From: Streptomyces sp. TG1A-8 | GTDB taxonomy: Bacteria > Actinomycetota > Actinomycetes > Streptomycetales > Streptomycetaceae | Length of the DNA stretch: 64,000 nucleotides | Assembly (NCBI RefSeq): GCF_030499535.1 | Contig: NZ_JASTLB010000001.1 | Span: forward strand, 5,208,001 to 5,272,000 | Reading direction: 5' to 3' | Shown here: positions 1 to 64,000 of the stretch, piece by piece | Layout of the letters: each line of letters starts with the position of its first letter | Numbering within the stretch: position 1 is the first letter of the stretch | The notes under the pieces: generated by a model | The model's input: the letters and a program-made list of their open reading frames with translations, nothing else | Told to the model about the DNA's origin: nothing | Databases searched by the model: none | Program-made: the position numbers and the translations under genes

Positions 1-186
1 GTGCAGGTCGAGCCGGGCGTCCATGCAGGCCACGACGGCGACGTGCAGGACGGGGCGGGCGTCCATGCCGGGGTCGGCGAACGCGGCGGCGTAGCGCTTG
101 TTGGCCTCGATCAGGCGGTCGGTCACGGTGCCGTCGTCCGTCATGGCGTCTTCGGGCCCGGGGGAGGTTGCTGCGGAAGTCGTCAT
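1..186 (-). CDS. Beta-carbonic anhydrase, 5' part (runs off the window)
   Basis: Only the first 62 codons are present; the gene continues past base 1. It would interconvert CO2 and bicarbonate in the cytoplasm. The reading frame from the ATG at 186 gives a short polar N-terminus, a helix with LIEANKRYAAAF, then VAVVACMDARLDLH. The C-M-D-A-R-L-D string is the beta-class signature, with the first zinc-ligand Cys and the Asp-Arg pair. A second in-frame ATG lies 14 codons in. A TAACGT -10-like box ends 7 nt before the ATG and no Shine-Dalgarno sequence is visible, so the mRNA may be leaderless. The gene is divergent from rsmH. Confidence 0.85.
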   Translation of the reverse strand, partial: MTTSAATSPGPEDAMTDDGTVTDRLIEANKRYAAAFADPGMDARPVLHVAVVACMDARLDLH

Positions 187-193
187 GGTGAAG

Positions 194-199
194 ACGTTA
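194..199 (-). promoter_or_regulatory. Candidate -10 box of the carbonic anhydrase gene
   Basis: On the minus strand the hexamer is TAACGT, which fits TANNNT. It ends 7 nt before the ATG, placing the predicted transcript start at or next to the start codon. No good -35 is visible. Inferred leaderless promoter. Confidence 0.35.
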
Positions 200-361
200 C
201 TGGCCGTACGTCGTCCCGGCCCGCTGCGGGAGGGGACAAAGAACGCCGTTGCGGCTTGTTGTGAGCTAACCCACATGGGGGACGAACGTGCTCCGGACGG
301 GCGATCGCCCGCCGTTCGCCGCACCGCCCGGCACGCCCCGCGCGACGCGCAGGCCGGTTGA

Positions 362-389
362 TTGACCGCGAGACGGGGTGGACTAAAGT
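362..389 (+). promoter_or_regulatory. Candidate housekeeping promoter for the dcw cluster
   Basis: TTGACC (362-367) and TAAAGT (384-389) are separated by 16 bp, close to the vegetative (HrdB-type) consensus. The transcript would start near 396 and have about 210 nt of leader before rsmH. That leader holds an imperfect hairpin (AGCGGGAG against CTCCCCGCT). No mraZ or other coding frame is convincing in 187-605. Confidence 0.5.
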
Positions 390-605
390 GACGCGAAGCG
401 GGAGGCGCGGCTCTCCCCGCTGGTGAAACCCAGGAGACCCCGGCACCCGCCCGGTCCGTCTCCCCACGTGCGCGGCGCGTACGTACGGCTCGGCCTCCTC
501 CCGTTCCCGGTCGGCTGACGCTTCCGGCGCCGGCAGGCCCCCCGTCACCCGGCGGGCGGGGACCCGGCGGTGCGTGCGGCCCGCGCCGGATCCTGAGAGG
601 CCCCC

Positions 606-1562
606 TTGAGCCAGAGTCGACACGTCCCGGTGATGCTCCAGCGGTGCCTGGACCTGCTGGCACCCGCCCTGGAGCGGCCCGGAGCGGTGGTGGTCGACTG
701 CACCCTCGGCCTCGGCGGCCACAGCGAGGCGCTGCTGACCCGGTTCCCCGGCGCGCGGCTGATCGGCCTGGACCGGGACAAGGAGGCGCTGCGCCTGGCC
801 GGTGAGCGGCTGGCGCCCCACCAGGACCGCGCCACCCTCGTGCACGCCGTCTACGACGAACTGCCCGGGGTGCTCGACCGGCTCGGCACCGCCCGCGTGC
901 AGGGCGTCCTGTTCGACCTCGGCGTGTCCTCCATGCAGCTGGACGAGGCCGGCCGCGGCTTCGCCTACGCCCAGGACGCGCCCCTGGACATGCGCATGGA
1001 CCAGACGACCGGCGTCAGCGCCGCCGAGGTCCTCAACACCTACCCGGCGGGCGAGCTGGTGCGCATCCTGCGCGCCTACGGCGAGGAGAAGCAGGCCAGG
1101 CGGATCGTCTCCGCGATCGTCCGCGCGCGCGAGGAGGAGCCCTTCACCACCAGCGCGCGGCTCGTCGAACTGATCCGCGACGCCCTGCCGCAAGCAGCCA
1201 AGCGCACCGGGGGCAACCCGGCCAAGCGCACCTTCCAGGCGCTGCGCATCGAGGTCAACGGCGAGCTGTCCGTGCTGGAGCGGGCCGTTCCGGCCGCCGT
1301 GAGGGCCCTCGGCGTCGGCGGACGCATCGCCGTGCTGTCGTACCACTCGCTGGAGGACCGCCTGGTGAAGCAGGTGTTCGCGGCCGGCGCCGCCACCACC
1401 GCCCCGCCGGGGCTGCCCGTCGTGCCCGAGCGCTACCAGCCCCGGCTCAAGCTGCTGACGCGTGGTGCCGAACTTCCCACCGAGGAAGAGATCGCCGAGA
1501 ACCGCCGGGCCGCCCCCGCCCGGCTGCGCGGTGCCGAGCGCATCAGGGAGGACGCGGAGTGA
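606..1562 (+). CDS. rsmH: 16S rRNA m4C1402 methyltransferase RsmH (MraW)
   Basis: Transfers a methyl group from S-adenosylmethionine to N4 of C1402 in 16S rRNA, tuning the ribosomal P site. The 318-aa length is usual. The N-terminus [13 protein letters not shown] leads into the SAM-binding loop [11 protein letters not shown] (about residues 36-46). Later come [11 protein letters not shown], a family hallmark, the [15 protein letters not shown] segment and the C-terminal [10 protein letters not shown] chose the TTG at 606 because GAGAGG lies 5 nt upstream and the protein begins as the family does. It is the first gene of the dcw cluster; ftsL starts 5 nt after its stop, so the two are probably co-transcribed and translationally coupled. 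Confidence 0.95.
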
Positions 1563-1566
1563 GCGC

Positions 1567-2265
1567 ATGGGGCCGGCCGGGTTCCCGGACCCGCCGCAGG
1601 GCCAGTCGGACCCGCCGGCGGGTGGCGCCGGGGGCGGAGGCGGGGGCAGGAGAGGGCCAGTGCGCAGGAAACCCGAACTGAAGGGGAGGGCGGCCCGGCT
1701 GGCCGGGCTCCTCCCCGCCGGCCGCGCCCGTGCGGCCCGCACCCCGTTCGTCCTCCTCGTCGTCCTGCTGCTCGGCGGCGGCCTCATCGGGCTGCTGGTG
1801 CTGAACTCCGCGCTCAGCGCGGGTTCGTTCGAACTGGACGACCTGCAGAAGCGGACGAAGACCCTCACCGACGAGGAACAGGCCCTCCAGCGGGACATCG
1901 ACGCCTACTCGTCCCCCGACGCCCTCCAGCGCCGCGCCCGGGAACTGGGCATGGTGCCCGGTGGCGCCCCGGCCTTCCTCGGCCCCGACGGCACCGTCAA
2001 GGGCGTGCCCGGCCCCGCCCCCGAGTCCGCCGCGTTCACCGACCCGGCCGGCCTGCAGGACATGATCCCGGTCCCGGGCCCGGACGCGCCCGCCGCCACC
2101 GGCCCGACACCCACCGGCCCGGCCGGGCCGTCCGGCGGCCCCGTCCCCTCGGCGTCCGCGCCGACGGCGCCCTCGGACCCGGTGACCGCCCCGGCCCCGG
2201 CGATGGCGCCGCTCGCCCCCCTCCAGCCCCTCCAGCCCGCCCCCACCCCGACCCCCGGCAGGTGA
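1567..2265 (+). CDS. ftsL: Cell division protein FtsL
   Basis: Small bitopic divisome protein, expected to join FtsQ and DivIC and support FtsW/FtsI activity at the septum. It has a basic cytoplasmic N-terminus, one membrane span (TPFVLLVVLLLGGGLIGLLVL) and a short coiled coil (DDLQKRTKTLTDEEQALQRD). A long Pro/Ala/Thr-rich extracellular tail follows, as in other streptomycetes. The start is uncertain. ATG 1567 has GGAG 7 nt upstream. GTG 1660 has AGGAGAGG just upstream and would remove a glycine-rich stretch, giving 201 aa, which may be the true protein. The stop overlaps the ftsI start in a GTGA. Called by position, topology and coiled coil, because FtsL sequence is poorly conserved. Confidence 0.85.
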   Translation: MGPAGFPDPPQGQSDPPAGGAGGGGGGRRGPVRRKPELKGRAARLAGLLPAGRARAARTPFVLLVVLLLGGGLIGLLVLNSALSAGSFELDDLQKRTKTLTDEEQALQRDIDAYSSPDALQRRARELGMVPGGAPAFLGPDGTVKGVPGPAPESAAFTDPAGLQDMIPVPGPDAPAATGPTPTGPAGPSGGPVPSASAPTAPSDPVTAPAPAMAPLAPLQPLQPAPTPTPGR

Positions 2266-4235
2266 CGGAAGTGTCCGACAGGGAACCGCCCCGCCGCCGC
2301 GTGCCCGGCCCCGCGAAGCCGCCCCGGCCGCGGGGCGCCGTCCGGCGGCAGCCCGGGCCCGGCGCCCGTCCGGCCCGCCGCCCCGGCGGAGCCCGGCCCC
2401 CGGCCCCGCCCGCCCTCCGGCTCGGCAGCTCCCGGCCCCGGCTGCGCCTGGTCGGCCTCGCGCTCGCCCTGGTCTTGATCGCCTTCGTGGTACGGCTGCT
2501 GCAGGTCCAGGCCGTCGACGCGAGCACGTACACCGCGAAGGCCGAGCAGAACCGCTACGTCGTGCACACCCTGACCGCAGAGCGCGGCAGGATCACCGAC
2601 CGCAACGGCGTGGCCCTCGCCGTCAGCGAGGACGCGTACGACATCACGGCCGACCCCACGCTGTTCAGCGCGAAGCAACTGAAGATCGACGACGGGCCCG
2701 AGCGGGCCGCCGCGCTGCTCGCGCCGATCCTCGGCCAGGACCAGGCGGCGCTCGTCAGGAAACTCAGGCCCGCGAACAAGGAGTCCCGCTACGCCGAGCT
2801 CGCCTCCCGCCGCACCCCGCAGGTCTGGAAGCAGATCAAGGACCTGAAGGCCGCGCTCGCCCAGAAGGCCGGGACGGACCCCCGCACCGTCAACGTGCTC
2901 GCCGGCGTCTTCGCCGACCCCAGCAGCCAGCGCGTGTACCCCAACGGCGACCTCGCCGCCGGGATACTGGGCTGGGTCAACGCCGACGGCACGGGCGGCG
3001 GCGGCATCGAGCGGAAACTGGACAAGCAGCTGTCCGGCAAGGACGGCAAGGTCCGCTACGCCCAGTCCGGGGGCCGCCAGGTGCCCACCGCGGGGTCCAC
3101 CGAGACCCCCGCCGTGCCCGGCAGCGACGTGGAGCTCACCCTCGACCGCGACATCCAGTGGGCCGCGCAGGACGCCATCACCGAGCAGGTGGAGAAGTCC
3201 CGGGCGGACCGCGGCTACGTCATCGTCCAGGACACCCGCACCGGCCGGGTCCTGGCCATGGCCAACTCGCCCGGCTTCGACCCGAACGACCTGGCGAAGG
3301 CCGACGGCGACGCCATGGGCAACGCGGCCCTCCAGGACGCCTACGAACCCGGCTCCACCGCCAAGGTGATGTCGATGGCGGCCGTCCTGGAGCAGAACGC
3401 GGCCACCCCGCTCACCCACGTCGTCGTGCCGAACCGGCTGCACCGCGGCGACCGGCTCTTCCAGGACGACGTCGACCACGCCACCTGGTACCTCACCCTC
3501 AACGGGGTGCTCGCCAAGTCCAGCAACATCGGCACGATCCTCGCCACCGGCCAGCTCGGCAGGACCCAGGCCGAGGCCAACGAGGTCCTCTACTCCTACC
3601 TGCGCAAGTTCGGCATCGGCAGCTACACCGGGCTCGGCTTCCCGGGGGAGACGCGGGGCATCCTCGCGCCCCCCGGGAAGTGGTCCACCTCGCAGCAGTA
3701 CACGATCCCTTTCGGCCAGGGCTTCTCCATCAACGCCATGCAGGCCGCCTCCGTGTACTCGACGATCGCCAACGGCGGCGTCCGGGTGGAGCCCACGCTG
3801 GTGCGCGGCACGAAGGGCCCCGACGGGCGCTTCGACCCCGCCCCGAAACCCAAGAGGACGCGGGTGATCAGCGAGAAGACAGCCCGGACGCTGGCCCGGA
3901 TGCTGGAGTCCGTCGTGGACGACGAGCAGGGCACCGGCATCAGGGCCCGCATCCCCGGGTACCGGGTCGCGGGCAAGACGGGCACGGCCAACCGCGTGGA
4001 TCCGGCCACCGGCAGGTACCACGGCTACACCTCGTCGTTCGCCGGCTTCGCGCCCGCGGACAAGCCCCGCGTCACCGTGTACTGCGCCATCCAGAACGCC
4101 ACCTCCGGCAGCTACTTCGGCGGCCAGATCTGCGGCCCCGTCTACAAGCAGGTGATGGAGTTCGCCCTCAAGACCCTCCAGGTCCCGCCGACCGGGGCCC
4201 GGGCCGCGAACCTGCCCGTCACCTACCGGCCCTGA
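2262..4235 (+). CDS. ftsI: Septal peptidoglycan transpeptidase FtsI (class B PBP)
   Basis: D,D-transpeptidase that cross-links septal peptidoglycan as partner of FtsW. The 657-aa protein has a Pro/Arg-rich cytoplasmic tail and a single membrane anchor near residues 62-84. A dimerisation region follows, containing ERGRITDRNGVALA. The penicillin-binding domain carries the three active-site motifs: STAK with catalytic Ser365, SSN at 420-422 and KTGT at 572-575. There is no C-terminal PASTA repeat. The GTG start overlaps the ftsL stop (GTGA), and the next gene starts 45 nt downstream. It is the intended kind of beta-lactam target. Confidence 0.96.
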   Translation: MTEVSDREPPRRRVPGPAKPPRPRGAVRRQPGPGARPARRPGGARPPAPPALRLGSSRPRLRLVGLALALVLIAFVVRLLQVQAVDASTYTAKAEQNRYVVHTLTAERGRITDRNGVALAVSEDAYDITADPTLFSAKQLKIDDGPERAAALLAPILGQDQAALVRKLRPANKESRYAELASRRTPQVWKQIKDLKAALAQKAGTDPRTVNVLAGVFADPSSQRVYPNGDLAAGILGWVNADGTGGGGIERKLDKQLSGKDGKVRYAQSGGRQVPTAGSTETPAVPGSDVELTLDRDIQWAAQDAITEQVEKSRADRGYVIVQDTRTGRVLAMANSPGFDPNDLAKADGDAMGNAALQDAYEPGSTAKVMSMAAVLEQNAATPLTHVVVPNRLHRGDRLFQDDVDHATWYLTLNGVLAKSSNIGTILATGQLGRTQAEANEVLYSYLRKFGIGSYTGLGFPGETRGILAPPGKWSTSQQYTIPFGQGFSINAMQAASVYSTIANGGVRVEPTLVRGTKGPDGRFDPAPKPKRTRVISEKTARTLARMLESVVDDEQGTGIRARIPGYRVAGKTGTANRVDPATGRYHGYTSSFAGFAPADKPRVTVYCAIQNATSGSYFGGQICGPVYKQVMEFALKTLQVPPTGARAANLPVTYRP

Positions 4236-4280
4236 CCGGCCCCGCCCCGCACCACGGAACGACCACCAGGAACGAGCCCC

Positions 4281-5936
4281 GTGACCATGATCACTCCCGA
4301 TTCCGGGAACCAGGACGCCCGGGAGCCCTCACTTCGCCCCGGGGCCGGTACGCCCGGTACGCTCACCGCCGTGCCACACGCTGATCAGTCCCAAACCACC
4401 CAGAAGGGCGTTTCCGTGACATATCCGGGGCCGCCGCGACCGGTTCAGGTCTCCGCCACACCCCTCGCGGAACTGGCCGATCAGCTGGGTGCCGCCGCTC
4501 CGCGCGCCGCCGCCGGGATCACCGGGATCACCCACGACTCGCGCGCCGTCCGCCCCGGCGACCTGTACGCCGCCCTGCCGGGCGCCCGCCTGCACGGCGC
4601 CGACTTCGTCGCCCAGGCCGCCGGCCTCGGCGCCGCCGCCGTGCTGACCGATCCGGCCGGCGCCGGGCGCGCCGCCGCGACCGGCCTGCCGGTGCTCGTC
4701 GTGGACGACCCGCGCGCGCGGATGGGCGAGCTGGCCGCCACGCTCTACGGCCACCCGGGCCGCGACCTGCTCCAGATCGGCATCACCGGCACCTCGGGCA
4801 AGACCACCACCGCCTACCTCGTCGAGGGCGGCCTGCGGACGGCCCGGTCCACCGGGCTCATCGGCACCGTCGAGACGCGCATCGGCGGGGAGCGCATCAA
4901 GTCCGAGCGCACCACCCCCGAAGCCACCGACCTGCAGGCCCTCTTCGCCGTCATGCGCGAACGCGGCGTCGAGGCGGTCGCCATGGAGGTCTCCAGCCAC
5001 GCGCTGGTCCTCGGCCGGGTCGACGGCTGCGTCTTCGACGTCGCCGTCTTCACCAACCTCAGCCCGGAGCACATGGAGTTCCACTCCGGCATGGAGGACT
5101 ACTTCCAGGCCAAGGCGCAGCTGTTCACGCCGGCGCGCAGCCGGCTCGGCGTGATCAACGCCGACGACGAGTACGGCCGCCGCCTCGCGCGCGAGGCGAC
5201 CGTCCCGGTCGTCACCTTCTCCGCCGAGGGCCGCCCCGACGCCGACTGGCGCGCCGGGGACGTCCGCATCGGCCCCATGGACGCGACGTTCACCGTCACC
5301 GGTCCCGGCGGCGAGCGGGTGAGCGCCAGGTCGCCGCTGCCGGGCCCCTTCAACGTGGCGAACACCCTCGCCGCCGTCGTCGCGCTCGCCGCGGCCGGCC
5401 TCGACCCGCAGGCCGCCGCCGACGGCGTCGCCGCCGTACCCGGCGTCCCGGGCCGCCTGGAGCGGGTCGACGCCGGACAGCCCTACCTCGCGGTCGTCGA
5501 CTACGCCCACAAGACGGACGCCGTCGAGTCCGTGCTCCGGGCGCTGCGCAAGGTCACCAAGGGCCGGGTGCACGTCGTCCTCGGCTGCGGCGGCGACCGC
5601 GACCGGACCAAGCGGGCCCCGATGGGCGCCGCCGCCGCCCGGCTCGCCGACACGGCCGTCCTGACGTCCGACAACCCCCGCTCCGAGGACCCGCTCGCCA
5701 TCCTCGCCACCATGCTCCAGGGCGCGGTCTCCGTGCCCGCGCACGAGCGCGGCGAGGTGCTCCTCCTGCCGGACCGGGCCGCCGCGATCGCCGCCGCCGT
5801 GGGCCGCGCCCGGCCCGGCGACACGGTGCTGGTCGCCGGCAAGGGCCACGAGCAGGGCCAGGACGTCGCCGGCGCGGTCCGCCCCTTCGACGACCGCCAG
5901 GTCCTTCGCGAAGCTATCCAGAAGACCCAGGGATGA
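4281..5936 (+). CDS. murE: UDP-MurNAc-L-Ala-D-Glu:diaminopimelate ligase MurE
   Basis: ATP-dependent cytoplasmic ligase that adds the third stem-peptide residue of lipid II precursor. Streptomycetes use LL-diaminopimelate. The Mur ATP loop ITGTSGKTTTAYLVEGG lies near residue 170, followed by the TTPEATDLQ substrate segment. SDNPRSEDP near 463 is the DNPR motif of diaminopimelate-adding enzymes. The start is ambiguous. GTG 4281 (551 aa, AGGA 9 nt upstream) gives a 45-residue extension not typical of MurE. GTG 4371 and GTG 4416 (AAGGG 7 nt upstream, 506 aa) are good alternatives. The stop lies inside the first copy of a 17-bp direct repeat shared with the murF ribosome-binding region. Confidence 0.95.
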   Translation: MTMITPDSGNQDAREPSLRPGAGTPGTLTAVPHADQSQTTQKGVSVTYPGPPRPVQVSATPLAELADQLGAAAPRAAAGITGITHDSRAVRPGDLYAALPGARLHGADFVAQAAGLGAAAVLTDPAGAGRAAATGLPVLVVDDPRARMGELAATLYGHPGRDLLQIGITGTSGKTTTAYLVEGGLRTARSTGLIGTVETRIGGERIKSERTTPEATDLQALFAVMRERGVEAVAMEVSSHALVLGRVDGCVFDVAVFTNLSPEHMEFHSGMEDYFQAKAQLFTPARSRLGVINADDEYGRRLAREATVPVVTFSAEGRPDADWRAGDVRIGPMDATFTVTGPGGERVSARSPLPGPFNVANTLAAVVALAAAGLDPQAAADGVAAVPGVPGRLERVDAGQPYLAVVDYAHKTDAVESVLRALRKVTKGRVHVVLGCGGDRDRTKRAPMGAAAARLADTAVLTSDNPRSEDPLAILATMLQGAVSVPAHERGEVLLLPDRAAAIAAAVGRARPGDTVLVAGKGHEQGQDVAGAVRPFDDRQVLREAIQKTQG

Positions 5937-5955
5937 AAATCCAGAAGACCCAGGG
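5916..5955 (+). repeat. 17-bp direct repeat spanning the murE/murF junction
   Basis: ATCCAGAAGACCCAGGG occurs at 5916-5932 and again at 5939-5955, 23 bp start to start. Each copy is followed by a short ATGA-containing stretch. Copy 1 codes for the last murE residues and holds part of its stop context. Copy 2 is non-coding and supplies the AGGGG ribosome-binding site of murF. It looks like a local tandem duplication. Confidence 0.9.
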
Positions 5956-5964
5956 GATGAACTT

Positions 5965-7371
5965 GTGATCGCCCTCTCCCTCGCCGAGATCGCAGCAGTC
6001 GTCGGCGGGCAGACGCACGACATACCGGATCCGTCCGCGCAGGTCACGGGACCGGTCGTCCGGGACTCCCGGGAGGTGGTGCCCGGCAGCCTGTTCGCCG
6101 CCTTCGCCGGCGAGCGCGCCGACGGCCACGACTACGCCCGGGCGGTCGTGGAGGCCGGAGCGGTGGCCGTGCTGGCATCCCGGCCCGTCGGCGTGCCCGC
6201 GATCGTCGTGGAGGACGTCCAGGCCGCCCTCGGCGCCCTCGCCCGGCACGTCGTGGGCCTGCTCGGCGCCACCCTCGTCGCCCTGACCGGCTCCGCCGGC
6301 AAGACCAGCACCAAGGACCTCATCGCCCAGGTGCTGCGGCGCAAGGCGCCGACCGTGTTCACGCCCGGCTCGCTCAACAACGAGATCGGGCTGCCGCTGA
6401 CCGCCCTGTCCGCCACCGCGGAAACCCGTTTCCTGGTCCTGGAGATGGGTGCCCGCGGCATCGGCCACATCCGCTACCTCACCGGCCTCACCCCGCCGCG
6501 GATCGGCCTGGTGCTCAACGTCGGGACCGCCCACATCGGCGAGTTCGGCGGCCGCGAGCAGATCGCCCGGGCCAAGGGCGAACTGGTCGAGGCCCTGCCC
6601 GGGGACGGGACCGCCGTCCTCAACGCCGACGACCCGCTGGTGCGCGCCATGGCCGCCCGTACCAAGGCGAAGGTGGTCCTTTTCGGAGAGTCGGCCGAAG
6701 CGGACGTACGGGCCGAGAACGTGCGACTCACGGACAGCGGACGGCCCTCCTTCAGGCTTCACACACCCTCCGGTGCGAGTGATGTGACCATGCGCCTGTA
6801 CGGTGAGCACCACGTGTCGAACGCGCTCGCCGCGGCCGCCGTCGCCCATGAGCTGGGCATGTCCGCGGAAGAGATCGCCACCGCGCTCTCCGAGGCGGGC
6901 TCCCTCTCCCGCTGGCGCATGGAGGTCACCGAGCGCCCGGACGGCGTGACCATCGTCAACGACGCCTACAACGCCAATCCCGAGTCCATGCGGGCCGCCC
7001 TCAGGGCGCTCGCGGCCATGGGCAAGGGACGGCGCACGTGGGCGGTGCTCGGCAAGATGGCCGAGCTGGGGGACGAGTCGCTCGCCGAGCACGACGCCGT
7101 CGGACGGCTGGCCGTCCGGCTCAACGTCAGCAAGCTCGTCGCGGTCGGGGGGATTGAGGCCTCCTGGCTGCAACTGGGCGCATATAACGAGGGTTCGTGG
7201 GGTGAGGAGTCGGTGCACGTGTCCGACGCACAGGCGGCGGTCGACCTGTTGCGCAGCGAGTTGCGCCCGGGGGACGTCGTGCTGGTGAAGGCGTCCCGTT
7301 CGGTGGGGCTGGAGAGCGTCGCCCAGGCGCTCGTCGAGACGGGTGCCGAGGGTGAGGTCGCCGCCCGATGA
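5965..7371 (+). CDS. murF: UDP-MurNAc-tripeptide:D-Ala-D-Ala ligase MurF
   Basis: Adds D-Ala-D-Ala to the UDP-MurNAc tripeptide, completing the pentapeptide precursor in the cytoplasm. The 468-aa length is normal. The ATP loop [17 protein letters not shown] lies near residues 106-122. The central domain has [10 protein letters not shown] and [12 protein letters not shown], and the C-terminal domain has [11 protein letters not shown], all typical of MurF. The start is GTG 5965, 8 nt after the AGGGG provided by the second copy of the murE/murF repeat. The stop codon overlaps the mraY start codons in ATGATGA, so mraY translation is probably coupled. Confidence 0.95.
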
Positions 7372-8441
7372 TGAAGCAGATCCTGTTCTCAGGAGTCATT
7401 GGCCTGTTCCTGACGCTGGTCGGCACCCCGTTGCTGATCAAGCTGCTGGCCCGCAAGGGCTACGGCCAGTACATCCGTGACGACGGCCCGCGCGAGCACG
7501 CCAGCAAGCGCGGTACGCCGACCATGGGCGGTATCGCCTTCATCCTGGCGACGATCGCCGCGTACTTCCTGAGCAAGCTCATCACCGGCTACGCCCCGAC
7601 CTACTCCGGACTGCTGGTCCTGGGCCTGATGGCCGGCATGGGCCTGGTCGGCTTCCTGGACGACTACATCAAGATCGTCAAGCGGCGTTCGCTGGGTCTG
7701 CGGGCCAAGGCCAAGATGGCCGGCCAGCTGATCGTCGGCATCGGCTTCGCGGTGCTCTCCCTGCAGTTCGCCGACGGCCGCAACAACACCCCGGCCTCCA
7801 CGAAGCTGTCGTTCATCACCGACTTCGGCTGGACCATCGGCCCGGTGCTGTTCGTCGTGTGGGCGCTGTTCATGATCCTCGCGATGTCGAACGGCGTGAA
7901 CCTCACCGACGGCCTGGACGGCCTCGCCACCGGCGCCTCCGTCCTCGTCTTCGGCGCCTACACGTTCATCGGCGTCTGGCAGTTCCAGGAGTCCTGCGCC
8001 AACGCGACGACCCTGACCAACCCCAACGCCTGCTACGAGGTGCGCGACCCGCTCGACCTCGCCGTGGTCGCCTCCGCCCTGATGGGCGCCTGCCTCGGCT
8101 TCCTGTGGTGGAACACCTCGCCGGCGAAGATCTTCATGGGCGACACCGGCTCGCTCGCCCTCGGCGGCGTCCTCGCCGGCCTGGCCATCTGCTCCCGCAC
8201 GGAGCTGCTGATGGCCATCCTGGGCGGCCTGTTCGTCCTCATCACCATGTCGGTCGTCATCCAGGTCGGCTCCTTCCGGCTCACCGGCAGGCGCGTGTTC
8301 CGGATGGCGCCGCTCCAGCACCACTTCGAACTCAAGGGCTGGTCCGAGGTCCTGGTGGTGGTCCGTTTCTGGATCATCCAGGGCATCTGCGTGATCGTCG
8401 GGCTGGGCCTCTTCTACGCGGGATGGGCAGCGGACAAGTGA
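7368..8441 (+). CDS. mraY: Phospho-MurNAc-pentapeptide transferase MraY
   Basis: Integral membrane enzyme that moves phospho-MurNAc-pentapeptide from UDP to undecaprenyl phosphate, forming lipid I. The 357-aa protein is hydrophobic with about ten membrane segments. It carries the diagnostic Asp-rich loops: GFLDDYIKI (near residue 90), [12 protein letters not shown] and [12 protein letters not shown]. The [13 protein letters not shown] segment near the C-terminus holds the catalytic-loop histidines. Either of two adjacent ATG codons (7368 or 7371) could start it. The stop overlaps the murD GTG in GTGA. Confidence 0.97.
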
Positions 8442-9862
8442 CCTCCTCGGTGTCTTCCGGGTTCCAGGGCGAGCGCGTCACCGTCGCCGGTCTCGGCGTC
8501 TCGGGCGTCCCGGCGGCCAAGGCGCTGCACGCGCGCGGCGCGGTCGTCACGGTCGTCAACGACGGCGACGACGCACGCGCGCGCGAGCAGGCCGCGGAGC
8601 TGGAGGCGCTCGGCATCACCGTGCGCCTCGGCGACGGGGCCTCCCTGCCGGAAGGCACCGGGCTGATCGTCACCGCGCCCGGCTGGCGGCCGGACAAGCC
8701 GCTGTTCCTGGCGGCGCGGGAGGCGGGCGTCCCCGTGTGGGGCGACGTGGAGCTGGCCTGGCGCCTCAGGGGACCCGGCGCGGCCCCCTGGCTGGCCGTC
8801 ACGGGCACCAACGGCAAGACGACCACCGTGCAGATGCTCGCCTCGATCCTGAGGGCGGCGGGCCTGCGCACGGCCGCCGTCGGCAACATCGGCGTCTCCC
8901 TGCTGGACGCCGTCCTCGGCGAGGAGACCCACGACGTCCTCGCCGTGGAGCTGTCCAGCTACCAGCTGCACTGGGCGCCCTCCCTGCGGGCGCACTCCGC
9001 CGCGATCCTCAACCTCGCGCCCGACCACCTGGACTGGCACGGTTCCATGGAGGCCTACGCCGCCGACAAGGGCCGTGTCTACGAGGGCAACCGGGTCGCC
9101 TGCGTCTACAACGTGGCGGACAAGCTCACCGAGGAGCTGGTGCGTGAGGCAGACGTCGAAGAGGGCTGCCGCGCCGTCGGGTTCACCCTCGGCACCCCGG
9201 CGCCCTCCCAACTCGGCGTCGTGGATGGCATCCTGGTCGACCGGGCCTTCGTGGCGGACCGGCAGAAGAACGCGCAGGAGCTGGCCGAGGTCCGCGACGT
9301 CGACCCGCCGGCCCCGCACAACATCGCCAACGCCCTCGCCGCGGCGGCCCTGGCGCGCGCCTTCGGGGTGCCCGCCCACGCCGTGCGCGACGGCCTGAGG
9401 GCCTTCCGGCCGGACGCCCACCGGATCACGCACGTCGCCGACATCGACGGGGTGGCGTACGTGGACGACTCCAAGGCGACCAACACCCACGCCGCGGAAG
9501 CCTCTTTGGCGTCATATGAACCGATCGTATGGATTGCGGGTGGTCTGGCGAAGGGGGCGACCTTCGACGAGCTGGTCACCAGGTCCGCCCGGCGGCTTCG
9601 CGGTGCCGTCCTCATCGGCGCCGACCGCGCCCTGATCCGCGAGGCCCTGGCGCGACACGCGCCGGAAGTACCCGTGGTCGACCTCGGCCGGACCGACACT
9701 GGGGCGATGCTCCAGGCGGTGACGGAGGCGAAGCGGCTGGCTCGGCCCGGTGACACGGTGCTGCTGGCGCCGGCCTGCGCCTCCATGGACATGTTCACCA
9801 ACTACAACCAGCGCGGTGACGCGTTCGCAGAGGCGGTCCGCGAACTCGGAGCGGGCGCCTGA
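8438..9862 (+). CDS. murD: UDP-MurNAc-L-Ala:D-glutamate ligase MurD
   Basis: Adds D-glutamate to UDP-MurNAc-L-Ala, the second Mur ligase step. From GTG 8438 it is 474 aa. The N-terminal Rossmann-like domain begins [19 protein letters not shown]. The ATP loop [13 protein letters not shown] lies near residue 120. [10 protein letters not shown] and [10 protein letters not shown] follow, and [12 protein letters not shown] near the C-terminus is typical of MurD. The GTG overlaps the mraY stop (GTGA). An in-frame ATG at 8423 would add five residues but fits less well. An 86-nt gap follows before ftsW. Confidence 0.95.
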
Positions 9863-9948
9863 CGGCGGGTCCCGGCCGCTCGGGGTGCTTCGGGACCCTT
9901 GGAAGGACGGGGTGACTCGGATGTGGCTGAGGTCGGGAGGAGCCGGTG

Positions 9949-11309
9949 ATGCCCGGTAGCCGGACAGGTCGTCCCCCCTCCAGCGGGCTGCCAGGAGGCC
10001 CCCGGCCCCACGGCCCCCGCGCGACAACCCCGTCCGGCGGCTCGTCACCCGGGCGCGCCGGGCCTGGGACCGCCCGCTGACCGCCTACTACCTGATCTGC
10101 GGCGGCAGTCTGCTGATCACCGTGCTGGGCCTGGTGATGGTCTACTCGGCCTCCCAGGTCACCGCGCTGCAGCTCTCGCTGCCCGGGTCGTACTTCTTCC
10201 GCAAACAGTTCCTCGCCGCCCTCATCGGCGGCACCCTGATGCTCGCCGCCTCGCGCATGCCGGTGAGGCTGCACCGGGCGCTGGCCTACCCGATCCTCGC
10301 CGGCGCGGTCTTCCTCATGGCCCTGGTCCAGGTGCCGGGGATAGGGATGTCGGTCAACGGCAACCAGAACTGGATCTCCCTGGGCGGCTCCTTCCAGATC
10401 CAGCCCAGCGAGTTCGGCAAGCTCGCCCTGGTGCTGTGGGGGGCGGACCTGATCGCCCGCAAGCAGGAGAGGAAGCTGCTGGCCCAGTGGAAGCACATGC
10501 TGGTGCCCCTGGTGCCGGTCACCTTCCTGCTGCTCGGGCTGATCATGCTCGGCGGTGACATGGGCACCGCGATCATCCTCACGGCGATCCTGTTCGGCCT
10601 GCTGTGGCTCGCCGGCGCCCCCACCCGGCTGTTCGTCGGCGTGCTGTCGGTCGCCGCCGCGATCGGTGTGGTCCTCATCAAGACCAGCCCCAACCGGATG
10701 GCCCGCCTCGCCTGCATCGGCGCCACCGAGCCCAAGTCCGGCGTCGCCGACTGCTGGCAGGCCGTGCACGGGATCTACGCCCTCGCCTCCGGCGGCCTCT
10801 TCGGGTCCGGGCTCGGCGCGAGTGTGGAAAAATGGGGACAACTCCCCGAAGCGCACACCGACTTCATCTTCGCCGTCACCGGTGAGGAACTGGGTCTGGC
10901 GGGGACTCTGTCGGTGCTCGCCCTGTTCGCGGCTCTAGGCTATGCGGGTATCCGCGTGGCCGGACGCACGGAGGACCCCTTCGTGAGGTACGCCGCGGGA
11001 GGCGTGACCACCTGGATCACCACCCAAGCGGTGATCAACATCGGTGCGGTGCTCGGCCTGCTGCCGATCGCCGGCGTCCCGCTCCCGCTGTTCTCCTACG
11101 GAGGGTCCGCCCTGCTGCCGACCATGTTCGCCATCGGGCTGCTGATCGCCTTCACGCGCGACGAGCCCGCTGCGCGGGCGGCGCTTGCGATGCGGCAACC
11201 CCGCTTTGGTAGAAAGCGGACGGGAGGCTCCGGTGCCGAGCGGGGGCCTCGGAGATGGAACACGATGCGACGGCGCGCCTCGGCGGCGCGCTCGTCCGGA
11301 GAGCGGTGA
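9949..11309 (+). CDS. ftsW: Lipid II polymerase FtsW, with an apparent 1-nt frameshift near the start
   Basis: SEDS-family septal glycosyltransferase that works with FtsI. The main body (TYYLIC-type first span through SYGGSALLPTMFAIGLL) is intact with about ten membrane segments, including NGNQNWISLGG, QPSEFGKLAL and GGDMGTAII. The expected start is ATG 9949 (MPGSRTGRPP), with GGGAGG 8 nt upstream. That frame runs into TGA at 10078. The FtsW body is in the next frame, which is closed upstream by TAG at 9957. One extra C in the run of six C at 9973-9978 would join them as MPGSRTGRPP-LQRAARRPP...DNPVRRL. In the body frame the first GTG is 10122, inside the first membrane span. A base-call error, a mutation or slippage are all possible. 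Confidence 0.85.
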
Positions 11310-11315
11310 ATTTCG

Positions 11316-12404
11316 GTGCATGTCGTACTCGCCGGCGGGGGAACCGCAGGCCACATCGAGCCCGCGCTCGCCCTCGCGGACGCCCTGCGCAGGCAGGACC
11401 CGACCGTGGGGATCACGGCCCTGGGCACGGAGCGGGGGCTGGAGACCCGGCTCGTTCCGGAGCGCGGCTACGAGCTGGCGTTGATCCCGGCCGTGCCGCT
11501 GCCGCGCAAACCCACCCCCGAGCTGATCACCGTCCCGGGCCGGCTGCGCGGCACCATCAAGGCCGTCGAGCAGATCATGGAGCGCACCAAGGCGGACGCC
11601 GTGGTCGGCTTCGGCGGTTACGTCGCCCTGCCCGGCTACCTGGCCGCCAAGCGGCTCGGCGTGCCCATCGTGATCCACGAGGCCAACGCCCGCCCCGGCC
11701 TCGCCAACAAGATCGGCTCCCGGTACGCCGCCCAGGTAGCCGTCTCCACGCCGGACAGCAAGCTCCGCAACGCGCGCTACATCGGCATCCCGCTGCGCCG
11801 CTCCATCGCCACGCTGGACCGCGCCGCCGTCCGTCCCGAGGCGCGCGCCCGCTTCGGCCTCGACCCGAACCTGCCCACGCTGCTCGTCTCCGGCGGCTCC
11901 CAGGGCGCCCGGCGCCTCAACGAGGTGACCCAGCAGGTCGCCCCGTGGCTGCAGCAGGCCGGCATCCAGATCCTGCACGCGGTGGGTCCGAAGAACGAAC
12001 TGCCGCAGGTGCACCAGATGCCGGGCATGCCCCCCTACATCCCGGTAAGTTACCTGGACCGGATGGACCTCGCGTACGCGGCGGCCGACATGATGCTGTG
12101 CCGCGCGGGTGCGATGACCGTCGCCGAGCTCTCCGCCGTCGGGCTCCCGGCCGCCTACGTCCCGCTGCCCATCGGCAACGGCGAACAGCGGCTCAACGCC
12201 CAGCCGGTGGTCAAGGCCGGCGGCGGACTCCTCGTCGACGACGCGGAGCTCACGCCCGAGTGGGTGCAGCAGAACGTCCTGCCCGTGCTCGCCGATCCGC
12301 ACCGGTTGTACGAGATGTCGCGCGCGGCGAGCGAGTTCGGCCGCCGTGACGCCGACGACCTGCTCGTCGGCATGGTGTACGAGGCGATCGCCTCGCGCCG
12401 TTAG
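11316..12404 (+). CDS. murG: Lipid II-forming GlcNAc transferase MurG
   Basis: Peripheral membrane GT-B glycosyltransferase that adds GlcNAc from UDP-GlcNAc to lipid I. The 362-aa protein begins with the glycine-rich loop HVVLAGGGTAGHIEPALALA. VVGFGGYVALPG and IHEANARPGLANK follow in the N-domain. The C-domain has LLVSGGSQGARRLNE, LCRAGAMTVAELSAVGLPA and PLPIGNGEQRLNA, which bind the UDP-sugar. The start is GTG 11316, six nt after the ftsW stop, with GGAGAG about 12 nt upstream. Part of the dcw operon. Confidence 0.96.
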   Translation: MHVVLAGGGTAGHIEPALALADALRRQDPTVGITALGTERGLETRLVPERGYELALIPAVPLPRKPTPELITVPGRLRGTIKAVEQIMERTKADAVVGFGGYVALPGYLAAKRLGVPIVIHEANARPGLANKIGSRYAAQVAVSTPDSKLRNARYIGIPLRRSIATLDRAAVRPEARARFGLDPNLPTLLVSGGSQGARRLNEVTQQVAPWLQQAGIQILHAVGPKNELPQVHQMPGMPPYIPVSYLDRMDLAYAAADMMLCRAGAMTVAELSAVGLPAAYVPLPIGNGEQRLNAQPVVKAGGGLLVDDAELTPEWVQQNVLPVLADPHRLYEMSRAASEFGRRDADDLLVGMVYEAIASRR

Positions 12405-12430
12405 GACCGTATGACGAAAGGGCAGTGAGC

Positions 12431-13225
12431 GTGGCCGGACCGACGACCGCCGAGCGCGGTGAACGCCAGCAGGAGTCGTCCGGCCCGCCGTCCGCCCGCG
12501 GACCGGGGAGGGCGCGCCTTCGCGCGGTCGTCGTCCTGGCCGTGGCCGTCGTGCTCCTGGCAGCCGGTACCGGCTGGGTGCTGTACGGCTCCGGATGGCT
12601 GCGCGTGGAACACGTCTCCGTCTCCGGAACGCGTGTGCTGACCCCCGCCGACGTCCGCGAGGCCGCCTCCGTGCCCGTCGGGGCGCCGTTGGTGTCCGTC
12701 GACACCGGTGCCGTCGAAGCGCGCCTGCGCCGCAGGCTGCCGCGCGTCGACACCGTTGACGTCGTCCGCTCCTGGCCGCACGGGATCGCCCTGGAGGTGA
12801 CCGAGCGGACCCCGGTGCTCCTGATCCGCGAAGCCGGCAACTTCGTCGAGGTCGACGGGGAGGGGGTCCGTTTCGCCACGGTTTCGCGGGCGCCGAAGGC
12901 CGTTCCGGCACTGGAACTGACCGCGTCGCGCACGGGTCCGGCCGCCGCGAGCCTCAGGCGCTTCGGCACCGATCGGCTGAGGCGCGAGGCGGTCCGGGTC
13001 GCCGGCGACCTGCCGTCCGCCGTCGCGCGGGACACCCGCGGCGTCCGCGTCCGCTCCTACGACGACATCACGCTGGAGTTGGGCGGGGGGCGCACGGTGG
13101 CGTGGGGCAGCGGCGGGAGCGGCGGCGCCAAGGCGCGGGCCCTCACAGCTCTCATGAAAGCAGTTCCCGGCGCACGGCACTTCGATGTCAGCGTCCCCAC
13201 CGCCCCTGCGGCATCGGGGAGTTGA
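12431..13225 (+). CDS. ftsQ: Cell division protein FtsQ (DivIB family)
   Basis: Bitopic divisome protein expected to bridge early and late division proteins. It has 264 aa: a cytoplasmic N-terminus, one membrane span at about 31-52, then a POTRA domain (WLRVEHVSVSGTRVLTPADV, about 57-125) and the FtsQ beta domain (ELTERTPVLLIREAGNFVEVD region). I chose GTG 12431 because AAAGGG lies 8 nt upstream. GTG 12425 would have only 2 nt spacing. The 279-nt gap downstream contains the ftsZ control region. Confidence 0.93.
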   Translation: MAGPTTAERGERQQESSGPPSARGPGRARLRAVVVLAVAVVLLAAGTGWVLYGSGWLRVEHVSVSGTRVLTPADVREAASVPVGAPLVSVDTGAVEARLRRRLPRVDTVDVVRSWPHGIALEVTERTPVLLIREAGNFVEVDGEGVRFATVSRAPKAVPALELTASRTGPAAASLRRFGTDRLRREAVRVAGDLPSAVARDTRGVRVRSYDDITLELGGGRTVAWGSGGSGGAKARALTALMKAVPGARHFDVSVPTAPAASGS

Positions 13226-13315
13226 CGCACATTAGTGCAGGCCAGCACCCTGGTTGGGCACCGCCGCGCCTGATCACATAGGGTGAAAAGAAAAACGGGA
13301 GGTTCGGCGTGTTCG

Positions 13316-13345
13316 TTGAACGGGCGCCGCTTGTCGACTTAGTGT
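13316..13345 (+). promoter_or_regulatory. Candidate ftsZ promoter
   Basis: TTGAAC (13316-13321) and TAGTGT (13340-13345) are spaced by 18 bp, matching a vegetative-type promoter. A second, weaker pair is TTGGGC (13254) with TAGGGT (13279) at 19 bp. The ftsZ gene of Streptomyces is known to have several promoters here, one raised at sporulation. Which of these matches is which cannot be told from sequence. Confidence 0.4.
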
Positions 13346-13375
13346 CCTGTTCAGAAGAGTCCAGGGAACAGACAC
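13342..13375. promoter_or_regulatory. Two opposed GACAC pentamers upstream of ftsZ
   Basis: GACAC lies on the minus strand at 13342-13346 and on the plus strand at 13371-13375. GACAC is the core reported for the sporulation regulator WhiA. The pentamer is short, so a chance match is possible. The minus-strand copy overlaps the candidate -10 box. Confidence 0.3.
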
Positions 13376-13381
13376 ACTGGT

Positions 13382-13406
13382 AACCCTAAACTTCAAGGTT
13401 AGGGTT
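13382..13406. repeat. Inverted repeat in the ftsZ leader, operator-like
   Basis: AACCCTAAAC (13382-13391) and GGTTAGGGTT (13397-13406) are complementary at 9 of 10 positions with a 5-nt loop. It is unusually AT-rich for this genome. It lies about 100 nt before the ftsZ start and could be a protein-binding site or an RNA hairpin. Confidence 0.6.
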
Positions 13407-13504
13407 CGGGTCGGCGCTACGGACCGTCCCATTCGGCATCCGTCGTCCCGACGCGGGGCACCGCTCGGCGGCGACAACGTAATTCGAGGCGAGAGGCCTT
13501 CGAC

Positions 13505-14710
13505 GTGGCAGCACCGCAGAACTACCTCGCAGTCATCAAGGTCATCGGTGTCGGCGGCGGTGGTGTCAATGCCATCAACCGGATGATCGAGGTCGGTCTC
13601 AAGGGTGTCGAGTTCATCGCCATCAACACCGACGCACAGGCACTGTTGATGAGCGACGCCGACGTGAAGCTCGACGTCGGCCGTGAACTCACCCGCGGAC
13701 TCGGCGCCGGAGCCAACCCGGCCGTCGGCCGCAAGGCCGCCGAGGACCACCGCGAGGAGATCGAGGAGGTCCTCAAGGGGGCCGACATGGTCTTCGTGAC
13801 GGCCGGCGAAGGCGGCGGCACCGGCACCGGCGGCGCGCCCGTCGTGGCCAACATCGCGCGCTCGCTGGGCGCGCTCACCATCGGCGTGGTCACGCGCCCG
13901 TTCACCTTCGAGGGACGGCGCCGCGCCAACCAGGCCGAGGACGGCATCGCCGAACTCCGCGAAGAGGTCGACACCCTCATCGTCATTCCCAACGACCGGC
14001 TGCTGTCCATCTCGGACCGCCAGGTCTCGGTCCTGGACGCCTTCAAGTCCGCCGACCAGGTCCTGCTCTCCGGTGTCCAGGGCATCACCGACCTCATCAC
14101 CACCCCCGGTCTGATCAACCTCGACTTCGCCGACGTGAAGTCGGTCATGTCCGAAGCCGGTTCGGCCCTCATGGGCATCGGATCGGCCCGCGGTGACGAC
14201 CGTGCGGTGGCCGCGGCCGAGATGGCGATCTCCTCGCCGCTGCTGGAGGCGTCCATCGACGGCGCCCGGGGCGTGCTGCTCTCCATCTCCGGCGGCTCCG
14301 ACCTCGGCCTGTTCGAGATCAACGAGGCGGCCCAGCTGGTCAGCGAGGCCGCCCACCCCGAGGCCAACATCATCTTCGGCGCGGTCATCGACGACGCGCT
14401 CGGCGACGAGGTCCGGGTCACCGTGATCGCGGCCGGCTTCGACGGCGGCCAGCCGCCGGCCCGCCGAGACGTCCTCGGCTCGGCCTCCGGCCCCTCCCCG
14501 GTCCCGCGCCGCGAGGAGCCCGCTCCGGTCCGGCAGCCGGAGAGCCGGCCGTCCTTCGGCTCGCTGGGCAGCGTGACCCCCAAGGAGGAGCCGGAGCCGG
14601 CGCCCGAGCCGGTCGCGGAGATCCCGGTCGCCCCGCCGATTCCGCCGGCGCCGCGCACCTACGCGGACAGCGCGGCCGAGGAACTGGACGTACCGGACTT
14701 CCTGAAGTGA
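13505..14710 (+). CDS. ftsZ: Cell division GTPase FtsZ
   Basis: Tubulin-like GTPase that polymerises into the Z-ring. In streptomycetes it makes occasional vegetative cross-walls and the sporulation septa. The 401-aa protein has the GTP-binding signature [15 protein letters not shown] (about residues 100-114), [15 protein letters not shown] and the T7 loop [11 protein letters not shown] with its catalytic Asp residues. A variable Pro/Glu-rich linker follows. The conserved tail ELDVPDFLK is the docking peptide for partners such as SepF. Start GTG 13505 has GAGAGG 8 nt upstream. The stop overlaps the next GTG (GTGA). Confidence 0.98.
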
Positions 14711-15438
14711 TAGGACGGCGCGAGAGCGTGAGCGGCGCGCACTTCGCCTTCACCGACCGGTGGGGCGGGGTGAGCGCCGCTCCGTATGAGGAGCTCAACC
14801 TCGGCGGAGCGGTCGGTGACGACCCGGAGGCCGTGCGCGTCAACCGTGAGCTCGCCGCCAAGTCACTGGGTCTCGAACCGGCGCGGGTGGTCTGGATGAA
14901 CCAGGTGCACGGCAACGACGTGGCCGAGGTGGAGGACGGTCCGCGGACCACCCGGCTCACCCCGCGGGCCGACGGACTGGTGACCGCCGTGCGCGGCCTG
15001 GCCCTCGCCGTCCTCACCGCCGACTGCGTGCCGGTCCTGCTGGCCGACCCGGTCGCGGGCGTGGTCGCCGCGGCCCACGCGGGCCGTCCGGGCATGGTCA
15101 AGGGGATCGTGCCCGCTGCGATCGGCGCGATGGAGTCGCTCGGCGCCGAACCGGCCAGGATCGTCGCCCGCACCGGACCGGCGGTGTGCGGCCGGTGCTA
15201 CGAGGTGCCGGAGGAGATGCGCGCGGAGGTGACCGCCGTCGAACCGGCGGCGCACGCCGTGACGAGTTGGGGTACGCCGGCGGTCGACGTGAGCGCGGGG
15301 GTGCACGCGCAGCTCGACCGGCTCGGCGTGCGCGACCGGACGCACTCGCCGGTGTGCACGCGGGAGTCGGACGATCACTTCTCGTACCGCCGCGACCGCA
15401 CCACCGGGCGGCTCGCGGGCTATGTGTGGCTGGACTGA
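14707..15438 (+). CDS. pgeF: YlmD / PgeF family purine nucleosidase-like protein
   Basis: The 243-aa protein belongs to the YfiH/LACC1 family. Members act on purine nucleosides, and the E. coli protein (PgeF) removes L-Ser mis-incorporated in UDP-MurNAc-peptide. Visible family residues are the metal-site motifs [22 protein letters not shown] and [14 protein letters not shown], plus [16 protein letters not shown] CGRCYEVP and [10 protein letters not shown] near the end. The GTG overlaps the ftsZ stop. The placement directly after ftsZ is conserved in actinobacteria and Firmicutes. The exact substrate here is inferred from the family. Confidence 0.9.
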
Positions 15439-15444
15439 TGGGGC

Positions 15445-16164
15445 ATGACGGACCGTAAGACCGAAATCGCCTCGAACCTGGCGAAAGTGGAGCAGCGCAT
15501 CACCGCCGCGTGCGCGGCGGCGGGACGCGGGCGGGAGGAGGTGACCCTGATCGTGGTCACCAAGACCCACCCGGCGGACGACGTCCGCGTCCTGTCGGGG
15601 CTCGGGGTGCGCCACGTCGCCGAGAACCGCGACCAGGACGCGGCCCCGAAGGCCGCGGCCTGCGCGGACCTGCCGCTGAAGTGGCACTTCGTGGGCCAGT
15701 TGCAGACCAACAAAGTCCGTTCCGTGCTCGGTTATGCGGATGTCGTGCAGTCCGTCGACCGGTCCCGGCTCGTCACGGCGCTGTCGAAGGAGGCGGTGCG
15801 GGCGGGGCGCGAGGTGGGCTGTCTCCTCCAGGTCGCGCTCGACGCCGACGAGAGCGGGCGGGGCGAGCGCGGCGGCGTGGCGCCGTCCGGGATCGAGGAG
15901 TTGGCCGACCTCGTCGCCGGGGCCCCGGGGCTGCGGCTCGACGGACTGATGACCGTCGCCCCGCTCACCGGGGAGTACGCGGGGCGCGAACGGGCGGCAT
16001 TCGATCGGCTCATGGATTTGTCGACCGACCTGCGCCGGGCCCATCCGGCTGCAACCATGGTGTCGGCGGGGATGAGTGCGGATCTCGAACAGGCCGTGGC
16101 GGCCGGAGCGACACATGTGCGCGTCGGTACTGCGGTACTCGGAGTCCGACCCAGGCTCGGGTAA
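15445..16164 (+). CDS. ylmE: YggS/YlmE family PLP-binding protein
   Basis: Alanine-racemase-like TIM-barrel fold protein that binds pyridoxal phosphate and maintains PLP and amino-acid balance. It has no known catalytic turnover. The 239-aa length is normal. The PLP lysine lies in [13 protein letters not shown] (about residue 40). [13 protein letters not shown] and the C-terminal [27 protein letters not shown] are hallmarks. The start ATG is 6 nt after the upstream stop. Known division phenotypes of ylm genes support a link to the dcw cluster. Confidence 0.92.
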
Positions 16165-16195
16165 CGTCGCCAAGAAGTCGGACCACAGCAGAAAA

Positions 16196-16201
16196 TATGG
16201 T
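16196..16201 (+). promoter_or_regulatory. Candidate -10 box upstream of sepF
   Basis: The 128-nt gap before sepF holds an AT-rich island (AGAAAATATGGT) with TATGGT fitting TANNNT. No good -35 is seen. A separate sepF promoter is likely but not proven. Confidence 0.3.
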
Positions 16202-16292
16202 CAATGTCGCCGAAGACAGGCGCAAGGACCACGTGGATCGCGGGCACTTGGCAGTCGTCAGCCGATCCACCACAGAGCGGAGGACTCAGAGC

Positions 16293-16934
16293 ATGGCCGG
16301 CGCGATGCGCAAGATGGCGGTCTACCTCGGCCTCGTGGAGGACGATGGGTACGACGGCCGTGGATTCGATCCCGATGACGACTTCGAGCCCGAGTTGGAC
16401 CCGGAGCCCGAGCGGGACCACCGGCGGCACGAACCGTCCCACCAGCCGCATGGTGCACATCAGTCGCAAAGGGACGAACCGGTGCGAGTGGTGCAGCCTC
16501 CGGCGCCCCGCGATCCGGTTTCCCGCCCGGCTTCGCTACCCGCGGAATCGGGACGTCCGGCGCGTATCGCGCCCGTGGCGTCCATCACACAAGAACGTCA
16601 GTCCCTGGAGAAGAACGCACCGGTGATCATGCCCAAGGTCGTGTCCGAACGAGAGCCTTACCGGATCACCACGCTGCACCCGCGGACCTACAACGAAGCC
16701 CGTACCATCGGGGAACACTTCCGTGAAGGCACCCCGGTGATCATGAATCTGACCGAGATGGACGACACGGATGCGAAGCGACTTGTCGACTTTGCGGCCG
16801 GTTTGGTGTTTGGTCTTCACGGCAGCATCGAGCGGGTGACGCAGAAGGTGTTCCTGTTGTCTCCTGCTAACGTCGATGTCACGGCGGAGGACAAGGCCCG
16901 CATCGCAGAGGGCGGGTTCTTCAACCAGAGCTGA
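16293..16934 (+). CDS. sepF: Z-ring membrane anchor SepF
   Basis: Tethers FtsZ to the membrane; actinobacteria lack FtsA. The 213-aa protein begins [18 protein letters not shown], whose amphipathic helix inserts into the membrane. A long acidic and His/Pro-rich linker follows (about 20-110). The SepF domain spans about 125-205 with [47 protein letters not shown] and [11 protein letters not shown]. The ATG at 16293 has GGAG about 10 nt upstream. ATG 16305 would give the shorter MRKMAVYLG start seen in some relatives. Confidence 0.95.
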
Positions 16935-16984
16935 GACGTACGACCGGAGAGAAGCACGGGACAGGGGAGAGTGAAGCGCAGGCC

Positions 16985-17272
16985 ATGAGCGTGTTCGCGC
17001 AGGTGATCTACATCGCGCTGATGGTGTTCCTCGTCGTGCTCATCTTCCGGCTCGTCATGGACTACGTCTTCCAGTTCGCCCGCTCGTGGCAACCCGGCAA
17101 GGCGATGGTGGTCGTCCTGGAGGCCACCTACACTGTCACCGATCCACCGCTGAAGCTTTTGCGGCGGTTCATCCCGCCGCTGCGTCTCGGGGGCGTGGCG
17201 CTCGACCTGTCCTTCTTCGTACTGATGATCATTGTCTACATCCTCATCTCCGTGGCACGGAGCTTCCTGTGA
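16985..17272 (+). CDS. ylmG: YggT/YlmG family membrane protein
   Basis: The 95-aa protein has two hydrophobic segments, near residues 3-28 and 70-92. Between them is the family loop TDPPLKLLRRFIPPLRLGGVALDLSFF, which contains the conserved T-D-P-P-L and R-R-x-I-P-P pattern. The molecular role is unknown; relatives affect division, nucleoid or photosystem organisation. It lies between sepF and divIVA, in the same order as in other actinobacteria. Confidence 0.88.
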   Translation: MSVFAQVIYIALMVFLVVLIFRLVMDYVFQFARSWQPGKAMVVVLEATYTVTDPPLKLLRRFIPPLRLGGVALDLSFFVLMIIVYILISVARSFL

Positions 17273-17327
17273 GGAGAGTGGACGATACGGTCTTGCCGAC
17301 TGCCGATGACTACGTTGAGGTGAAGAG

Positions 17328-18494
17328 ATGCCGTTGACCCCCGAGGACGTGCGGAACAAGCAGTTCACGACCGTCCGCCTCCGAGAAGGCTATGACGAGG
17401 ACGAGGTCGATGCCTTCCTCGACGAGGTCGAAGCCGAACTGACCCGACTGCTGCGCGAGAACGAGGACCTGCGCGCCAAGCTGGCCGCGGCCACGCGCGC
17501 GGCCGCGCAGAACCAGCAGAACATGCGCAAGCCGCCGGAGCAGGACCAGCAGCAGCATCCGCAGCAGCAGCATCCGCAGCACCCGCAGCAGCAGCACCCC
17601 CAGCAGCAGGGCATGCGAGGTCCCGGCGCGCCGGTGCCCGCCGGGATATCGGGCCCGCCGCAGCAGCAGATGGGCGGCCCCATGGGTGGTCCGCCCCAGC
17701 TGCCGAGCGGTGCCCCGCAGCTGCCCGCCGGCCCCGGCGGTCAGGGCGGTCCGCAGGGTCCCGGCCCGATGGGCCAGGGTCCGATGGGTCAGGGCCCCAT
17801 GGGTCAGGGCCCCATGGGCGGCCAGCCGCCCATGCAGCAGCAGATGGGCATGGGCGGCCCCATGGGTGGACCCGGCATGCCCGGTCAGGGACCCGGCGGC
17901 GACAGCGCGGCCCGTGTCCTCTCGCTGGCCCAGCAGACCGCCGACCAGGCGATCGCCGAGGCCCGCTCCGAGGCCAACAAGATCGTCGGTGAGGCCCGCA
18001 GCCGCGCCGAGGGCCTGGAGCGCGACGCCCGTGCCAAGGCCGACGCGCTGGAGCGGGACGCGCAGGAGAAGCACCGCGTGGCCATGGGCTCCCTGGAGTC
18101 CGCGCGCGCCACGTTGGAGCGCAAGGTCGAGGACCTGCGCGGCTTCGAGCGCGAGTACCGCACGCGCCTGAAGTCGTACCTGGAGTCGCAGCTGCGCCAG
18201 CTGGAGACCCAGGCCGACGACTCCCTGGCCCCGCCGCGCACCCCGGCCGCCGCGTCCCTGCCGCCGTCCCCGGCGCCTTCCATGGCCCCGGCGGGCGCCG
18301 GTGCCCCGTCCTACGGCGGCAACCAGACGATGGGCGGCAACCCGGGTCCCTCCGGCCCGTCCTACGGCAGCCAGCAGCAGATGACCCCGGCGATGACCCA
18401 GCCCATGGCTCCGGTCCGGCCGCAGGGTCCGTCCCCGATGGGCCAGGCCCCCTCGCCGATGCGCGGGTTCCTGATCGACGAGGACGACAACTGA
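17328..18494 (+). CDS. divIVA: Polar growth protein DivIVA (Wag31-like)
   Basis: Coiled-coil protein that marks hyphal tips and branch sites and directs apical wall growth. The 388-aa protein has the N-terminal membrane-curvature domain [20 protein letters not shown] followed by [14 protein letters not shown] and a short first coiled coil (1-60). A long low-complexity insert (about 64-188) contains QQQHPQ runs and four GPMGQ-type repeats. The main coiled coil spans about 190-295 ([20 protein letters not shown]...). The Pro/Gly/Gln-rich tail ends in [14 protein letters not shown] 17328 follows GAGGTGAAGAG. A strong terminator follows. Confidence 0.97.
17763..17822 (+). repeat. In-frame 15-bp tandem repeats in divIVA
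   Basis: Three complete GPMGQ-encoding 15-bp units and a fourth partial one (GPMGG) run from 17763. Just upstream (about 17545-17610) are CAG-rich QQQHPQ repeats. They lie in the linker between coiled coils and are likely to vary in copy number between strains. Confidence 0.85.
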
Positions 18495-18539
18495 CGGGCG
18501 GCGACCACCAGTACGACAGGGACGTCGGCAGCGTTCACA

Positions 18540-18579
18540 GGGCGGGGCCCCGGACTTCGGTCCGGGGCCCCGCCCTTTT
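18540..18579. terminator. Bidirectional intrinsic terminator between divIVA and ileS
   Basis: A perfect 16-bp stem (18540-18555 with 18560-18575) is closed by a TTCG tetraloop and followed by TTTT. It lies between convergent divIVA and ileS and could stop both transcripts. Confidence 0.9.
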
Positions 18580-18713
18580 CACGCGTGCCGAGAGCGGTGC
18601 CGGGGAGGCGCAGGCGTACCGCCCGGGCCGCGCGCGGCACCACCGGTCCGGCACCGGTGACAGCGGGGCCCGGCCCCCGCACGGGGACCGGGCCCCGTCC
18701 GCCCGCCGGGTGC

Positions 18714-21700
18714 TTACGCCCTGCGCAGCCGGAAGGTGAGGGAGAGGCCCTCGTCGGTGAACGGCTCGCCGTAGGTGCCGTCCGCCTCGCCCCGGTCGAA
18801 GTCGGTCGACAGGACCTCCTCCGCGATCAGGCCGGTGTGCTCGGTCAGCGCCGCGGTCACCGCCGGGTCCGTGGAGGTCCAGCGCAGCGCGATCCGGTCG
18901 GCCACGTCGAGGCCGCTGTTCTTGCGGGCCTCCTGGATCAGGCGGATGGCGTCGCGGGCCAGACCGGCCTGCCGCAGCTCCTCCGTGATCTCCAGGTCCA
19001 GGGCGACCGTGGCGCCGGAGTCGGAGGCCACCGACCAGCCCTCGCGCGGAGTCTCGGTGATGATCACCTCGTCCGGGGCGAGGGTGACCGTCTCCCCGTC
19101 GACCTCCACCGACGCCGTGCCCCCGCGCAGGGCGAGGGAGAGCGCGGCGGCGTCGGCGTTCGCGATCGCCTTCGCCACGTCCTGCACCCGCTTGCCGAAC
19201 CGCTTGCCCAGCGCCCGGAAGTTGGCCTTGGCCGTCGTGTCGACCAGCGAACCGCCCGCCTCGGACAGCGACGCCAGGGAGGAGACGTTCAGCTCCTCCG
19301 TGATCTGGCTGTGCAGCTCGGGGTCCAGCGCCTCGAAGCCGGCCGCCGCGACCAGTGCCCGGGACAGCGGCTGGCGCGTCTTGACGCCCGACTCCGCGCG
19401 CGTGGCCCGGCCCAGCTCCACCAGCCTCCGGACCAGCACCATCTGCCGGGACAGCTCCGGGTCGACCGCCGAGAGGTCCGCCTCGGGCCAGGGGGCCAGG
19501 TGGACGGACTCCGGCGCGCCGGGGGAGACCGGCACGACCAGGTCCTGCCACACCCGCTCGGTGAGGAACGGGGTGATCGGCGCCATCAGCTTCGTGACCG
19601 TCTCCAGCACCTCGTGCAGCGTGCGCAGCGCGGCCTTGTCGCCCTGCCAGAAGCGGCGGCGCGAGCGGCGGACGTACCAGTTGGAGAGGTCGTCGACGAA
19701 CGCGGACAGCAGCTTGCCGGCCCGCTGGGTGTCGTAGGCGTCCAGCGCCTGCGTCACCTGGTCGGTGAGCGCGTGCAGCTCCGACAGCAGCCAGCGGTCC
19801 AGCAGCGGGCGCGCGGCCGGGGCCGGGTCCGCCGCGCCGGGCGCCCAGCCGGACGTGCGGGCGTACAGCGCCTGGAAGGCGACCGTGTTCCAGTACGTCA
19901 GCAGGGTCTTGCGGACGACCTCCTGGATGGTGCCGTGACCGACCCGGCGGGCCGCCCAGGGCGAACCGCCGGCCGCCATGAACCAGCGCACCGCGTCCGC
20001 GCCGTGCTGGTCCATCAGCGGGATCGGCTGCAGGATGTTGCCCAGGTGCTTGGACATCTTGCGGCCGTCCTCGGCGAGGATGTGGCCCAGGCAGACGACG
20101 TTCTCGTACGACGACCGGTCGAAGACGAGCGTGCCGACGGCCATGAGGGTGTAGAACCAGCCGCGGGTCTGGTCGATCGCCTCGGAGATGAACTGCGCCG
20201 GGTACCGGCTCTCGAACAGTTCCTTGTTCTTGTACGGGTAGCCCCACTGCGCGAACGGCATCGAACCCGAGTCGTACCAGGCGTCGATGACCTCCGGCAC
20301 GCGCGTGGCCCGCCGGCCGCACCCCTCCTGCGGGCAGGCGAAGGTCACGTCGTCGATGTACGGGCGGTGCGGGTCGAGGCCCGACTGGTCGGTGCCGCTC
20401 AGCTCGGTCAGCTCCGCGCGGGAGCCGGCACAGGTGAGGTGGCCCTCCTCGCAGCGCCAGATCGGCAGCGGGGTGCCCCAGTAGCGGTTGCGGGACAGCG
20501 CCCAGTCGATGTTGTTGTTCAGCCAGTCGCCGAAGCGGCCGTGCTTGACCGTCTCCGGGAACCAGTTGGTCTTCTCGTTCTCCTGGATCAGCCGGTCCTT
20601 GACGGCCGTCGTGCGGATGTACCAGGAGGGCTGCGCGTAGTAGAGCAGCGCGGTGTGGCAGCGCCAGCAGTGCGGGTAGCTGTGCTCGTACGGCAGGTGC
20701 CGGAAGAGCAGGCCGCGCTCGTGCAGGTCCTCGGTGAGCTTTTCGTCGGCCTTCTTGAAGAAGACGCCGCCGACCAGCGGGACGTCCTCCTCGAAGGTGC
20801 CGTCCGGGCGGACCGGGTTGACCACGGGCAGGCCGTAGGAGCGGCAGACCCTGAGGTCGTCCTCGCCGAAGGCGGGGGACTGGTGGACCAGGCCCGTACC
20901 GTCCTCGGTGGTGACGTACTCGGCGTTCACCACGTAGTGCGCCGGCTCCGTGAACTCCACCAGTTCGAACGGGCGCCGGTACGCCCAGCGCTCCATCTCG
21001 GCACCGGTGAAGGTGCGGCCGGTCCTCTCCCAGCCCTCGCCGAGCGCCTTGTCCACGAGCGGCTCGGCGACGACGAGCTCCTCCTCGCCGTCGGTGGCGA
21101 CGACGTAGGTGACCTCGGGGTGGACGGCGACCGCCGTGTTGGAGACCAGGGTCCAGGGGGTCGTCGTCCACACCAGCAGTGCGGCCCGGCCGGCGAGCGG
21201 GCCGGAGGTGAGGGGGAAGCGGACGTAGACGGAGGGGTCGACGACCGTCTCGTAGCCCTGCGCCAGCTCGTGGTCGGACAGGCCGGTGCCGCAGCGCGGG
21301 CACCAGGGGGCGACGCGGTGGTCCTGGACCAGCAGGCCCTTGTCGAAGATCACCTTCAGCGACCACCAGACCGACTCGACGTACTCGGGGTCCATGGTGC
21401 GGTAGGCGTCGTCCAGGTCGACCCAGTAGCCCATGCGGGTCGTCAGCTCGGCGAAGGCGTCCGTGTGCCGGGTCACCGACTCGCGGCACCGGGCGTTGAA
21501 CTCGGCGATGCCGTACGCCTCGATGTCCTGCTTGCCGGAGAAGCCCAGCTCCTTCTCGACCGCCAGCTCCACCGGCAGTCCGTGGCAGTCCCAGCCGGCC
21601 TTGCGGCCCACGTGGTAGCCGCGCATGGTGCGGAAGCGGGGGAAGACGTCCTTGAAGACGCGCGCCTCGATGTGGTGGGCGCCGGGCATGCCGTTCGCGG

Positions 21701-21857
21701 TGGGCGGCCCCTCGTAGAACACCCATTCGGGGCGGCCCGCGGACTGCTCCAGGCTCTTGGCGAAGATCTTCTGCTCGCGCCAGAAGTCGAGTACGGCGTG
21801 CTCAAGCGCGGGCAGGTCGACCTGGGCGGGTACCGGGCGGTACGTCGGCGCTGTCAT
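18714..21857 (-). CDS. ileS: Isoleucyl-tRNA synthetase, type 2-like with GxHH signature
   Basis: Charges tRNA-Ile and edits valine. The 1047-aa length and sequence fit the long type of IleRS found in actinobacteria. From ATG 21857 the catalytic domain has GPPTANGMPGAHHIEAR. The usual HxGH is replaced by G59-A60-H61-H62, an inverted GxHH form. The second ATP signature is intact as DGRKMSKHLGN (near residue 600). The editing domain is present (WTTTPWTLVSNTAVAVHP). Cysteine pairs such as WCPRCGTG and CPQEGC may bind zinc. The ribosome-binding site GGAGG lies inside a leader hairpin controlled by a T-box, and the gene ends at a shared terminator with divIVA. Confidence 0.96.
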   Translation of the reverse strand: MTAPTYRPVPAQVDLPALEHAVLDFWREQKIFAKSLEQSAGRPEWVFYEGPPTANGMPGAHHIEARVFKDVFPRFRTMRGYHVGRKAGWDCHGLPVELAVEKELGFSGKQDIEAYGIAEFNARCRESVTRHTDAFAELTTRMGYWVDLDDAYRTMDPEYVESVWWSLKVIFDKGLLVQDHRVAPWCPRCGTGLSDHELAQGYETVVDPSVYVRFPLTSGPLAGRAALLVWTTTPWTLVSNTAVAVHPEVTYVVATDGEEELVVAEPLVDKALGEGWERTGRTFTGAEMERWAYRRPFELVEFTEPAHYVVNAEYVTTEDGTGLVHQSPAFGEDDLRVCRSYGLPVVNPVRPDGTFEEDVPLVGGVFFKKADEKLTEDLHERGLLFRHLPYEHSYPHCWRCHTALLYYAQPSWYIRTTAVKDRLIQENEKTNWFPETVKHGRFGDWLNNNIDWALSRNRYWGTPLPIWRCEEGHLTCAGSRAELTELSGTDQSGLDPHRPYIDDVTFACPQEGCGRRATRVPEVIDAWYDSGSMPFAQWGYPYKNKELFESRYPAQFISEAIDQTRGWFYTLMAVGTLVFDRSSYENVVCLGHILAEDGRKMSKHLGNILQPIPLMDQHGADAVRWFMAAGGSPWAARRVGHGTIQEVVRKTLLTYWNTVAFQALYARTSGWAPGAADPAPAARPLLDRWLLSELHALTDQVTQALDAYDTQRAGKLLSAFVDDLSNWYVRRSRRRFWQGDKAALRTLHEVLETVTKLMAPITPFLTERVWQDLVVPVSPGAPESVHLAPWPEADLSAVDPELSRQMVLVRRLVELGRATRAESGVKTRQPLSRALVAAAGFEALDPELHSQITEELNVSSLASLSEAGGSLVDTTAKANFRALGKRFGKRVQDVAKAIANADAAALSLALRGGTASVEVDGETVTLAPDEVIITETPREGWSVASDSGATVALDLEITEELRQAGLARDAIRLIQEARKNSGLDVADRIALRWTSTDPAVTAALTEHTGLIAEEVLSTDFDRGEADGTYGEPFTDEGLSLTFRLRRA

Positions 21858-21867
21858 CTGCGGGCAT

Positions 21868-22158
21868 CCTCCAACGGACGTGCTGACTTCCGTCGGAGGG
21901 ACGAGAGCTTTCCTCTGTACGCCGTGTGCGGCGCGCTCCCGCGGTACCACCCTCCTTGGCCCCCCGGCGCGCCGTGCCCGCCGGTGAGCCCGCTCATTGG
22001 GCTCGCGATGCCGGTTCTACTCGCCGCCAGGTGTGCTGCGGCTTTCTTCCGGCGGCTCCGGGGTGATCTTCACGTCGCGCTCGCCCCCGGGCTCACACCG
22101 TCCCCGGGTCGCTCTGGGCCGCCTACGCCGCTACTCGTCCCCATCCACGCTTCTCGCT
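21868..22158 (-). promoter_or_regulatory. Isoleucine T-box riboswitch of ileS (translational type)
   Basis: On the minus strand the leader contains the T-box core AGGGTGGTACCGCG (about 21941-21954), which binds the tRNA acceptor end. Stem I has GTGAAGATCACC, whose ATC (22065-22067) is an isoleucine specifier codon. Just before ileS, 21889-21899 (carrying CCTCC in the RNA) can pair with 21868-21878 (carrying GGAGG), with one mismatch. That stem hides the ribosome-binding site. There is no terminator with a U-tract, so control of translation initiation by uncharged tRNA-Ile is inferred, as known for other actinobacterial ileS T-boxes. Confidence 0.9.
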
Positions 22159-22164
22159 GCGCCC

Positions 22165-22170
22165 AGTGTA
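22165..22170 (-). promoter_or_regulatory. Candidate -10 box of the ileS leader
   Basis: TACACT on the minus strand lies a few nt before the predicted start of the T-box leader. No -35 consensus is visible at 16-19 bp. Confidence 0.35.
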
Positions 22171-22375
22171 CGGCGCCGCGCGGGCAGCGGCCGACCGGTT
22201 TCGGGGGCGGTGGGCGGCGGTCGGCCGGCGGAGGGCGCTTGACCCGATCGGCGAGGGTGCGGACGTCCGGATCCGCGGCCGCCGGCGCGGCGATTACCCG
22301 GCGGGGAGCTGGGCACAACGCATGCAGACCTGCCGCGCGGGCGCGCGGGGCGGGCGAATCGGGCGGCGTGCCCCG

Positions 22376-22404
22376 TTGCCGCGGGACTCATGTCGATTTA
22401 TCGT
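22376..22404 (+). promoter_or_regulatory. Candidate promoter of the TraR/DksA gene
   Basis: TTGCCG (22376-22381) and TATCGT (22399-22404) with 17-bp spacing. The transcript would start near 22411, about 43 nt before the ATG. Confidence 0.45.
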
Positions 22405-22453
22405 CCCAGCACGATGCGGGTGCAAGATCACAACATGTGAAGGGGTCGCGGCC

Positions 22454-23488
22454 ATGGTGGCGAAGAAGACCGCCCTGCAGCAGCCGGCGACCGGCCGGTC
22501 CAGGGGCGTGGCCGCCCCGGGCGGCGCGGCCTGCGCCGGTGAGGCGGAGGAAACCGGCGGCGGGGACACCACGTGTGCGGACGCGCCTCCGGCCGGCCGG
22601 GCCGGGCCGGTGCGGCCGGCCCGGGCACCGGCTCCGGAGGCGGTGCAGGAGTCCCCGGGCGCGGACCCGGCCGCCGCCGCGGGGAAGGCGGGGGCGCGGG
22701 AGCGCGGACGGGGCGGGGGTACTTCGCCGCGGACCGGGAAGACGGAGCCGTCCGGGAGCGCCGCGGGGGCGGTGGCGGCCGGGAGGGCCGTGGGCGGGGG
22801 CGCGGTGGCCGACGCGGACCGGGCGGTGGCCGGGAAGGCGGCCGGCGGGAAGGCGTCCGCCGCCGGCGGGGGCACCGCCGGGAGCACTGGTGGGGAGGCG
22901 GCCGTCGGAGGGGAAGGCGCCCGCGGAGGCGTCGCCACGGGAGCGGACGGGAAGAGCACGGCCAAGAAGGCGGGCGCGGCGCGGGCCGCGAAGCAGACGG
23001 GAGCCACGACAGTGGTTGCGAAGAAGACTCCTGGCACGGTCACGGCGGAGCAGAGCCCCGTTCCGAAGGCGCGGGGCGCCGCGGTGGAGCCCGGCGAGCT
23101 GGCGGTGCGCCCCGGCGAGGATCCCTGGACCCCGCAAGAGGCCGAGGAGGCCCGCGCGGAGCTGACGTCCGAGGCGGAGCGGCTGAGGAACGAGATCAGC
23201 TCCTCCGAGGCGTCGCTCGTGGGCCTGATGCGGGACTCCGGGGACGGCGCGGGCGACGACGACGCGGACACCGGCACCAAGAACATCACGCGCGAGCACG
23301 AGATGGCGCTGGCCGCCAACGCGCGCGAGATGCTCGTCCAGACCGAACGGGCCCTGGAGCGGCTGGACGCGGGCACCTACGGCCTGTGTGAGAACTGCGG
23401 CGACCCCATCGGCAAGGCCCGCATGCAGGCGTTCCCGCGCGCCACCCTGTGCGTGGAGTGCAAGCAGAAGCAGGAACGCCGCTCCTGA
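22454..23488 (+). CDS. TraR/DksA-type zinc-finger protein with long low-complexity N-terminus
   Basis: The C-terminal 125 residues match the TraR/DksA C4 zinc-finger family. A coiled-coil helix pair ([40 protein letters not shown]) is followed by [12 protein letters not shown] and [12 protein letters not shown], the two CxxC pairs at about 311-335. Such proteins bind the RNA polymerase secondary channel or DNA. The first ~215 residues are almost entirely Gly, Ala, Arg, Lys and Glu, with AKKT-like pieces recalling histone-tail segments, and are probably disordered. ATG 22454 has AAGGGG about 8 nt upstream. The target is unknown. It is followed by lspA on the same strand, 67 nt away. Confidence 0.85.
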
Positions 23489-23555
23489 GGCCCGGGGGGT
23501 GCCGGAGCGTGCCGTAGTCTCGTCCTCGGTCAGGAACCTAGGTCGAGGGACTCAC

Positions 23556-24125
23556 GTGGCAGAGGCGGAGCGCATCATCGGTACGCCGGACACTCCGGAC
23601 GACGGCGACGAGCGGCAGGCGCCGGCGCGGCGCACCGGGCGCGGGCGCCGGGTCGCCGTGCTGTTCGCGGTGGCCGCGTTCGCCTACGCCCTGGACCTGG
23701 TGAGCAAGATGCTCGTGGTCGCGCGGCTGGAGCACCACGCGCCGGTCCGGGTGTTCGGCGACTGGCTGGAGCTGAACGCCCTGCGCAACCCGGGCGCGGC
23801 CTTCGGCTTCGGCGCGGCCTTCACCGTCATCTTCACGCTGATCGCGGCCGCGGTCATCGTGGTGATCGTCCGCCTGGCGCGCAAGCTCCACAGCATGCCC
23901 TGGGCGATCGCGCTGGGCCTGCTGCTCGGCGGCGCGCTGGGCAACCTCACCGACCGGATCTTCCGGGCGCCCGGGATATTCGAGGGCGAGGTCGTGGACT
24001 TCATCGCGCCCAAGGGCTTCGCGGTGTTCAACCTGGCCGACTCGGCGATCGTGTGCGGCGGCATCCTGATCGTGCTGCTGTCCTTCCGCGGCCTGGACCC
24101 GGACGGCACCGTCCACAAGGACTGA
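23556..24125 (+). CDS. lspA: Lipoprotein signal peptidase LspA (signal peptidase II)
   Basis: Membrane aspartyl protease that cuts the signal peptide from diacylated prolipoproteins. The 189-aa protein has about 35 extra polar residues before the first of four membrane spans. Family motifs are [27 protein letters not shown] with catalytic Asp133, and [13 protein letters not shown] with Asp162. GTG 23556 has GAGGGA 5 nt upstream. It fits with lgt at the end of the window, whose product acts one step earlier. Confidence 0.95.
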
Positions 24126-24199
24126 CGGACCCGGCGGACCCGGCGGGGCGGCCGGGGCGGCCGTCCACGGGCTCGTTCGGCACCGTCGTCGCCGTCCGG

Positions 24200-24205
24200 C
24201 ATACT
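24200..24205 (+). promoter_or_regulatory. Candidate leaderless -10 box of the RluD-type gene
   Basis: CATACT ends 6 nt before GTG 24212. There is no Shine-Dalgarno sequence. Weak match to TANNNT. Confidence 0.25.
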
Positions 24206-24211
24206 CGACGG

Positions 24212-25156
24212 GTGAGCACGATTCCCGAGATCCGCACCCTGCCCGTGCCCGACGGCCTGGAGGGCGAGCGCGTCGACGCCGCCATCTCCCGCATGTTCGG
24301 CTTCTCCCGCACGAAGGCGGCGGAGCTGGCCGCGGCCGGCAAGGTGCAGGTCGACGGCGCGGTGGTCGGCAAGTCCGAACGGGTGAGCGGCGGCGCCTGG
24401 CTCGAGGTGGAGATGCCGCAGGCGCCCGCGCCGGTGCAGGTGGTCGCCGAGCCGGTCGAGGGCATGGAGATCGTGCACGACGACGACGACGTGGTCGTGA
24501 TCGTCAAGCCGGTCGGCGTCGCCGCGCACCCCAGCCCCGGCTGGACCGGCCCTACCGTCATCGGCGGTCTCGCCGCCGCCGGGTACCGGATCTCGACCTC
24601 CGGCGCCGCCGAGCGCCAGGGCATCGTGCACCGCCTCGACGTGGGCACCTCCGGCCTGATGGTGGTCGCCAAGTCGGAGTACGCGTACACGTCGCTCAAG
24701 CGCCAGTTCAAGGAGCGCACGGTCGACAAGCGGTACCACACCCTCGTCCAGGGCCACCCGGACCCGACGAGCGGCACGATCGACGCGCCGATCGGCCGTC
24801 ACCCGAACCACGACTACAAGTGGGCGGTCACGGCCGAGGGCAAGCCCTCGGTGACCCACTACGACCTCCTGGAGGCCTTCCGCGCCGCCTCCCTGCTGGA
24901 CGTGAAGCTGGAGACCGGCCGCACCCACCAGATCCGGGTCCACATGGCCGCGCACCGCCACCCCTGCGTCGGCGACCTGACCTACGGCGCCGACCCGACC
25001 CTCGCCAAGCGGCTGGGCCTGACCCGCCAGTGGCTGCACGCCGTCCGGCTCGGCTTCGAGCACCCGGGCGACGGGCAGTGGGCGGAGTTCTCCAGCGACT
25101 ACCCCGAGGACCTGCAGCGGGCCCTGGACCAGGTCCGCGAGGAGACGTACGCGTGA
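24212..25156 (+). CDS. RluD-family 23S rRNA pseudouridine synthase
   Basis: Isomerises uridine to pseudouridine in RNA, most likely in 23S rRNA helix 69 or nearby. The 314-aa protein has an S4 RNA-binding domain (about 15-75: [30 protein letters not shown]) and the synthase domain. The catalytic motif [15 protein letters not shown] has Asp143, and [11 protein letters not shown] is typical of RluA/RluD enzymes. The target position cannot be told from sequence. The stop overlaps the next GTG (GTGA). Confidence 0.92.
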
Positions 25157-25620
25157 GCATGCGGTACACCGTCCGGACCGCCGAGGACCCCGCCGACCGC
25201 GAGGCCTGCTTCGCGGTCCGCAAGGAGGTCTTCGTCGGCGAGCAGGGCGTGCCCGAGGACATCGAGTACGACGCCCACGACGCCGTGGCCGTGCACGTGC
25301 TGGCGCTCCGCGAGGACGGCGTGCCGCTCGGCACCGGGCGCCTGCTGTACGGGGAGGCGGCCGCCGCGAAGACCGGCGGGGACGCCTCGGTGGGTTCCCT
25401 GGGGCGGCTCGCCGTCGCCCGCGAGGCCCGCGGCCTCGGCATCGGCGCGGCCCTGGTGCGGGCCGTCGAGGACGCGGCCCGCGCGCGCGGTCTGACCGCG
25501 GTGGACCTGCACGCCCAGACGCACGCCCTCGGCTTCTACGAGCGGATCGGGTACGAGGCGTACGGCCCGGAGTTCCCGGACGCCGGGATCCCGCACCGGG
25601 CGATGCGGCGCGCCCTGTAG
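25153..25620 (+). CDS. GNAT-family N-acetyltransferase
   Basis: The 155-aa protein has the GNAT acetyl-CoA loop in [29 protein letters not shown], and ends [31 protein letters not shown]. That C-terminal part resembles the ElaA-type subgroup. The start [22 protein letters not shown] is also ElaA-like. The substrate is unknown. It is translationally coupled to the pseudouridine synthase gene and followed by a small hairpin (25622-25642). Confidence 0.88.
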
Positions 25621-25724
25621 GCGCACCCCGCCGCCCGGTGCGGGAGGGACGAAGGGGCCGGTCGGCCGGGGACCGTGGCAGGCTGGAGACCTGCACGTGA
25701 TCATCGACTCCCGGAGCGCTCGCC

Positions 25725-27311
25725 GTGGATCAGCTGGCCCTGTTGTTCGTGTTGCTGCTCGGGGCCCTGGTGAGCGTCCCGGTGGGGAACCGGTTCGGGG
25801 TGCCCTCGCCCGTGCTGATGACGCTGTTCGGCGGCGTGCTGGCGGTGGCCGACTTCGTGCCCAACGTCGACATCCCGCCGGACCTGATCCTCCCCGCGCT
25901 GCTGCCGCCGCTGCTCTACGCCGCCGTGCGCCGCACCTCCTGGCGCCAGTTCACGGCCAACAGGCGCCCGATCTTCCTGCTGGCCGTCGCCCTGGTGCTG
26001 GTGACGATGGTGTGCGTGGCGGTCGTCGCCCACGCCGTGGTGCCCGGGCTGCCGATCGCCGCCGCACTGGCGCTGGGCGCGCTGATCGCCCCGCCCGACC
26101 CGGTCGCCGCGACCGCCGTCGCCGGACAGCTGGGGCTGCCGCGCCGGCTCGTGTCCATCCTGGAGGGCGAGGGCCTCTTCAACGACGTCACGGCCATCGT
26201 GCTGTACCACGTCGCGATCGCCGCGGTCGTCAGCGGGACGTTCTCGCCGTGGCGGGCCGGTCTCGAACTGGTGCTCTCGGCCGTCGTCGCGCTCGTCGTC
26301 GGCCTGGCGCTCGGCTGGGGCGCGAACAAGCTGATGGACCTGCTGGAGGACCCCACCCTGCAGATCGGGATGACCCTGCTGGTGCCGTACGCCTCCTACG
26401 TCCTCGCGGAGGAACTGCACGGCTCGGGGGTCCTGGCGGTGCTCACCACCGCCCTCTTCCTCGCCGAGTACGCCACCGACGCCGACAACGTGATGACCCG
26501 GCTGGCCGGGCACGCCTTCTGGGACATCATCGACACGCTCGTCACCGGCGTCGCCTTCGGGCTGATCGGCCTGGAGCTGCACAACGCGATCCGCACGGCC
26601 TCGGGACGCTGGGGGGAGATGCTCGGCTGGGCCGTCGCGGTGGTGGGCGTGGTGGTGGTCGTACGGCTGCTGTGGCTGCTGCCCGCGACCTGGCTGACCA
26701 AGCGGCTGCACGCCCGGCGGGACAGCGAGGAGGACATCCCGGTGAGCTGGCGGGAGACCGTCGTCATGTGGTGGTCCGGGATGCGCGGGGTGGCCTCGGT
26801 GGCGCTGGCGCTGGCGATCCCGCTCAGGACCGACGACGGTTCCCCGTTCCCGGACCGGGACGAGATCGTGTTCATCGCGTTCGGGGTGATCATCGCCACG
26901 CTGGTGCTGCAGGGGCTCACCCTGCCGTGGCTGGTGCGGTGGCTCGGGGTGCGGGCCGACTCCGAGCGGGAGAAGGAGTTCGAGAAGGAGCTGGCGGTGC
27001 GGGCGTCGAAGGCCGCGAAGCGGAGGCTGCGGGAGATCGAGCAGGTGGAGGAGTTGCCGGAGGACCTGTCCGAGCAGATGCTGCGGCGGGCCTTCGACAT
27101 CGGGATCCGGATCAATCCGGAGATGGGGGAGGAGGAGCGGCGGGAGGCGCACCAGCAGCGGGTGCGGAGGCTGAAGCGGGTACGGCGGATCCAGCAGGAG
27201 ATGCTGAGCGCGGCGCGGCACGAGGTGCTGGCGGCGCGCAGCGAGCCCGGGGCGGACCCGGAGGTCGTGGACCGGGTGCTCAGGCATCTGGACGTGCGCA
27301 GCCTGCGCTGA
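25725..27311 (+). CDS. Na+/H+ antiporter, CPA1 family
   Basis: Cytoplasmic-membrane exchanger of monovalent cations for protons. The 528-aa protein has 10-12 hydrophobic segments, with family motifs PPDPVAATAV and LEGEGLFNDVTAIVLY (conserved Asp near residue 155) and WSGMRGVASVALALAIP. A charged C-terminal tail of about 130 residues (KEFEKELAVRASKAAKRRL onward) is predicted cytoplasmic and possibly regulatory. GTG 25725 has GGAG 8 nt upstream. Transported ion and role in pH or salt control are inferred. Confidence 0.92.
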   Translation: MDQLALLFVLLLGALVSVPVGNRFGVPSPVLMTLFGGVLAVADFVPNVDIPPDLILPALLPPLLYAAVRRTSWRQFTANRRPIFLLAVALVLVTMVCVAVVAHAVVPGLPIAAALALGALIAPPDPVAATAVAGQLGLPRRLVSILEGEGLFNDVTAIVLYHVAIAAVVSGTFSPWRAGLELVLSAVVALVVGLALGWGANKLMDLLEDPTLQIGMTLLVPYASYVLAEELHGSGVLAVLTTALFLAEYATDADNVMTRLAGHAFWDIIDTLVTGVAFGLIGLELHNAIRTASGRWGEMLGWAVAVVGVVVVVRLLWLLPATWLTKRLHARRDSEEDIPVSWRETVVMWWSGMRGVASVALALAIPLRTDDGSPFPDRDEIVFIAFGVIIATLVLQGLTLPWLVRWLGVRADSEREKEFEKELAVRASKAAKRRLREIEQVEELPEDLSEQMLRRAFDIGIRINPEMGEEERREAHQQRVRRLKRVRRIQQEMLSAARHEVLAARSEPGADPEVVDRVLRHLDVRSLR

Positions 27312-27417
27312 GCGTGCGCGCTCTGCCGCCCGCGCACCGCCCGTCGGCCGCGGGACGGGACCGGCGCGCGGGGGCGGGGGCGACGCGCGGGGCGGAGGGG
27401 GAAGGGGGCGCCGGCCC

Positions 27418-27451
27418 GGGCCCGCGCGCGGAGCGCAGGGGGCGCGGGCCC
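27418..27451. terminator. Hairpin between convergent genes
   Basis: GGGCCCGCGC (27418-27427) pairs perfectly with GCGCGGGCCC (27442-27451). There is no U-tract. It may end both the antiporter and mechanosensitive-channel transcripts. Confidence 0.45.
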
Positions 27452-27478
27452 GCCTCCCCCTGCGCACGGGGCGGCGCC

Positions 27479-28585
27479 TCAGCCCCTGCCGGTGCGGGGG
27501 AACTCGTAGGCCTTGCGGAGGGTCGCCCGGTCGGGGGACGGGATGCGGTTCGGCGCGAGGGGCGCGTCGGAGGTGTTGACGCGGGGGAGCGCGTAGGGGT
27601 GCTCCGAGGCCAGCCAGGCGATCATCTGCTCGCGCACCGTCACCCGTACCGTCCAGATGTCGTCCGAGTCCTTGGCGGTCACCAGCGCCCGCACCTCGAT
27701 GGTGTTCTGCGTCGTGTCCGTCACCTGCAGCCCGTAGGCGCGCCCGTCCCAGGCCGGGCAGTGGCGCAGGATGTCGCGCAGCTTCTCCCGCATCGCCTCG
27801 ACCGGCGCGCTGTGGTCGAGGTACCAGTAGACGACACCGGTCATCTGCGGGGTGCGCCGCGACCAGTTCTCGAAGGGCTTGGAGGTGAAGTACGACACCG
27901 GCATGGTGATCCGGCGCTCGTCCCAGGTCCGCACGGTCAGGAAGGTCAGGGTGATCTCCTCGACCGTGCCCCACTCGCCCTCCACCACCACGGTGTCGCC
28001 GATGCGCACCATGTCGCCGAAGGCGATCTGCAGCCCCGCGAACAGGTTCGACAGGGTCGACTGGGCGGCCACACCGGCGACGATGCCGAGGATGCCGGCG
28101 GAGGCCAGCAGCGAGGCGCCGGCCGCGCGCATCGCCGGGAACGTCAGCAGCATCGAGGCGGCGGCCACGACGATGACGACCGCCGAGACCACCCGCATGA
28201 TCAGCTCCACCTGCGTGCGCACCCGGCGCACCCGGGCCGCGTCCCGGTGGACGCGCGCGTACCGGCTGTACGACGTCTCGACCACCGCCGCGGCGATCCG
28301 GATGGCCAGCCAGGCGGCGGACCCGATCAGCACCAGGGTCAGCGCACGGCCGACGGCGGCCTGGTGGCGCTGCAGGAGCTGCGCCTGGTCGTACGACCCT
28401 CTGAGCATGGCCGCGCACAGCACCAGCTGGTAGGGGACGCGCGCGCGGCGCAGCAGCCCCCACAGCGGGGTGCCGTGGTTGCGGTCGTCGGCCTTGCACA
28501 GCAGCCGGTCGGTGGCCCAGCCGACGGCCAGGGTCAGCGCGACCGAGCTGCCGATCACGATCAGGGGGCGGAGCAAGTTCTCCAT
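27479..28585 (-). CDS. MscS-family mechanosensitive ion channel
   Basis: The 368-aa membrane protein has hydrophobic N-terminal segments (LIVIGSSVALTLAVGWATD and ALTLVLIGSAAWLAIRIAAA), a pore-lining helix AAGASLLASAGILGIVAGVAAQSTLSNLFAGLQIAF, and the MscS beta domain (RIGDTVVVEGEWGTVEEITLTFLTVRTWDERRITMPVSYF). It would open under membrane tension to release solutes. ATG 28585 has overlapping GGAG-type sites just upstream. It is convergent with the antiporter. Confidence 0.93.
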   Translation of the reverse strand: MENLLRPLIVIGSSVALTLAVGWATDRLLCKADDRNHGTPLWGLLRRARVPYQLVLCAAMLRGSYDQAQLLQRHQAAVGRALTLVLIGSAAWLAIRIAAAVVETSYSRYARVHRDAARVRRVRTQVELIMRVVSAVVIVVAAASMLLTFPAMRAAGASLLASAGILGIVAGVAAQSTLSNLFAGLQIAFGDMVRIGDTVVVEGEWGTVEEITLTFLTVRTWDERRITMPVSYFTSKPFENWSRRTPQMTGVVYWYLDHSAPVEAMREKLRDILRHCPAWDGRAYGLQVTDTTQNTIEVRALVTAKDSDDIWTVRVTVREQMIAWLASEHPYALPRVNTSDAPLAPNRIPSPDRATLRKAYEFPRTGRG

Positions 28586-28690
28586 GCCTCCGCTCCTAAC
28601 CGGCGTCGGCACGCATGAACATGTGAGTTCGGCTACCCAACGGGGTACGGCGGCCCCGGAGCGGTCCCGGCCGGCTGGCACCATGGCCCC

Positions 28691-29260
28691 ATGGACATCA
28701 TGCTCTTTCACTCGGCCTACGGGCTCAGGCCCGCGGTGCGCGAGGCCGCCGGCCGGCTGCGCGCGGCGGGCCACGAGGTGCGGACGCCAGACCTCTTCGG
28801 GGGGCGCACCTTCGACACGGTCGAGGAGGGCGTGGAGTGCTCGGACGCCCTCGGCAAGGACGAGTTGCTGAAGCGGGCGGTGCTGGCCGCCGCGCCGTAC
28901 TCGGAACGGGGGCTGGTGTACGCCGGGTTCTCGCTCGGCGCCTCCGTCGCGCAGACCCTGGCGCTCGGTGACGTGCGGGCGCGCGGCCTGCTCCTGCTGC
29001 ACGGCACCTCGGACCTCGCCCCCGACGCCCGCGTGGACGGCCTGCCGGTGCAGCTGCACGTGGCCGAGCCGGACCCGTTCGAGACGGACGACTGGCTCAG
29101 CGCCTGGTACCTGCAGATGGGCCGGGCCGGCGCGGACGTCGAGGTGTACCGGTACGCCGGGGCCGGCCACCTCTACACCGACCCCGGCCTGCCGGACTAC
29201 GACGAGGAGGCCGCCGAGGCCACCTGGCGGGTGGCGCTCGGCTTCCTCGAAGGCCTGTAG
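28691..29260 (+). CDS. Dienelactone hydrolase-like alpha/beta hydrolase
   Basis: The 189-aa protein is of the dienelactone hydrolase fold. The nucleophile elbow reads YAGFSLGASVAQ, so the nucleophile is Ser rather than the Cys of classical enzymes. VAEPDPFETDDW supplies the Asp and AGAGHLYTDPG the His. The start ATG follows a CACCAT -10-like box by 8 nt with no clear ribosome-binding site, a leaderless layout. The substrate is unknown. It is divergent from the channel gene and convergent with phoD. Confidence 0.85.
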   Translation: MDIMLFHSAYGLRPAVREAAGRLRAAGHEVRTPDLFGGRTFDTVEEGVECSDALGKDELLKRAVLAAAPYSERGLVYAGFSLGASVAQTLALGDVRARGLLLLHGTSDLAPDARVDGLPVQLHVAEPDPFETDDWLSAWYLQMGRAGADVEVYRYAGAGHLYTDPGLPDYDEEAAEATWRVALGFLEGL

Positions 29261-29267
29261 CGCGCGG

Positions 29268-30938
29268 CTACACCGGGTCGTAGGCCCGCTCGACCCGCTG
29301 CGTGCCGCTGCGCGTGCGGTACGAGCGCACCCAGGTGGAGGTGGCGTCCGCGTCGGTGCGGTCGGACAGGACGTAGTAGTCCATCTGCGCCCGGTCGGCG
29401 GTGACGTCCAGCACGCCGTAGCCGTGGCGGTCGGTGTCCACCCAGTGGACGTGCCGGTTGGCGGCCCTGATGACCGGCGAGGCGATCGCGGAGACGCTGC
29501 CCTCGGGCGCGTTCACGGCGTCGTCGAGGTTGTCGGAGGTGATCGAGGTGACCACGAACTCGGTGGCCGCGGACGCCGACAGCGGGTAGGTGCCCGCGTC
29601 CACCGGCACGTCGTTGGCCCACGCCATGTGGATGTCACCGGTGAGGAAGACGGTGTTGCCGATGGCGTTCGCGCGCAGGTGGCCCAGCAGTTCGCGCCGG
29701 TCGTCGGTGTAGCCGTCCCACTGGTCGGTGTTGACGGCCAGGCCCTCCTGCGGCAGCCCGAGCAGCTTGGCGAGCGGCTTGAGCAGGTCGGCGGAGAGGG
29801 AGCCCACGGCGAACGGCGAGATCATCACCGAGTTGCCGACCAGTCGCCACGTGGTGTCGGAGGACTTCAGGCCCGCCTTCAGCCAGTCGAGCTGTGCCCG
29901 GCCGGTGAGGGTGCGGTCCGGGTCGTCGACCGAGCCGCCGGCCGCGGACGCCTGCTGCGAGCGGAAGGAGCGCAGGTCCAGCAGGGACAGGTCGGCCAGT
30001 TTGCCGAAGCGCAGCCGGCGGTAGGTGGTGCCGGCGACCGCGGGGCGCACCGGCATCCACTCGAAGTAGGCCTGCTTGGCCGCGGCCTGACGGGCCGTCC
30101 AGGTGCCCTCGGCGCCCTCGGTGTGGTTGACCGCGCCGCCGGACCAGGCGTTGTCGGCGAACTCGTGGTCGTCCCAGATCGCGATGACGGGCGCCCCCAG
30201 GTGCAGCGCCTGCAGGTCGGGGTCGGTCTTGCAGGTGGCGTGCCGGAGCCGGTAGTCGGCGAGGGTGAGGATCTCGTTCGCCGGCGCGTGCGGGCGCACG
30301 ACCTCGCCCCGGGCCGCGTACCCGCCGGATTCGTACTCGTAGACGTAGTCGCCGAGGTGCAGCCAGGCGTCCAGGTCGCCGCGGGCCGCGAGGTGGCGGT
30401 AGGCGGAGAAGTGGCCGGCCTCCCAGTTGGCGCAGGAGACCACGCCGAGGCGCAGACCGGGCACGGCCGCGTCCGCCGCCGGCGCGGTGCGGGTGCGCGC
30501 CGCCGGGGAGACGGTGCCGCCGGCCGAGAAGCGGAACCAGTAGTCGGTGGCCGGCTCCAGGCCGCGGATGTCGGCCTTCACGGTGTGGTCGGAGGCGGCC
30601 GTGGCGGTGGTGGAGCCCCCGGCGACGACGCTGGTGAACGCCTTGTCCCGGGCGACGACCCAGCGCACCTCGGTGTCCGGGCCCACCCCGGAGCCGGGCG
30701 TCGCCTCCGGAACGGGGGTCACCCGGGTCCACAGCAGGACGCCGTCGGGCAGTGGGTCGCCGGAGGCGACGCCGTGCAGGAAGGCGGGGGCGTCCGTGGC
30801 CGCGCGCGCCGGGCGGGCGGCGGCGAGCGGGCCCGCGACGAAGGCCGTGCCCGCGGTCGCCGCCGCGGCCTTGACGACCGTGCGGCGGCGGGGCGCGGCG
30901 GAGTGGGCGTCCTCGGTTGCTCTGTATCGGTTGGTCAC
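29268..30938 (-). CDS. phoD: Secreted alkaline phosphatase PhoD
   Basis: Phosphodiesterase/phosphatase that frees phosphate outside the cell. The 556-aa protein has a twin-arginine signal peptide ([21 protein letters not shown]) ending after an AAAR-type region near 45. The Fe/Ca-dependent PhoD domain follows with [16 protein letters not shown] (metal-ligand Cys), [18 protein letters not shown] and [10 protein letters not shown]. It is the only Tat substrate seen in this window. GTG 30938 has no Shine-Dalgarno sequence. A perfect inverted repeat and a GTTCACC motif lie upstream, suggesting phosphate control. Confidence 0.93.
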
Positions 30939-30940
30939 GA

Positions 30941-30960
30941 CCGATCAGGCTACTGATCGG
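30941..30960. repeat. Perfect inverted repeat upstream of phoD
   Basis: CCGATCAG (30941-30948) and CTGATCGG (30953-30960) are perfect 8-bp arms separated by 4 nt. On the minus strand a TAGCCT -10-like box (30947-30952) lies inside it. It is immediately before the phoD GTG. Confidence 0.7.
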
Positions 30961-30974
30961 TATGCGCAGGAGCG

Positions 30975-30981
30975 GGTGAAC
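30975..30981 (-). promoter_or_regulatory. Possible PHO-box core of phoD
   Basis: GTTCACC on the minus strand matches the core of PhoP direct-repeat units, at 22 nt from the TAGCCT box. Only one unit is clear, and the adjacent 11-nt units are poor. Control by PhoP is known for streptomycete phoD; this site is inferred. Confidence 0.4.
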
Positions 30982-31030
30982 CCGCGAAGTTCGCCCGCCC
31001 TTCACGCGGTGATCCGGTCCTGACGGGAGG

Positions 31031-31873
31031 TCAGGCCTTCAGGGCCGCGTCCACCACCTTGGTGAAGTCGGCCACCGTCATGGGCGGGTTGCCCTGGCTG
31101 TCGGTGGTGAGCATCTTGCCGTTCATCACGAAGCTCGGGGTGCCGGTCACGCCGTCCTTGTTGGTGTCGAAGGTCTTCGACATGGCCAGCGCCCAGGCGT
31201 CGTACGTGCCGTTCTTCACGGCCTTCCGGAACGCGGCGTTGCCCTTCAGCGCGGGAACGGTGTCGGCGACCTTGATGAGGTAGGCGTCGCTCTTGAACTT
31301 GTCGTCCGTCTCCTCGGGGTGGTACTTCGCTGAGTACAGCGCCGTCTTGTACTCCAGGAAGGCCTCCGTGCCGACGTTCAGCGCGGCGCCCATGGCGCTC
31401 ATCGCGTTCTTGGAGCCCTCGCCGTTGCTGCCGATCTTCCCCTTGCCCAGCGAGTCGCCGTCGATGAACGTGCCGCCGATGTACTGGATCTTGAACTTGC
31501 CGTCGTCGATGTCCTTCTTCACGGTCGGGCCGACCGTCTGCTCGAACTGGGCGCAGATCGGGCAGCGCGGGTCCTCGTAGACCTTGAGGGTCTTCTTCGC
31601 GGTGTCCTTGCCGAGGACGACGGTGGTGCCGTCCGTGCCGGTCGTGTGGGCGGGGGCGACCACCCGGGCGTCCTTCAGGCCCTCCCAGTAGCCGGGCTTG
31701 TTGGCCTGGACGACGGCGTAGCCTATGCCGCCGGCCGCGGCCAGCACGGCCACGACCGAGGCGGCCACCACGACCTGCCGCCTGGCCTTGGTGCGCCGGG
31801 CCTGCCGCTCGCGCTCCTCGCGCAGCCGCTCCCGGGCCGCCGTCTTCGCCACCTGGCTGTTCCGCTTGCTCAT
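31031..31873 (-). CDS. Membrane-anchored DsbA-like thiol oxidoreductase
   Basis: The 280-aa protein has a strongly basic cytoplasmic N-terminus (RERLREERERQARRTKARRQ), one membrane span (VVVAASVVAVLAAAGGIGYAVV, about 33-54) and an extracytoplasmic thioredoxin fold. The active site is VYEDPRCPICAQFEQT (CPIC). TGTPSFVMNG supplies the cis-proline loop near the end. It would form or isomerise disulphides in secreted proteins. ATG 31873 has AGGAGG 8 nt upstream. A second paralogue with CPAC lies at 62694. Confidence 0.9.
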   Translation of the reverse strand: MSKRNSQVAKTAARERLREERERQARRTKARRQVVVAASVVAVLAAAGGIGYAVVQANKPGYWEGLKDARVVAPAHTTGTDGTTVVLGKDTAKKTLKVYEDPRCPICAQFEQTVGPTVKKDIDDGKFKIQYIGGTFIDGDSLGKGKIGSNGEGSKNAMSAMGAALNVGTEAFLEYKTALYSAKYHPEETDDKFKSDAYLIKVADTVPALKGNAAFRKAVKNGTYDAWALAMSKTFDTNKDGVTGTPSFVMNGKMLTTDSQGNPPMTVADFTKVVDAALKA

Positions 31874-31976
31874 GTCGGTGATCCTCCTGTGGGACGCGCA
31901 CGCGTCGTGCGCGGGATACGTCTGGGGACGGGTCGTGCTCGCGAGCCGTCGCCCGGGCGGGGGCGGATGCCGTCGC

Positions 31977-32660
31977 TCAGGCGAGGGCGGCCGAGCACGG
32001 CGGTCCGCGCCGTCCCAGGGAGTGCACGAGGAGCCGGTCCGCACCGGTGGCGGTGCGCGGGGCGGGGCGCGGCAGCGGGCGCGCGGGGCGGCGCCGCGCG
32101 GTGCCCGCGGACACCGCCAGCAGCAGGGGCCGGAAGGTGGACGCGGCCACCGCGCGCAGCAGCTGGACCAGCGCCCGCTCGCCCCGGCGCAGCCAGGCGG
32201 CGGCCAGCAGGCCCACGCCGACGTGCGAGGCCAGCAGCAGCCAGGCGGCGGCCGGGCCGGCGTGCGCGAGCAGGGGCCCGGCGCCGTGGCCCGGGGGGCC
32301 GGTCACCTGGACGAGCCGGGTACCCACCGTGCCCTCGCAGAGCACGTCCAGGCCCACCGCGCGCAACGGGCCGGCCACCGGGCCGCCGGCCCGGCCGTAG
32401 CAGGCGTGCTGACCGGTGGTGAACACCGTGTCCACGGCCAGCTCCAGCGGGACCAGCAGGGCCGCGATCCGGCCGAAGCCGCGCTCGCGGCCCGCCAGCG
32501 CGTACGCCGTGGCGAACACCCCGGCCGCGACCGGGGCCACCGCGGCCACCGGCAGCGGGGTCCGGGACAGCAGGACGTGCGACGCGGTGCCGAGCGTCAC
32601 GACGAAGGCCGTGAACAGCGCCGCGCGCACGGCCCTGAGCTGGTTCCCGGATATGTTCAT
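31977..32660 (-). CDS. Unknown integral membrane protein
   Basis: Not recognised as a named family. The 227-aa protein has about four hydrophobic segments (AALFTAFVVTLGTASHVLL, VAAVAPVAAGVFATAYALAG, AALLVPLELAVDTVF, AWLLLASHVGVGLLAAAWL) and an extracytoplasmic-looking loop GQHACYGRAGG with a later DVLCEG, so the two cysteines could form a disulphide. The tail is Arg/Pro-rich. GTG 32681 is an alternative start adding seven residues. It is next to the DsbA-like gene on the same strand, about 100 nt away. A functional link is inference only. Confidence 0.7.
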   Translation of the reverse strand: MNISGNQLRAVRAALFTAFVVTLGTASHVLLSRTPLPVAAVAPVAAGVFATAYALAGRERGFGRIAALLVPLELAVDTVFTTGQHACYGRAGGPVAGPLRAVGLDVLCEGTVGTRLVQVTGPPGHGAGPLLAHAGPAAAWLLLASHVGVGLLAAAWLRRGERALVQLLRAVAASTFRPLLLAVSAGTARRRPARPLPRPAPRTATGADRLLVHSLGRRGPPCSAALA

Positions 32661-32728
32661 GGCGGTAGGAGAGTCTGTCACGTACGCGGTTAAGGGACCC
32701 CTAAAGAGTGCCTGTGAGTGCGCGAGAG

Positions 32729-34054
32729 TTACAGCCCCGGGATCCGGCCGTTGCGGAACAGGTCGAGGAAGATCTGGTGGTCGGCGCGCGCGCGTGCGCC
32801 GTAGCGGTGCGCGAAGTCCACCAGGAGGGGCGCGAAGCCCTCCTCGTCGGCGGCGAGCGCCGCGTCGATGGCCCGCTCGGTGGAGAACGGCACCAGGGAC
32901 TCCCCGGACTGGTCGTCCGCGGCGGCGTGCATCGTCGCCGTGGCCCGGCCCAGGTCGGCGACGACGGCCGCGATCTCCTCCGGGTCGTCGATGTCGCCCC
33001 AGTCCAGGTCGACGGCGTACGGCGAGATCTCGGCGACCAGCTGGCCCGCGCCGTCCAGCTCGGTCCAGCCCAACCACGGGTCGGCGTGCGCCTGCAGGGC
33101 GCGCTGGGAGATCACCGTGCGGTGGCCCTCGTGCTGGAAGTAGCCGGCGATCGCCGGGTCGGTGATGTGCCGGGAGACGGCCGGGGTCTGGGCCTGCTTG
33201 ACGTAGATCACGACGTCGTTCTCCAGGGCGTCGCTGTGGCCCTCCAGGAGGATGTTGTACGACGGCAGGCCCGCCGAGCCGATGCCGATGCCGCGCCGGC
33301 CGACGACGTCCTTGACCCGGTAGGAGTCCGGGCGGGCCAGGGAGGTCTCCGGCAGCGTCTCCAGATAGCCGTCGAAGGCGGCCAGCACCTTGTAGCGGGT
33401 GGCCGCGTCCAGCTCGACGGAGCCGCCGTCCGGCGCGAAGCGGCGCTCGAAGTCGCGGATCTCGGTCATCGAGTCCAGCAGTCCGAAGCGGGTGAGCGAG
33501 CGGGCGTCGCGCAGCGCGTCCAGCAGCGGCCCCCGCGCGGTGTCCAGGGTGAACGGCGGCACCTCCTCGCTCTTGGCGCCCGTGGCCAGCGCGTGGACGC
33601 GCTCGCGGTAGGCGGCCGCGTAGACCGTCACCAGCTCGGTGATCTGCTCGTCGCTGAGCGCCTTGGCGTACCCGATGAGGGCGACGGAGGCCGAGAAGCG
33701 CTTCAGGTCCCAGGTGAAGGGGCCGACGTAGGCCTCGTCGAAGTCGTTGACGTTGAAGACCAGGCGGCCGTTGGAGTCCATGTAGGTGCCGAAGTTCTCC
33801 GCGTGCAGGTCGCCGTGGATCCACACGCGCGAGGTGCGGTCGTCCAGGTACGGGCCGCCGCGCTTCTCGGCGTCGAGGTCGTGGTAGAAGAGGCACGCCG
33901 TGCCCCGGTAGAACGCGAAGGCCGAGGCCGCCATCTTCCGGAACTTCACGCGGAACGCGGCCGGGTCGGCGGCCAGGAGCCGGCCGAAGGCGGTGTCGAA
34001 GACGGCGAGGATCTCCTCGCCGCGCTGCTCGTCGTCGAGCTGGGGGACCGGCAT
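32729..34054 (-). CDS. DUF2252 family protein, kinase-like motifs
   Basis: The 441-aa protein matches DUF2252. It carries VWIHGDLHAENFGTY and FNVNDFDEAYVGPFTWDL, which resemble the catalytic HGDLHxxN and metal-binding DFD of aminoglycoside-phosphotransferase-like kinases. ILLEGHSDALENDVVIYVKQAQTPAV is typical of the family. No substrate is known, so phosphotransfer is only a fold-based suggestion. ATG 34054 has AGGAGG 8 nt upstream. It is divergent from dnaE, with 224 nt between starts. Confidence 0.82.
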   Translation of the reverse strand: MPVPQLDDEQRGEEILAVFDTAFGRLLAADPAAFRVKFRKMAASAFAFYRGTACLFYHDLDAEKRGGPYLDDRTSRVWIHGDLHAENFGTYMDSNGRLVFNVNDFDEAYVGPFTWDLKRFSASVALIGYAKALSDEQITELVTVYAAAYRERVHALATGAKSEEVPPFTLDTARGPLLDALRDARSLTRFGLLDSMTEIRDFERRFAPDGGSVELDAATRYKVLAAFDGYLETLPETSLARPDSYRVKDVVGRRGIGIGSAGLPSYNILLEGHSDALENDVVIYVKQAQTPAVSRHITDPAIAGYFQHEGHRTVISQRALQAHADPWLGWTELDGAGQLVAEISPYAVDLDWGDIDDPEEIAAVVADLGRATATMHAAADDQSGESLVPFSTERAIDAALAADEEGFAPLLVDFAHRYGARARADHQIFLDLFRNGRIPGL

Positions 34055-34278
34055 CGCGGGTGCCTCCTGGTGCAGGGGTGGTGGTGCGGGAACGTGCTGG
34101 GCCGGGTACGACGGCGCTCGCGCCCTCTCCAACGGGCGACGCCACGCCGGAGTGCCCGGTTCCCGCACGACGGTACGCGGGACGGTCCTCCGGGTGCCGG
34201 CGGCGGGGCATAGACTTCGAGGCACCCCCCACACCGCCCGCCAGCCCCTCGCCGAGTGTTCCCGTTGGAGGCCACACC

Positions 34279-37200
34279 GTGTCGAAGCCGCCCTTCACGC
34301 ACCTGCACGTCCACACCCAGTACTCGCTGCTGGACGGTGCCGCGCGGCTCAAGGACATGTTCAACGCCTGCAACGAGATGGGCATGACGCACATCGCCAT
34401 GTCCGACCACGGCAACCTCCACGGGGCGTACGACTTCTTCCACTCCGCGAAGAAGGCCGGAATCACCCCGATCATCGGGATCGAGGCGTACGTCGCCCCC
34501 GAGTCCCGGCGCAACAAGCGCAAGATCCTCTGGGGCCAGCCGCACCAGAAGCGCGACGACATCTCCGGTTCCGGCGGCTACACCCACAAGACGATGTGGG
34601 CCGTGAACCGGACCGGCCTGCACAACCTCTTCCGCCTGTCCTCCGACGCCTACGCCGAGGGCTGGCTGCAGAAGTGGCCCCGCATGGACAAGGAGACCAT
34701 CGCCCAGTGGTCCGAGGGCATCGTCGCCTCCACCGGCTGCCCCTCCGGCGAGGTGCAGACCCGGCTGCGCCTCGGCCACTTCGACGAGGCCCTGAAGGCC
34801 GCCGCCGACTACCAGGACATCTTCGGCAAGGACAAGTACTTCCTGGAGCTGATGGACCACGGCATCGAGATCGAGCGCCGGGTCCGCGACGGCCTGCTGG
34901 AGATCGGCAGGAAGCTCGGCATCCCCCCGCTGGTCACCAACGACTCGCACTACACGTACGCGCACGAGGCGGGCGCCCACGACGCCCTGCTGTGCATCCA
35001 GACCGGCAAGAACCTCTCCGACCCCGACCGCTTCAAGTTCGACGGCACCGGCTACTACCTGAAGTCCACCGACGAGATGTACGCCATCGACTCCTCGGAC
35101 GCCTGGCAGGAGGGCTGCGCCAACACGCTCCTCGTCGCCGAGATGGTCGACACCACCGGCATGTTCGAGAAGCGCGACCTCATGCCCAGGTTCGACATCC
35201 CCGAGGGCTACACCGAGGTCACCTGGTTCCAGGAGGAGGTCCGCCGCGGCATGGAGCGCCGCTACCCGGACGGCATCCCCGAGGACCGCCAGAAGCAGGC
35301 CGAGTACGAGATGGACGTCATCATCCAGATGGGGTTCCCCGGGTACTTCCTCGTCGTCGCCGACTTCATCATGTGGGCCAAGCGCCAGGGCATCGCCGTC
35401 GGCCCCGGCCGGGGGTCCGCGGCCGGCTCGATCGTCGCCTACGCCCTCGGCATCACCGACCTGGACCCGATCCCGCACGGCCTGATCTTCGAGCGGTTCC
35501 TCAATCCCGAGCGCATCTCCATGCCCGACGTCGACATCGACTTCGACGAGCGCCGGCGCGTCGAGGTGATCCGTTACGTGACCGAGAAGTACGGCGCCGA
35601 CAAGGTCGCCATGATCGGCACCTACGGCACCATCAAGGCCAAGAACGCGATCAAGGACTCCGCGCGCGTGCTGGGCTACCCGTACGCGATGGGCGACCGC
35701 ATCACCAAGGCCATGCCCGCCGACGTCCTCGGCAAGGGCATCCCGCTGTCCGGCATCACCGACCCCGACCACCCCCGCTACTCGGAGGCGGGCGAGGTCC
35801 GGGCGATGTACGAGAACGAGCCGGACGTGAAGAAGGTCATCGACACCGCGCGCGGCGTGGAGGGCCTGGTCCGGCAGATGGGCGTGCACGCGGCGGGCGT
35901 GATCATGTCCAGCGAGACCATCACCGAGCACGTCCCGGTCTGGGTGAGGCACACCGACGGCGTGACCATCACCCAGTGGGACTATCCGAGCTGCGAGTCG
36001 CTCGGCCTGCTGAAGATGGACTTCCTGGGCCTGCGCAACCTCACGATCATGGACGACGCGGTCAAGATGGTGAAGGCCAACAAGGGCCTCGACATCGACC
36101 TGCTGTCCCTGCCGCTGGACGACCCCACGACCTTCGACCTGCTCCAGCGCGGCGACACCCTCGGCGTCTTCCAGTTCGACGGCGGCCCCATGCGCTCGCT
36201 GCTGCGCCTGATGAAGCCCGACAACTTCGAGGACATCTCCGCCGTGTCGGCCCTGTACCGGCCGGGCCCGATGGGTATGAACTCCCACACGAACTACGCC
36301 CTGCGCAAGAACGGGCAGCAGGAGATCACGCCGATCCACCCCGAGCTGGAGGAGCCGCTCAGGGAGGTCCTGGACGTCACCCACGGCCTGATCGTCTACC
36401 AGGAGCAGGTGCAGAAGGCCGCCCAGATCATCGCCGGCTACTCGCTCGGCGAGGCCGACATCCTCCGCCGCGTGATGGGCAAGAAGAAGCCCGAGGAACT
36501 GGCGAAGAACTTCACCATCTTCCAGGCCGGCGCCCGCAAGAACGGCTACAGCGACGAGGCCATCCAGGCGCTGTGGGACGTCCTGGTCCCGTTCGCCGGC
36601 TACGCCTTCAACAAGGCGCACTCCGCCGCGTACGGCCTGGTGTCGTACTGGACCGCCTACCTCAAGGCGAACCACCCCGCCGAGTACATGGCCGCCCTGC
36701 TGACCTCCGTCAAGGACGACAAGGACAAGTCGGCCGTCTACCTCAACGAGTGCCGCCGCATGGGCATCCGGGTGCTGCCGCCGAACGTCAACGAGTCCGA
36801 GGCGAACTTCGCCGCCCAGGGCGACGACGTGATCCTCTTCGGCCTCTCCGCCGTCCGCAACGTCGGCACCAACGTCGTCGAGTCGATCATCAAGTGCCGC
36901 AAGGCCAAGGGGAAGTACCTCTCCTTCCCCGACTACCTCGACAAGGTCGACGCGGTGGTCTGCAACAAGCGCACCACCGAATCACTGATCAAGGCGGGCG
37001 CCTTCGACACCATGGGGCACACCCGCAAGGGGCTCACGGCGCAGTACGAGCCGATGATCGACAACGTGGTCGCGGTCAAGCGCAAGGAGGCCGAGGGCCA
37101 GTTCGACCTCTTCGGCGGCATGGGCGAGGAGACCGGCAGCGAGCCCGGCTTCGGGCTCGACGTCGAGTTCACCGCCGAGGAGTGGGAGAAGACCTACCTG

Positions 37201-37818
37201 CTCGCCCAGGAGCGGGAGATGCTCGGCCTGTACGTCTCCGACCACCCCCTCTTCGGCCTGGAGCACGTGCTGTCCGACAAGGCCGACGCGGGCATCGCCC
37301 AGCTCACCGGCGGCGAGCACGCCGACGGCGCGGTCGTCACCATCGGCGGCATCATCTCGGGTCTGCAGCGCAAGATGACCAAGCAGGGCAACGCCTGGGC
37401 CATCGCCACCGTCGAGGACCTCGCCGGCTCCATCGAGTGCATGTTCTTCCCGGCGACCTACCAGCTGGTGTCCACCCAACTGGTCGAGGACGCCGTGGTG
37501 TTCGTCAAGGGCCGCCTCGACAAGCGCGAGGACGTCCCCCGGCTCGTCGCCATGGAGCTGATGGTCCCGGACCTGTCCAACGCGGGCGCCAACGCCCCCG
37601 TGGTCCTCACCATCCCCGCGGTGAAGGTGACTCCGCCCATGGTCAGCCGCCTCGGCGAGATCCTCAGCCACCACCGGGGCGACAGCGAGGTGCGGATCAA
37701 GCTCCAGGGCCCGCGCAGGACGACCGTGCTGCGCCTGGACCGGCACCGGGTCAAGCCGGACCCGGCGCTCTTCGGCGACCTGAAGGTGCTGCTCGGCCCG
37801 TCCTGCCTGGCCGGCTGA
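34279..37818 (+). CDS. dnaE: Replicative DNA polymerase III alpha subunit DnaE
   Basis: Catalytic subunit of the chromosomal replicase. The 1179-aa length is usual for DnaE1. It has an N-terminal PHP domain (THLHVHTQYSLLDGA, SDHGNLHGAYDFF, about 1-280) and the C-family polymerase palm, with GPGRGSAAGSIVAYALGITD and the catalytic aspartates in MPDVDIDFDERRR (near 415). The fingers contain VMGKKKPEELAKNF. There is a helix-hairpin-helix region and a C-terminal OB domain (ITKQGNAWAIATVEDLAG, near 1035). GTG 34279 has GGAGG 7 nt upstream. A perfect 14-bp hairpin follows the stop. Confidence 0.97.
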   Translation: MSKPPFTHLHVHTQYSLLDGAARLKDMFNACNEMGMTHIAMSDHGNLHGAYDFFHSAKKAGITPIIGIEAYVAPESRRNKRKILWGQPHQKRDDISGSGGYTHKTMWAVNRTGLHNLFRLSSDAYAEGWLQKWPRMDKETIAQWSEGIVASTGCPSGEVQTRLRLGHFDEALKAAADYQDIFGKDKYFLELMDHGIEIERRVRDGLLEIGRKLGIPPLVTNDSHYTYAHEAGAHDALLCIQTGKNLSDPDRFKFDGTGYYLKSTDEMYAIDSSDAWQEGCANTLLVAEMVDTTGMFEKRDLMPRFDIPEGYTEVTWFQEEVRRGMERRYPDGIPEDRQKQAEYEMDVIIQMGFPGYFLVVADFIMWAKRQGIAVGPGRGSAAGSIVAYALGITDLDPIPHGLIFERFLNPERISMPDVDIDFDERRRVEVIRYVTEKYGADKVAMIGTYGTIKAKNAIKDSARVLGYPYAMGDRITKAMPADVLGKGIPLSGITDPDHPRYSEAGEVRAMYENEPDVKKVIDTARGVEGLVRQMGVHAAGVIMSSETITEHVPVWVRHTDGVTITQWDYPSCESLGLLKMDFLGLRNLTIMDDAVKMVKANKGLDIDLLSLPLDDPTTFDLLQRGDTLGVFQFDGGPMRSLLRLMKPDNFEDISAVSALYRPGPMGMNSHTNYALRKNGQQEITPIHPELEEPLREVLDVTHGLIVYQEQVQKAAQIIAGYSLGEADILRRVMGKKKPEELAKNFTIFQAGARKNGYSDEAIQALWDVLVPFAGYAFNKAHSAAYGLVSYWTAYLKANHPAEYMAALLTSVKDDKDKSAVYLNECRRMGIRVLPPNVNESEANFAAQGDDVILFGLSAVRNVGTNVVESIIKCRKAKGKYLSFPDYLDKVDAVVCNKRTTESLIKAGAFDTMGHTRKGLTAQYEPMIDNVVAVKRKEAEGQFDLFGGMGEETGSEPGFGLDVEFTAEEWEKTYLLAQEREMLGLYVSDHPLFGLEHVLSDKADAGIAQLTGGEHADGAVVTIGGIISGLQRKMTKQGNAWAIATVEDLAGSIECMFFPATYQLVSTQLVEDAVVFVKGRLDKREDVPRLVAMELMVPDLSNAGANAPVVLTIPAVKVTPPMVSRLGEILSHHRGDSEVRIKLQGPRRTTVLRLDRHRVKPDPALFGDLKVLLGPSCLAG

Positions 37819-37855
37819 GCCGGACGCCGCCGGTCGTCCGTGCGGCACCGGCGCC

Positions 37856-37887
37856 GAGGGGCGCACCCGCGACCGGGTGCGCCCCTC
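37856..37887. terminator. Terminator hairpin after dnaE
   Basis: GAGGGGCGCACCCG (37856-37869) pairs perfectly with CGGGTGCGCCCCTC (37874-37887) around a CGAC loop. It has only a short pyrimidine tail, as usual in Streptomyces. It also lies beyond the stop of the small gene at 38015. Confidence 0.75.
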
Positions 37888-38014
37888 CTGTGCGGTCGGA
37901 CCGCGACCGCCCGCCGGGGTCCTTCGTCCGGATCGGGCCGGATCAGGCGGGACCGGGCCGGACCGGGGCGCGGTGCCGGGGCCCGCGAGCCCGGCAAGGT
38001 CCCGGGGAGAGGCC

Positions 38015-38194
38015 CTAGTTGTGGCCGAAGCGCTTGTGCCGCTTGCGGGCACCGTCCGCGGGGCCGCCCGGGACGCCCGCCACCGGTGACTCCTGTTCCT
38101 CCGGCGACGGGCGCTGCGCGCGCTCCGGCACCTGCTCGCTGCGCGCGGTGCGGTTCTTCGGGCCCGCCTGCTTGCGGTTCTTGTTCTTGGCCAT
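38015..38194 (-). CDS. Small basic protein, 59 aa, unknown function
   Basis: An ATG at 38194 with AGGAGG 8 nt upstream opens a 60-codon frame ending in TAG. The product begins MAKNKNRKQAGPKNRTARSE and ends ARKRHKRFGHN. It is rich in Lys, Arg, Asn and Gln, has an acidic proline-rich middle, and has no membrane segment. The excellent ribosome-binding site and charged ends suggest a real gene, possibly nucleic-acid or ribosome binding. Function unknown. Confidence 0.75.
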   Translation of the reverse strand: MAKNKNRKQAGPKNRTARSEQVPERAQRPSPEEQESPVAGVPGGPADGARKRHKRFGHN

Positions 38195-38430
38195 GGTGAT
38201 CTGCCTCCTGAGGGGGATCTAGGGGCCAGGGCCGGGACCAGGTTCACACACGCCGACATCGGACGCATGTCGGGCAATTACCGTCCGTGACAGGGGAGGT
38301 GGCCGGACAAGGGGCGCAAACGCCACGCCGAAGATCGAGTTCGGGCCGTTAACCTCCGCGCGGTCGGGCAGACTCGAAGCGAGTCCGAAGCACGTCCGAA
38401 GCAAAGCCTCCCGGGAAGAGGGTGAGTCGC

Positions 38431-39660
38431 GTGGACCGCTGCATCGTCCTGGTGGACGCCGGGTATCTGCTGGGAGCCGCCGCCAGCCTCCTCGCCGGCG
38501 AGCCCTCGCGGTCCCGGATCACCGTCGACCACACCGCCCTGGTCCAGGGCCTGCGTGACCGCGCCGAGTCGGAGACCGGGCACCCGCTGCTGCGCATCTA
38601 CTGGTTCGACGGCGCCCCCGACCGCGTCCCCCAGCCGGAACACCGGCGGCTGCGCGTGATGCCCCGGGTGACCGTCCGGCTGGGCGCCCTGACCCGCAGC
38701 GACGGGCGCTGGGCGCAGAAGGGCGTGGACGCCGCCATGCACGCCGAGCTGACCGAGCTGGCCCGCAACCGCGCCTGTTCCGACATCGTCCTGGTCACCG
38801 GCGACGGTGACCTGCTGCCCGGGATGATGGCCGCCAAGGAACACGGCGTCGCCGTACACCTGTGGGCCGTCCAGGCCGCCGACGGCGACTACAACCAGTC
38901 CGAGGACCTGGTCGCCGAGGCGGACGAGCGGCGGGTGCTGGACCGGGCCTGGATCACGCAGGCGGTCCGCGCCAAGGAGCTGACCGGCGTGTGCGCCCCG
39001 GCGCCCGTGCCCCGCCCCGAGATCGCCGCCATCCTCTCCGCGCCGCTGCCCGAGTCCGCGCTCGGCGGCACGGCCGAGCGGGCCGCCGAGGAGGCCGCCC
39101 GCCCCCCGGCGGTCACGGGCGCGCAGAACGGCGCGCAGGAGCGGGTGCCCGCCCCCAAGGGCGTCCCCACCCCCAAGGACCTGGCCGCGCTGCGCGCGCC
39201 CGGCGCGCACGCCGTGCACGCCGTGCAGCACCCGGCGACCGCGACCCTCAGGTGGTCCTCCGACAAGGGGTGGGTCGACCGGCCCGGAGCGGTCCCGGAA
39301 CCGCCCGAGGCGGCCGCCATGCCGACCCTGGCCCAGCTGACCACCGCCGAGCAGCGGTGGGCCGACCGGGAGGAGGACATCACCACCGTCGGCGGCGATC
39401 CGTACGAGGTGGGGCAGGTCTTCGCCCGCCGCTGGATGTCCCGGCTCGGCGACCCGGGCCACCTGCAGCGGCTGTCCGCGATGTACCCGCGCATCCCGCA
39501 CCGCATCGACGGCGAGCTGCTGCGGTACGCCGCCCGCTTCGGGCTGCTCGCGCACAAGGACGACCAGATCGACGAGCACGACCGTTACGCCATCCGGGCG
39601 GGTTTCTGGCGCGAGATCGACGTACCGGCCGCTTCGGAGCAGGGTCCTTCCGGGGAGTGA
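38431..39660 (+). CDS. NYN (PIN-like) domain protein
   Basis: The first ~175 residues form a LabA/NYN-type nuclease domain. Key acidic residues lie in CIVLVDAGYLLGAA, WFDGAPDR, QKGVDAAMHAELT and DIVLVTGDGDLLPGM, giving a likely Mg-dependent RNase site. After a Pro/Ala-rich linker, a second conserved C-terminal region of about 90 residues (DPYEVGQVFARRWMSRLGD to YAIRAGFWREI) is not assigned. Start GTG 38431 has GAAGAGGG 8 nt upstream; GTG 38422 is an in-frame alternative. RNA target unknown. Confidence 0.85.
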   Translation: MDRCIVLVDAGYLLGAAASLLAGEPSRSRITVDHTALVQGLRDRAESETGHPLLRIYWFDGAPDRVPQPEHRRLRVMPRVTVRLGALTRSDGRWAQKGVDAAMHAELTELARNRACSDIVLVTGDGDLLPGMMAAKEHGVAVHLWAVQAADGDYNQSEDLVAEADERRVLDRAWITQAVRAKELTGVCAPAPVPRPEIAAILSAPLPESALGGTAERAAEEAARPPAVTGAQNGAQERVPAPKGVPTPKDLAALRAPGAHAVHAVQHPATATLRWSSDKGWVDRPGAVPEPPEAAAMPTLAQLTTAEQRWADREEDITTVGGDPYEVGQVFARRWMSRLGDPGHLQRLSAMYPRIPHRIDGELLRYAARFGLLAHKDDQIDEHDRYAIRAGFWREIDVPAASEQGPSGE

Positions 39661-39845
39661 CCGGGGCCGGGCGGTCGCCCGGGATGAGCGGCCGGCCGGA
39701 CGGCCGGGGCGGGTCCGGCGCGGCCGGTCCGTGGCGCCGCGGCCGGTCGCCGGGGCGGCGGGGCCCGGAAGCCGCGGGCGGGCGGGGCGCCGGCGGGGGC
39801 GGGGCGATGTGCGGCCCCAAAGACGGGTAAAGGCGTTCGACCCCG

Positions 39846-39851
39846 TACCCT
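39846..39851 (+). promoter_or_regulatory. Candidate leaderless -10 box of the ABC gene
   Basis: TACCCT (TANNNT) ends 8 nt before GTG 39860. There is no ribosome-binding site in between. The 190 nt upstream are very GC-rich with short inverted repeats and no convincing coding frame. Confidence 0.35.
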
Positions 39852-39859
39852 CGTCCTTT

Positions 39860-40873
39860 GTGAGCACGCGCGCGGCACAGGCACTTCGGCAGGACGAGGT
39901 CGTCCGTGTGCGCGGGCTCGGCAAGACCTACCCGCCCGTGAAGGGGCGGCGCGGCGCACCCGGCACCCCCGAGGTGCGGGCCACCGACGGGGTGGAGCTG
40001 GAGGTGCGGCGCGGGGAGGTCTTCGGCCTGCTCGGACCGAACGGCGCCGGCAAGTCCACCCTCGTCCGCCAGCTGACCGGACTGCTGCGGCCCGACACCG
40101 GCGGCGTGGAGATCCTCGGCCACGACATCGTGCGCCACCCCGAGCGGGCCGCGCGGCTCCTCGCCTACCTCGGCCAGGAGTCCACCGCCCTGGACGAGCT
40201 GACCGTCTCCCTCGCCGCCGAGACCACCGGACGCCTGCGCGGCCTGGACGTACGGCGGGCCCGGGCCGAGCGGGACGCCGTCCTCGACGAACTGGGGCTC
40301 GCCCCGATCGCCGGACGGGCGCTGAAGAAGCTGTCCGGCGGGCAGCGGCGGCTCGCCTGCTTCGCCGCCGCCCTGGTCGGCGAGCGCCCGCTGCTCGTGC
40401 TGGACGAGCCGACCACCGGCATGGACCCGGTGGCCCGGCGCGCCGTGTGGGCGGCCGTGGACCGGCGCCGCGCCGAGCGCGGCACGACCGTGCTGCTGGT
40501 CACCCACAACGTCATCGAGGCCGAGACCGTACTCGACCGGGTCGCGGTCCTGGACCAGGGCCGGGTCATCGCCTGCGACACCCCGGCCGGCCTCAAGGAA
40601 CAGGTCGCCGGCGAGGTGCGGGTGGAACTGGTGTGGCGGGACCGGCCGCCGCTGGAGGTGCCCGAGGTCGCCGTGCTGCGCGGGCGCGCGGTGGAGTCCG
40701 GCCGGCGCTGGACGCTCCGCCTCGCGCCCGAGGAGGCCCGGGCCGCGGTCGCCACCGTCACCGGCGGCGCCGCCTTCGCCGCCCTGGACGACTTCACGCT
40801 CGCCACGCCCAGCCTGGAGGACGTCTACCTGGCGCTGGGCGGCGCGGCACGGCAGGGTCTGGTGAGGGCGTGA
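39860..40873 (+). CDS. ABC transporter ATP-binding protein
   Basis: The 337-aa ATPase has Walker A GPNGAGKSTLVRQ, a Q-loop near LGQESTALDELT, signature LSGGQRRLACFAAALVG and Walker B LLVLDEPTTGMDP, followed by a switch VTHNVIEAETVLDR. The ~80-residue C-terminal extension resembles the DrrA/NatA type, so the exporter class is likely. The substrate is unknown. It forms a pair with the permease 112 nt downstream. Confidence 0.92.
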   Translation: MSTRAAQALRQDEVVRVRGLGKTYPPVKGRRGAPGTPEVRATDGVELEVRRGEVFGLLGPNGAGKSTLVRQLTGLLRPDTGGVEILGHDIVRHPERAARLLAYLGQESTALDELTVSLAAETTGRLRGLDVRRARAERDAVLDELGLAPIAGRALKKLSGGQRRLACFAAALVGERPLLVLDEPTTGMDPVARRAVWAAVDRRRAERGTTVLLVTHNVIEAETVLDRVAVLDQGRVIACDTPAGLKEQVAGEVRVELVWRDRPPLEVPEVAVLRGRAVESGRRWTLRLAPEEARAAVATVTGGAAFAALDDFTLATPSLEDVYLALGGAARQGLVRA

Positions 40874-40985
40874 ACGCACCGGGCACCGGATGCGCACGGC
40901 CCCGGGAGCGGTCCCGGAGGGGCATCCCGTCGTGGTCCCTGCGGGACGGCGGGGCGACCGTCGTCGGGAAGAGGAGCAACTCGTC

Positions 40986-41807
40986 GTGAGTGTCGTACCC
41001 GCCGAGGTCCTGCCGGGCGGTGCCCGGCCGGTGCCGGAGACGGCCCGCGGCGCGGCCGAACTCGGTCCGTCCGCGCGGCTGTGGCCGTCGCTGGCGGCCG
41101 TCTACCGCGCCCAGCTCTCCCGCGCCCGGGTGGCGCGGATCCCGCTGCTGTTCGTGGCGACCTTCCAGTCCGTCGGCATCACCGTGATGATGCGGGGCGT
41201 CGTCGACAGCGGCAGCGAGGCCCGGTCCGTGGTGGCCGGCTCCTCGGTGCTGGTCGTCGCGTACGTCGCGCTGAACCTGCTGTCGCAGTACTTCGGGCAG
41301 CTCCGGGCCAGCGGCGGGCTCGACCACTACGCCACGCTGCCGGTGCCGCCGGCGGCGGTGGTGCTGGGCGCGGCCGGGGCGTACGCCTCCTTCACCGTGC
41401 CCGGGACGCTGGTGACCGCCGTCTTCGGGTGCGCCCTGTTCGGGCTGCCGCTGACCAACCTGTGGGTCCTGCTGGCCGTGATTCCGCTCGCCGGGGGCGC
41501 GCTGGCCGGGCTCGGTGCCGCCTGCGGGCTGCTCGCGCCGCGGCCCGAACTGGCCACGCTCCTGGGGCAACTGGGCATGTCGGCCGCGCTGCTGCTCGGT
41601 GTGCTGCCGGCCGACCGGATGCCGCAGGCCGTACGGCTGGCACGGGACCTGCTGCCGTCGACGTACGGCGTGGAGGCGTACGCGCGGACCTTCGGGGCGC
41701 ACCCGGACTGGACCGTCGTCCTCGCTGACCTGGGCGTGTGCGCGGGTGTCGGGGTGCTCTCGCTGGCCGTGGCCGCCCGGGCGTACCGCCGGGCCGCCGT
41801 CCGGTGA
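40986..41807 (+). CDS. ABC-2 type transporter permease
   Basis: The 273-aa protein has about six hydrophobic segments, including ARIPLLFVATFQSVGITVMM, SVVAGSSVLVVAYVALNLL, LVTAVFGCALFGLPLTNLWVLLAVIPLAGGALAGLG and LADLGVCAGVGVLSLAVAA. This is the ABC-2 exporter permease pattern. GTG 40986 has GAGGAG 9 nt upstream. It follows the ATPase gene directly and would make the membrane half of a drug or lipid exporter. Confidence 0.88.
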   Translation: MSVVPAEVLPGGARPVPETARGAAELGPSARLWPSLAAVYRAQLSRARVARIPLLFVATFQSVGITVMMRGVVDSGSEARSVVAGSSVLVVAYVALNLLSQYFGQLRASGGLDHYATLPVPPAAVVLGAAGAYASFTVPGTLVTAVFGCALFGLPLTNLWVLLAVIPLAGGALAGLGAACGLLAPRPELATLLGQLGMSAALLLGVLPADRMPQAVRLARDLLPSTYGVEAYARTFGAHPDWTVVLADLGVCAGVGVLSLAVAARAYRRAAVR

Positions 41808-41829
41808 CGCGGCGCGCGGTACGACCTGG

Positions 41830-41835
41830 CACGAT
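41830..41835 (+). promoter_or_regulatory. Candidate leaderless -10 box
   Basis: CACGAT ends 6 nt before GTG 41842, in a setting much like the CACAAT boxes before hisI and the DUF2752 gene. Confidence 0.25.
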
Positions 41836-41841
41836 GTCAGG

Positions 41842-42495
41842 GTGACCGCACCGCTGAACCCACCGCCACCGCCGCACGACGACTCCCCGCACCAGGTCTG
41901 GCAGCCCGCCCCCGTCGGGGCGCCGGGCGCGGGCGCGTACGAACAGGACGGCCCAGGGATGAAGACGGAAGCGCGCGAGGCCGCCGTGATCACGGTCGCG
42001 CTGGTGCTCGGCGGGGTGCTGCTCGGGCTGGTGTGGTGGTGGCTGGCGCCGCACATACCGCTGGTCGGGAACCAGTCGGGCAAGAGCTGGGTCGTGTACC
42101 TGAAGGACAGCGAGGGCGAGCAGGCGGTCGGGGTCGACGGAACGTTCACTCTGCTGGGGCTCGGCTTCGGACTGGTCAGCGCGGTCGCGGTGTTCCTGCT
42201 GCGGCGGCGCGGGGGCGTGCCGCTGGTCGTGGCGCTGGGCGTCGGCGGCCTGCTCGGATCGCTGCTGGCCTGGCGGCTGGGGATGTGGCTGGGGCCCGAG
42301 TCCGACGTGATCGCCCACGCCAGGGCGGTGGGGAAGGGGGTCACCTTCCCGGCGCCGTTGAAGCTGGGCACGAAGGGCGCGCTGCTGGCCTGGCCGCTGG
42401 GCGGGGTGCTGGTACACCTCGTGCTCACGGCGCTGTTCGGGCCCCGGGACCCCGAGGTGCCGTCGCCGTACGGGACACCCGCGCCGCCGGTGTAG
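41842..42495 (+). CDS. Unknown membrane protein, DUF2567-like
   Basis: The 217-aa protein begins with a Pro-rich soluble region (APLNPPPPPHDDSPHQVW), followed by four hydrophobic segments (VITVALVLGGVLLGLVWWWLA, GTFTLLGLGFGLVSAVAVFLL, VPLVVALGVGGLLGSLLAWRLGMWLG, LLAWPLGGVLVHLVLTALFG). It resembles actinobacterial DUF2567 membrane proteins, but this match is uncertain. No catalytic motif is seen. A hairpin follows between it and the convergent ybaK gene. Confidence 0.75.
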   Translation: MTAPLNPPPPPHDDSPHQVWQPAPVGAPGAGAYEQDGPGMKTEAREAAVITVALVLGGVLLGLVWWWLAPHIPLVGNQSGKSWVVYLKDSEGEQAVGVDGTFTLLGLGFGLVSAVAVFLLRRRGGVPLVVALGVGGLLGSLLAWRLGMWLGPESDVIAHARAVGKGVTFPAPLKLGTKGALLAWPLGGVLVHLVLTALFGPRDPEVPSPYGTPAPPV

Positions 42496-42526
42496 CCGTC
42501 GGCCCGCCCCGGGCCGCGCCGGCACC

Positions 42527-42546
42527 GCCGGCCGGCTCCGGCCGGC
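42527..42546. terminator. GC hairpin between convergent genes
   Basis: GCCGGCCG (42527-42534) and CGGCCGGC (42539-42546) form an 8-bp stem with a GCTC loop. No U-tract. Confidence 0.45.
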
Positions 42547-42561
42547 CGGCACCGCGACGGT

Positions 42562-42597
42562 CCCCGTCAGCCCCGTCAGCCCCGTCAGCCCCGTCAG
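42562..42597. repeat. Four tandem 9-bp repeats at the ybaK 3' end
   Basis: CCCCGTCAG occurs four times without interruption (42562, 42571, 42580, 42589). The last copy contains the complementary stop codon of ybaK (42594-42596). The unit is 9 bp, so copy number changes would not shift any frame on the minus strand. Confidence 0.9.
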
Positions 42598-43094
42598 CCC
42601 CGGCCGATCGGGGCCACGACCGCCCCCGTCAGCCGCGCCAGGGCCTCGGGGGCCAGTTCGACCTCCAGGCCCCTGCGGCCCGCCGAGACGTGGATCGTCG
42701 GGTGCGAGCGCGCCGAGTCGTCGAGGACCGTGGGGAGCTTCTTGCGCTGGCCCAGGGGGGAGATACCGCCGCGGACGTAGCCGGTGGTGCGTTCCGCGAG
42801 GGCCGGGTCGGCCATGGCGGCCCGCTTGCCGCCCACCGCCGCGGCCAGGGCCTTGAGGTCCAGCGTGCCGGACACCGGGACCACGGCCACCGTCAGGGCG
42901 CCGTCCACGTCGGCCACCAGGGTCTTGAACACCCGGTCGGGGGAGACGCCCATCGCCTCGGCGGCCTCCTCGCCGTAGGAGGCGTGGGAGGGGTCGTGGT
43001 CGTAGGCGTGCACCGTGTGCTCCACGCCCGCCGCGGCCAGGGCCACGGTCGCGGGCGTTCCTCCGGACTGCTGCTTCTTCGACTTCTTCGCCAT
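42594..43094 (-). CDS. ybaK: Cys-tRNA(Pro)/Cys deacylase YbaK
   Basis: Trans-editing hydrolase that clears Cys-tRNA-Pro made in error. The 166-aa protein is of the YbaK/INS domain, with VFKTLVADVDGALTVAVVPV, the catalytic-lysine region LDLKALAAAVGGKRAAM and GYVRGGISPLGQRKKLPTVLDDSA, which is typical. The N-terminus is Lys-rich (AKKSKKQQ). The stop lies inside a 9-bp tandem repeat. Confidence 0.92.
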   Translation of the reverse strand: MAKKSKKQQSGGTPATVALAAAGVEHTVHAYDHDPSHASYGEEAAEAMGVSPDRVFKTLVADVDGALTVAVVPVSGTLDLKALAAAVGGKRAAMADPALAERTTGYVRGGISPLGQRKKLPTVLDDSARSHPTIHVSAGRRGLEVELAPEALARLTGAVVAPIGRG

Positions 43095-43116
43095 CGGGGT
43101 ATCGGCCTCGGTTCCG

Positions 43117-43857
43117 TCAGTTCGGACTGGTCGGCGTCCGCGTCAGGTCCTGCGCGGGCAACGACGGCAGATTACGGATGATGGCCGTCTCCGAGCGAAG
43201 GAGTTTCAGCTCGTCGCGCAGCCGGGAGGCCGTGTCCGGGGCCTGCAGCAGCCGCTGCTTGGTCGGCGTGTCCAGTGCCATCGCCGCCGCCACCAGGTAC
43301 GACACCACCGACGGCTCGTCCGGGAGTTCGGCGCTTGCGGTCAAGGAGCGCTCCCGGGCGCCCGCGAGGCGCTTCTGGTACTGCCGGAAGGAGCGCAGGA
43401 CGCCCTCCGCGAGGGCGCCCGCCCCGTCGCCGGGCTCCTCCGGCAGTTCCTCCAGCTCCGCGGTCAGGAACGGCCCCGAGGCCTCCACGGACAGCAGCCG
43501 CACCCGGGTGGTGCCGGTCGCCAGCACCTCGAACGTGCCGTCGGCACGCTCCCGGACGGTCGCCGCGTCCGCCACGCAGGCCACCGCGTGGAAGGCCTTC
43601 ACGGGGTCGGGGCCGAAGCCCGCGGCCGGGCCCCGGTCGGGCCGCGCGGTCGGGTCCGGCATGCCCGGGGCGCTCGGCGCCACCTCGTGGCCGTCGCGGA
43701 TCGCCACGACGGCGAACCGGCGGGGTTCGTCCTCGGGCGTCTTCAGCAGGTCGCGCATCATGGCGCGATACCGCTCCTCGAAGACGTTCAGCGGCAGCAC
43801 GAGCCCGGGGAACAGCACCGAGTTCAGCGGGAAGAGGGGCAGACGGACGGTGGTCAC
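43117..43857 (-). CDS. LON substrate-binding domain protein
   Basis: The 246-aa protein begins RLPLFPLNSVLFPGLVLPLNVFEERYRAMM, the classic start of the LON N-terminal (PUA-like) domain, and has no ATPase or protease domain. VLATGTTRVRLLSVEASGPFLTAELEELPE continues the domain. The remaining helical part (RSFRQYQKRLAGAR) follows. Such stand-alone proteins are common in actinobacteria; function unknown. GTG 43857 is 11 nt after the stop of the upstream minus-strand gene. Confidence 0.9.
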   Translation of the reverse strand: MTTVRLPLFPLNSVLFPGLVLPLNVFEERYRAMMRDLLKTPEDEPRRFAVVAIRDGHEVAPSAPGMPDPTARPDRGPAAGFGPDPVKAFHAVACVADAATVRERADGTFEVLATGTTRVRLLSVEASGPFLTAELEELPEEPGDGAGALAEGVLRSFRQYQKRLAGARERSLTASAELPDEPSVVSYLVAAAMALDTPTKQRLLQAPDTASRLRDELKLLRSETAIIRNLPSLPAQDLTRTPTSPN

Positions 43858-43868
43858 GGCGCCCCAGC

Positions 43869-44921
43869 CTAATGGTCCGGGGCACCGGCTCGGCCCCGGT
43901 GCCCGTTCCCCGGCCGCGGGTGCGCCGGCACCAGCCCGGCGAGGGTGGCCCCGGGAGCGGCCCGCAGCAGTTCCTCGCGCAGCCGCAGGAAGTGGCCGAG
44001 CGGGTCCCCGGAGACCCGCTCCCAGGGGAACGAGGTGGCGTACGGGCCGATCAGGCGCAGCTGGGTGCGGGCCTCCTCCCAGCGGTCCAGCCGCGCGAGG
44101 ACGTACACCAGCTTGTTGCGGACCTCGGCGGGCCGCGGGTCGGCCGCCGGGAACCGGCCGGAGAGCGCGACGGCCCGGTCGGCCGCCGCGTCCAGCCGCT
44201 CGCGCGGCACCTCGGGACCGCAGTCGTCCGTCAGGTAGCCGACGGCCGCCCGGGCCGGCAGCGCCTGCACGAGCGAGCCGGCCGGGGCGTCCTGCGCGGC
44301 CCGCTCGGCGAAGTCGAAGCACGCGCGGTGCGAGCCGTGCCGGAAGGTGGCCAGGTAGCGCAGGGCGGCCACGTGGCAGCCGTAGTGGTGCGGGGCGCGC
44401 CGGACCGCGGCCTCCCACAGCTCCTCGAAGTAGCGGTGGCCGGCCCGGGAGCCGCGCGCGTGGTCGAGCGCGACCCGCCAGGGCACCGGGTCCCGGTGGT
44501 CGGCGCGCGCGGCGGCCGTGACCAGCGGGCTCACCTCGCGCAGCAGCTCGGCCCGGGCCGGCGAGGGCCAGGCGCGGTCCACCGCCAGCTGCGCCCCGAG
44601 GAGCAGGGCGTCGGGGTCCTCGGGAGCGGCCCGGCGCCACTGCTCGAACCACTCGGGGCGGGAGCGGGCGAAGGCGGCCAGGCGCCTCACGTACTGGTCC
44701 CGGTCCTCCCACTCGGCCGCCGCGCGGGTGGCGGCCAGGAGCGCGGAGGCGGCGCCGTGCTCGCCCCGGCCGGCCGCGACCAGCGCGGGCGCGAGGCGGG
44801 CGTCGGGCGCGTCGAGGACGGCCTCGTCCCCGGCCGGCCGTGCGGCGGCGGGGTGCGGGGCGCGACGTGTCGTCCGGACGGGGCGCAGGAACGCGGGCAG
44901 CAGAGCCATGGTGCCGACCAT
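43869..44921 (-). CDS. TPR-like helical protein, unknown function
   Basis: The ~350-aa protein is all-helical with repeated Ala/Leu/Trp/Arg helices (EHGAASALLAATRAAAEWED, YFEELWEAAVRRAPHHYG, DRWEEARTQLRLIG), suggestive of TPR-like pairs. HHYGCHVAALRYLATFRHGSH is a distinctive segment. Not recognised as an enzyme. The start is uncertain: ATG 44921 or ATG 44909; neither has a strong ribosome-binding site. It is upstream of the LON protein in the same direction. Confidence 0.7.
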   Translation of the reverse strand: MVGTMALLPAFLRPVRTTRRAPHPAAARPAGDEAVLDAPDARLAPALVAAGRGEHGAASALLAATRAAAEWEDRDQYVRRLAAFARSRPEWFEQWRRAAPEDPDALLLGAQLAVDRAWPSPARAELLREVSPLVTAAARADHRDPVPWRVALDHARGSRAGHRYFEELWEAAVRRAPHHYGCHVAALRYLATFRHGSHRACFDFAERAAQDAPAGSLVQALPARAAVGYLTDDCGPEVPRERLDAAADRAVALSGRFPAADPRPAEVRNKLVYVLARLDRWEEARTQLRLIGPYATSFPWERVSGDPLGHFLRLREELLRAAPGATLAGLVPAHPRPGNGHRGRAGAPDH

Positions 44922-45083
44922 TGAAGGACGGTGGGCCGGCACCGCGCCAGGGGGACCGGGCAAGTCGTGGAAGGTTGTACGTCGGGCGGTCAAGGGACGG
45001 TAAAGGGTGACTGTTCAAGCGTTCCGGCGTCCCCGTCGGCGCCGGACGGCCGCGGGCGGCGCGGTCCGGCCCCTCCGCGCGCC

Positions 45084-45109
45084 GCCCCGGTCCCGGCACC
45101 GGGGCCTTT
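45084..45109 (-). terminator. Hairpin downstream of the repeat-protein gene
   Basis: GCCCCGGT (45084-45091) pairs with ACCGGGGC (45098-45105). A second 7-bp hairpin (GTCCGGC/GCCGGAC) lies at 45111-45128. Both are just beyond the stop at 45162 on the minus strand. The CTTT is on the plus side, so the direction of any termination is uncertain. Confidence 0.4.
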
Positions 45110-45161
45110 CGTCCGGCCCCTGCCGGACCCCGCGGGCCCGGCAGGATCCGGACGGCAGGCA

Positions 45162-46739
45162 CTAGCTCCGGCGCAGCAGGCGGGTCGCCCCCGCCGCCAC
45201 CGTCGTGGCCAGGACCCAGCCCAGCAGGACCATCGCCGTCACCAGCCACTGCCAGTCGCCGCGCAGTTGCCACTGGCCGGCCTGGCCCAGGTCGATCACC
45301 GGCAGCAGCAGGTCCAGGGTGAACAGGGCGGGGCTCCAGGCCGGATGGCCGCCGGGGTTCGTCGGCGGGTGGTCGGCGTGCGCGAACGCCAGCGTGCCCG
45401 CCGCCCACAGCACCGCCATCCACACCGCGGCCCGGCCCGGCCGGTAGCCGTAGGCCACCACCCAGTCCTGCAGGAACCCCCAGCACTTGGCGGCCGGCGG
45501 CAGCGTCTCGCGGCGCCGGCGCTGCTTGGCGAGCAGCACCTCACGGGCGTCCTCGTCCTCCCCGGCCGCGCGCAGCACGGCGGCCAGCCGCTCGTACGGC
45601 TCCGGGTTGTACTCGGCGGTGGCCGCCGCCACCCAGTCCAGCCGCGCGGCCAACGGGAACGGTCCCTGTGGCACCAGGTTCTCGTAGGTGAAGCCGCCCA
45701 TGTGCAGGTGGCCCGGCTCCGGCCAGGCGCCCGCGCGGTCCACCAGGTTGATCACCCGGGCGCCGGACAGCACCACCTTGCCCCGCTGCGGCCGGTCCCC
45801 GAGGAAGCGCAGCTCCGGCGTCTGCACCCGGCGCAGGGACAGCTCCTGGTCGTCGGTGAGGGTGAACCCGGCCCGCTCCAGGTCGACCGCGTCCCCGAAC
45901 CGCCCGTCGTCCAGCCGCACCCCGCCCCGGCACTCGAAGCGCTGGATGCGCGTCCCGCGCGCGGGGGTCGTCCCGCTCAGCAGCGGGTTGCCCACCCCCG
46001 CCGGGGTCAGGTACAGCGAGCGCTCGACGGTCAGCTGGGGCGCGTTGAGCGCGAGGCGGGCGTACGGGTTGGCCAGCTTCGCGCCGCGCAGGCTCAGCGA
46101 GACCCCGATCTTGGCGCTGCGCAGGCTCAGCTCGCCGTGCGACTCCAGCAGCTCGGCCTGCAGGTCCTGGCCGACGGTCATGCCGTCCGCGGCGAGGGAC
46201 CGGCCGCTGCGGTCCCGGTACACGACCGCCTGGTTGAGCAGCAGGTCGGTGCCTATGCGCGCGTCCGTCAGCCGCACCCCGTTCTGGAAGCGGCAGCGCG
46301 GCAGGTGCAGGTCGCCCTCGGTGTGCACCCGGGCCGCCTCCAGGCGCGGCACCGAGCAGTCCACCAGGCGCACGGTCGTGAAGCGGGCCTCCGGCAGCAC
46401 GATCTCCGCGTCGAAGCGGCAGCCGTGCATCTCGACGTACGGGGTGACCGTGCCGCCCGCCAGGTCCAGCGAGCCCAGCACCCGCACCCCGACGATTTTC
46501 AGCGCGGGCACCCGGCCCGCGAGCGCGGGCGGCCCGTCCAGCAGCAGCCAGCAGATGATGCGCGCCCTGACGCTCCGCTCGGGTCCCCAGGGGTGCCCGC
46601 CGTGCGGATCGTCCACGACGGCGTCGCCGCTGCTCAGGTCGTACACACTGCCGTTGCGGAAGGCCTGCCACATGCCGGCCTCGGCCGCGGTCAGGTCGTC
46701 CGGCAGGTCTCCGGCGTCCGCGCCGGCTCCCTCGGTCAC
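45162..46739 (-). CDS. Membrane-anchored repeat protein, unknown (pentapeptide/beta-helix-like)
   Basis: The 525-aa protein has an N-terminal helical region, then a long run of ~20-residue units rich in A/R-L-x-L patterns ([58 protein letters not shown]), recalling pentapeptide or right-handed beta-helix proteins. Two to three hydrophobic segments end it ([37 protein letters not shown]). Similar proteins are sometimes labelled membrane-associated oxidoreductase, but no redox motif is visible. GTG 46739 has AAGGA 7 nt upstream. Divergent from hisD. Confidence 0.75.
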
Positions 46740-46881
46740 CGCTGTTCCTTCTTCCTCGGCTACTCGCCAGTCACGTCGTCCTACACCTTTCATGCCCGCT
46801 CGGTGACCCCGCGTACACAAGGGGTGAACGGGATCTTCCGGGTTTCGGCCAGGCTGTGTACCGGCCGCTGTCCCGTGTTCT

Positions 46882-46898
46882 GTATCAGCCATTGATAC
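46882..46898. repeat. Inverted repeat upstream of hisD
   Basis: GTATCA (46882-46887) and TGATAC (46893-46898) are perfect 6-bp arms with a 5-nt spacer. It lies in the 200-nt divergent region between the repeat-protein gene and hisD and is operator-like. No transcription-factor family is assigned. Confidence 0.5.
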
Positions 46899-46939
46899 GC
46901 GCGGACGGCTCGCGACGCCGGTCTGAGAGAATTGGAACC

Positions 46940-48265
46940 GTGATCTCCCGAATCGATCTGCGCGGCGACGCCCTCCCCGAGGGCCCCGCCCTGCGCGACC
47001 TGCTGCCCCGAGCCGACTTCGACGTTCAGGCCGCCCTGGAGAAGGTGCGTCCGATCTGCGAAGCCGTGCGTCATCGCGGCGACGCGGCGCTGATCGACTT
47101 CGCCGAGAGGTTCGACGGAGTACGGCTGGAATCCGTCCGTGTCCCGGCCGAGGCGCTCGCCGACGCCCTGCGGGCCCTGGACCCGGACGTGCGCGCCGCC
47201 CTGGAGGAGTCCGTCCGGCGGGCCCGCCTGGTCCACCGCGCACAGCGCCGGACCGCGCACACCACCCAGGTCGTGCCCGGCGGGTCGGTGACCGAGAAGT
47301 GGGTGCCGGTCGACCGCGTCGGCCTGTACGCGCCCGGCGGACGCTCGGTCTACCCCTCATCCGTGATCATGAACGCGGTGCCCGCCCAGGAGGCCGGCGT
47401 CGCGTCCATCGCGCTCGCCTCCCCGCCCCAGGCCGAGTTCGGCGGACTGCCGCACCCGACGATCCTCGCCGCGTGCGCGCTGCTCGGCGTGGACGAGGTC
47501 TACGCGGCCGGCGGCGCCACCGCCGTCGCGATGTTCGCGTACGGCACCGAGTCCTGCCCGCCCGCCACCATGGTGACCGGCCCCGGCAACATCTGGGTCG
47601 CCGCCGCCAAGCGCTTCTTCACCGGCCGGATCGGCATCGACGCGGAGGCCGGCCCCACCGAGATCGCGATCCTCGCGGACCACACCGCCGACCCGGTGCA
47701 CGTGGCCTCGGACCTGATCAGCCAGGCCGAGCACGACCCGCTCGCGGCGGCCGTGCTGGTCACCGACTCCACCGAGCTGGCGGACGCGGTCGAGAAGGAG
47801 CTGGAGCCGCAGGTCGTGGCCACCAGGCACGTCGAGGACCGGATCCGCCCGGCGCTGGCGGGCCGGCAGTCCGCGATCGTCCTCGTGGACGGCGTCGAGG
47901 AGGGCCTGCGGGTGGTCGACGCCTACGGCGCCGAGCACCTGGAGATCCAGACCGCCGACGCCGCCGGGGTCGCCGACCGGGTCAGGAACGCCGGCGCGAT
48001 CTTCATCGGCCCCTGGGCCCCGGTCTCGCTCGGCGACTACGCGGCCGGGTCCAACCACGTCCTGCCCACCGGCGGCTGCGCCTGCCACTCCTCCGGCCTG
48101 TCCGTCCAGTCCTTCCTGCGCGGCATCCACGTCGTGGACTACACCAAGGACGCCCTGGCCGAGGTCGCGCACCACGTGGTGACGCTGGCGGAGGCGGAGG
48201 ACCTGCCCGCGCACGGCGCGGCGATCAAGGCCCGGTTCGACTGGAAGGTTCCCGAGGGCAAGTGA
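46940..48265 (+). CDS. hisD: Histidinol dehydrogenase HisD
   Basis: Last two steps of histidine synthesis: histidinol to histidine with two NAD+. The 441-aa length is usual. Motifs include [51 protein letters not shown], the zinc and catalytic region [28 protein letters not shown], and [13 protein letters not shown] 46940 opens the his operon; a GGAA lies a few nt upstream. The stop overlaps hisC (GTGA). Confidence 0.97.
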
Positions 48266-49368
48266 CCGGCATCGACGAACTCCCCGTCCGGGACGAGCTG
48301 CGCGGCAAGTCCCCCTACGGCGCGCCCCAGCTGGACGTGCCCGTACGGCTGAACACCAACGAGAACCCCTACCCGCTGCCCGAGCCGCTGGTCGACCGGA
48401 TCGCGGAGCGGGTGCGCAGGGCCGCCCGCGACCTGAACCGCTACCCCGACCGGGACGCGGTGCAACTGCGCACGGAGCTGGCCGGGTACCTGACGAGGAC
48501 CGGCGGCCACCCGCTCGGCGTCGGGAACGTCTGGGCCGCCAACGGCTCCAACGAGGTCATCCAGCAGCTGCTGCAGGCCTTCGGCGGACCCGGCCGCACG
48601 GCGATCGGCTTCGAGCCGTCGTACTCGATGCACGCGCTCATCGCCCGCGGCACCGGCACCGGCTGGCTCTCGGGCCCCCGCAACGAGGACTTCACCATCG
48701 ACCTCGCCGCCGCCGAGCGGGCCATCGCCGAGCACCGCCCGGACGTCGTGTTCATCACCACCCCCAACAACCCCACGGGCAACGCGGTTCCGCCCGGCAC
48801 CGTCCTCGCGCTGTACGACGCCGCGCAGGCGGCCAAGCCGTCGATGGTGATCGTGGACGAGGCCTACGTCGAGTTCAGCCACGGCGACTCGCTGCTGCCG
48901 CTGCTGGCGGGCCGCCCGCACCTCGTCGTCTCGCGGACCATGTCGAAGGCCTTCGGCGCGGCCGGCCTGCGCCTGGGCTACCTCGCCGCCGACCCGGCGG
49001 TCGTGGACGCCGTCCAGCTCGTCCGGCTGCCGTACCACCTCTCGTCCATCACCCAGGCCACCGCCCTGGCCGCGCTGGAGCACACCGACACCCTGCTCGC
49101 CTACGTCGAGCAGCTGAAGGCGGAGCGGGACCGGCTCGTCGCCGAACTGCGCGCCATCGGCTACGAGGTCACCGAGTCCGACGCGAACTTCGTGCAGTTC
49201 GGCCGGTTCGCCGACGCCCACGACGCCTGGCGGAGGATCCTCGACCGGGGCGTCCTGGTCCGCGACAACGGCGTACCGGGCCGGCTGCGGGTGTCCGCCG
49301 GCACCCCGGAGGAGAACGACGCGTTCCTCGACGCGGTGAACCAGTTGAAGAAGGAGCTTGAGGCATGA
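48262..49368 (+). CDS. hisC: Histidinol-phosphate aminotransferase HisC
   Basis: PLP-dependent transfer of an amino group from glutamate to imidazole-acetol phosphate. The 368-aa fold-type I enzyme has [63 protein letters not shown] and the PLP lysine in [20 protein letters not shown] 48262 overlaps the hisD stop, and its own stop overlaps hisB (ATGA). Confidence 0.96.
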
Positions 49369-49958
49369 GCCGCGTAGGACGCGTGGAGCGCACCACCAAG
49401 GAGACCTCGGTCCTGGTCGAGATCGGCCTCGACGGCACCGGGAGGACCGACATCGCCACCGGCGTCGGCTTCTGGGACCACATGCTGGACCAGCTCGGCC
49501 GGCACGGCCTGTTCGACCTGACCGTGAAGACCGACGGCGACCTGCACATCGACTCCCACCACACCATCGAGGACACCGCCCTCGCGCTCGGCGCCGCCTT
49601 CAGGCAGGCGCTCGGCGACAAGGTGGGCATCTACCGCTTCGGCAACTGCACGGTCCCGCTGGACGAGTCCCTCGCCCAGGTCACCGTCGACCTGTCCGGC
49701 CGCCCCTACCTCGTGCACACCGAGCCCGAGAACATGGCGCCCATGATCGGCGAGTACGACACCACGATGACCCGGCACGTCCTGGAGTCCTTCGTCGCCC
49801 AGGCGCAGATCGCACTGCACGTGCACGTGCCCTACGGGCGCAACGCGCACCACATCGTGGAGTGCCAGTTCAAGGCCCTCGCCCGGGCGCTGCGCTACGC
49901 CAGCGAGCGCGACCCGCGCGCGGCCGGCATCCTCCCGTCGACGAAGGGCGCCCTGTAA
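49365..49958 (+). CDS. hisB: Imidazoleglycerol-phosphate dehydratase HisB
   Basis: Manganese-dependent dehydratase making imidazole-acetol phosphate. The 197-aa protein is monofunctional, without the phosphatase domain of E. coli HisB. Metal and active-site motifs are [34 protein letters not shown] and [13 protein letters not shown] 49365 overlaps the hisC stop. Confidence 0.96.
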
Positions 49959-49962
49959 CCCC

Positions 49963-50127
49963 ATGAACGGCCTGTCCACCGTCCTGATCGTCGTCGGCCT
50001 CTTCCTGGTCGGCGGCATCGTCTCCTTCGTCAAGCAGAAGATGCCCACGAGCCTCGTCGTGCTGCTCTCCATCGGAGCGGCGATGTGCCTCGTCGCGGGC
50101 GTCGTACGGCTGGAGGTGTGGAATTGA
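49963..50127 (+). CDS. 54-aa two-span membrane protein in the his operon
   Basis: A small gene with no named family. ATG 49963 lies 4 nt after the hisB stop, and the TGA overlaps the hisH TTG (TTGA). The product has two hydrophobic segments, [20 protein letters not shown] and [21 protein letters not shown], separated by a short basic turn KQKMPTS. The tight start-stop overlaps on both sides and the membrane pattern support a real coding gene. It could anchor or help regulate the pathway, but that is speculation. Confidence 0.8.
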
Positions 50128-50768
50128 GCACCGCGCCCAAGAAGGTCGTCGTCTTCGACTACGGCTTCGGCAACGTCCGCTCCGCCGAGCGCGCCCTCGC
50201 GAGGGTGGGAGCCGACGTGGAGATCACCCGCGACTTCGACACGGCGATGAACGCCGACGGCCTGCTGGTGCCGGGCGTCGGCGCCTTCGCCGCCTGCATG
50301 CGGGGCCTGCGCGCCGCCCGCGGCGACTGGCTGGTCGACCGGCGGCTGGCCGGCGGCCGGCCGGTGATGGGCATCTGCGTCGGCATGCAGATCCTGTTCG
50401 CCCGCGGCATCGAGCACGGCGAGGAGGCCGAGGGCCTGGACGAGTGGCCCGGCACGGTCGGGCCGCTCCAGGCCGGCGTCGTGCCCCACATGGGCTGGAA
50501 CACCGTCGACGCCCCGGCCGGCTCCCGGCTGTTCGCCGGCCTCGACGCGGACGCCCGCTTCTACTTCGTGCACTCCTACGCCGTCCACGACTGGAGCCTG
50601 GAGAGCCACAACCCGGTGATCGAGGCGCCCAGGGTCACCTGGTCCACGCACGGCAAGCCCTTCGTGGCCGCCGTGGAGAACGGCGCCCTGTGGGCCACCC
50701 AGTTCCACCCCGAGAAGTCCGGCGACGCCGGAGCCCAGCTCCTCACCAACTGGATCGGAACCCTGTAG
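50124..50768 (+). CDS. hisH: Imidazole glycerol phosphate synthase glutaminase subunit HisH
   Basis: Class I glutamine amidotransferase that feeds ammonia to HisF. The 214-aa protein has [18 protein letters not shown], the nucleophile elbow [11 protein letters not shown] with Cys85, and [10 protein letters not shown] with the His-Glu of the triad. I chose the rare TTG 50124 because GGAGG lies 7 nt upstream and TTGA overlaps the preceding stop. GTG 50118 would have almost no spacing. Confidence 0.95.
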
Positions 50769-50771
50769 AAC

Positions 50772-51497
50772 ATGGCCAAGCTCGAACTCCTCCCCGCCGT
50801 CGACGTCCGCGACGGGCAGGCCGTCCGCCTCGTGCACGGCGAGTCCGGGACCGAGACCTCCTACGGCTCCCCGCTGGAGGCCGCCCTCGCCTGGCAGCGC
50901 TCGGGCGCCGAGTGGCTCCACCTGGTCGACCTGGACGCCGCCTTCGGCACGGGGGACAACCGCGACCTGATCGCGGAGGTCACCGGGGCGATGGACATCA
51001 AGGTGGAGCTGTCCGGCGGCATCCGCGACGACGACACCCTCGCCGCCGCCCTCGCCACCGGCTGCACCCGGGTCAACCTCGGCACCGCCGCCCTGGAGAC
51101 CCCCGAGTGGGTCGCCGGGGTCATCGCCGAGCACGGCGACCGGATCGCGGTCGGCCTCGACGTGCGCGGCACCACCCTGCGCGGGCGCGGCTGGACCCGT
51201 GACGGCGGCGACCTCTACGAGACGCTGGAGCGCCTCGACAAGGAGGGCTGCGCCCGCTACGTCGTCACCGACATCGCCAAGGACGGCACCCTCCAGGGCC
51301 CCAACCTGGAACTGCTGCGCAACGTGTGCGCCGCCACGGACCGTCCGGTCGTGGCCTCCGGCGGCGTGTCGTCGCTGGACGACCTGCGGGCCATCGCCGA
51401 ACTGGTGCCCCTCGGTGTCGAGGGCTCCATCGTCGGGAAGGCCCTGTACGCGAAGGCGTTCACGCTGGAAGAGGCACTGGAGGCGGTAGCCAAGTGA
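50772..51497 (+). CDS. priA: Bifunctional PriA: HisA and TrpF isomerase
   Basis: TIM-barrel isomerase. In Streptomyces, PriA acts on both ProFAR (histidine) and PRA (tryptophan), because no separate TrpF exists. The 241-aa protein has catalytic Asp11 in [15 protein letters not shown] and Asp130 in [15 protein letters not shown], with Arg19 and a second Arg after it. No trpF is found in this window, although most other trp genes are here. ATG 50772 is 4 nt after the hisH stop. Confidence 0.93.
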
Positions 51498-51889
51498 GTG
51501 ACGTACGACGCGTGAGGTCGGGCGCGCCCTGGGAAGAGGAGTTCGGCTACTGCCGGGCGGTGGAGCTGCCCAACGGCCTGGTACTGGTCTCGGGCTGCAC
51601 GTCCGTCGTGGACGGGCAGATCGCCGGGGGCGGCCCCTACGAGCAGGCGGTCAACTCCTTCAACGTCGCCCTGGCCGCACTGGAACAGGTGGGGCTCGGC
51701 CGCGAGGACGTGGTGCGCACGCGCATGTACATCACGCACGCCCGGGACGTGGAGGAGGTCGGCCGGGCCCACAAGGAGCTGTTCGACTCCGTCCGCCCGG
51801 CCGCCTCGATGATCATCGTCTCCGGCTTCGTGGACCCCAGCCTGGTCGTCGAGGTCGAGGTGGAGGCGTACCGGGGAGGCCCCGCATGA
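51494..51889 (+). CDS. RidA-family protein
   Basis: The 131-aa protein matches the RidA/YjgF fold, which deaminates reactive enamine or imine intermediates. [28 protein letters not shown] and [22 protein letters not shown] carry the conserved Arg. VEAYRGGPA ends it. GTG 51494 overlaps the priA stop and the gene stop overlaps hisF, so it is a member of the his operon. Confidence 0.9.
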
Positions 51890-52641
51890 CCCTGGCGGTG
51901 CGCGTCATCCCCTGCCTGGACGTGGACGGCGGCCGGGTGGTCAAGGGCGTCAACTTCCAGAACCTGCGCGACGCGGGCGACCCCGTCGAGATGGCCAAGG
52001 TGTACGACGCCGAGGGTGCCGACGAGCTGACGTTCCTGGACATCACCGCCTCCTCGGGCGACCGGGAGACCACCTACGACGTGGTGCGCCGCACCGCCGA
52101 GCAGGTGTTCATCCCACTGACCGTCGGCGGCGGCGTGCGCACGGCCGGGGACGTGGACAAGCTGCTGCGGGCGGGCGCCGACAAGGTCGGTGTGAACACC
52201 GCGGCCATCGCCCGGCCGGAGCTGATCCGGGAGATCGCGGAGCGCTTCGGCAGCCAGGTGCTGGTCCTCTCCGTGGACGCCCGCCGCACGGAGTCGGGCT
52301 CCTTCGAGGTCACCACCCACGGCGGCCGCAGGGGCACCGGCATCGACGCCGTCGAGTGGGCGCACCGGGCCGCCGAGCTGGGCGCCGGGGAGATCCTGCT
52401 GAACTCCATGGACGCGGACGGCACCAAGGACGGCTACGACCTGGAGATGATCGCGGCCGTCCGCAAGCACGTGACGGTCCCGGTGATCGCCTCCGGCGGC
52501 GCGGGCGGGCTCGGCGACTTCCCGCCGGCCGTCGAGGCGGGCGCGGACGCGGTGCTGGCCGCCTCCGTCTTCCACTTCGGCGACCTGTGCATCGGTGAGG
52601 TGAAGCAGACCCTGCGGGAGGCGGGCCACCCCGTGCGGTGA
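51886..52641 (+). CDS. hisF: Imidazole glycerol phosphate synthase cyclase subunit HisF
   Basis: TIM-barrel cyclase that uses HisH-derived ammonia to form imidazole glycerol phosphate and AICAR. The 251-aa protein has catalytic Asp11 in [15 protein letters not shown], the phosphate loops [12 protein letters not shown] and [11 protein letters not shown], and LVLSVDARR with the second Asp. ATG 51886 overlaps the ridA stop. A large hairpin 15 nt past the stop ends the operon. Confidence 0.97.
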
Positions 52642-52656
52642 CCCCGCCCCGGCCGG

Positions 52657-52703
52657 GACCGGGGAGGAACCGCGCGGCGTCCCCGCGCGGCTCCTCCCCG
52701 GTC
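52657..52703 (+). terminator. Long hairpin ending the his operon
   Basis: The 21-nt arms 52657-52677 and 52683-52703 pair with one A-C mismatch around a 5-nt loop. There is no U-tract. The following 240 nt up to the MFS gene show only GC-rich sequence and a short direct repeat (GCATCCGGC twice). Confidence 0.8.
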
Positions 52704-52947
52704 TCCGCGCGAGCGTCCGGCCCGGAGCGGAGCACCGGGTGGGACGCCGCCCCCGACAGCGCGTCCCGGCCGCATCCGGCTGCATCCGGCCGTACCCGGA
52801 CCGGGCCATCCGCGTGCCGCACCCGGCCGCCCCGGCCGGCAAGCACGACGCGGGCCGGACCGTCCGAGCCGCCGGTGAACCGGGCGCGAGCACGTCGCGC
52901 CGCGCGTGCCCGGCCTCCCGCCTCCGCGTCCGAAGGACCCGCCACCC

Positions 52948-54249
52948 GTGACCGACACGCTCGCCCCCCAGACCCCCGCCGCCGGGGAGCGCCCCGCCCA
53001 CCGCGACCCCAACGTGCTGCGCTGGCTCGGTGCCTACGCCTCCTCGATGCTCGGCGACAGCGTCTACCACCTCGCCCTGTCCTGGGCCGCCGTCCAGGCC
53101 GGGACACCCGCCCGGGCCGGGGCCGTGATCGCGGCCAGCGCCCTGCCCAGGGCCCTCCTGATGCTCGGCGGGGGAGTCGTCGCCGACCGGCTGGGCCCGC
53201 GCCGCGTCGTCATCGGCAGCGACGCCGTGCGCTGCGCGGCCGTCCTCGCCGTCGCCGCCCTGCTCCACGTCACCCGCCCCGGGCTGTGGCCGCTCGCCCT
53301 GCTGGCCCTGGTCTTCGGCACCGTCGACGCCGTGTTCCTGCCCGCCGTGGGCGCCCTGCCGGCCCGGATCACCGGCAGGGGACAGCTCGCCCGGGTGCAG
53401 GGCATGCGCGGCCTCGCCATCCGCTGCGCCGGCGTGCTCGGCGCCCCGCTGGGCGGACTCGGCGTGGCCGCCGGCGGCGCACCGGCCGCCTTCGCCCTCG
53501 CCGGGCTGCTGATCGCCGTCTCCGTGCCGCTGCTGGTCTCCCTGCGCATCCGGGCACTGCCCGCCGAGGAGGGGGCCGGCGGCCGGACCGGCGACGGGAC
53601 CGAGGAGGGGACCGGTGGCCGGGCCGGCGGCGGACGCCCCGGCGTGCGCTCCGACCTCGTGGCCGGACTGCGCCACATCCGCGGCCACCGCGTCCTCGCC
53701 CCGCTGATGCTCACCATCGCCCTCGGCGACATCGGCTTCGTCGGCCCGCTCAACGTCGGCCTGACCCTGCTCGCCGACCGCCGCGGCTGGGGCGCCTCCG
53801 GCATGGGCTGGGTGCTCGCCGGATTCGGCGTCGGCGCCGGCGCGGCCTCCCTGCTGATCACGGTGCGCGGACGGCTCCCGCACGCCGGCCGCGCCGCCGG
53901 GTGGGCCATCCTCGCCGGCTCCGTCGCGATCGGCGCCCTCGGCCACGTCCCGGCCCTCGCCGGCGCCGTGGCCGTGGCCGTGCTCGTCGGACTGTTCACC
54001 GGGCTCAGCGGCGCCCTGTGCGGGGCCCTGCTGCAGACCCAGGCCGATCCCGCCTGCCTCGGCCGGGTCACCGCCGTCGCCGGCCTGGTCAGCCTGGGGC
54101 TGGCCCCGCTGAGCATGCCGTTCGCGGCCGCCGCGATCGGCGCCTGGGGCCTCGGCCCGGTGTTCGTCGCCAGCGCGGCCGTCTGCGGACTCGGCGGAGC
54201 CGTCGCCCTGTGCGCACCGGACCTGCGGCGCGCCGAACTCCCCGGCTGA
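52948..54249 (+). CDS. Major facilitator superfamily transporter
   Basis: The 433-aa protein has 12 predicted membrane spans. Conserved loop 2-3 motif is GGGVVADRLGPRRVVIG, and GMGWVLAGFGVGAGAASLL lies in the second half. A Gly/Glu-rich cytoplasmic loop (about 210-235) joins the two halves. It resembles MFS_3/enterobactin-exporter-like efflux proteins. Substrate unknown. I chose GTG 52948 (AAGGA 10 nt upstream); GTG 52906 is longer. Confidence 0.85.
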   Translation: MTDTLAPQTPAAGERPAHRDPNVLRWLGAYASSMLGDSVYHLALSWAAVQAGTPARAGAVIAASALPRALLMLGGGVVADRLGPRRVVIGSDAVRCAAVLAVAALLHVTRPGLWPLALLALVFGTVDAVFLPAVGALPARITGRGQLARVQGMRGLAIRCAGVLGAPLGGLGVAAGGAPAAFALAGLLIAVSVPLLVSLRIRALPAEEGAGGRTGDGTEEGTGGRAGGGRPGVRSDLVAGLRHIRGHRVLAPLMLTIALGDIGFVGPLNVGLTLLADRRGWGASGMGWVLAGFGVGAGAASLLITVRGRLPHAGRAAGWAILAGSVAIGALGHVPALAGAVAVAVLVGLFTGLSGALCGALLQTQADPACLGRVTAVAGLVSLGLAPLSMPFAAAAIGAWGLGPVFVASAAVCGLGGAVALCAPDLRRAELPG

Positions 54250-54252
54250 CGT

Positions 54253-54651
54253 TCACCCCACCGGCTGGGTGAGCTGCACCAGATTGCCGACCGTGTCGTC
54301 GAACACCGCCGCCAGCACCGGCCCCTGGTCCCGCGGCGGATGCGTGAACCGGACACCGAGGCCGCGCAGCCGCTCGTACTCCGCGCGCAGGTCGTCCACC
54401 GAGAAGACGATGCACGGGATCCCCGCCTCGTACAGCGCCGTGCGGTACGGCTCCGCGACGGGCCCCCCGCCGGGCTCCAGCAGCAGCTGCAGCTCCCGCT
54501 GGGCCCCCTCGGGCGCCCCGACCGTGACGAACGGCGCGCCGTCGCCCGGGTCCACGTGCAGCCGGGTCTCGAAACCGAGGACGCCGGTGTAGAAGGCGTG
54601 CGCCCGCGCCACGTCGTCGACGTACACACTGGTCATCGCGACCCTGATCAC
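54253..54651 (-). CDS. VOC-superfamily (glyoxalase-like) protein
   Basis: The 132-aa protein has two beta-alpha-beta-beta-beta modules: MTSVYVDDVARAHAFYTGVLGF and IVFSVDDLRAEYERLRGLGV, ending FDDTVGNLVQLTQPV. The Glu/His metal set is only partly clear. The role could be bleomycin-type binding or lactone chemistry; unknown. GTG 54651 has GGGGAGG 7 nt upstream. It is 28 nt downstream of the TIGR03085 gene and convergent with the MFS gene. Confidence 0.88.
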   Translation of the reverse strand: MIRVAMTSVYVDDVARAHAFYTGVLGFETRLHVDPGDGAPFVTVGAPEGAQRELQLLLEPGGGPVAEPYRTALYEAGIPCIVFSVDDLRAEYERLRGLGVRFTHPPRDQGPVLAAVFDDTVGNLVQLTQPVG

Positions 54652-54679
54652 GACGGCGCCTCCCCGGGGTCCGGTCCGC

Positions 54680-55315
54680 TCAGATCCCCAGCTCCCCGGA
54701 CTCGTGCAACCGGGTGACCGCCTCCGCGTCGCCGTCCAGCTCCACCTTCGCCGCGCCCTGCCGCCCGTAGGTGAACAGCAGCAGCTCCGAGGGCTCCCCG
54801 GTCGCCGTGACCACCGGGACGCCCCGGTGCGCCACCACCGTCCGGCCGTCCGGGCGGCGCAGCACCAGCCCCGTCGGCGCCTTCCGGCCCATCAGCCGCG
54901 CGGTGCGCTCCAGACGCGACCACAGCGTGTCCTGGAACACCTGGTCCAGTTCGCGCGGGGTCCAGTCCGGCTGGGCCCGGCGGACGTCCTCGGCGTGCAC
55001 GTAGAACTCGACGGTGTTGGCGGCCTCGTCGACCTGCTTGAGCCTGAAGGGCGAGAAGCGCGGCGGACCCGTGCGGATCAACTGGACCAGCTCCTCGTAC
55101 GGCTTCGCGCCGTACTCGGCCATCACCTTCTCCAGGCGCGGCGCGAGCTGCTTGATCAGGGTGCCCCCGGCCGCGTCCGGACGGCGCTCGCGCACCACCA
55201 GGTGCGCGGCCAGGTCGCGCGTCCGCCAGCCGGCGCACAGGGTCAAGGCGTCCGGACCGGCGGTTTCCAAGAGATCGGCGAGCAGGAGCCGTTCACGCTT
55301 GGCGAAGGTCGACAT
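54680..55315 (-). CDS. TIGR03085 family (MDMPI/DinB-like) protein
   Basis: The 211-aa protein begins [40 protein letters not shown], the helical DinB/maleylpyruvate-isomerase fold start, with the metal-site His in [27 protein letters not shown] continues it, and the C-terminal small domain ends [11 protein letters not shown]. Metal-binding, function unknown. The ATG is divergent from hisI with 116 nt between starts. Confidence 0.88.
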
Positions 55316-55419
55316 GCAGCCAGCCTACGACCGCGCGCGGGGTACGCCCACCCGTCGCCCCGCGGCGCGCCGCGATGACCATCCCGTGGACACGCCGCCG
55401 GGTTCCCCGCTCCGGGCGG

Positions 55420-55425
55420 CACAAT
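55420..55425 (+). promoter_or_regulatory. Candidate leaderless -10 box of hisI
   Basis: CACAAT ends 6 nt before ATG 55432. There is no ribosome-binding site. Same layout as at 58559. Confidence 0.35.
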
Positions 55426-55431
55426 GACCCC

Positions 55432-55824
55432 ATGACCGGCACGCCCCCGCCCAGCAGCCTCGCCCCCGACATCGCCGCGCGCCTGAAGCGCAGCGCCGAC
55501 GGACTCCTGCCCGCCATCGCCCAGCAGTACGACACCGGTGAGGTGCTGATGCTCGGCTGGATGGACGACGAGGCGCTGCACCGCACGCTCACCACCGGCC
55601 GCTGCACCTACTGGTCCCGCAGCCGCGGGGAGTACTGGGCCAAGGGCGACACCTCGGGCCACGTCCAGTGGGTGAAGTCGGTCGCCCTGGACTGCGACGC
55701 CGACACCGTGCTGGTCAAGGTCGACCAGGTGGGCGCCGCCTGCCACACCGGCGCGCGCACCTGCTTCGACGAGGACGTGCTGCTGAAGGACACCGGTTCG
55801 GGCCCCGCGCCCTCGGATCAGTAA
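55432..55824 (+). CDS. hisI: Phosphoribosyl-AMP cyclohydrolase HisI
   Basis: Zinc enzyme that opens the adenine ring of phosphoribosyl-AMP. The 130-aa protein is monofunctional, without a HisE domain. Motifs are [47 protein letters not shown] and [12 protein letters not shown], which holds the zinc cysteines. It is separated from the main his operon by three non-his genes. Its stop TAA overlaps the candidate trpE -10 box. Confidence 0.95.
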
Positions 55825-55827
55825 GGT
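55822..55827 (+). promoter_or_regulatory. Candidate leaderless -10 box of trpE
   Basis: TAAGGT fits TANNNT, ends 8 nt before ATG 55836 and overlaps the hisI stop codon. No Trp-codon leader peptide or attenuator is seen upstream. Confidence 0.4.
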
Positions 55828-55835
55828 CTGCCGCC

Positions 55836-57353
55836 ATGGACCTCGAGACCTTCCGCAAGCTCGCCACCGACCGGCGCGTCATCCCGGTCACGCGAAAGCT
55901 CCTCGCCGACGGCGACACCCCGGTCGCGCTCTACCGCAAGCTCGCCGCCGAGCGCCCCGGCACCTTCCTGCTGGAGTCCGCGGAGAACGGCCGGTCCTGG
56001 TCCCGCTACTCCTTCGTCGGCGTCCGGTCCGCCGGCACGCTGACGGAACGCGACGGCCGGGCCCACTGGCTCGGCACCCCGCCCGTCGGCGTCCCCGTGG
56101 ACGGCGACCCCCTCGCCGTCCTGCGCGCCACCCTCCAGGCCCTGCACACCCCGCACCAGGAGGGCCTGCCGCCCTTCACCGGCGGCATGGTCGGTTACCT
56201 GGGCTACGACATCGTCCGCCGCCTGGAGAAGATCGGCCCCGGCGAGCGCGACGACCTGCGGCTGCCCGAGCTGACCATGCTCCTGACCAGCGACCTCGCC
56301 GTGATGGACCACTGGGAGGGCTCGGTCCTGCTGATCGCCAACGCGATCAACCACAACCACCTGGACACCGGTGTCGACGAGGCCTACGAGGACGCCGTGG
56401 CCCGCCTCGACGCCATGGAGGCCGACCTCGGCCGGGCCGTGCCCCAGCCCCCGGCCGTCCTGCCGCCCTCCGAACTGCCCGAGTACACCGCCCGGTGGGG
56501 CGGTCCCGACTTCCGGGCGGCCGTCGAGGACGTCAAGGAGCGCATCCGCGCCGGCGAGGCCTTCCAGGTCGTCCCCTCCCAGCGCTTCGAGACGCCGTGC
56601 ACGGCCAGCGCGCTGGACGTCTACCGGGTCCTGCGGGCCACCAACCCGTCCCCCTACATGTACCTGTTCCGCTTCGACGGCTTCGACGTCGTCGGCTCCT
56701 CCCCGGAGGCGCTGGTGAAGGTCGAGGACGGGCGCGCGATGGTCCACCCCATCGCCGGCACCCGGCACCGCGGGGCCACCCCGCAGGAGGACCAGGCCCT
56801 CGCCGACGAACTGCTCGCCGATCCCAAGGAGCGCGCCGAGCACCTGATGCTGGTCGACCTCGGCCGCAACGACCTCGGCCGGGTGTGCGAGCCGGGCTCG
56901 GTGGAGGTCGTGGACTTCATGTCCATCGAGCGGTACTCGCACGTCATGCACATCGTCTCGACGGTCACCGGCAGGGTCGCCGAGGGCCGCACCGCCTTCG
57001 ACGTGCTCACCGCGTGCTTCCCCGCGGGCACCCTCTCCGGCGCCCCCAAGCCCCGCGCCATGCAGATCATCGACGAGTTGGAACCGTCCCGGCGCGGCCT
57101 GTACGGCGGCTGCGTCGGCTACCTGGACTTCGCCGGCGACTCCGACACCGCCATCGCGATCCGCACCGCCCTGCTCCGGGACGGCACCGCCCACGTGCAG
57201 GCCGGCGCGGGGGTCGTCGCCGACTCCGACCCGGTCGCCGAGGACCAGGAGTGCCGCAACAAGGCCGCCGCGGTGCTGCGGGCGGTGCACACGGCCAACC
57301 GCCTGGGCACGCAGGGCGCGGGAGCGGGCCGCTCCGCACGCAACCCCGGGTGA
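55836..57353 (+). CDS. trpE: Anthranilate synthase component I TrpE
   Basis: Makes anthranilate from chorismate using ammonia from a separate TrpG. The 505-aa protein has the tryptophan-feedback element [17 protein letters not shown] (LLES near residue 48). The catalytic domain has [62 protein letters not shown] and [10 protein letters not shown]. No trpG or trpD is in the window. The ATG lies just after hisI with a possible -10 inside the hisI stop. Confidence 0.96.
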
Positions 57354-57374
57354 CGCACCGCCCGGGGTCCAGGC

Positions 57375-57380
57375 GATAGT
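57375..57380 (+). promoter_or_regulatory. Candidate leaderless -10 box
   Basis: GATAGT ends 7 nt before GTG 57388. A GGAG at 57381 is too close to act as a normal ribosome-binding site. Confidence 0.25.
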
Positions 57381-57387
57381 GGAGTAC

Positions 57388-58017
57388 GTGACTGCCGTAC
57401 CTCACTCCCGTTCCGAAGCCGCCGCGCCCGTCCGCTCCGGCCGGCGCAGCCTCGCCACCGCCCTGCTGTGCGGTGCGCTCGGCGCGGCCGTCGCGCTGCT
57501 GTCGACCCGCCAGCGCTGGTCGGAGGGCACCGCGACGGTGGCCGGCGGCACGTTTCCGCTGACCGCCAGGGGCAGCGACGTCACCGGCGTCCCCGCGGCC
57601 CTCGCCGTGGTGGGCCTCGCGGCGCTCGTCGCCGTCTTCGCCGTGCGCAGGGCCGGCCGCCTCGCCGTCGCCGGGCTGCTCGCCCTGTCCGGCGCCGGTA
57701 TCGCCGCCGCCGCCCTCGCCGGCGTCTCCGACAGCTCCGCGCTGGACGGGAAGGCCGCCGAGGCCACCGGCGACACCTCGGCCACGGTCGCCGCCCTCAG
57801 CCACACCGGCTGGCCCTACGTGGCGGCCGCCGGCGGCCTCCTCCTGCTGCTCGCCGGGCTGCTCGCGCTGCGCTACGGCCGCCTGTGGCCCGCCATGTCC
57901 GGCCGCTACGAGCGCGGCACCGACCGCCCGCGCCGCACGGCCCGCCCGGCCGACCCCGAGCGCCCCGAGGAGATGTGGAAGGCGCTGGACCGCGGCGAGG
58001 ACCCCACCTGCACCTGA
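57388..58017 (+). CDS. Trp biosynthesis-associated membrane protein (TIGR02234 type)
   Basis: The 209-aa protein has four hydrophobic segments (SLATALLCGALGAAVALLST, GVPAALAVVGLAALVAVFAV, LAVAGLLALSGAGIAAAALAG, WPYVAAAGGLLLLLAGLLAL). The extracytoplasmic loop QRWSEGTATVAGGTFPLTARGSDVTGVPAALA and the C-terminal MWKALDRGEDPT are family hallmarks. Proteins of this type sit in trp clusters of actinobacteria. The function is unknown. GTG 57379 is an alternative start. Confidence 0.85.
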   Translation: MTAVPHSRSEAAAPVRSGRRSLATALLCGALGAAVALLSTRQRWSEGTATVAGGTFPLTARGSDVTGVPAALAVVGLAALVAVFAVRRAGRLAVAGLLALSGAGIAAAALAGVSDSSALDGKAAEATGDTSATVAALSHTGWPYVAAAGGLLLLLAGLLALRYGRLWPAMSGRYERGTDRPRRTARPADPERPEEMWKALDRGEDPTCT

Positions 58018-58164
58018 GCGCGCCGCGGGGTGTGGCGAACCAGACGCCACCCCCGCGTCCGGCGCGCGCACGCGTACGGGACAATGAGACGAGAACGTCC
58101 GGCTCGGACAGTGACGGGCGGGCTCGGAAACGTACGACACGTACACAGCAACGAGGAGCAAGTC

Positions 58165-58422
58165 ATGGCGGGCAGCAGCCACGGTCACACCCCGGCCGCC
58201 TGGACCGGCGTCACCATCGCCTTCATCGGTTTCTGCGTCTCGGGCGCCTTCGTGGTGATGGCGCAGCCGGTGGGCTTCTGGGCCGGCATGGTGATCGTGG
58301 TGCTCGGCGGCGTCGTGGGCGGCGTCATGCGCGCCATGGGCCTCGGCCAGCCCAAGCAGGAGCGCACCCCGCCGCACCGGGCCCCCGCCGCCACCCGCGA
58401 GCCCGCCCACGCCGAGGGCTGA
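58165..58422 (+). CDS. HGxxPAW-motif small membrane protein
   Basis: The 85-aa protein begins MAGSSHGHTPAAWTGVTIAF, which has the H-G-x-x-P-A-W signature, followed by two hydrophobic segments (VTIAFIGFCVSGAFVVMA and GFWAGMVIVVLGGVVGGVMRAMG) and a Pro/Ala-rich tail. Such proteins occur in actinobacterial trp regions; function unknown. ATG 58165 has GAGGAG 6 nt upstream. Confidence 0.85.
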   Translation: MAGSSHGHTPAAWTGVTIAFIGFCVSGAFVVMAQPVGFWAGMVIVVLGGVVGGVMRAMGLGQPKQERTPPHRAPAATREPAHAEG

Positions 58423-58490
58423 GCACCCCGCCGGCCGGCCTCCCCGGCCGGCACCACCGCTTCCCGCCGGGGGCGGTCCGCACGCCGTCC

Positions 58491-58545
58491 GGCGCGGGCC
58501 GCCCCCCGCGCGCGTGCGGCGCGGGCCGCCCCCCCGCGCGCGTGC
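58491..58545. repeat. 27/28-bp tandem duplication upstream of the DUF2752 gene
   Basis: GGCGCGGGCCGCCCCCCGCG... (58491-58517) is repeated at 58518-58545 with one extra C. It lies between the HGxxPAW gene and the leaderless DUF2752 start and looks like a recent duplication. Confidence 0.9.
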
Positions 58546-58558
58546 GGCTGCCGCGGGG

Positions 58559-58564
58559 CACAAT
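58559..58564 (+). promoter_or_regulatory. Candidate leaderless -10 box of the DUF2752 gene
   Basis: CACAAT ends 6 nt before GTG 58571. No ribosome-binding site. Confidence 0.35.
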
Positions 58565-58570
58565 GCCCGC

Positions 58571-59011
58571 GTGAACGCCGACAGCCGCACCGCCCCGCGC
58601 GCCGCCACGCCCCCGGCCCTCCGGGAGCGCCTCGCCGTCCCGGCCGCCCTCCTCGCGGCCGTCGCCGGCGCCTTCGCCTACGTCGGCGCCGTGGACCCCA
58701 ACCGGCCCGGTCACTACCCGGTGTGCCCCCTGTACCGGCTCACCGGCCTGTACTGCCCCGGCTGCGGCGGACTGCGCAGCGCGCACGCCCTCGTCCACGG
58801 CGATCTCCTCGGCGCCCTGCGGGACAACGCGGCGGGCGTGGCCGCCTACGCCGGTTTCGCGGTGCTGTGGACCGTCTGGGTGGTCCGCGCGGTGCGCGGC
58901 CGGCCGGTGCGCCTCGAAGCCGGGCGGACGCAGATGTGGGTCGTCGGGGTGTCCCTGCTGGTCTTCACCGTCGTCCGGAACTCGCCGGCCGGCAGCTGGC
59001 TGCATCCCTGA
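58571..59011 (+). CDS. DUF2752 membrane protein
   Basis: The 146-aa protein has three hydrophobic segments ([54 protein letters not shown]) and the family signature [27 protein letters not shown], with C-x-x-C after a Cys and an invariant Gly-Asp. The motif may bind metal or form a redox pair; function unknown. Its start is leaderless-like. It precedes trpC by 133 nt. Confidence 0.88.
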
Positions 59012-59144
59012 GCGGTCCCGCGGCGTCCGGGCCGCGGGACGGGTGCGGGCCGGATGCAGAGCCTTCGTGGTGCTGCGGATACCATTCAGTGACCACAGGT
59101 TCTCGACACCCGAAGGAACCACCGTCTGGAAGGGGGCCGCTCGC

Positions 59145-59954
59145 GTGAGTGTGCTCGACGAGATCATCGACGGAGTCCGTGCCGACCTCGCGGAGCGGCA
59201 GGCACGCGTCAGCCTCGACGAGCTCAAGGAACGTGCGGCCAAGGCCCCCGCCGCCAAGGACGGGGCGGCCGCGCTCAAGGGCGACGGCGTGAAGGTGATC
59301 TGCGAGGTCAAGCGCTCCAGCCCCTCCAAGGGCGCGCTGGCCGCGATCGCCGACCCGGCCGGGCTCGCCGCCGACTACGAGGCGGGCGGCGCCGCCGTCA
59401 TCTCCGTCCTCACCGAGCAGCGCCGCTTCGGCGGTTCGCTCGCCGACCTGGAGGCCGTCCGGGCGCGCGTGGACATCCCGATCCTGCGCAAGGACTTCAT
59501 CGTCACGTCGTACCAGCTGTGGGAGGCCCGTGCGTACGGCGCCGACCTCGCGCTGCTCATCGTGGCCGCCCTGGACCAGCCCGCCCTGGAGTCGCTGATC
59601 GAGCGGGCCGTGTCCATCGGCCTCACCCCGCTGGTCGAGGTGCACGACGAGGACGAGGTCGAGCGGGCCGTGGACGCGGGCGCCCGGGTCATCGGCGTCA
59701 ACGCGCGCAACCTGAAGACGCTGGAGGTCGACCGCGGCACGTTCGAGCGGGTCGCCCCCGAGATCCCCGACGGCCTCGTGAAGGTGGCCGAGTCCGGGGT
59801 GCGCGGGCCGCACGACCTGATCGCCTACGCCAACGCGGGCGCCGACGCCGTCCTGGTCGGCGAGTCCCTCGTCACCGGACGCGACCCGAGGACCGCCGTC
59901 TCCGACCTGGTCGCCGCGGGCGAGCACCCCGCGCTGCGGCACGGGCGGGACTGA
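59145..59954 (+). CDS. trpC: Indole-3-glycerol phosphate synthase TrpC
   Basis: TIM-barrel enzyme converting CdRP to indole-3-glycerol phosphate. The 269-aa protein has [20 protein letters not shown] with the catalytic lysine, [49 protein letters not shown] and [16 protein letters not shown], all typical. GTG 59145 has GGAAGGGGG about 9 nt upstream. trpM and trpB follow. Confidence 0.96.
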
Positions 59955-59973
59955 GCGTCCGGTGGACCCGGCG

Positions 59974-60168
59974 ATGGCGCTCCCGACCACCCCGGCGGCG
60001 CGGGACCCCTATGCCCGCCTCGCCCGCGGTTGCCGGCCCCGCGGCTGCCGTGCGCCCGCCCGGCGGGTGCACGGGCGGCGGGTCCGCTATGTGATCGGCG
60101 ACGAGCCCGGCCAGGTGAACGGCAGGCGATGGCGTCGCCGCGCGTGCGCGTCACCTTCGGTGGGCTGA
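59974..60168 (+). CDS. trpM: TrpM, small protein of the trp cluster
   Basis: A 64-aa very basic protein, MALPTTPAARDPYARLARGC onward, with a Cys-rich and Arg-rich middle (CRPRGCRAPARRVHGRRVRY) and VIGDEPGQVNGRRWRRRA. In Streptomyces a small gene named trpM occupies this exact place between trpC and trpB and affects tryptophan use and differentiation. The name rests on position, size and sequence pattern. GGTGGA lies 7 nt before ATG 59974. GTG 59962 would add four residues. Confidence 0.75.
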   Translation: MALPTTPAARDPYARLARGCRPRGCRAPARRVHGRRVRYVIGDEPGQVNGRRWRRRACASPSVG

Positions 60169-60478
60169 GCCCCCTCCCGCCGCGAAACGCCGGCCCCCCG
60201 GGGCGGCCGACCGCCGCAGGCCCGCGGGCACACCGGTCGTCCGGCACTCCGAGGACCCCGGCGACGGGGTCCGGGCGGAGGCCGCGGCGAGGCGTACCCG
60301 GCCGACGGGGCGCCTCCCGGTCGGCGTGAACCCCCGTCACCGGCGCCGGGTGTCCCCGGCCGGGTGAGGGCGGCCTCCCGCCCGCCGGGGACGCCGTCGA
60401 AGGACAGCACGCGCACGCGTGATCCACGTATCCCGAGTCCAGCGATCCAGGGCCTCAGGGCCCCTGCGAGGTATCCGT
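60169..60478. other. 310-nt untranslated gap between trpM and trpB
   Basis: No convincing gene is seen. It holds several GC hairpins, including one with an 8-9-bp stem near 60296-60325 (GACGGGG against CCCGGTC-type arms) and an AGGGCC/GGCCCCT pair just before the trpB ribosome-binding site (60449-60466). No run of Trp codons is present, so there is no visible classical attenuator peptide. Confidence 0.5.
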
Positions 60479-61762
60479 ATGCCCAGCCAGTTCTTCATCC
60501 CCGACCCCGAGGGCCGGGTCCCCAGTCCCGAGGGCTACTTCGGCGCGTTCGGCGGCAAGTTCATCCCGGAGGCCCTCGTCGCCGCCGTGGACGAGGTCGC
60601 CGTCGAGTACGACAAGGCGAAGGCCGACCCCGAGTTCGCCCGTGAGCTGGACGACCTCCTCGTCCACTACACCGGCCGCCCCAGCGCCCTGACCGAGGTG
60701 CCGAGGTTCGCCGAACACGCCGGTGGCGCACGGGTGTTCCTGAAGCGGGAGGACCTGAACCACACCGGCTCCCACAAGATCAACAACGTGCTCGGCCAGG
60801 CCCTGCTCACCCGGCGCATGGGCAAGACCCGCGTCATCGCGGAGACCGGTGCAGGCCAGCACGGCGTCGCCACGGCCACCGCCTGCGCCCTGTTCGGCCT
60901 CGACTGCACCATCTACATGGGCGAGATCGACACCGAGCGCCAGGCGCTCAACGTGGCCCGCATGCGCATGCTCGGCGCCGAGGTCGTCGCCGTGAAGTCC
61001 GGCAGCCGCACCCTCAAGGACGCCATCAACGAGGCGTTCCGCGACTGGGTGGCCAACGTCGACCACACCCACTACCTGTTCGGCACGGTCGCCGGCCCGC
61101 ACCCCTTCCCCGCCATGGTCCGCGACTTCCACCGGGTGATCGGCGTCGAGGCGCGGCGTCAGCTGCTCGAACGCGCCGGCCGGCTCCCCGACGCCGCGGT
61201 CGCCTGCGTCGGCGGCGGCTCCAACGCCATCGGCCTGTTCCACGCCTTCATCCCCGACGAGGGCGTCCGCCTGATCGGCTGCGAGCCCGCCGGGCACGGC
61301 GTGGGGACCGGCGAGCACGCGGCCACCCTCACCGCCGGCGAGCCCGGCATCCTGCACGGCTCCCGGTCCTACGTCCTGCAGGACGAGGAGGGCCAGATCA
61401 CCGAGCCGTACTCGATCTCGGCCGGCCTCGACTACCCCGGTATCGGCCCCGAGCACTCCTACCTCAAGGACTCCGGCCGCGGCGAGTACCGCGCGGTCAC
61501 CGACGACGCCGCCATGCAGGCCCTGCGCCTGCTGTCGCGCACCGAGGGCATCATCCCGGCCATCGAGAGCGCCCACGCCCTCGCCGGCGCCCTGGAGGTC
61601 GGCCGGGAACTGGGCGGGGACGGGCTGATCGTCGTCAACCTGTCCGGCCGCGGCGACAAGGACATGGACACCGCCGCCCGCTACTTCGGCCTGTACGACA
61701 CCGATGCCGAGGTGGCCGCCGACGAAGCCGACACCGCCGAGATCGAGGGGGACGCCAAGTGA
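60479..61762 (+). CDS. trpB: Tryptophan synthase beta subunit TrpB
   Basis: PLP enzyme joining indole and serine. The 427-aa protein is TrpB1-type. It has [30 protein letters not shown] with the PLP lysine, [42 protein letters not shown] and the C-terminal [14 protein letters not shown] 60479 has GCGAGG 7 nt upstream, and the stop overlaps the trpA GTG. Confidence 0.97.
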
Positions 61763-62577
61763 GCGGGAAGACGCAGCTGCTGTCGGACACCCTGGCCGCC
61801 GCGAAGGCGGAGGGCCGCGCCGCGCTCATCGCCTACCTGCCGGCCGGGTTCCCGACCGTGGAGGGCGGCATCGAGGCCGTCAAGGCCGCCTTCGACGGCG
61901 GCGCCGACGTCGTCGAGGTCGGCCTGCCGCACAGCGACCCGGTCCTGGACGGCCCCGTCATCCAGACCGCCGACGACATCGCCCTGCGCGGCGGCGTCAG
62001 GATCGCGGACGTCATGCGGACGGTCCGCGAGGCCCACCGGGCCACCGGCAAGCCCGTCCTGGTGATGACCTACTGGAACCCCGTCGACCGCTACGGCGTC
62101 GAGCGCTTCACCGCCGAGCTGGCCGAGGCGGGCGGCGCCGGCTGCATCCTGCCCGACCTGCCGGTCCAGGAGTCGGCGCTGTGGCGCGAGCACGCCGAGA
62201 AGCACGGCCTCGCGACCGTCTTCGTCGTCGCCCCCAGCAGCAGGGACGAACGGCTCGCGCAGATCACCGCCGCGGGCAGCGGCTTCGTCTACGCGGCCTC
62301 GCTGATGGGTGTCACGGGCACCCGCGAGTCCGTCGGCGCGCAGGCCCAGGACCTGGTCGAGCGGACCCGGGCCACCGGCACCGCGCTGCCGGTGTGCGTC
62401 GGGCTCGGCGTCTCCAACCCGGCCCAGGCCGCCGAGGTCGCCGGGTTCGCCGACGGCGTCATCGTCGGCTCGGCGTTCGTGAAGCGGATGCTGGACGCCC
62501 CGGACCACGCCCGCGGCATCGAGGCGGTCCGGGCGCTGGCCGGCGACCTGGCGGAGGGCGTGCGCGGGCGGGCGTGA
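61759..62577 (+). CDS. trpA: Tryptophan synthase alpha subunit TrpA
   Basis: Cleaves indole-3-glycerol phosphate and passes indole to TrpB. The 272-aa TIM barrel has [34 protein letters not shown] with the catalytic Glu and Asp, [19 protein letters not shown] and [12 protein letters not shown]. In the loop, HSDP replaces the more common FSDP. GTG 61759 overlaps the trpB stop (GTGA). A terminator follows. Confidence 0.96.
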
Positions 62578-62652
62578 CCCGGCGCCCCGTCCGGAACGGC
62601 CCGTGCCCCGGCGCTCCCACGGCGTTGGTCACTCGAACGGGTGGACCTCGGG

Positions 62653-62679
62653 CCGGGGAGGCGCGCTGCGCCTCCCCGG
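62653..62679 (+). terminator. Terminator of the trp operon
   Basis: CCGGGGAGGCGC (62653-62664) and GCGCCTCCCCGG (62668-62679) form a perfect 12-bp stem with a GCT loop, followed by TTCGTT. It ends 14 nt before the next GTG. Confidence 0.75.
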
Positions 62680-62693
62680 TTCGTTCTGGGGGT

Positions 62694-63470
62694 GTGAGCG
62701 AGAACAACCGTGACGGAAAGCGCACCGCCCGGGAGCGGCTGGCGGTCGAGCGCGAGAAGCAGAGGGCCGCGGACAGGCGGCGGCGCACGCTGATCGTGGG
62801 AGCGAGCGTCGTCTGCGTCCTCGGCCTCGCGGCGGTGGCCGGCGTGGTCGCCGCGAACGCCGGCAAGGACAAGGGCAGCGACAACGCCGGCCCGGTCGTC
62901 GCGCCGTCCGGCGCCCAGGGCAAGGACAGCCTCGCGGTCCCGGTCGGCGGGGACGGCGCGAAGTCGGCACTCACGGTCTGGGAGGACTTCCGCTGCCCGG
63001 CCTGCCGGTCCTTCGAGACGGCGTACCGCCCCGTGCTCCACCAGCTGACCGACGCCGGCAAGCTCAGGATCGAGTACCACCTGGTCCGGCTGATCGACGG
63101 CAACCTCGGCGGAAGCGGCTCCCTGCGCGCGGGCAACGCCGCGGCCTGCGCCCAGGACGCCGGGAAGTTCCGCGACTACCACGACGTGCTGTACGAGAAC
63201 CAGCCCGAGGAGAGGGACGACGCCTTCGGCGACGACACCAGGCTGATCGCGCTGGCGGGCAAGGTCGGCGGCCTGGACACGCCCGCGTTCCGGAAGTGCG
63301 TCAAGGACGGCACCCACAACAGCTGGGTGGACAAGTCCCACAAGGCCTTCCAGGCCGGCGGCTTCGGCGGGACGCCCACGGTCCTGTTCGGCGGCAGGAA
63401 CATCTACCAGGACCGGTCGATGACCCCGGCCAAGCTCAAGCAGATGGTGGAGGCCGCCGACGGACGGTGA
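62694..63470 (+). CDS. Membrane-anchored DsbA-like protein (second copy)
   Basis: The 258-aa protein has the same design as that at 31031: a basic N-terminus (KRTARERLAVEREKQRAADRRRR), one membrane span (TLIVGASVVCVLGLAAVAGVV) and an extracytoplasmic thioredoxin fold. The active site is VWEDFRCPACRSFETA (CPAC), and GGTPTVLFGG gives the cis-proline loop. The neighbouring lgt follows. GTG 62694 has GGGGG just upstream; GTG 62692 is in another frame. Confidence 0.9.
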   Translation: MSENNRDGKRTARERLAVEREKQRAADRRRRTLIVGASVVCVLGLAAVAGVVAANAGKDKGSDNAGPVVAPSGAQGKDSLAVPVGGDGAKSALTVWEDFRCPACRSFETAYRPVLHQLTDAGKLRIEYHLVRLIDGNLGGSGSLRAGNAAACAQDAGKFRDYHDVLYENQPEERDDAFGDDTRLIALAGKVGGLDTPAFRKCVKDGTHNSWVDKSHKAFQAGGFGGTPTVLFGGRNIYQDRSMTPAKLKQMVEAADGR

Positions 63471-63537
63471 GCGTGGTTCCCACCTCCCCGTTATGGACCC
63501 GTAGCCGGGCGGCCTGCCGCCCCGCGGCCCGGCACGG

Positions 63538-63543
63538 TAGCGT
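63538..63543 (+). promoter_or_regulatory. Candidate -10 box of lgt
   Basis: TAGCGT fits TANNNT and ends 10 nt before ATG 63554. No Shine-Dalgarno sequence. The transcript would have a very short or no leader. Confidence 0.35.
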
Positions 63544-63553
63544 CAACCCCGCC

Positions 63554-64000
63554 ATGGAACTTGCCTACATTCCCAGTCCGTCGCGCGGGGTGCTGTACCT
63601 CGGCCCCATTCCGCTGCGCGGCTACGCCTTCTGCATCATCATCGGCGTCTTCGTCGCCGTCTGGCTCGGCAACAGGCGTTGGATCGCCCGCGGCGGACGG
63701 TCCGGCACGGTCGCCGACATCGCGGTCTGGGCCGTGCCCTTCGGGCTGGTCGGCGGCCGGCTCTACCACGTGATCACGGACTACGAGCTGTACTTCAGCG
63801 ACGGCCGTGACTGGGTGGACGCCTTCAAGGTGTGGGAGGGCGGCCTCGGCATCTGGGGCGCCATCGCGCTCGGCGCGCTCGGCGCGTGGATCGGTGCCCG
63901 TCGGCGGGGCGTCCCGATGCCCGCGTACGCCGACGCCGTCGCGCCCGGCATCGCCCTCGCGCAGGCCATCGGCCGCTGGGGCAACTGGTTCAACCAGGAG
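63554..64000 (+). CDS. lgt: Prolipoprotein diacylglyceryl transferase Lgt, 5' part (runs off the window)
   Basis: First enzyme of lipoprotein maturation; it adds diacylglycerol to the lipobox cysteine in the membrane. 149 codons are present. The N-terminal part begins MELAYIPSPSRGVLYLGPIP with membrane spans GYAFCIIIGVFVAVWLG and VWAVPFGLVGGRLYHVITDY. The visible end AIGRWGNWFNQE is the Lgt signature with its essential Arg and Asn. The remainder lies outside the window. Confidence 0.95.
   Translation, partial: MELAYIPSPSRGVLYLGPIPLRGYAFCIIIGVFVAVWLGNRRWIARGGRSGTVADIAVWAVPFGLVGGRLYHVITDYELYFSDGRDWVDAFKVWEGGLGIWGAIALGALGAWIGARRRGVPMPAYADAVAPGIALAQAIGRWGNWFNQE

Follow-up and report, generated by a model that had tools for sequence, protein, structure and literature searches.

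The ftsW locus and its reading frames

The window analysed here, a stretch of 64,000 nucleotides, covers positions 5208001-5272000 of contig 1 of a Streptomyces genome (G000) that comprises 7,664,205 bases in four contigs, one of them 7.1 Mb long; the contig count and the 7.1-Mb contig suggest a long-read origin for the assembly. Within the window, ftsW lies in the division and cell-wall (dcw) cluster, 5' of murG (11316-12404) and ftsZ (13505-14710) and downstream of frames that we take to be mraY-like and murD-like. Its body is that of an ordinary FtsW: residues 2-347 of the 395-residue body match the FtsW equivalog model TIGR02614 at 369.1 bits against a cut-off of 337.5, PF01098 matches as well, and the frame ends at a stop at 11307-11309. 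The features of its unusual 5' end are collected in Table 1.

Table 1. Features at the 5' end of ftsW (window coordinates) and single-base frameshifts elsewhere in G000 (contig coordinates, with locus coordinates in brackets)
Feature	Position	Strand	Remarks
Three GACAC motifs, 3' end of murD-like frame	9654-9658, 9695-9699, 9752-9756 (9654..9756)	+	-295, -254 and -197 from ATG 9949
43-codon open frame	9949..10080	+	usual ftsW ATG to TGA 10078-10080; GTG 9946 in the same frame, just 5'
TAG closing the FtsW frame upstream	9957..9959	+	44 codons 5' of the aligned body, with no intervening ATG/GTG
FtsW-frame body lacking a standard start where one is usual	9960..11309	+	matches PF01098 and TIGR02614 along most of its extent
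Run of six C with the T that follows	9973..9979	+	site of the one-base deletion; 9973-9978 is exactly six C
CTGA overlap	10077..10080	+	short-frame TGA and CTG (Leu of WDRPLTAYY) of the FtsW frame; from sequence
GTG, first standard start (ATG/GTG/TTG) in the FtsW frame	10122..10124	+	inside the first membrane span, placed by eye
MFS transporter, split	G000:C1:5029438 (L136:9438)		clear shift; one base lost near GAGGGGGAG
Class-I glutamine amidotransferase domain	G000:C1:5179899 (L143:19899)		clear shift; one base lost about 30 codons before the end
GntP permease, split	G000:C1:5628154 (L186:8154)		clear shift; one base gained
Single-base shift close to a gene's 3' end	about G000:C1:5322996 (L151:2996)		probable; stretch divergent from G141

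Two frames had been described here in the first-pass annotation, and the sequence and its open reading frames confirm both. The ATG at 9949 follows a good ribosome-binding site, GGGAGGAG, and opens a peptide beginning MPGSRTGRPP, as in relatives, which stops at TGA 10078 and whose 43-residue product has no NCBIfam match. The FtsW frame is shut by TAG 9957 and offers no ATG or GTG, nor indeed any TTG, before 10122; with that GTG inside the first membrane span, window ftsW has no usable start from which a complete first span could be made. An AGGAGG at 9993-9998, within the tail-coding part of the gene, has no FtsW-frame start codon at a usable distance. Compared with other Streptomyces FtsW proteins (TIGR02614, PF01098; dcw cluster), that of the window shares the body, the genomic place, the N-terminal SRTGRPP and the membrane-proximal WDRPLTAYY, but is one base short at codon 11, and its usual ATG opens a frame other than that of the body. 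In the assembly, then, one base is missing from codon 11 of an ordinary ftsW, and the proposal of a frameshift in an otherwise intact gene is borne out by the normal body and by the open frame of relatives.

The three upstream GACAC motifs keep their order and spacing in all 15 relatives examined. Excerpts of one report describe the WhiA motif and ftsW as a WhiA target (PMC3781837), and by their sequence the three are possible WhiA-binding sites of the ftsW promoter; as they lie inside the murD-like frame, their retention may owe to coding. The window contains fewer GACAC than its shuffles do (108 against a mean of 178.5).

The start region in relatives

The 5' end was compared across 133 loci from three collections (29, 80 and 24), in which the same species may recur, such that the figure counts loci rather than independent species. 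In 129 of them an in-frame ATG or GTG precedes the first membrane span by 30-80 codons; two others (L026 and L030) have more distant starts within a longer open frame, and in the remaining two (L015 and L029) the FtsW frame is open as far as the available sequence extends. A frame closed by a stop and lacking a start is found in the window and in none of the 133, and it is this closure that exceeds chance expectation. Within the collection of 80 named loci, which may omit records very near the genome of the window and of which 79 are labelled Streptomyces (L048 is labelled Actinobacteria bacterium), the usual start is readable in 79, and L088, where it is masked by N, was counted among loci with a start by virtue of another GTG. 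It had been noted that a relative starting at the place of 10122 or of CTG 10077 would change the call; with an ATG or GTG upstream in 131 of the 133 loci, none is forced to do so. An alternative start in the window was likewise rejected, there being no ATG, GTG or TTG in place and the starts of relatives lying further up. The exact 18-base string over the deletion site occurs, among 323 genomes, in its own genome only, and 30 others carry it with one mismatch; these 323 genomes, a second draw from the genus, proved to be a subset of the first and brought no nearer relative.

The rest of the gene was compared in the same spirit. The ftsW body of the window carries three changes at columns that are at least 97% conserved, which places it tenth of 81, ties included. 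At 0.177, its dN/dS narrowly tops the 14 compared, the 13 near relatives ranging from 0.107 to 0.164, while among 14 the window ranks seventh for murG and third for the 3' part of murD. No further lesion was found in the ftsW body, which appears free of clear decay. As the protein of relatives is preserved on both sides of the site, in both frames, the deletion would have to be very young or not real.

Which base was lost

An SRT..PP motif before the membrane span could be found in 115 of the 133 loci, and the base that follows its two Pro codons is G in 110, A in five and C or T in none. Seven relatives read CCC CCC GTC at this point, and the CCC CCC TC of the window has the same codons minus the G. 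The suggestion that one added C restores the frame holds, but judged by the codons of relatives, the lost base is more likely the G of the GTC Val codon after CCC CCC. Loss of G requires one event, whereas contraction of a seven-C run would also need a codon change to CTC, whose first base is seen at this place in 0 of the 115 loci. Slippage within a homopolymer run is easier than the loss of a single base, however, so that G is favoured over C with some reserve. The six-C run itself is ordinary, the 64-kb window having 22 G or C runs at least six long. The 80 named loci (414 kb) had no run of seven or more, and the called coding frames of G000 (937 kb) hold 14 runs of seven and two of eight.

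A probable consensus error in the assembly

On balance we consider the cause to be, rather probably, a consensus error in the assembly, with the living strain making normal FtsW. Such an error would have removed one base in codon 11, probably the G of GTC, the strain would make a protein of the usual N-terminal layout, and reads would be expected to disagree with the assembly. Several observations count in its favour: the frame is open, with a start, in all relatives but the two whose sequence is cut off; the body deviates no more than those of others, its dN/dS being the highest but near the next (0.164); the contigs look like those of a long-read assembly; other single-base shifts occur within 1.2 Mb; and the 18-base string is private to its own genome.

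These other shifts come from a comparison of 1.2 Mb of G000 with 1.2 Mb of a relative, G141, that covered 519 of 830 G141 frames (585 kb) and, in the opposite direction, 495 of 802 G000 frames (569 kb). The raw pairs, 44 in G000 and 43 in G141, were noisy, many having one segment outside coding composition; 13 G000 and nine G141 sites were inspected as alignments and nine of the G000 sites were translated, in sets of three and six. Five of the set of six look like unshifted 5' ends that have an ordinary start, and one, 5322993, like a true shift close to the end of a gene. In all, G000 has three clear and one probable single-base frameshifts besides ftsW (Table 1), against at least three candidates in G141 (6072233, 6073550 and 6414451, from alignments only), counts that are lower bounds, the ftsW shift having itself escaped the screen. 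Of the clear sites, 5179899 was picked up by a separate screen and is absent from the list of 44 pairs; all three clear-site genes are whole in G141, from whose counterparts their names are taken. Positions 6072233 and 6073550 of G141 (contig 1) fall in one gene, with apparently several frameshifts relative to its 1033-residue G000 counterpart. With candidates about as numerous in G141, G000 does not stand out as rich in errors, and at this density of errors or young pseudogenes a single case within 64 kb is unsurprising.

Other points count against a consensus error. If a G was lost, the event is not a plain homopolymer contraction, and seven-base G/C runs are more frequent in G000 (17.5 per Mb) than in G141 (9.2), a comparison qualified by their G+C contents of 0.735 and 0.715. 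Systematic contraction of G/C runs in the assembly was rejected, runs of six and of seven being commoner than in G141. To our knowledge, moreover, none of the other frameshifted genes is essential. The case resembles the single-base indel errors of assembled genomes in that the loss falls at a C run within DNA rich in G+C, the rest of the gene is normal and relatives lack the lesion; it is unlike them in that the lost base probably lies outside the homopolymer.

A possible real and recent deletion

It is quite conceivable, if less probable than an error, that the isolate itself carries a recent one-base deletion, in which case the main start would yield a 43-residue peptide, FtsW would be lost or strongly reduced, and sporulation septa would fail in most conditions while hyphae grew. 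Excerpts of the literature describe ftsW nulls of S. coelicolor as white and failing to septate in most conditions, with division able to proceed without ftsW on low-osmolarity medium (PMC3781837), and ftsW as needed only for sporulation (PMC8092295). On those accounts Streptomyces does not need ftsW for growth; a strain that had truly lost it would be viable and could have its genome sequenced without the loss being noticed. Three further SEDS genes in G000 are stop-free, and the ftsW body does rank first of 14 in dN/dS, though narrowly; both sit comfortably with a real loss. Against it stand the lack of clear decay in the rest of ftsW, the position of the window as the sole closed frame among the loci examined, and the freedom from stops of WhiA and nine SsgA-family matches. 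A general loss of sporulation genes was rejected on the same ground, as it is not seen for WhiA and the SsgA-family genes.

Possible rescue of expression after a real deletion

That the deletion is real and expression of FtsW salvaged, whether by slippage or by restart, we regard as unlikely overall. Of the two routes, ribosomes ending at TGA 10078 might restart at CTG 10077 and make an FtsW without its 43-residue cytoplasmic tail, which we think very improbable. The overlap of CTG and TGA as CTGA would suit such a restart, and the tail, variable among relatives in length and sequence, may be expendable. CTG is a weak start codon, however, no good ribosome-binding site precedes it (the AGGAGG at 9993-9998 lies at too great a distance), and of 134 sequences searched, window included, 131 have the surrounding motif and 121 of those have CTGAC. 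The overlap thus follows from codons common to relatives and was not selected here. The stronger version, in which the deletion is fixed as well as real, the tail dispensable and a short leader frame gained by way of restart at CTG 10077, merits slightly less credence again.

Least probable of all, and in our judgement barely credible, is -1 slippage at CCC CCC, whether programmed or tolerated and whether of ribosome or polymerase, to give full-length FtsW; the first-pass annotation had left it open beside a sequencing error and a sporulation defect, and the comparison yielded no support for it. A P-site CCC could indeed re-pair one base back among the six C, and beyond the site the resulting protein would agree with that of relatives, but all 115 motif-bearing relatives read in frame without slippage and the C run is not kept: 69 of them write CCG CCC G.., seven share CCC CCC followed by GTC, and a six-C run anywhere from the codon preceding the two Pro codons to the one following them is present in 12. 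Runs of this kind are, besides, numerous in the window, and the 81 bases of RNA downstream (9984-10064) fold no better than chance, with a minimum free energy of -43.8 against a shuffle mean of -43.4 (z -0.12; equalled or bettered by 85 of 200 shuffles). The site therefore resembles programmed -1 ribosomal frameshifting in having a run where a tRNA could re-pair one base back, and is unlike it in lacking a conserved slippery site, a stimulator beyond chance and any relative with the same layout among the loci compared. None of the papers listed by a literature search concerned frameshifted translation of Streptomyces ftsW, to judge by titles and the starts of abstracts.

Implications

Neither a consensus error nor a real loss would alter current knowledge of how FtsW is expressed. 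If, as we favour, the missing base is an error, automatic annotation will label the gene as truncated or as a pseudogene, a label that should be corrected. If the deletion is real, the isolate is a naturally occurring mutant of ftsW, from which one could learn how far a streptomycete can sporulate in the absence of its main septal SEDS protein.
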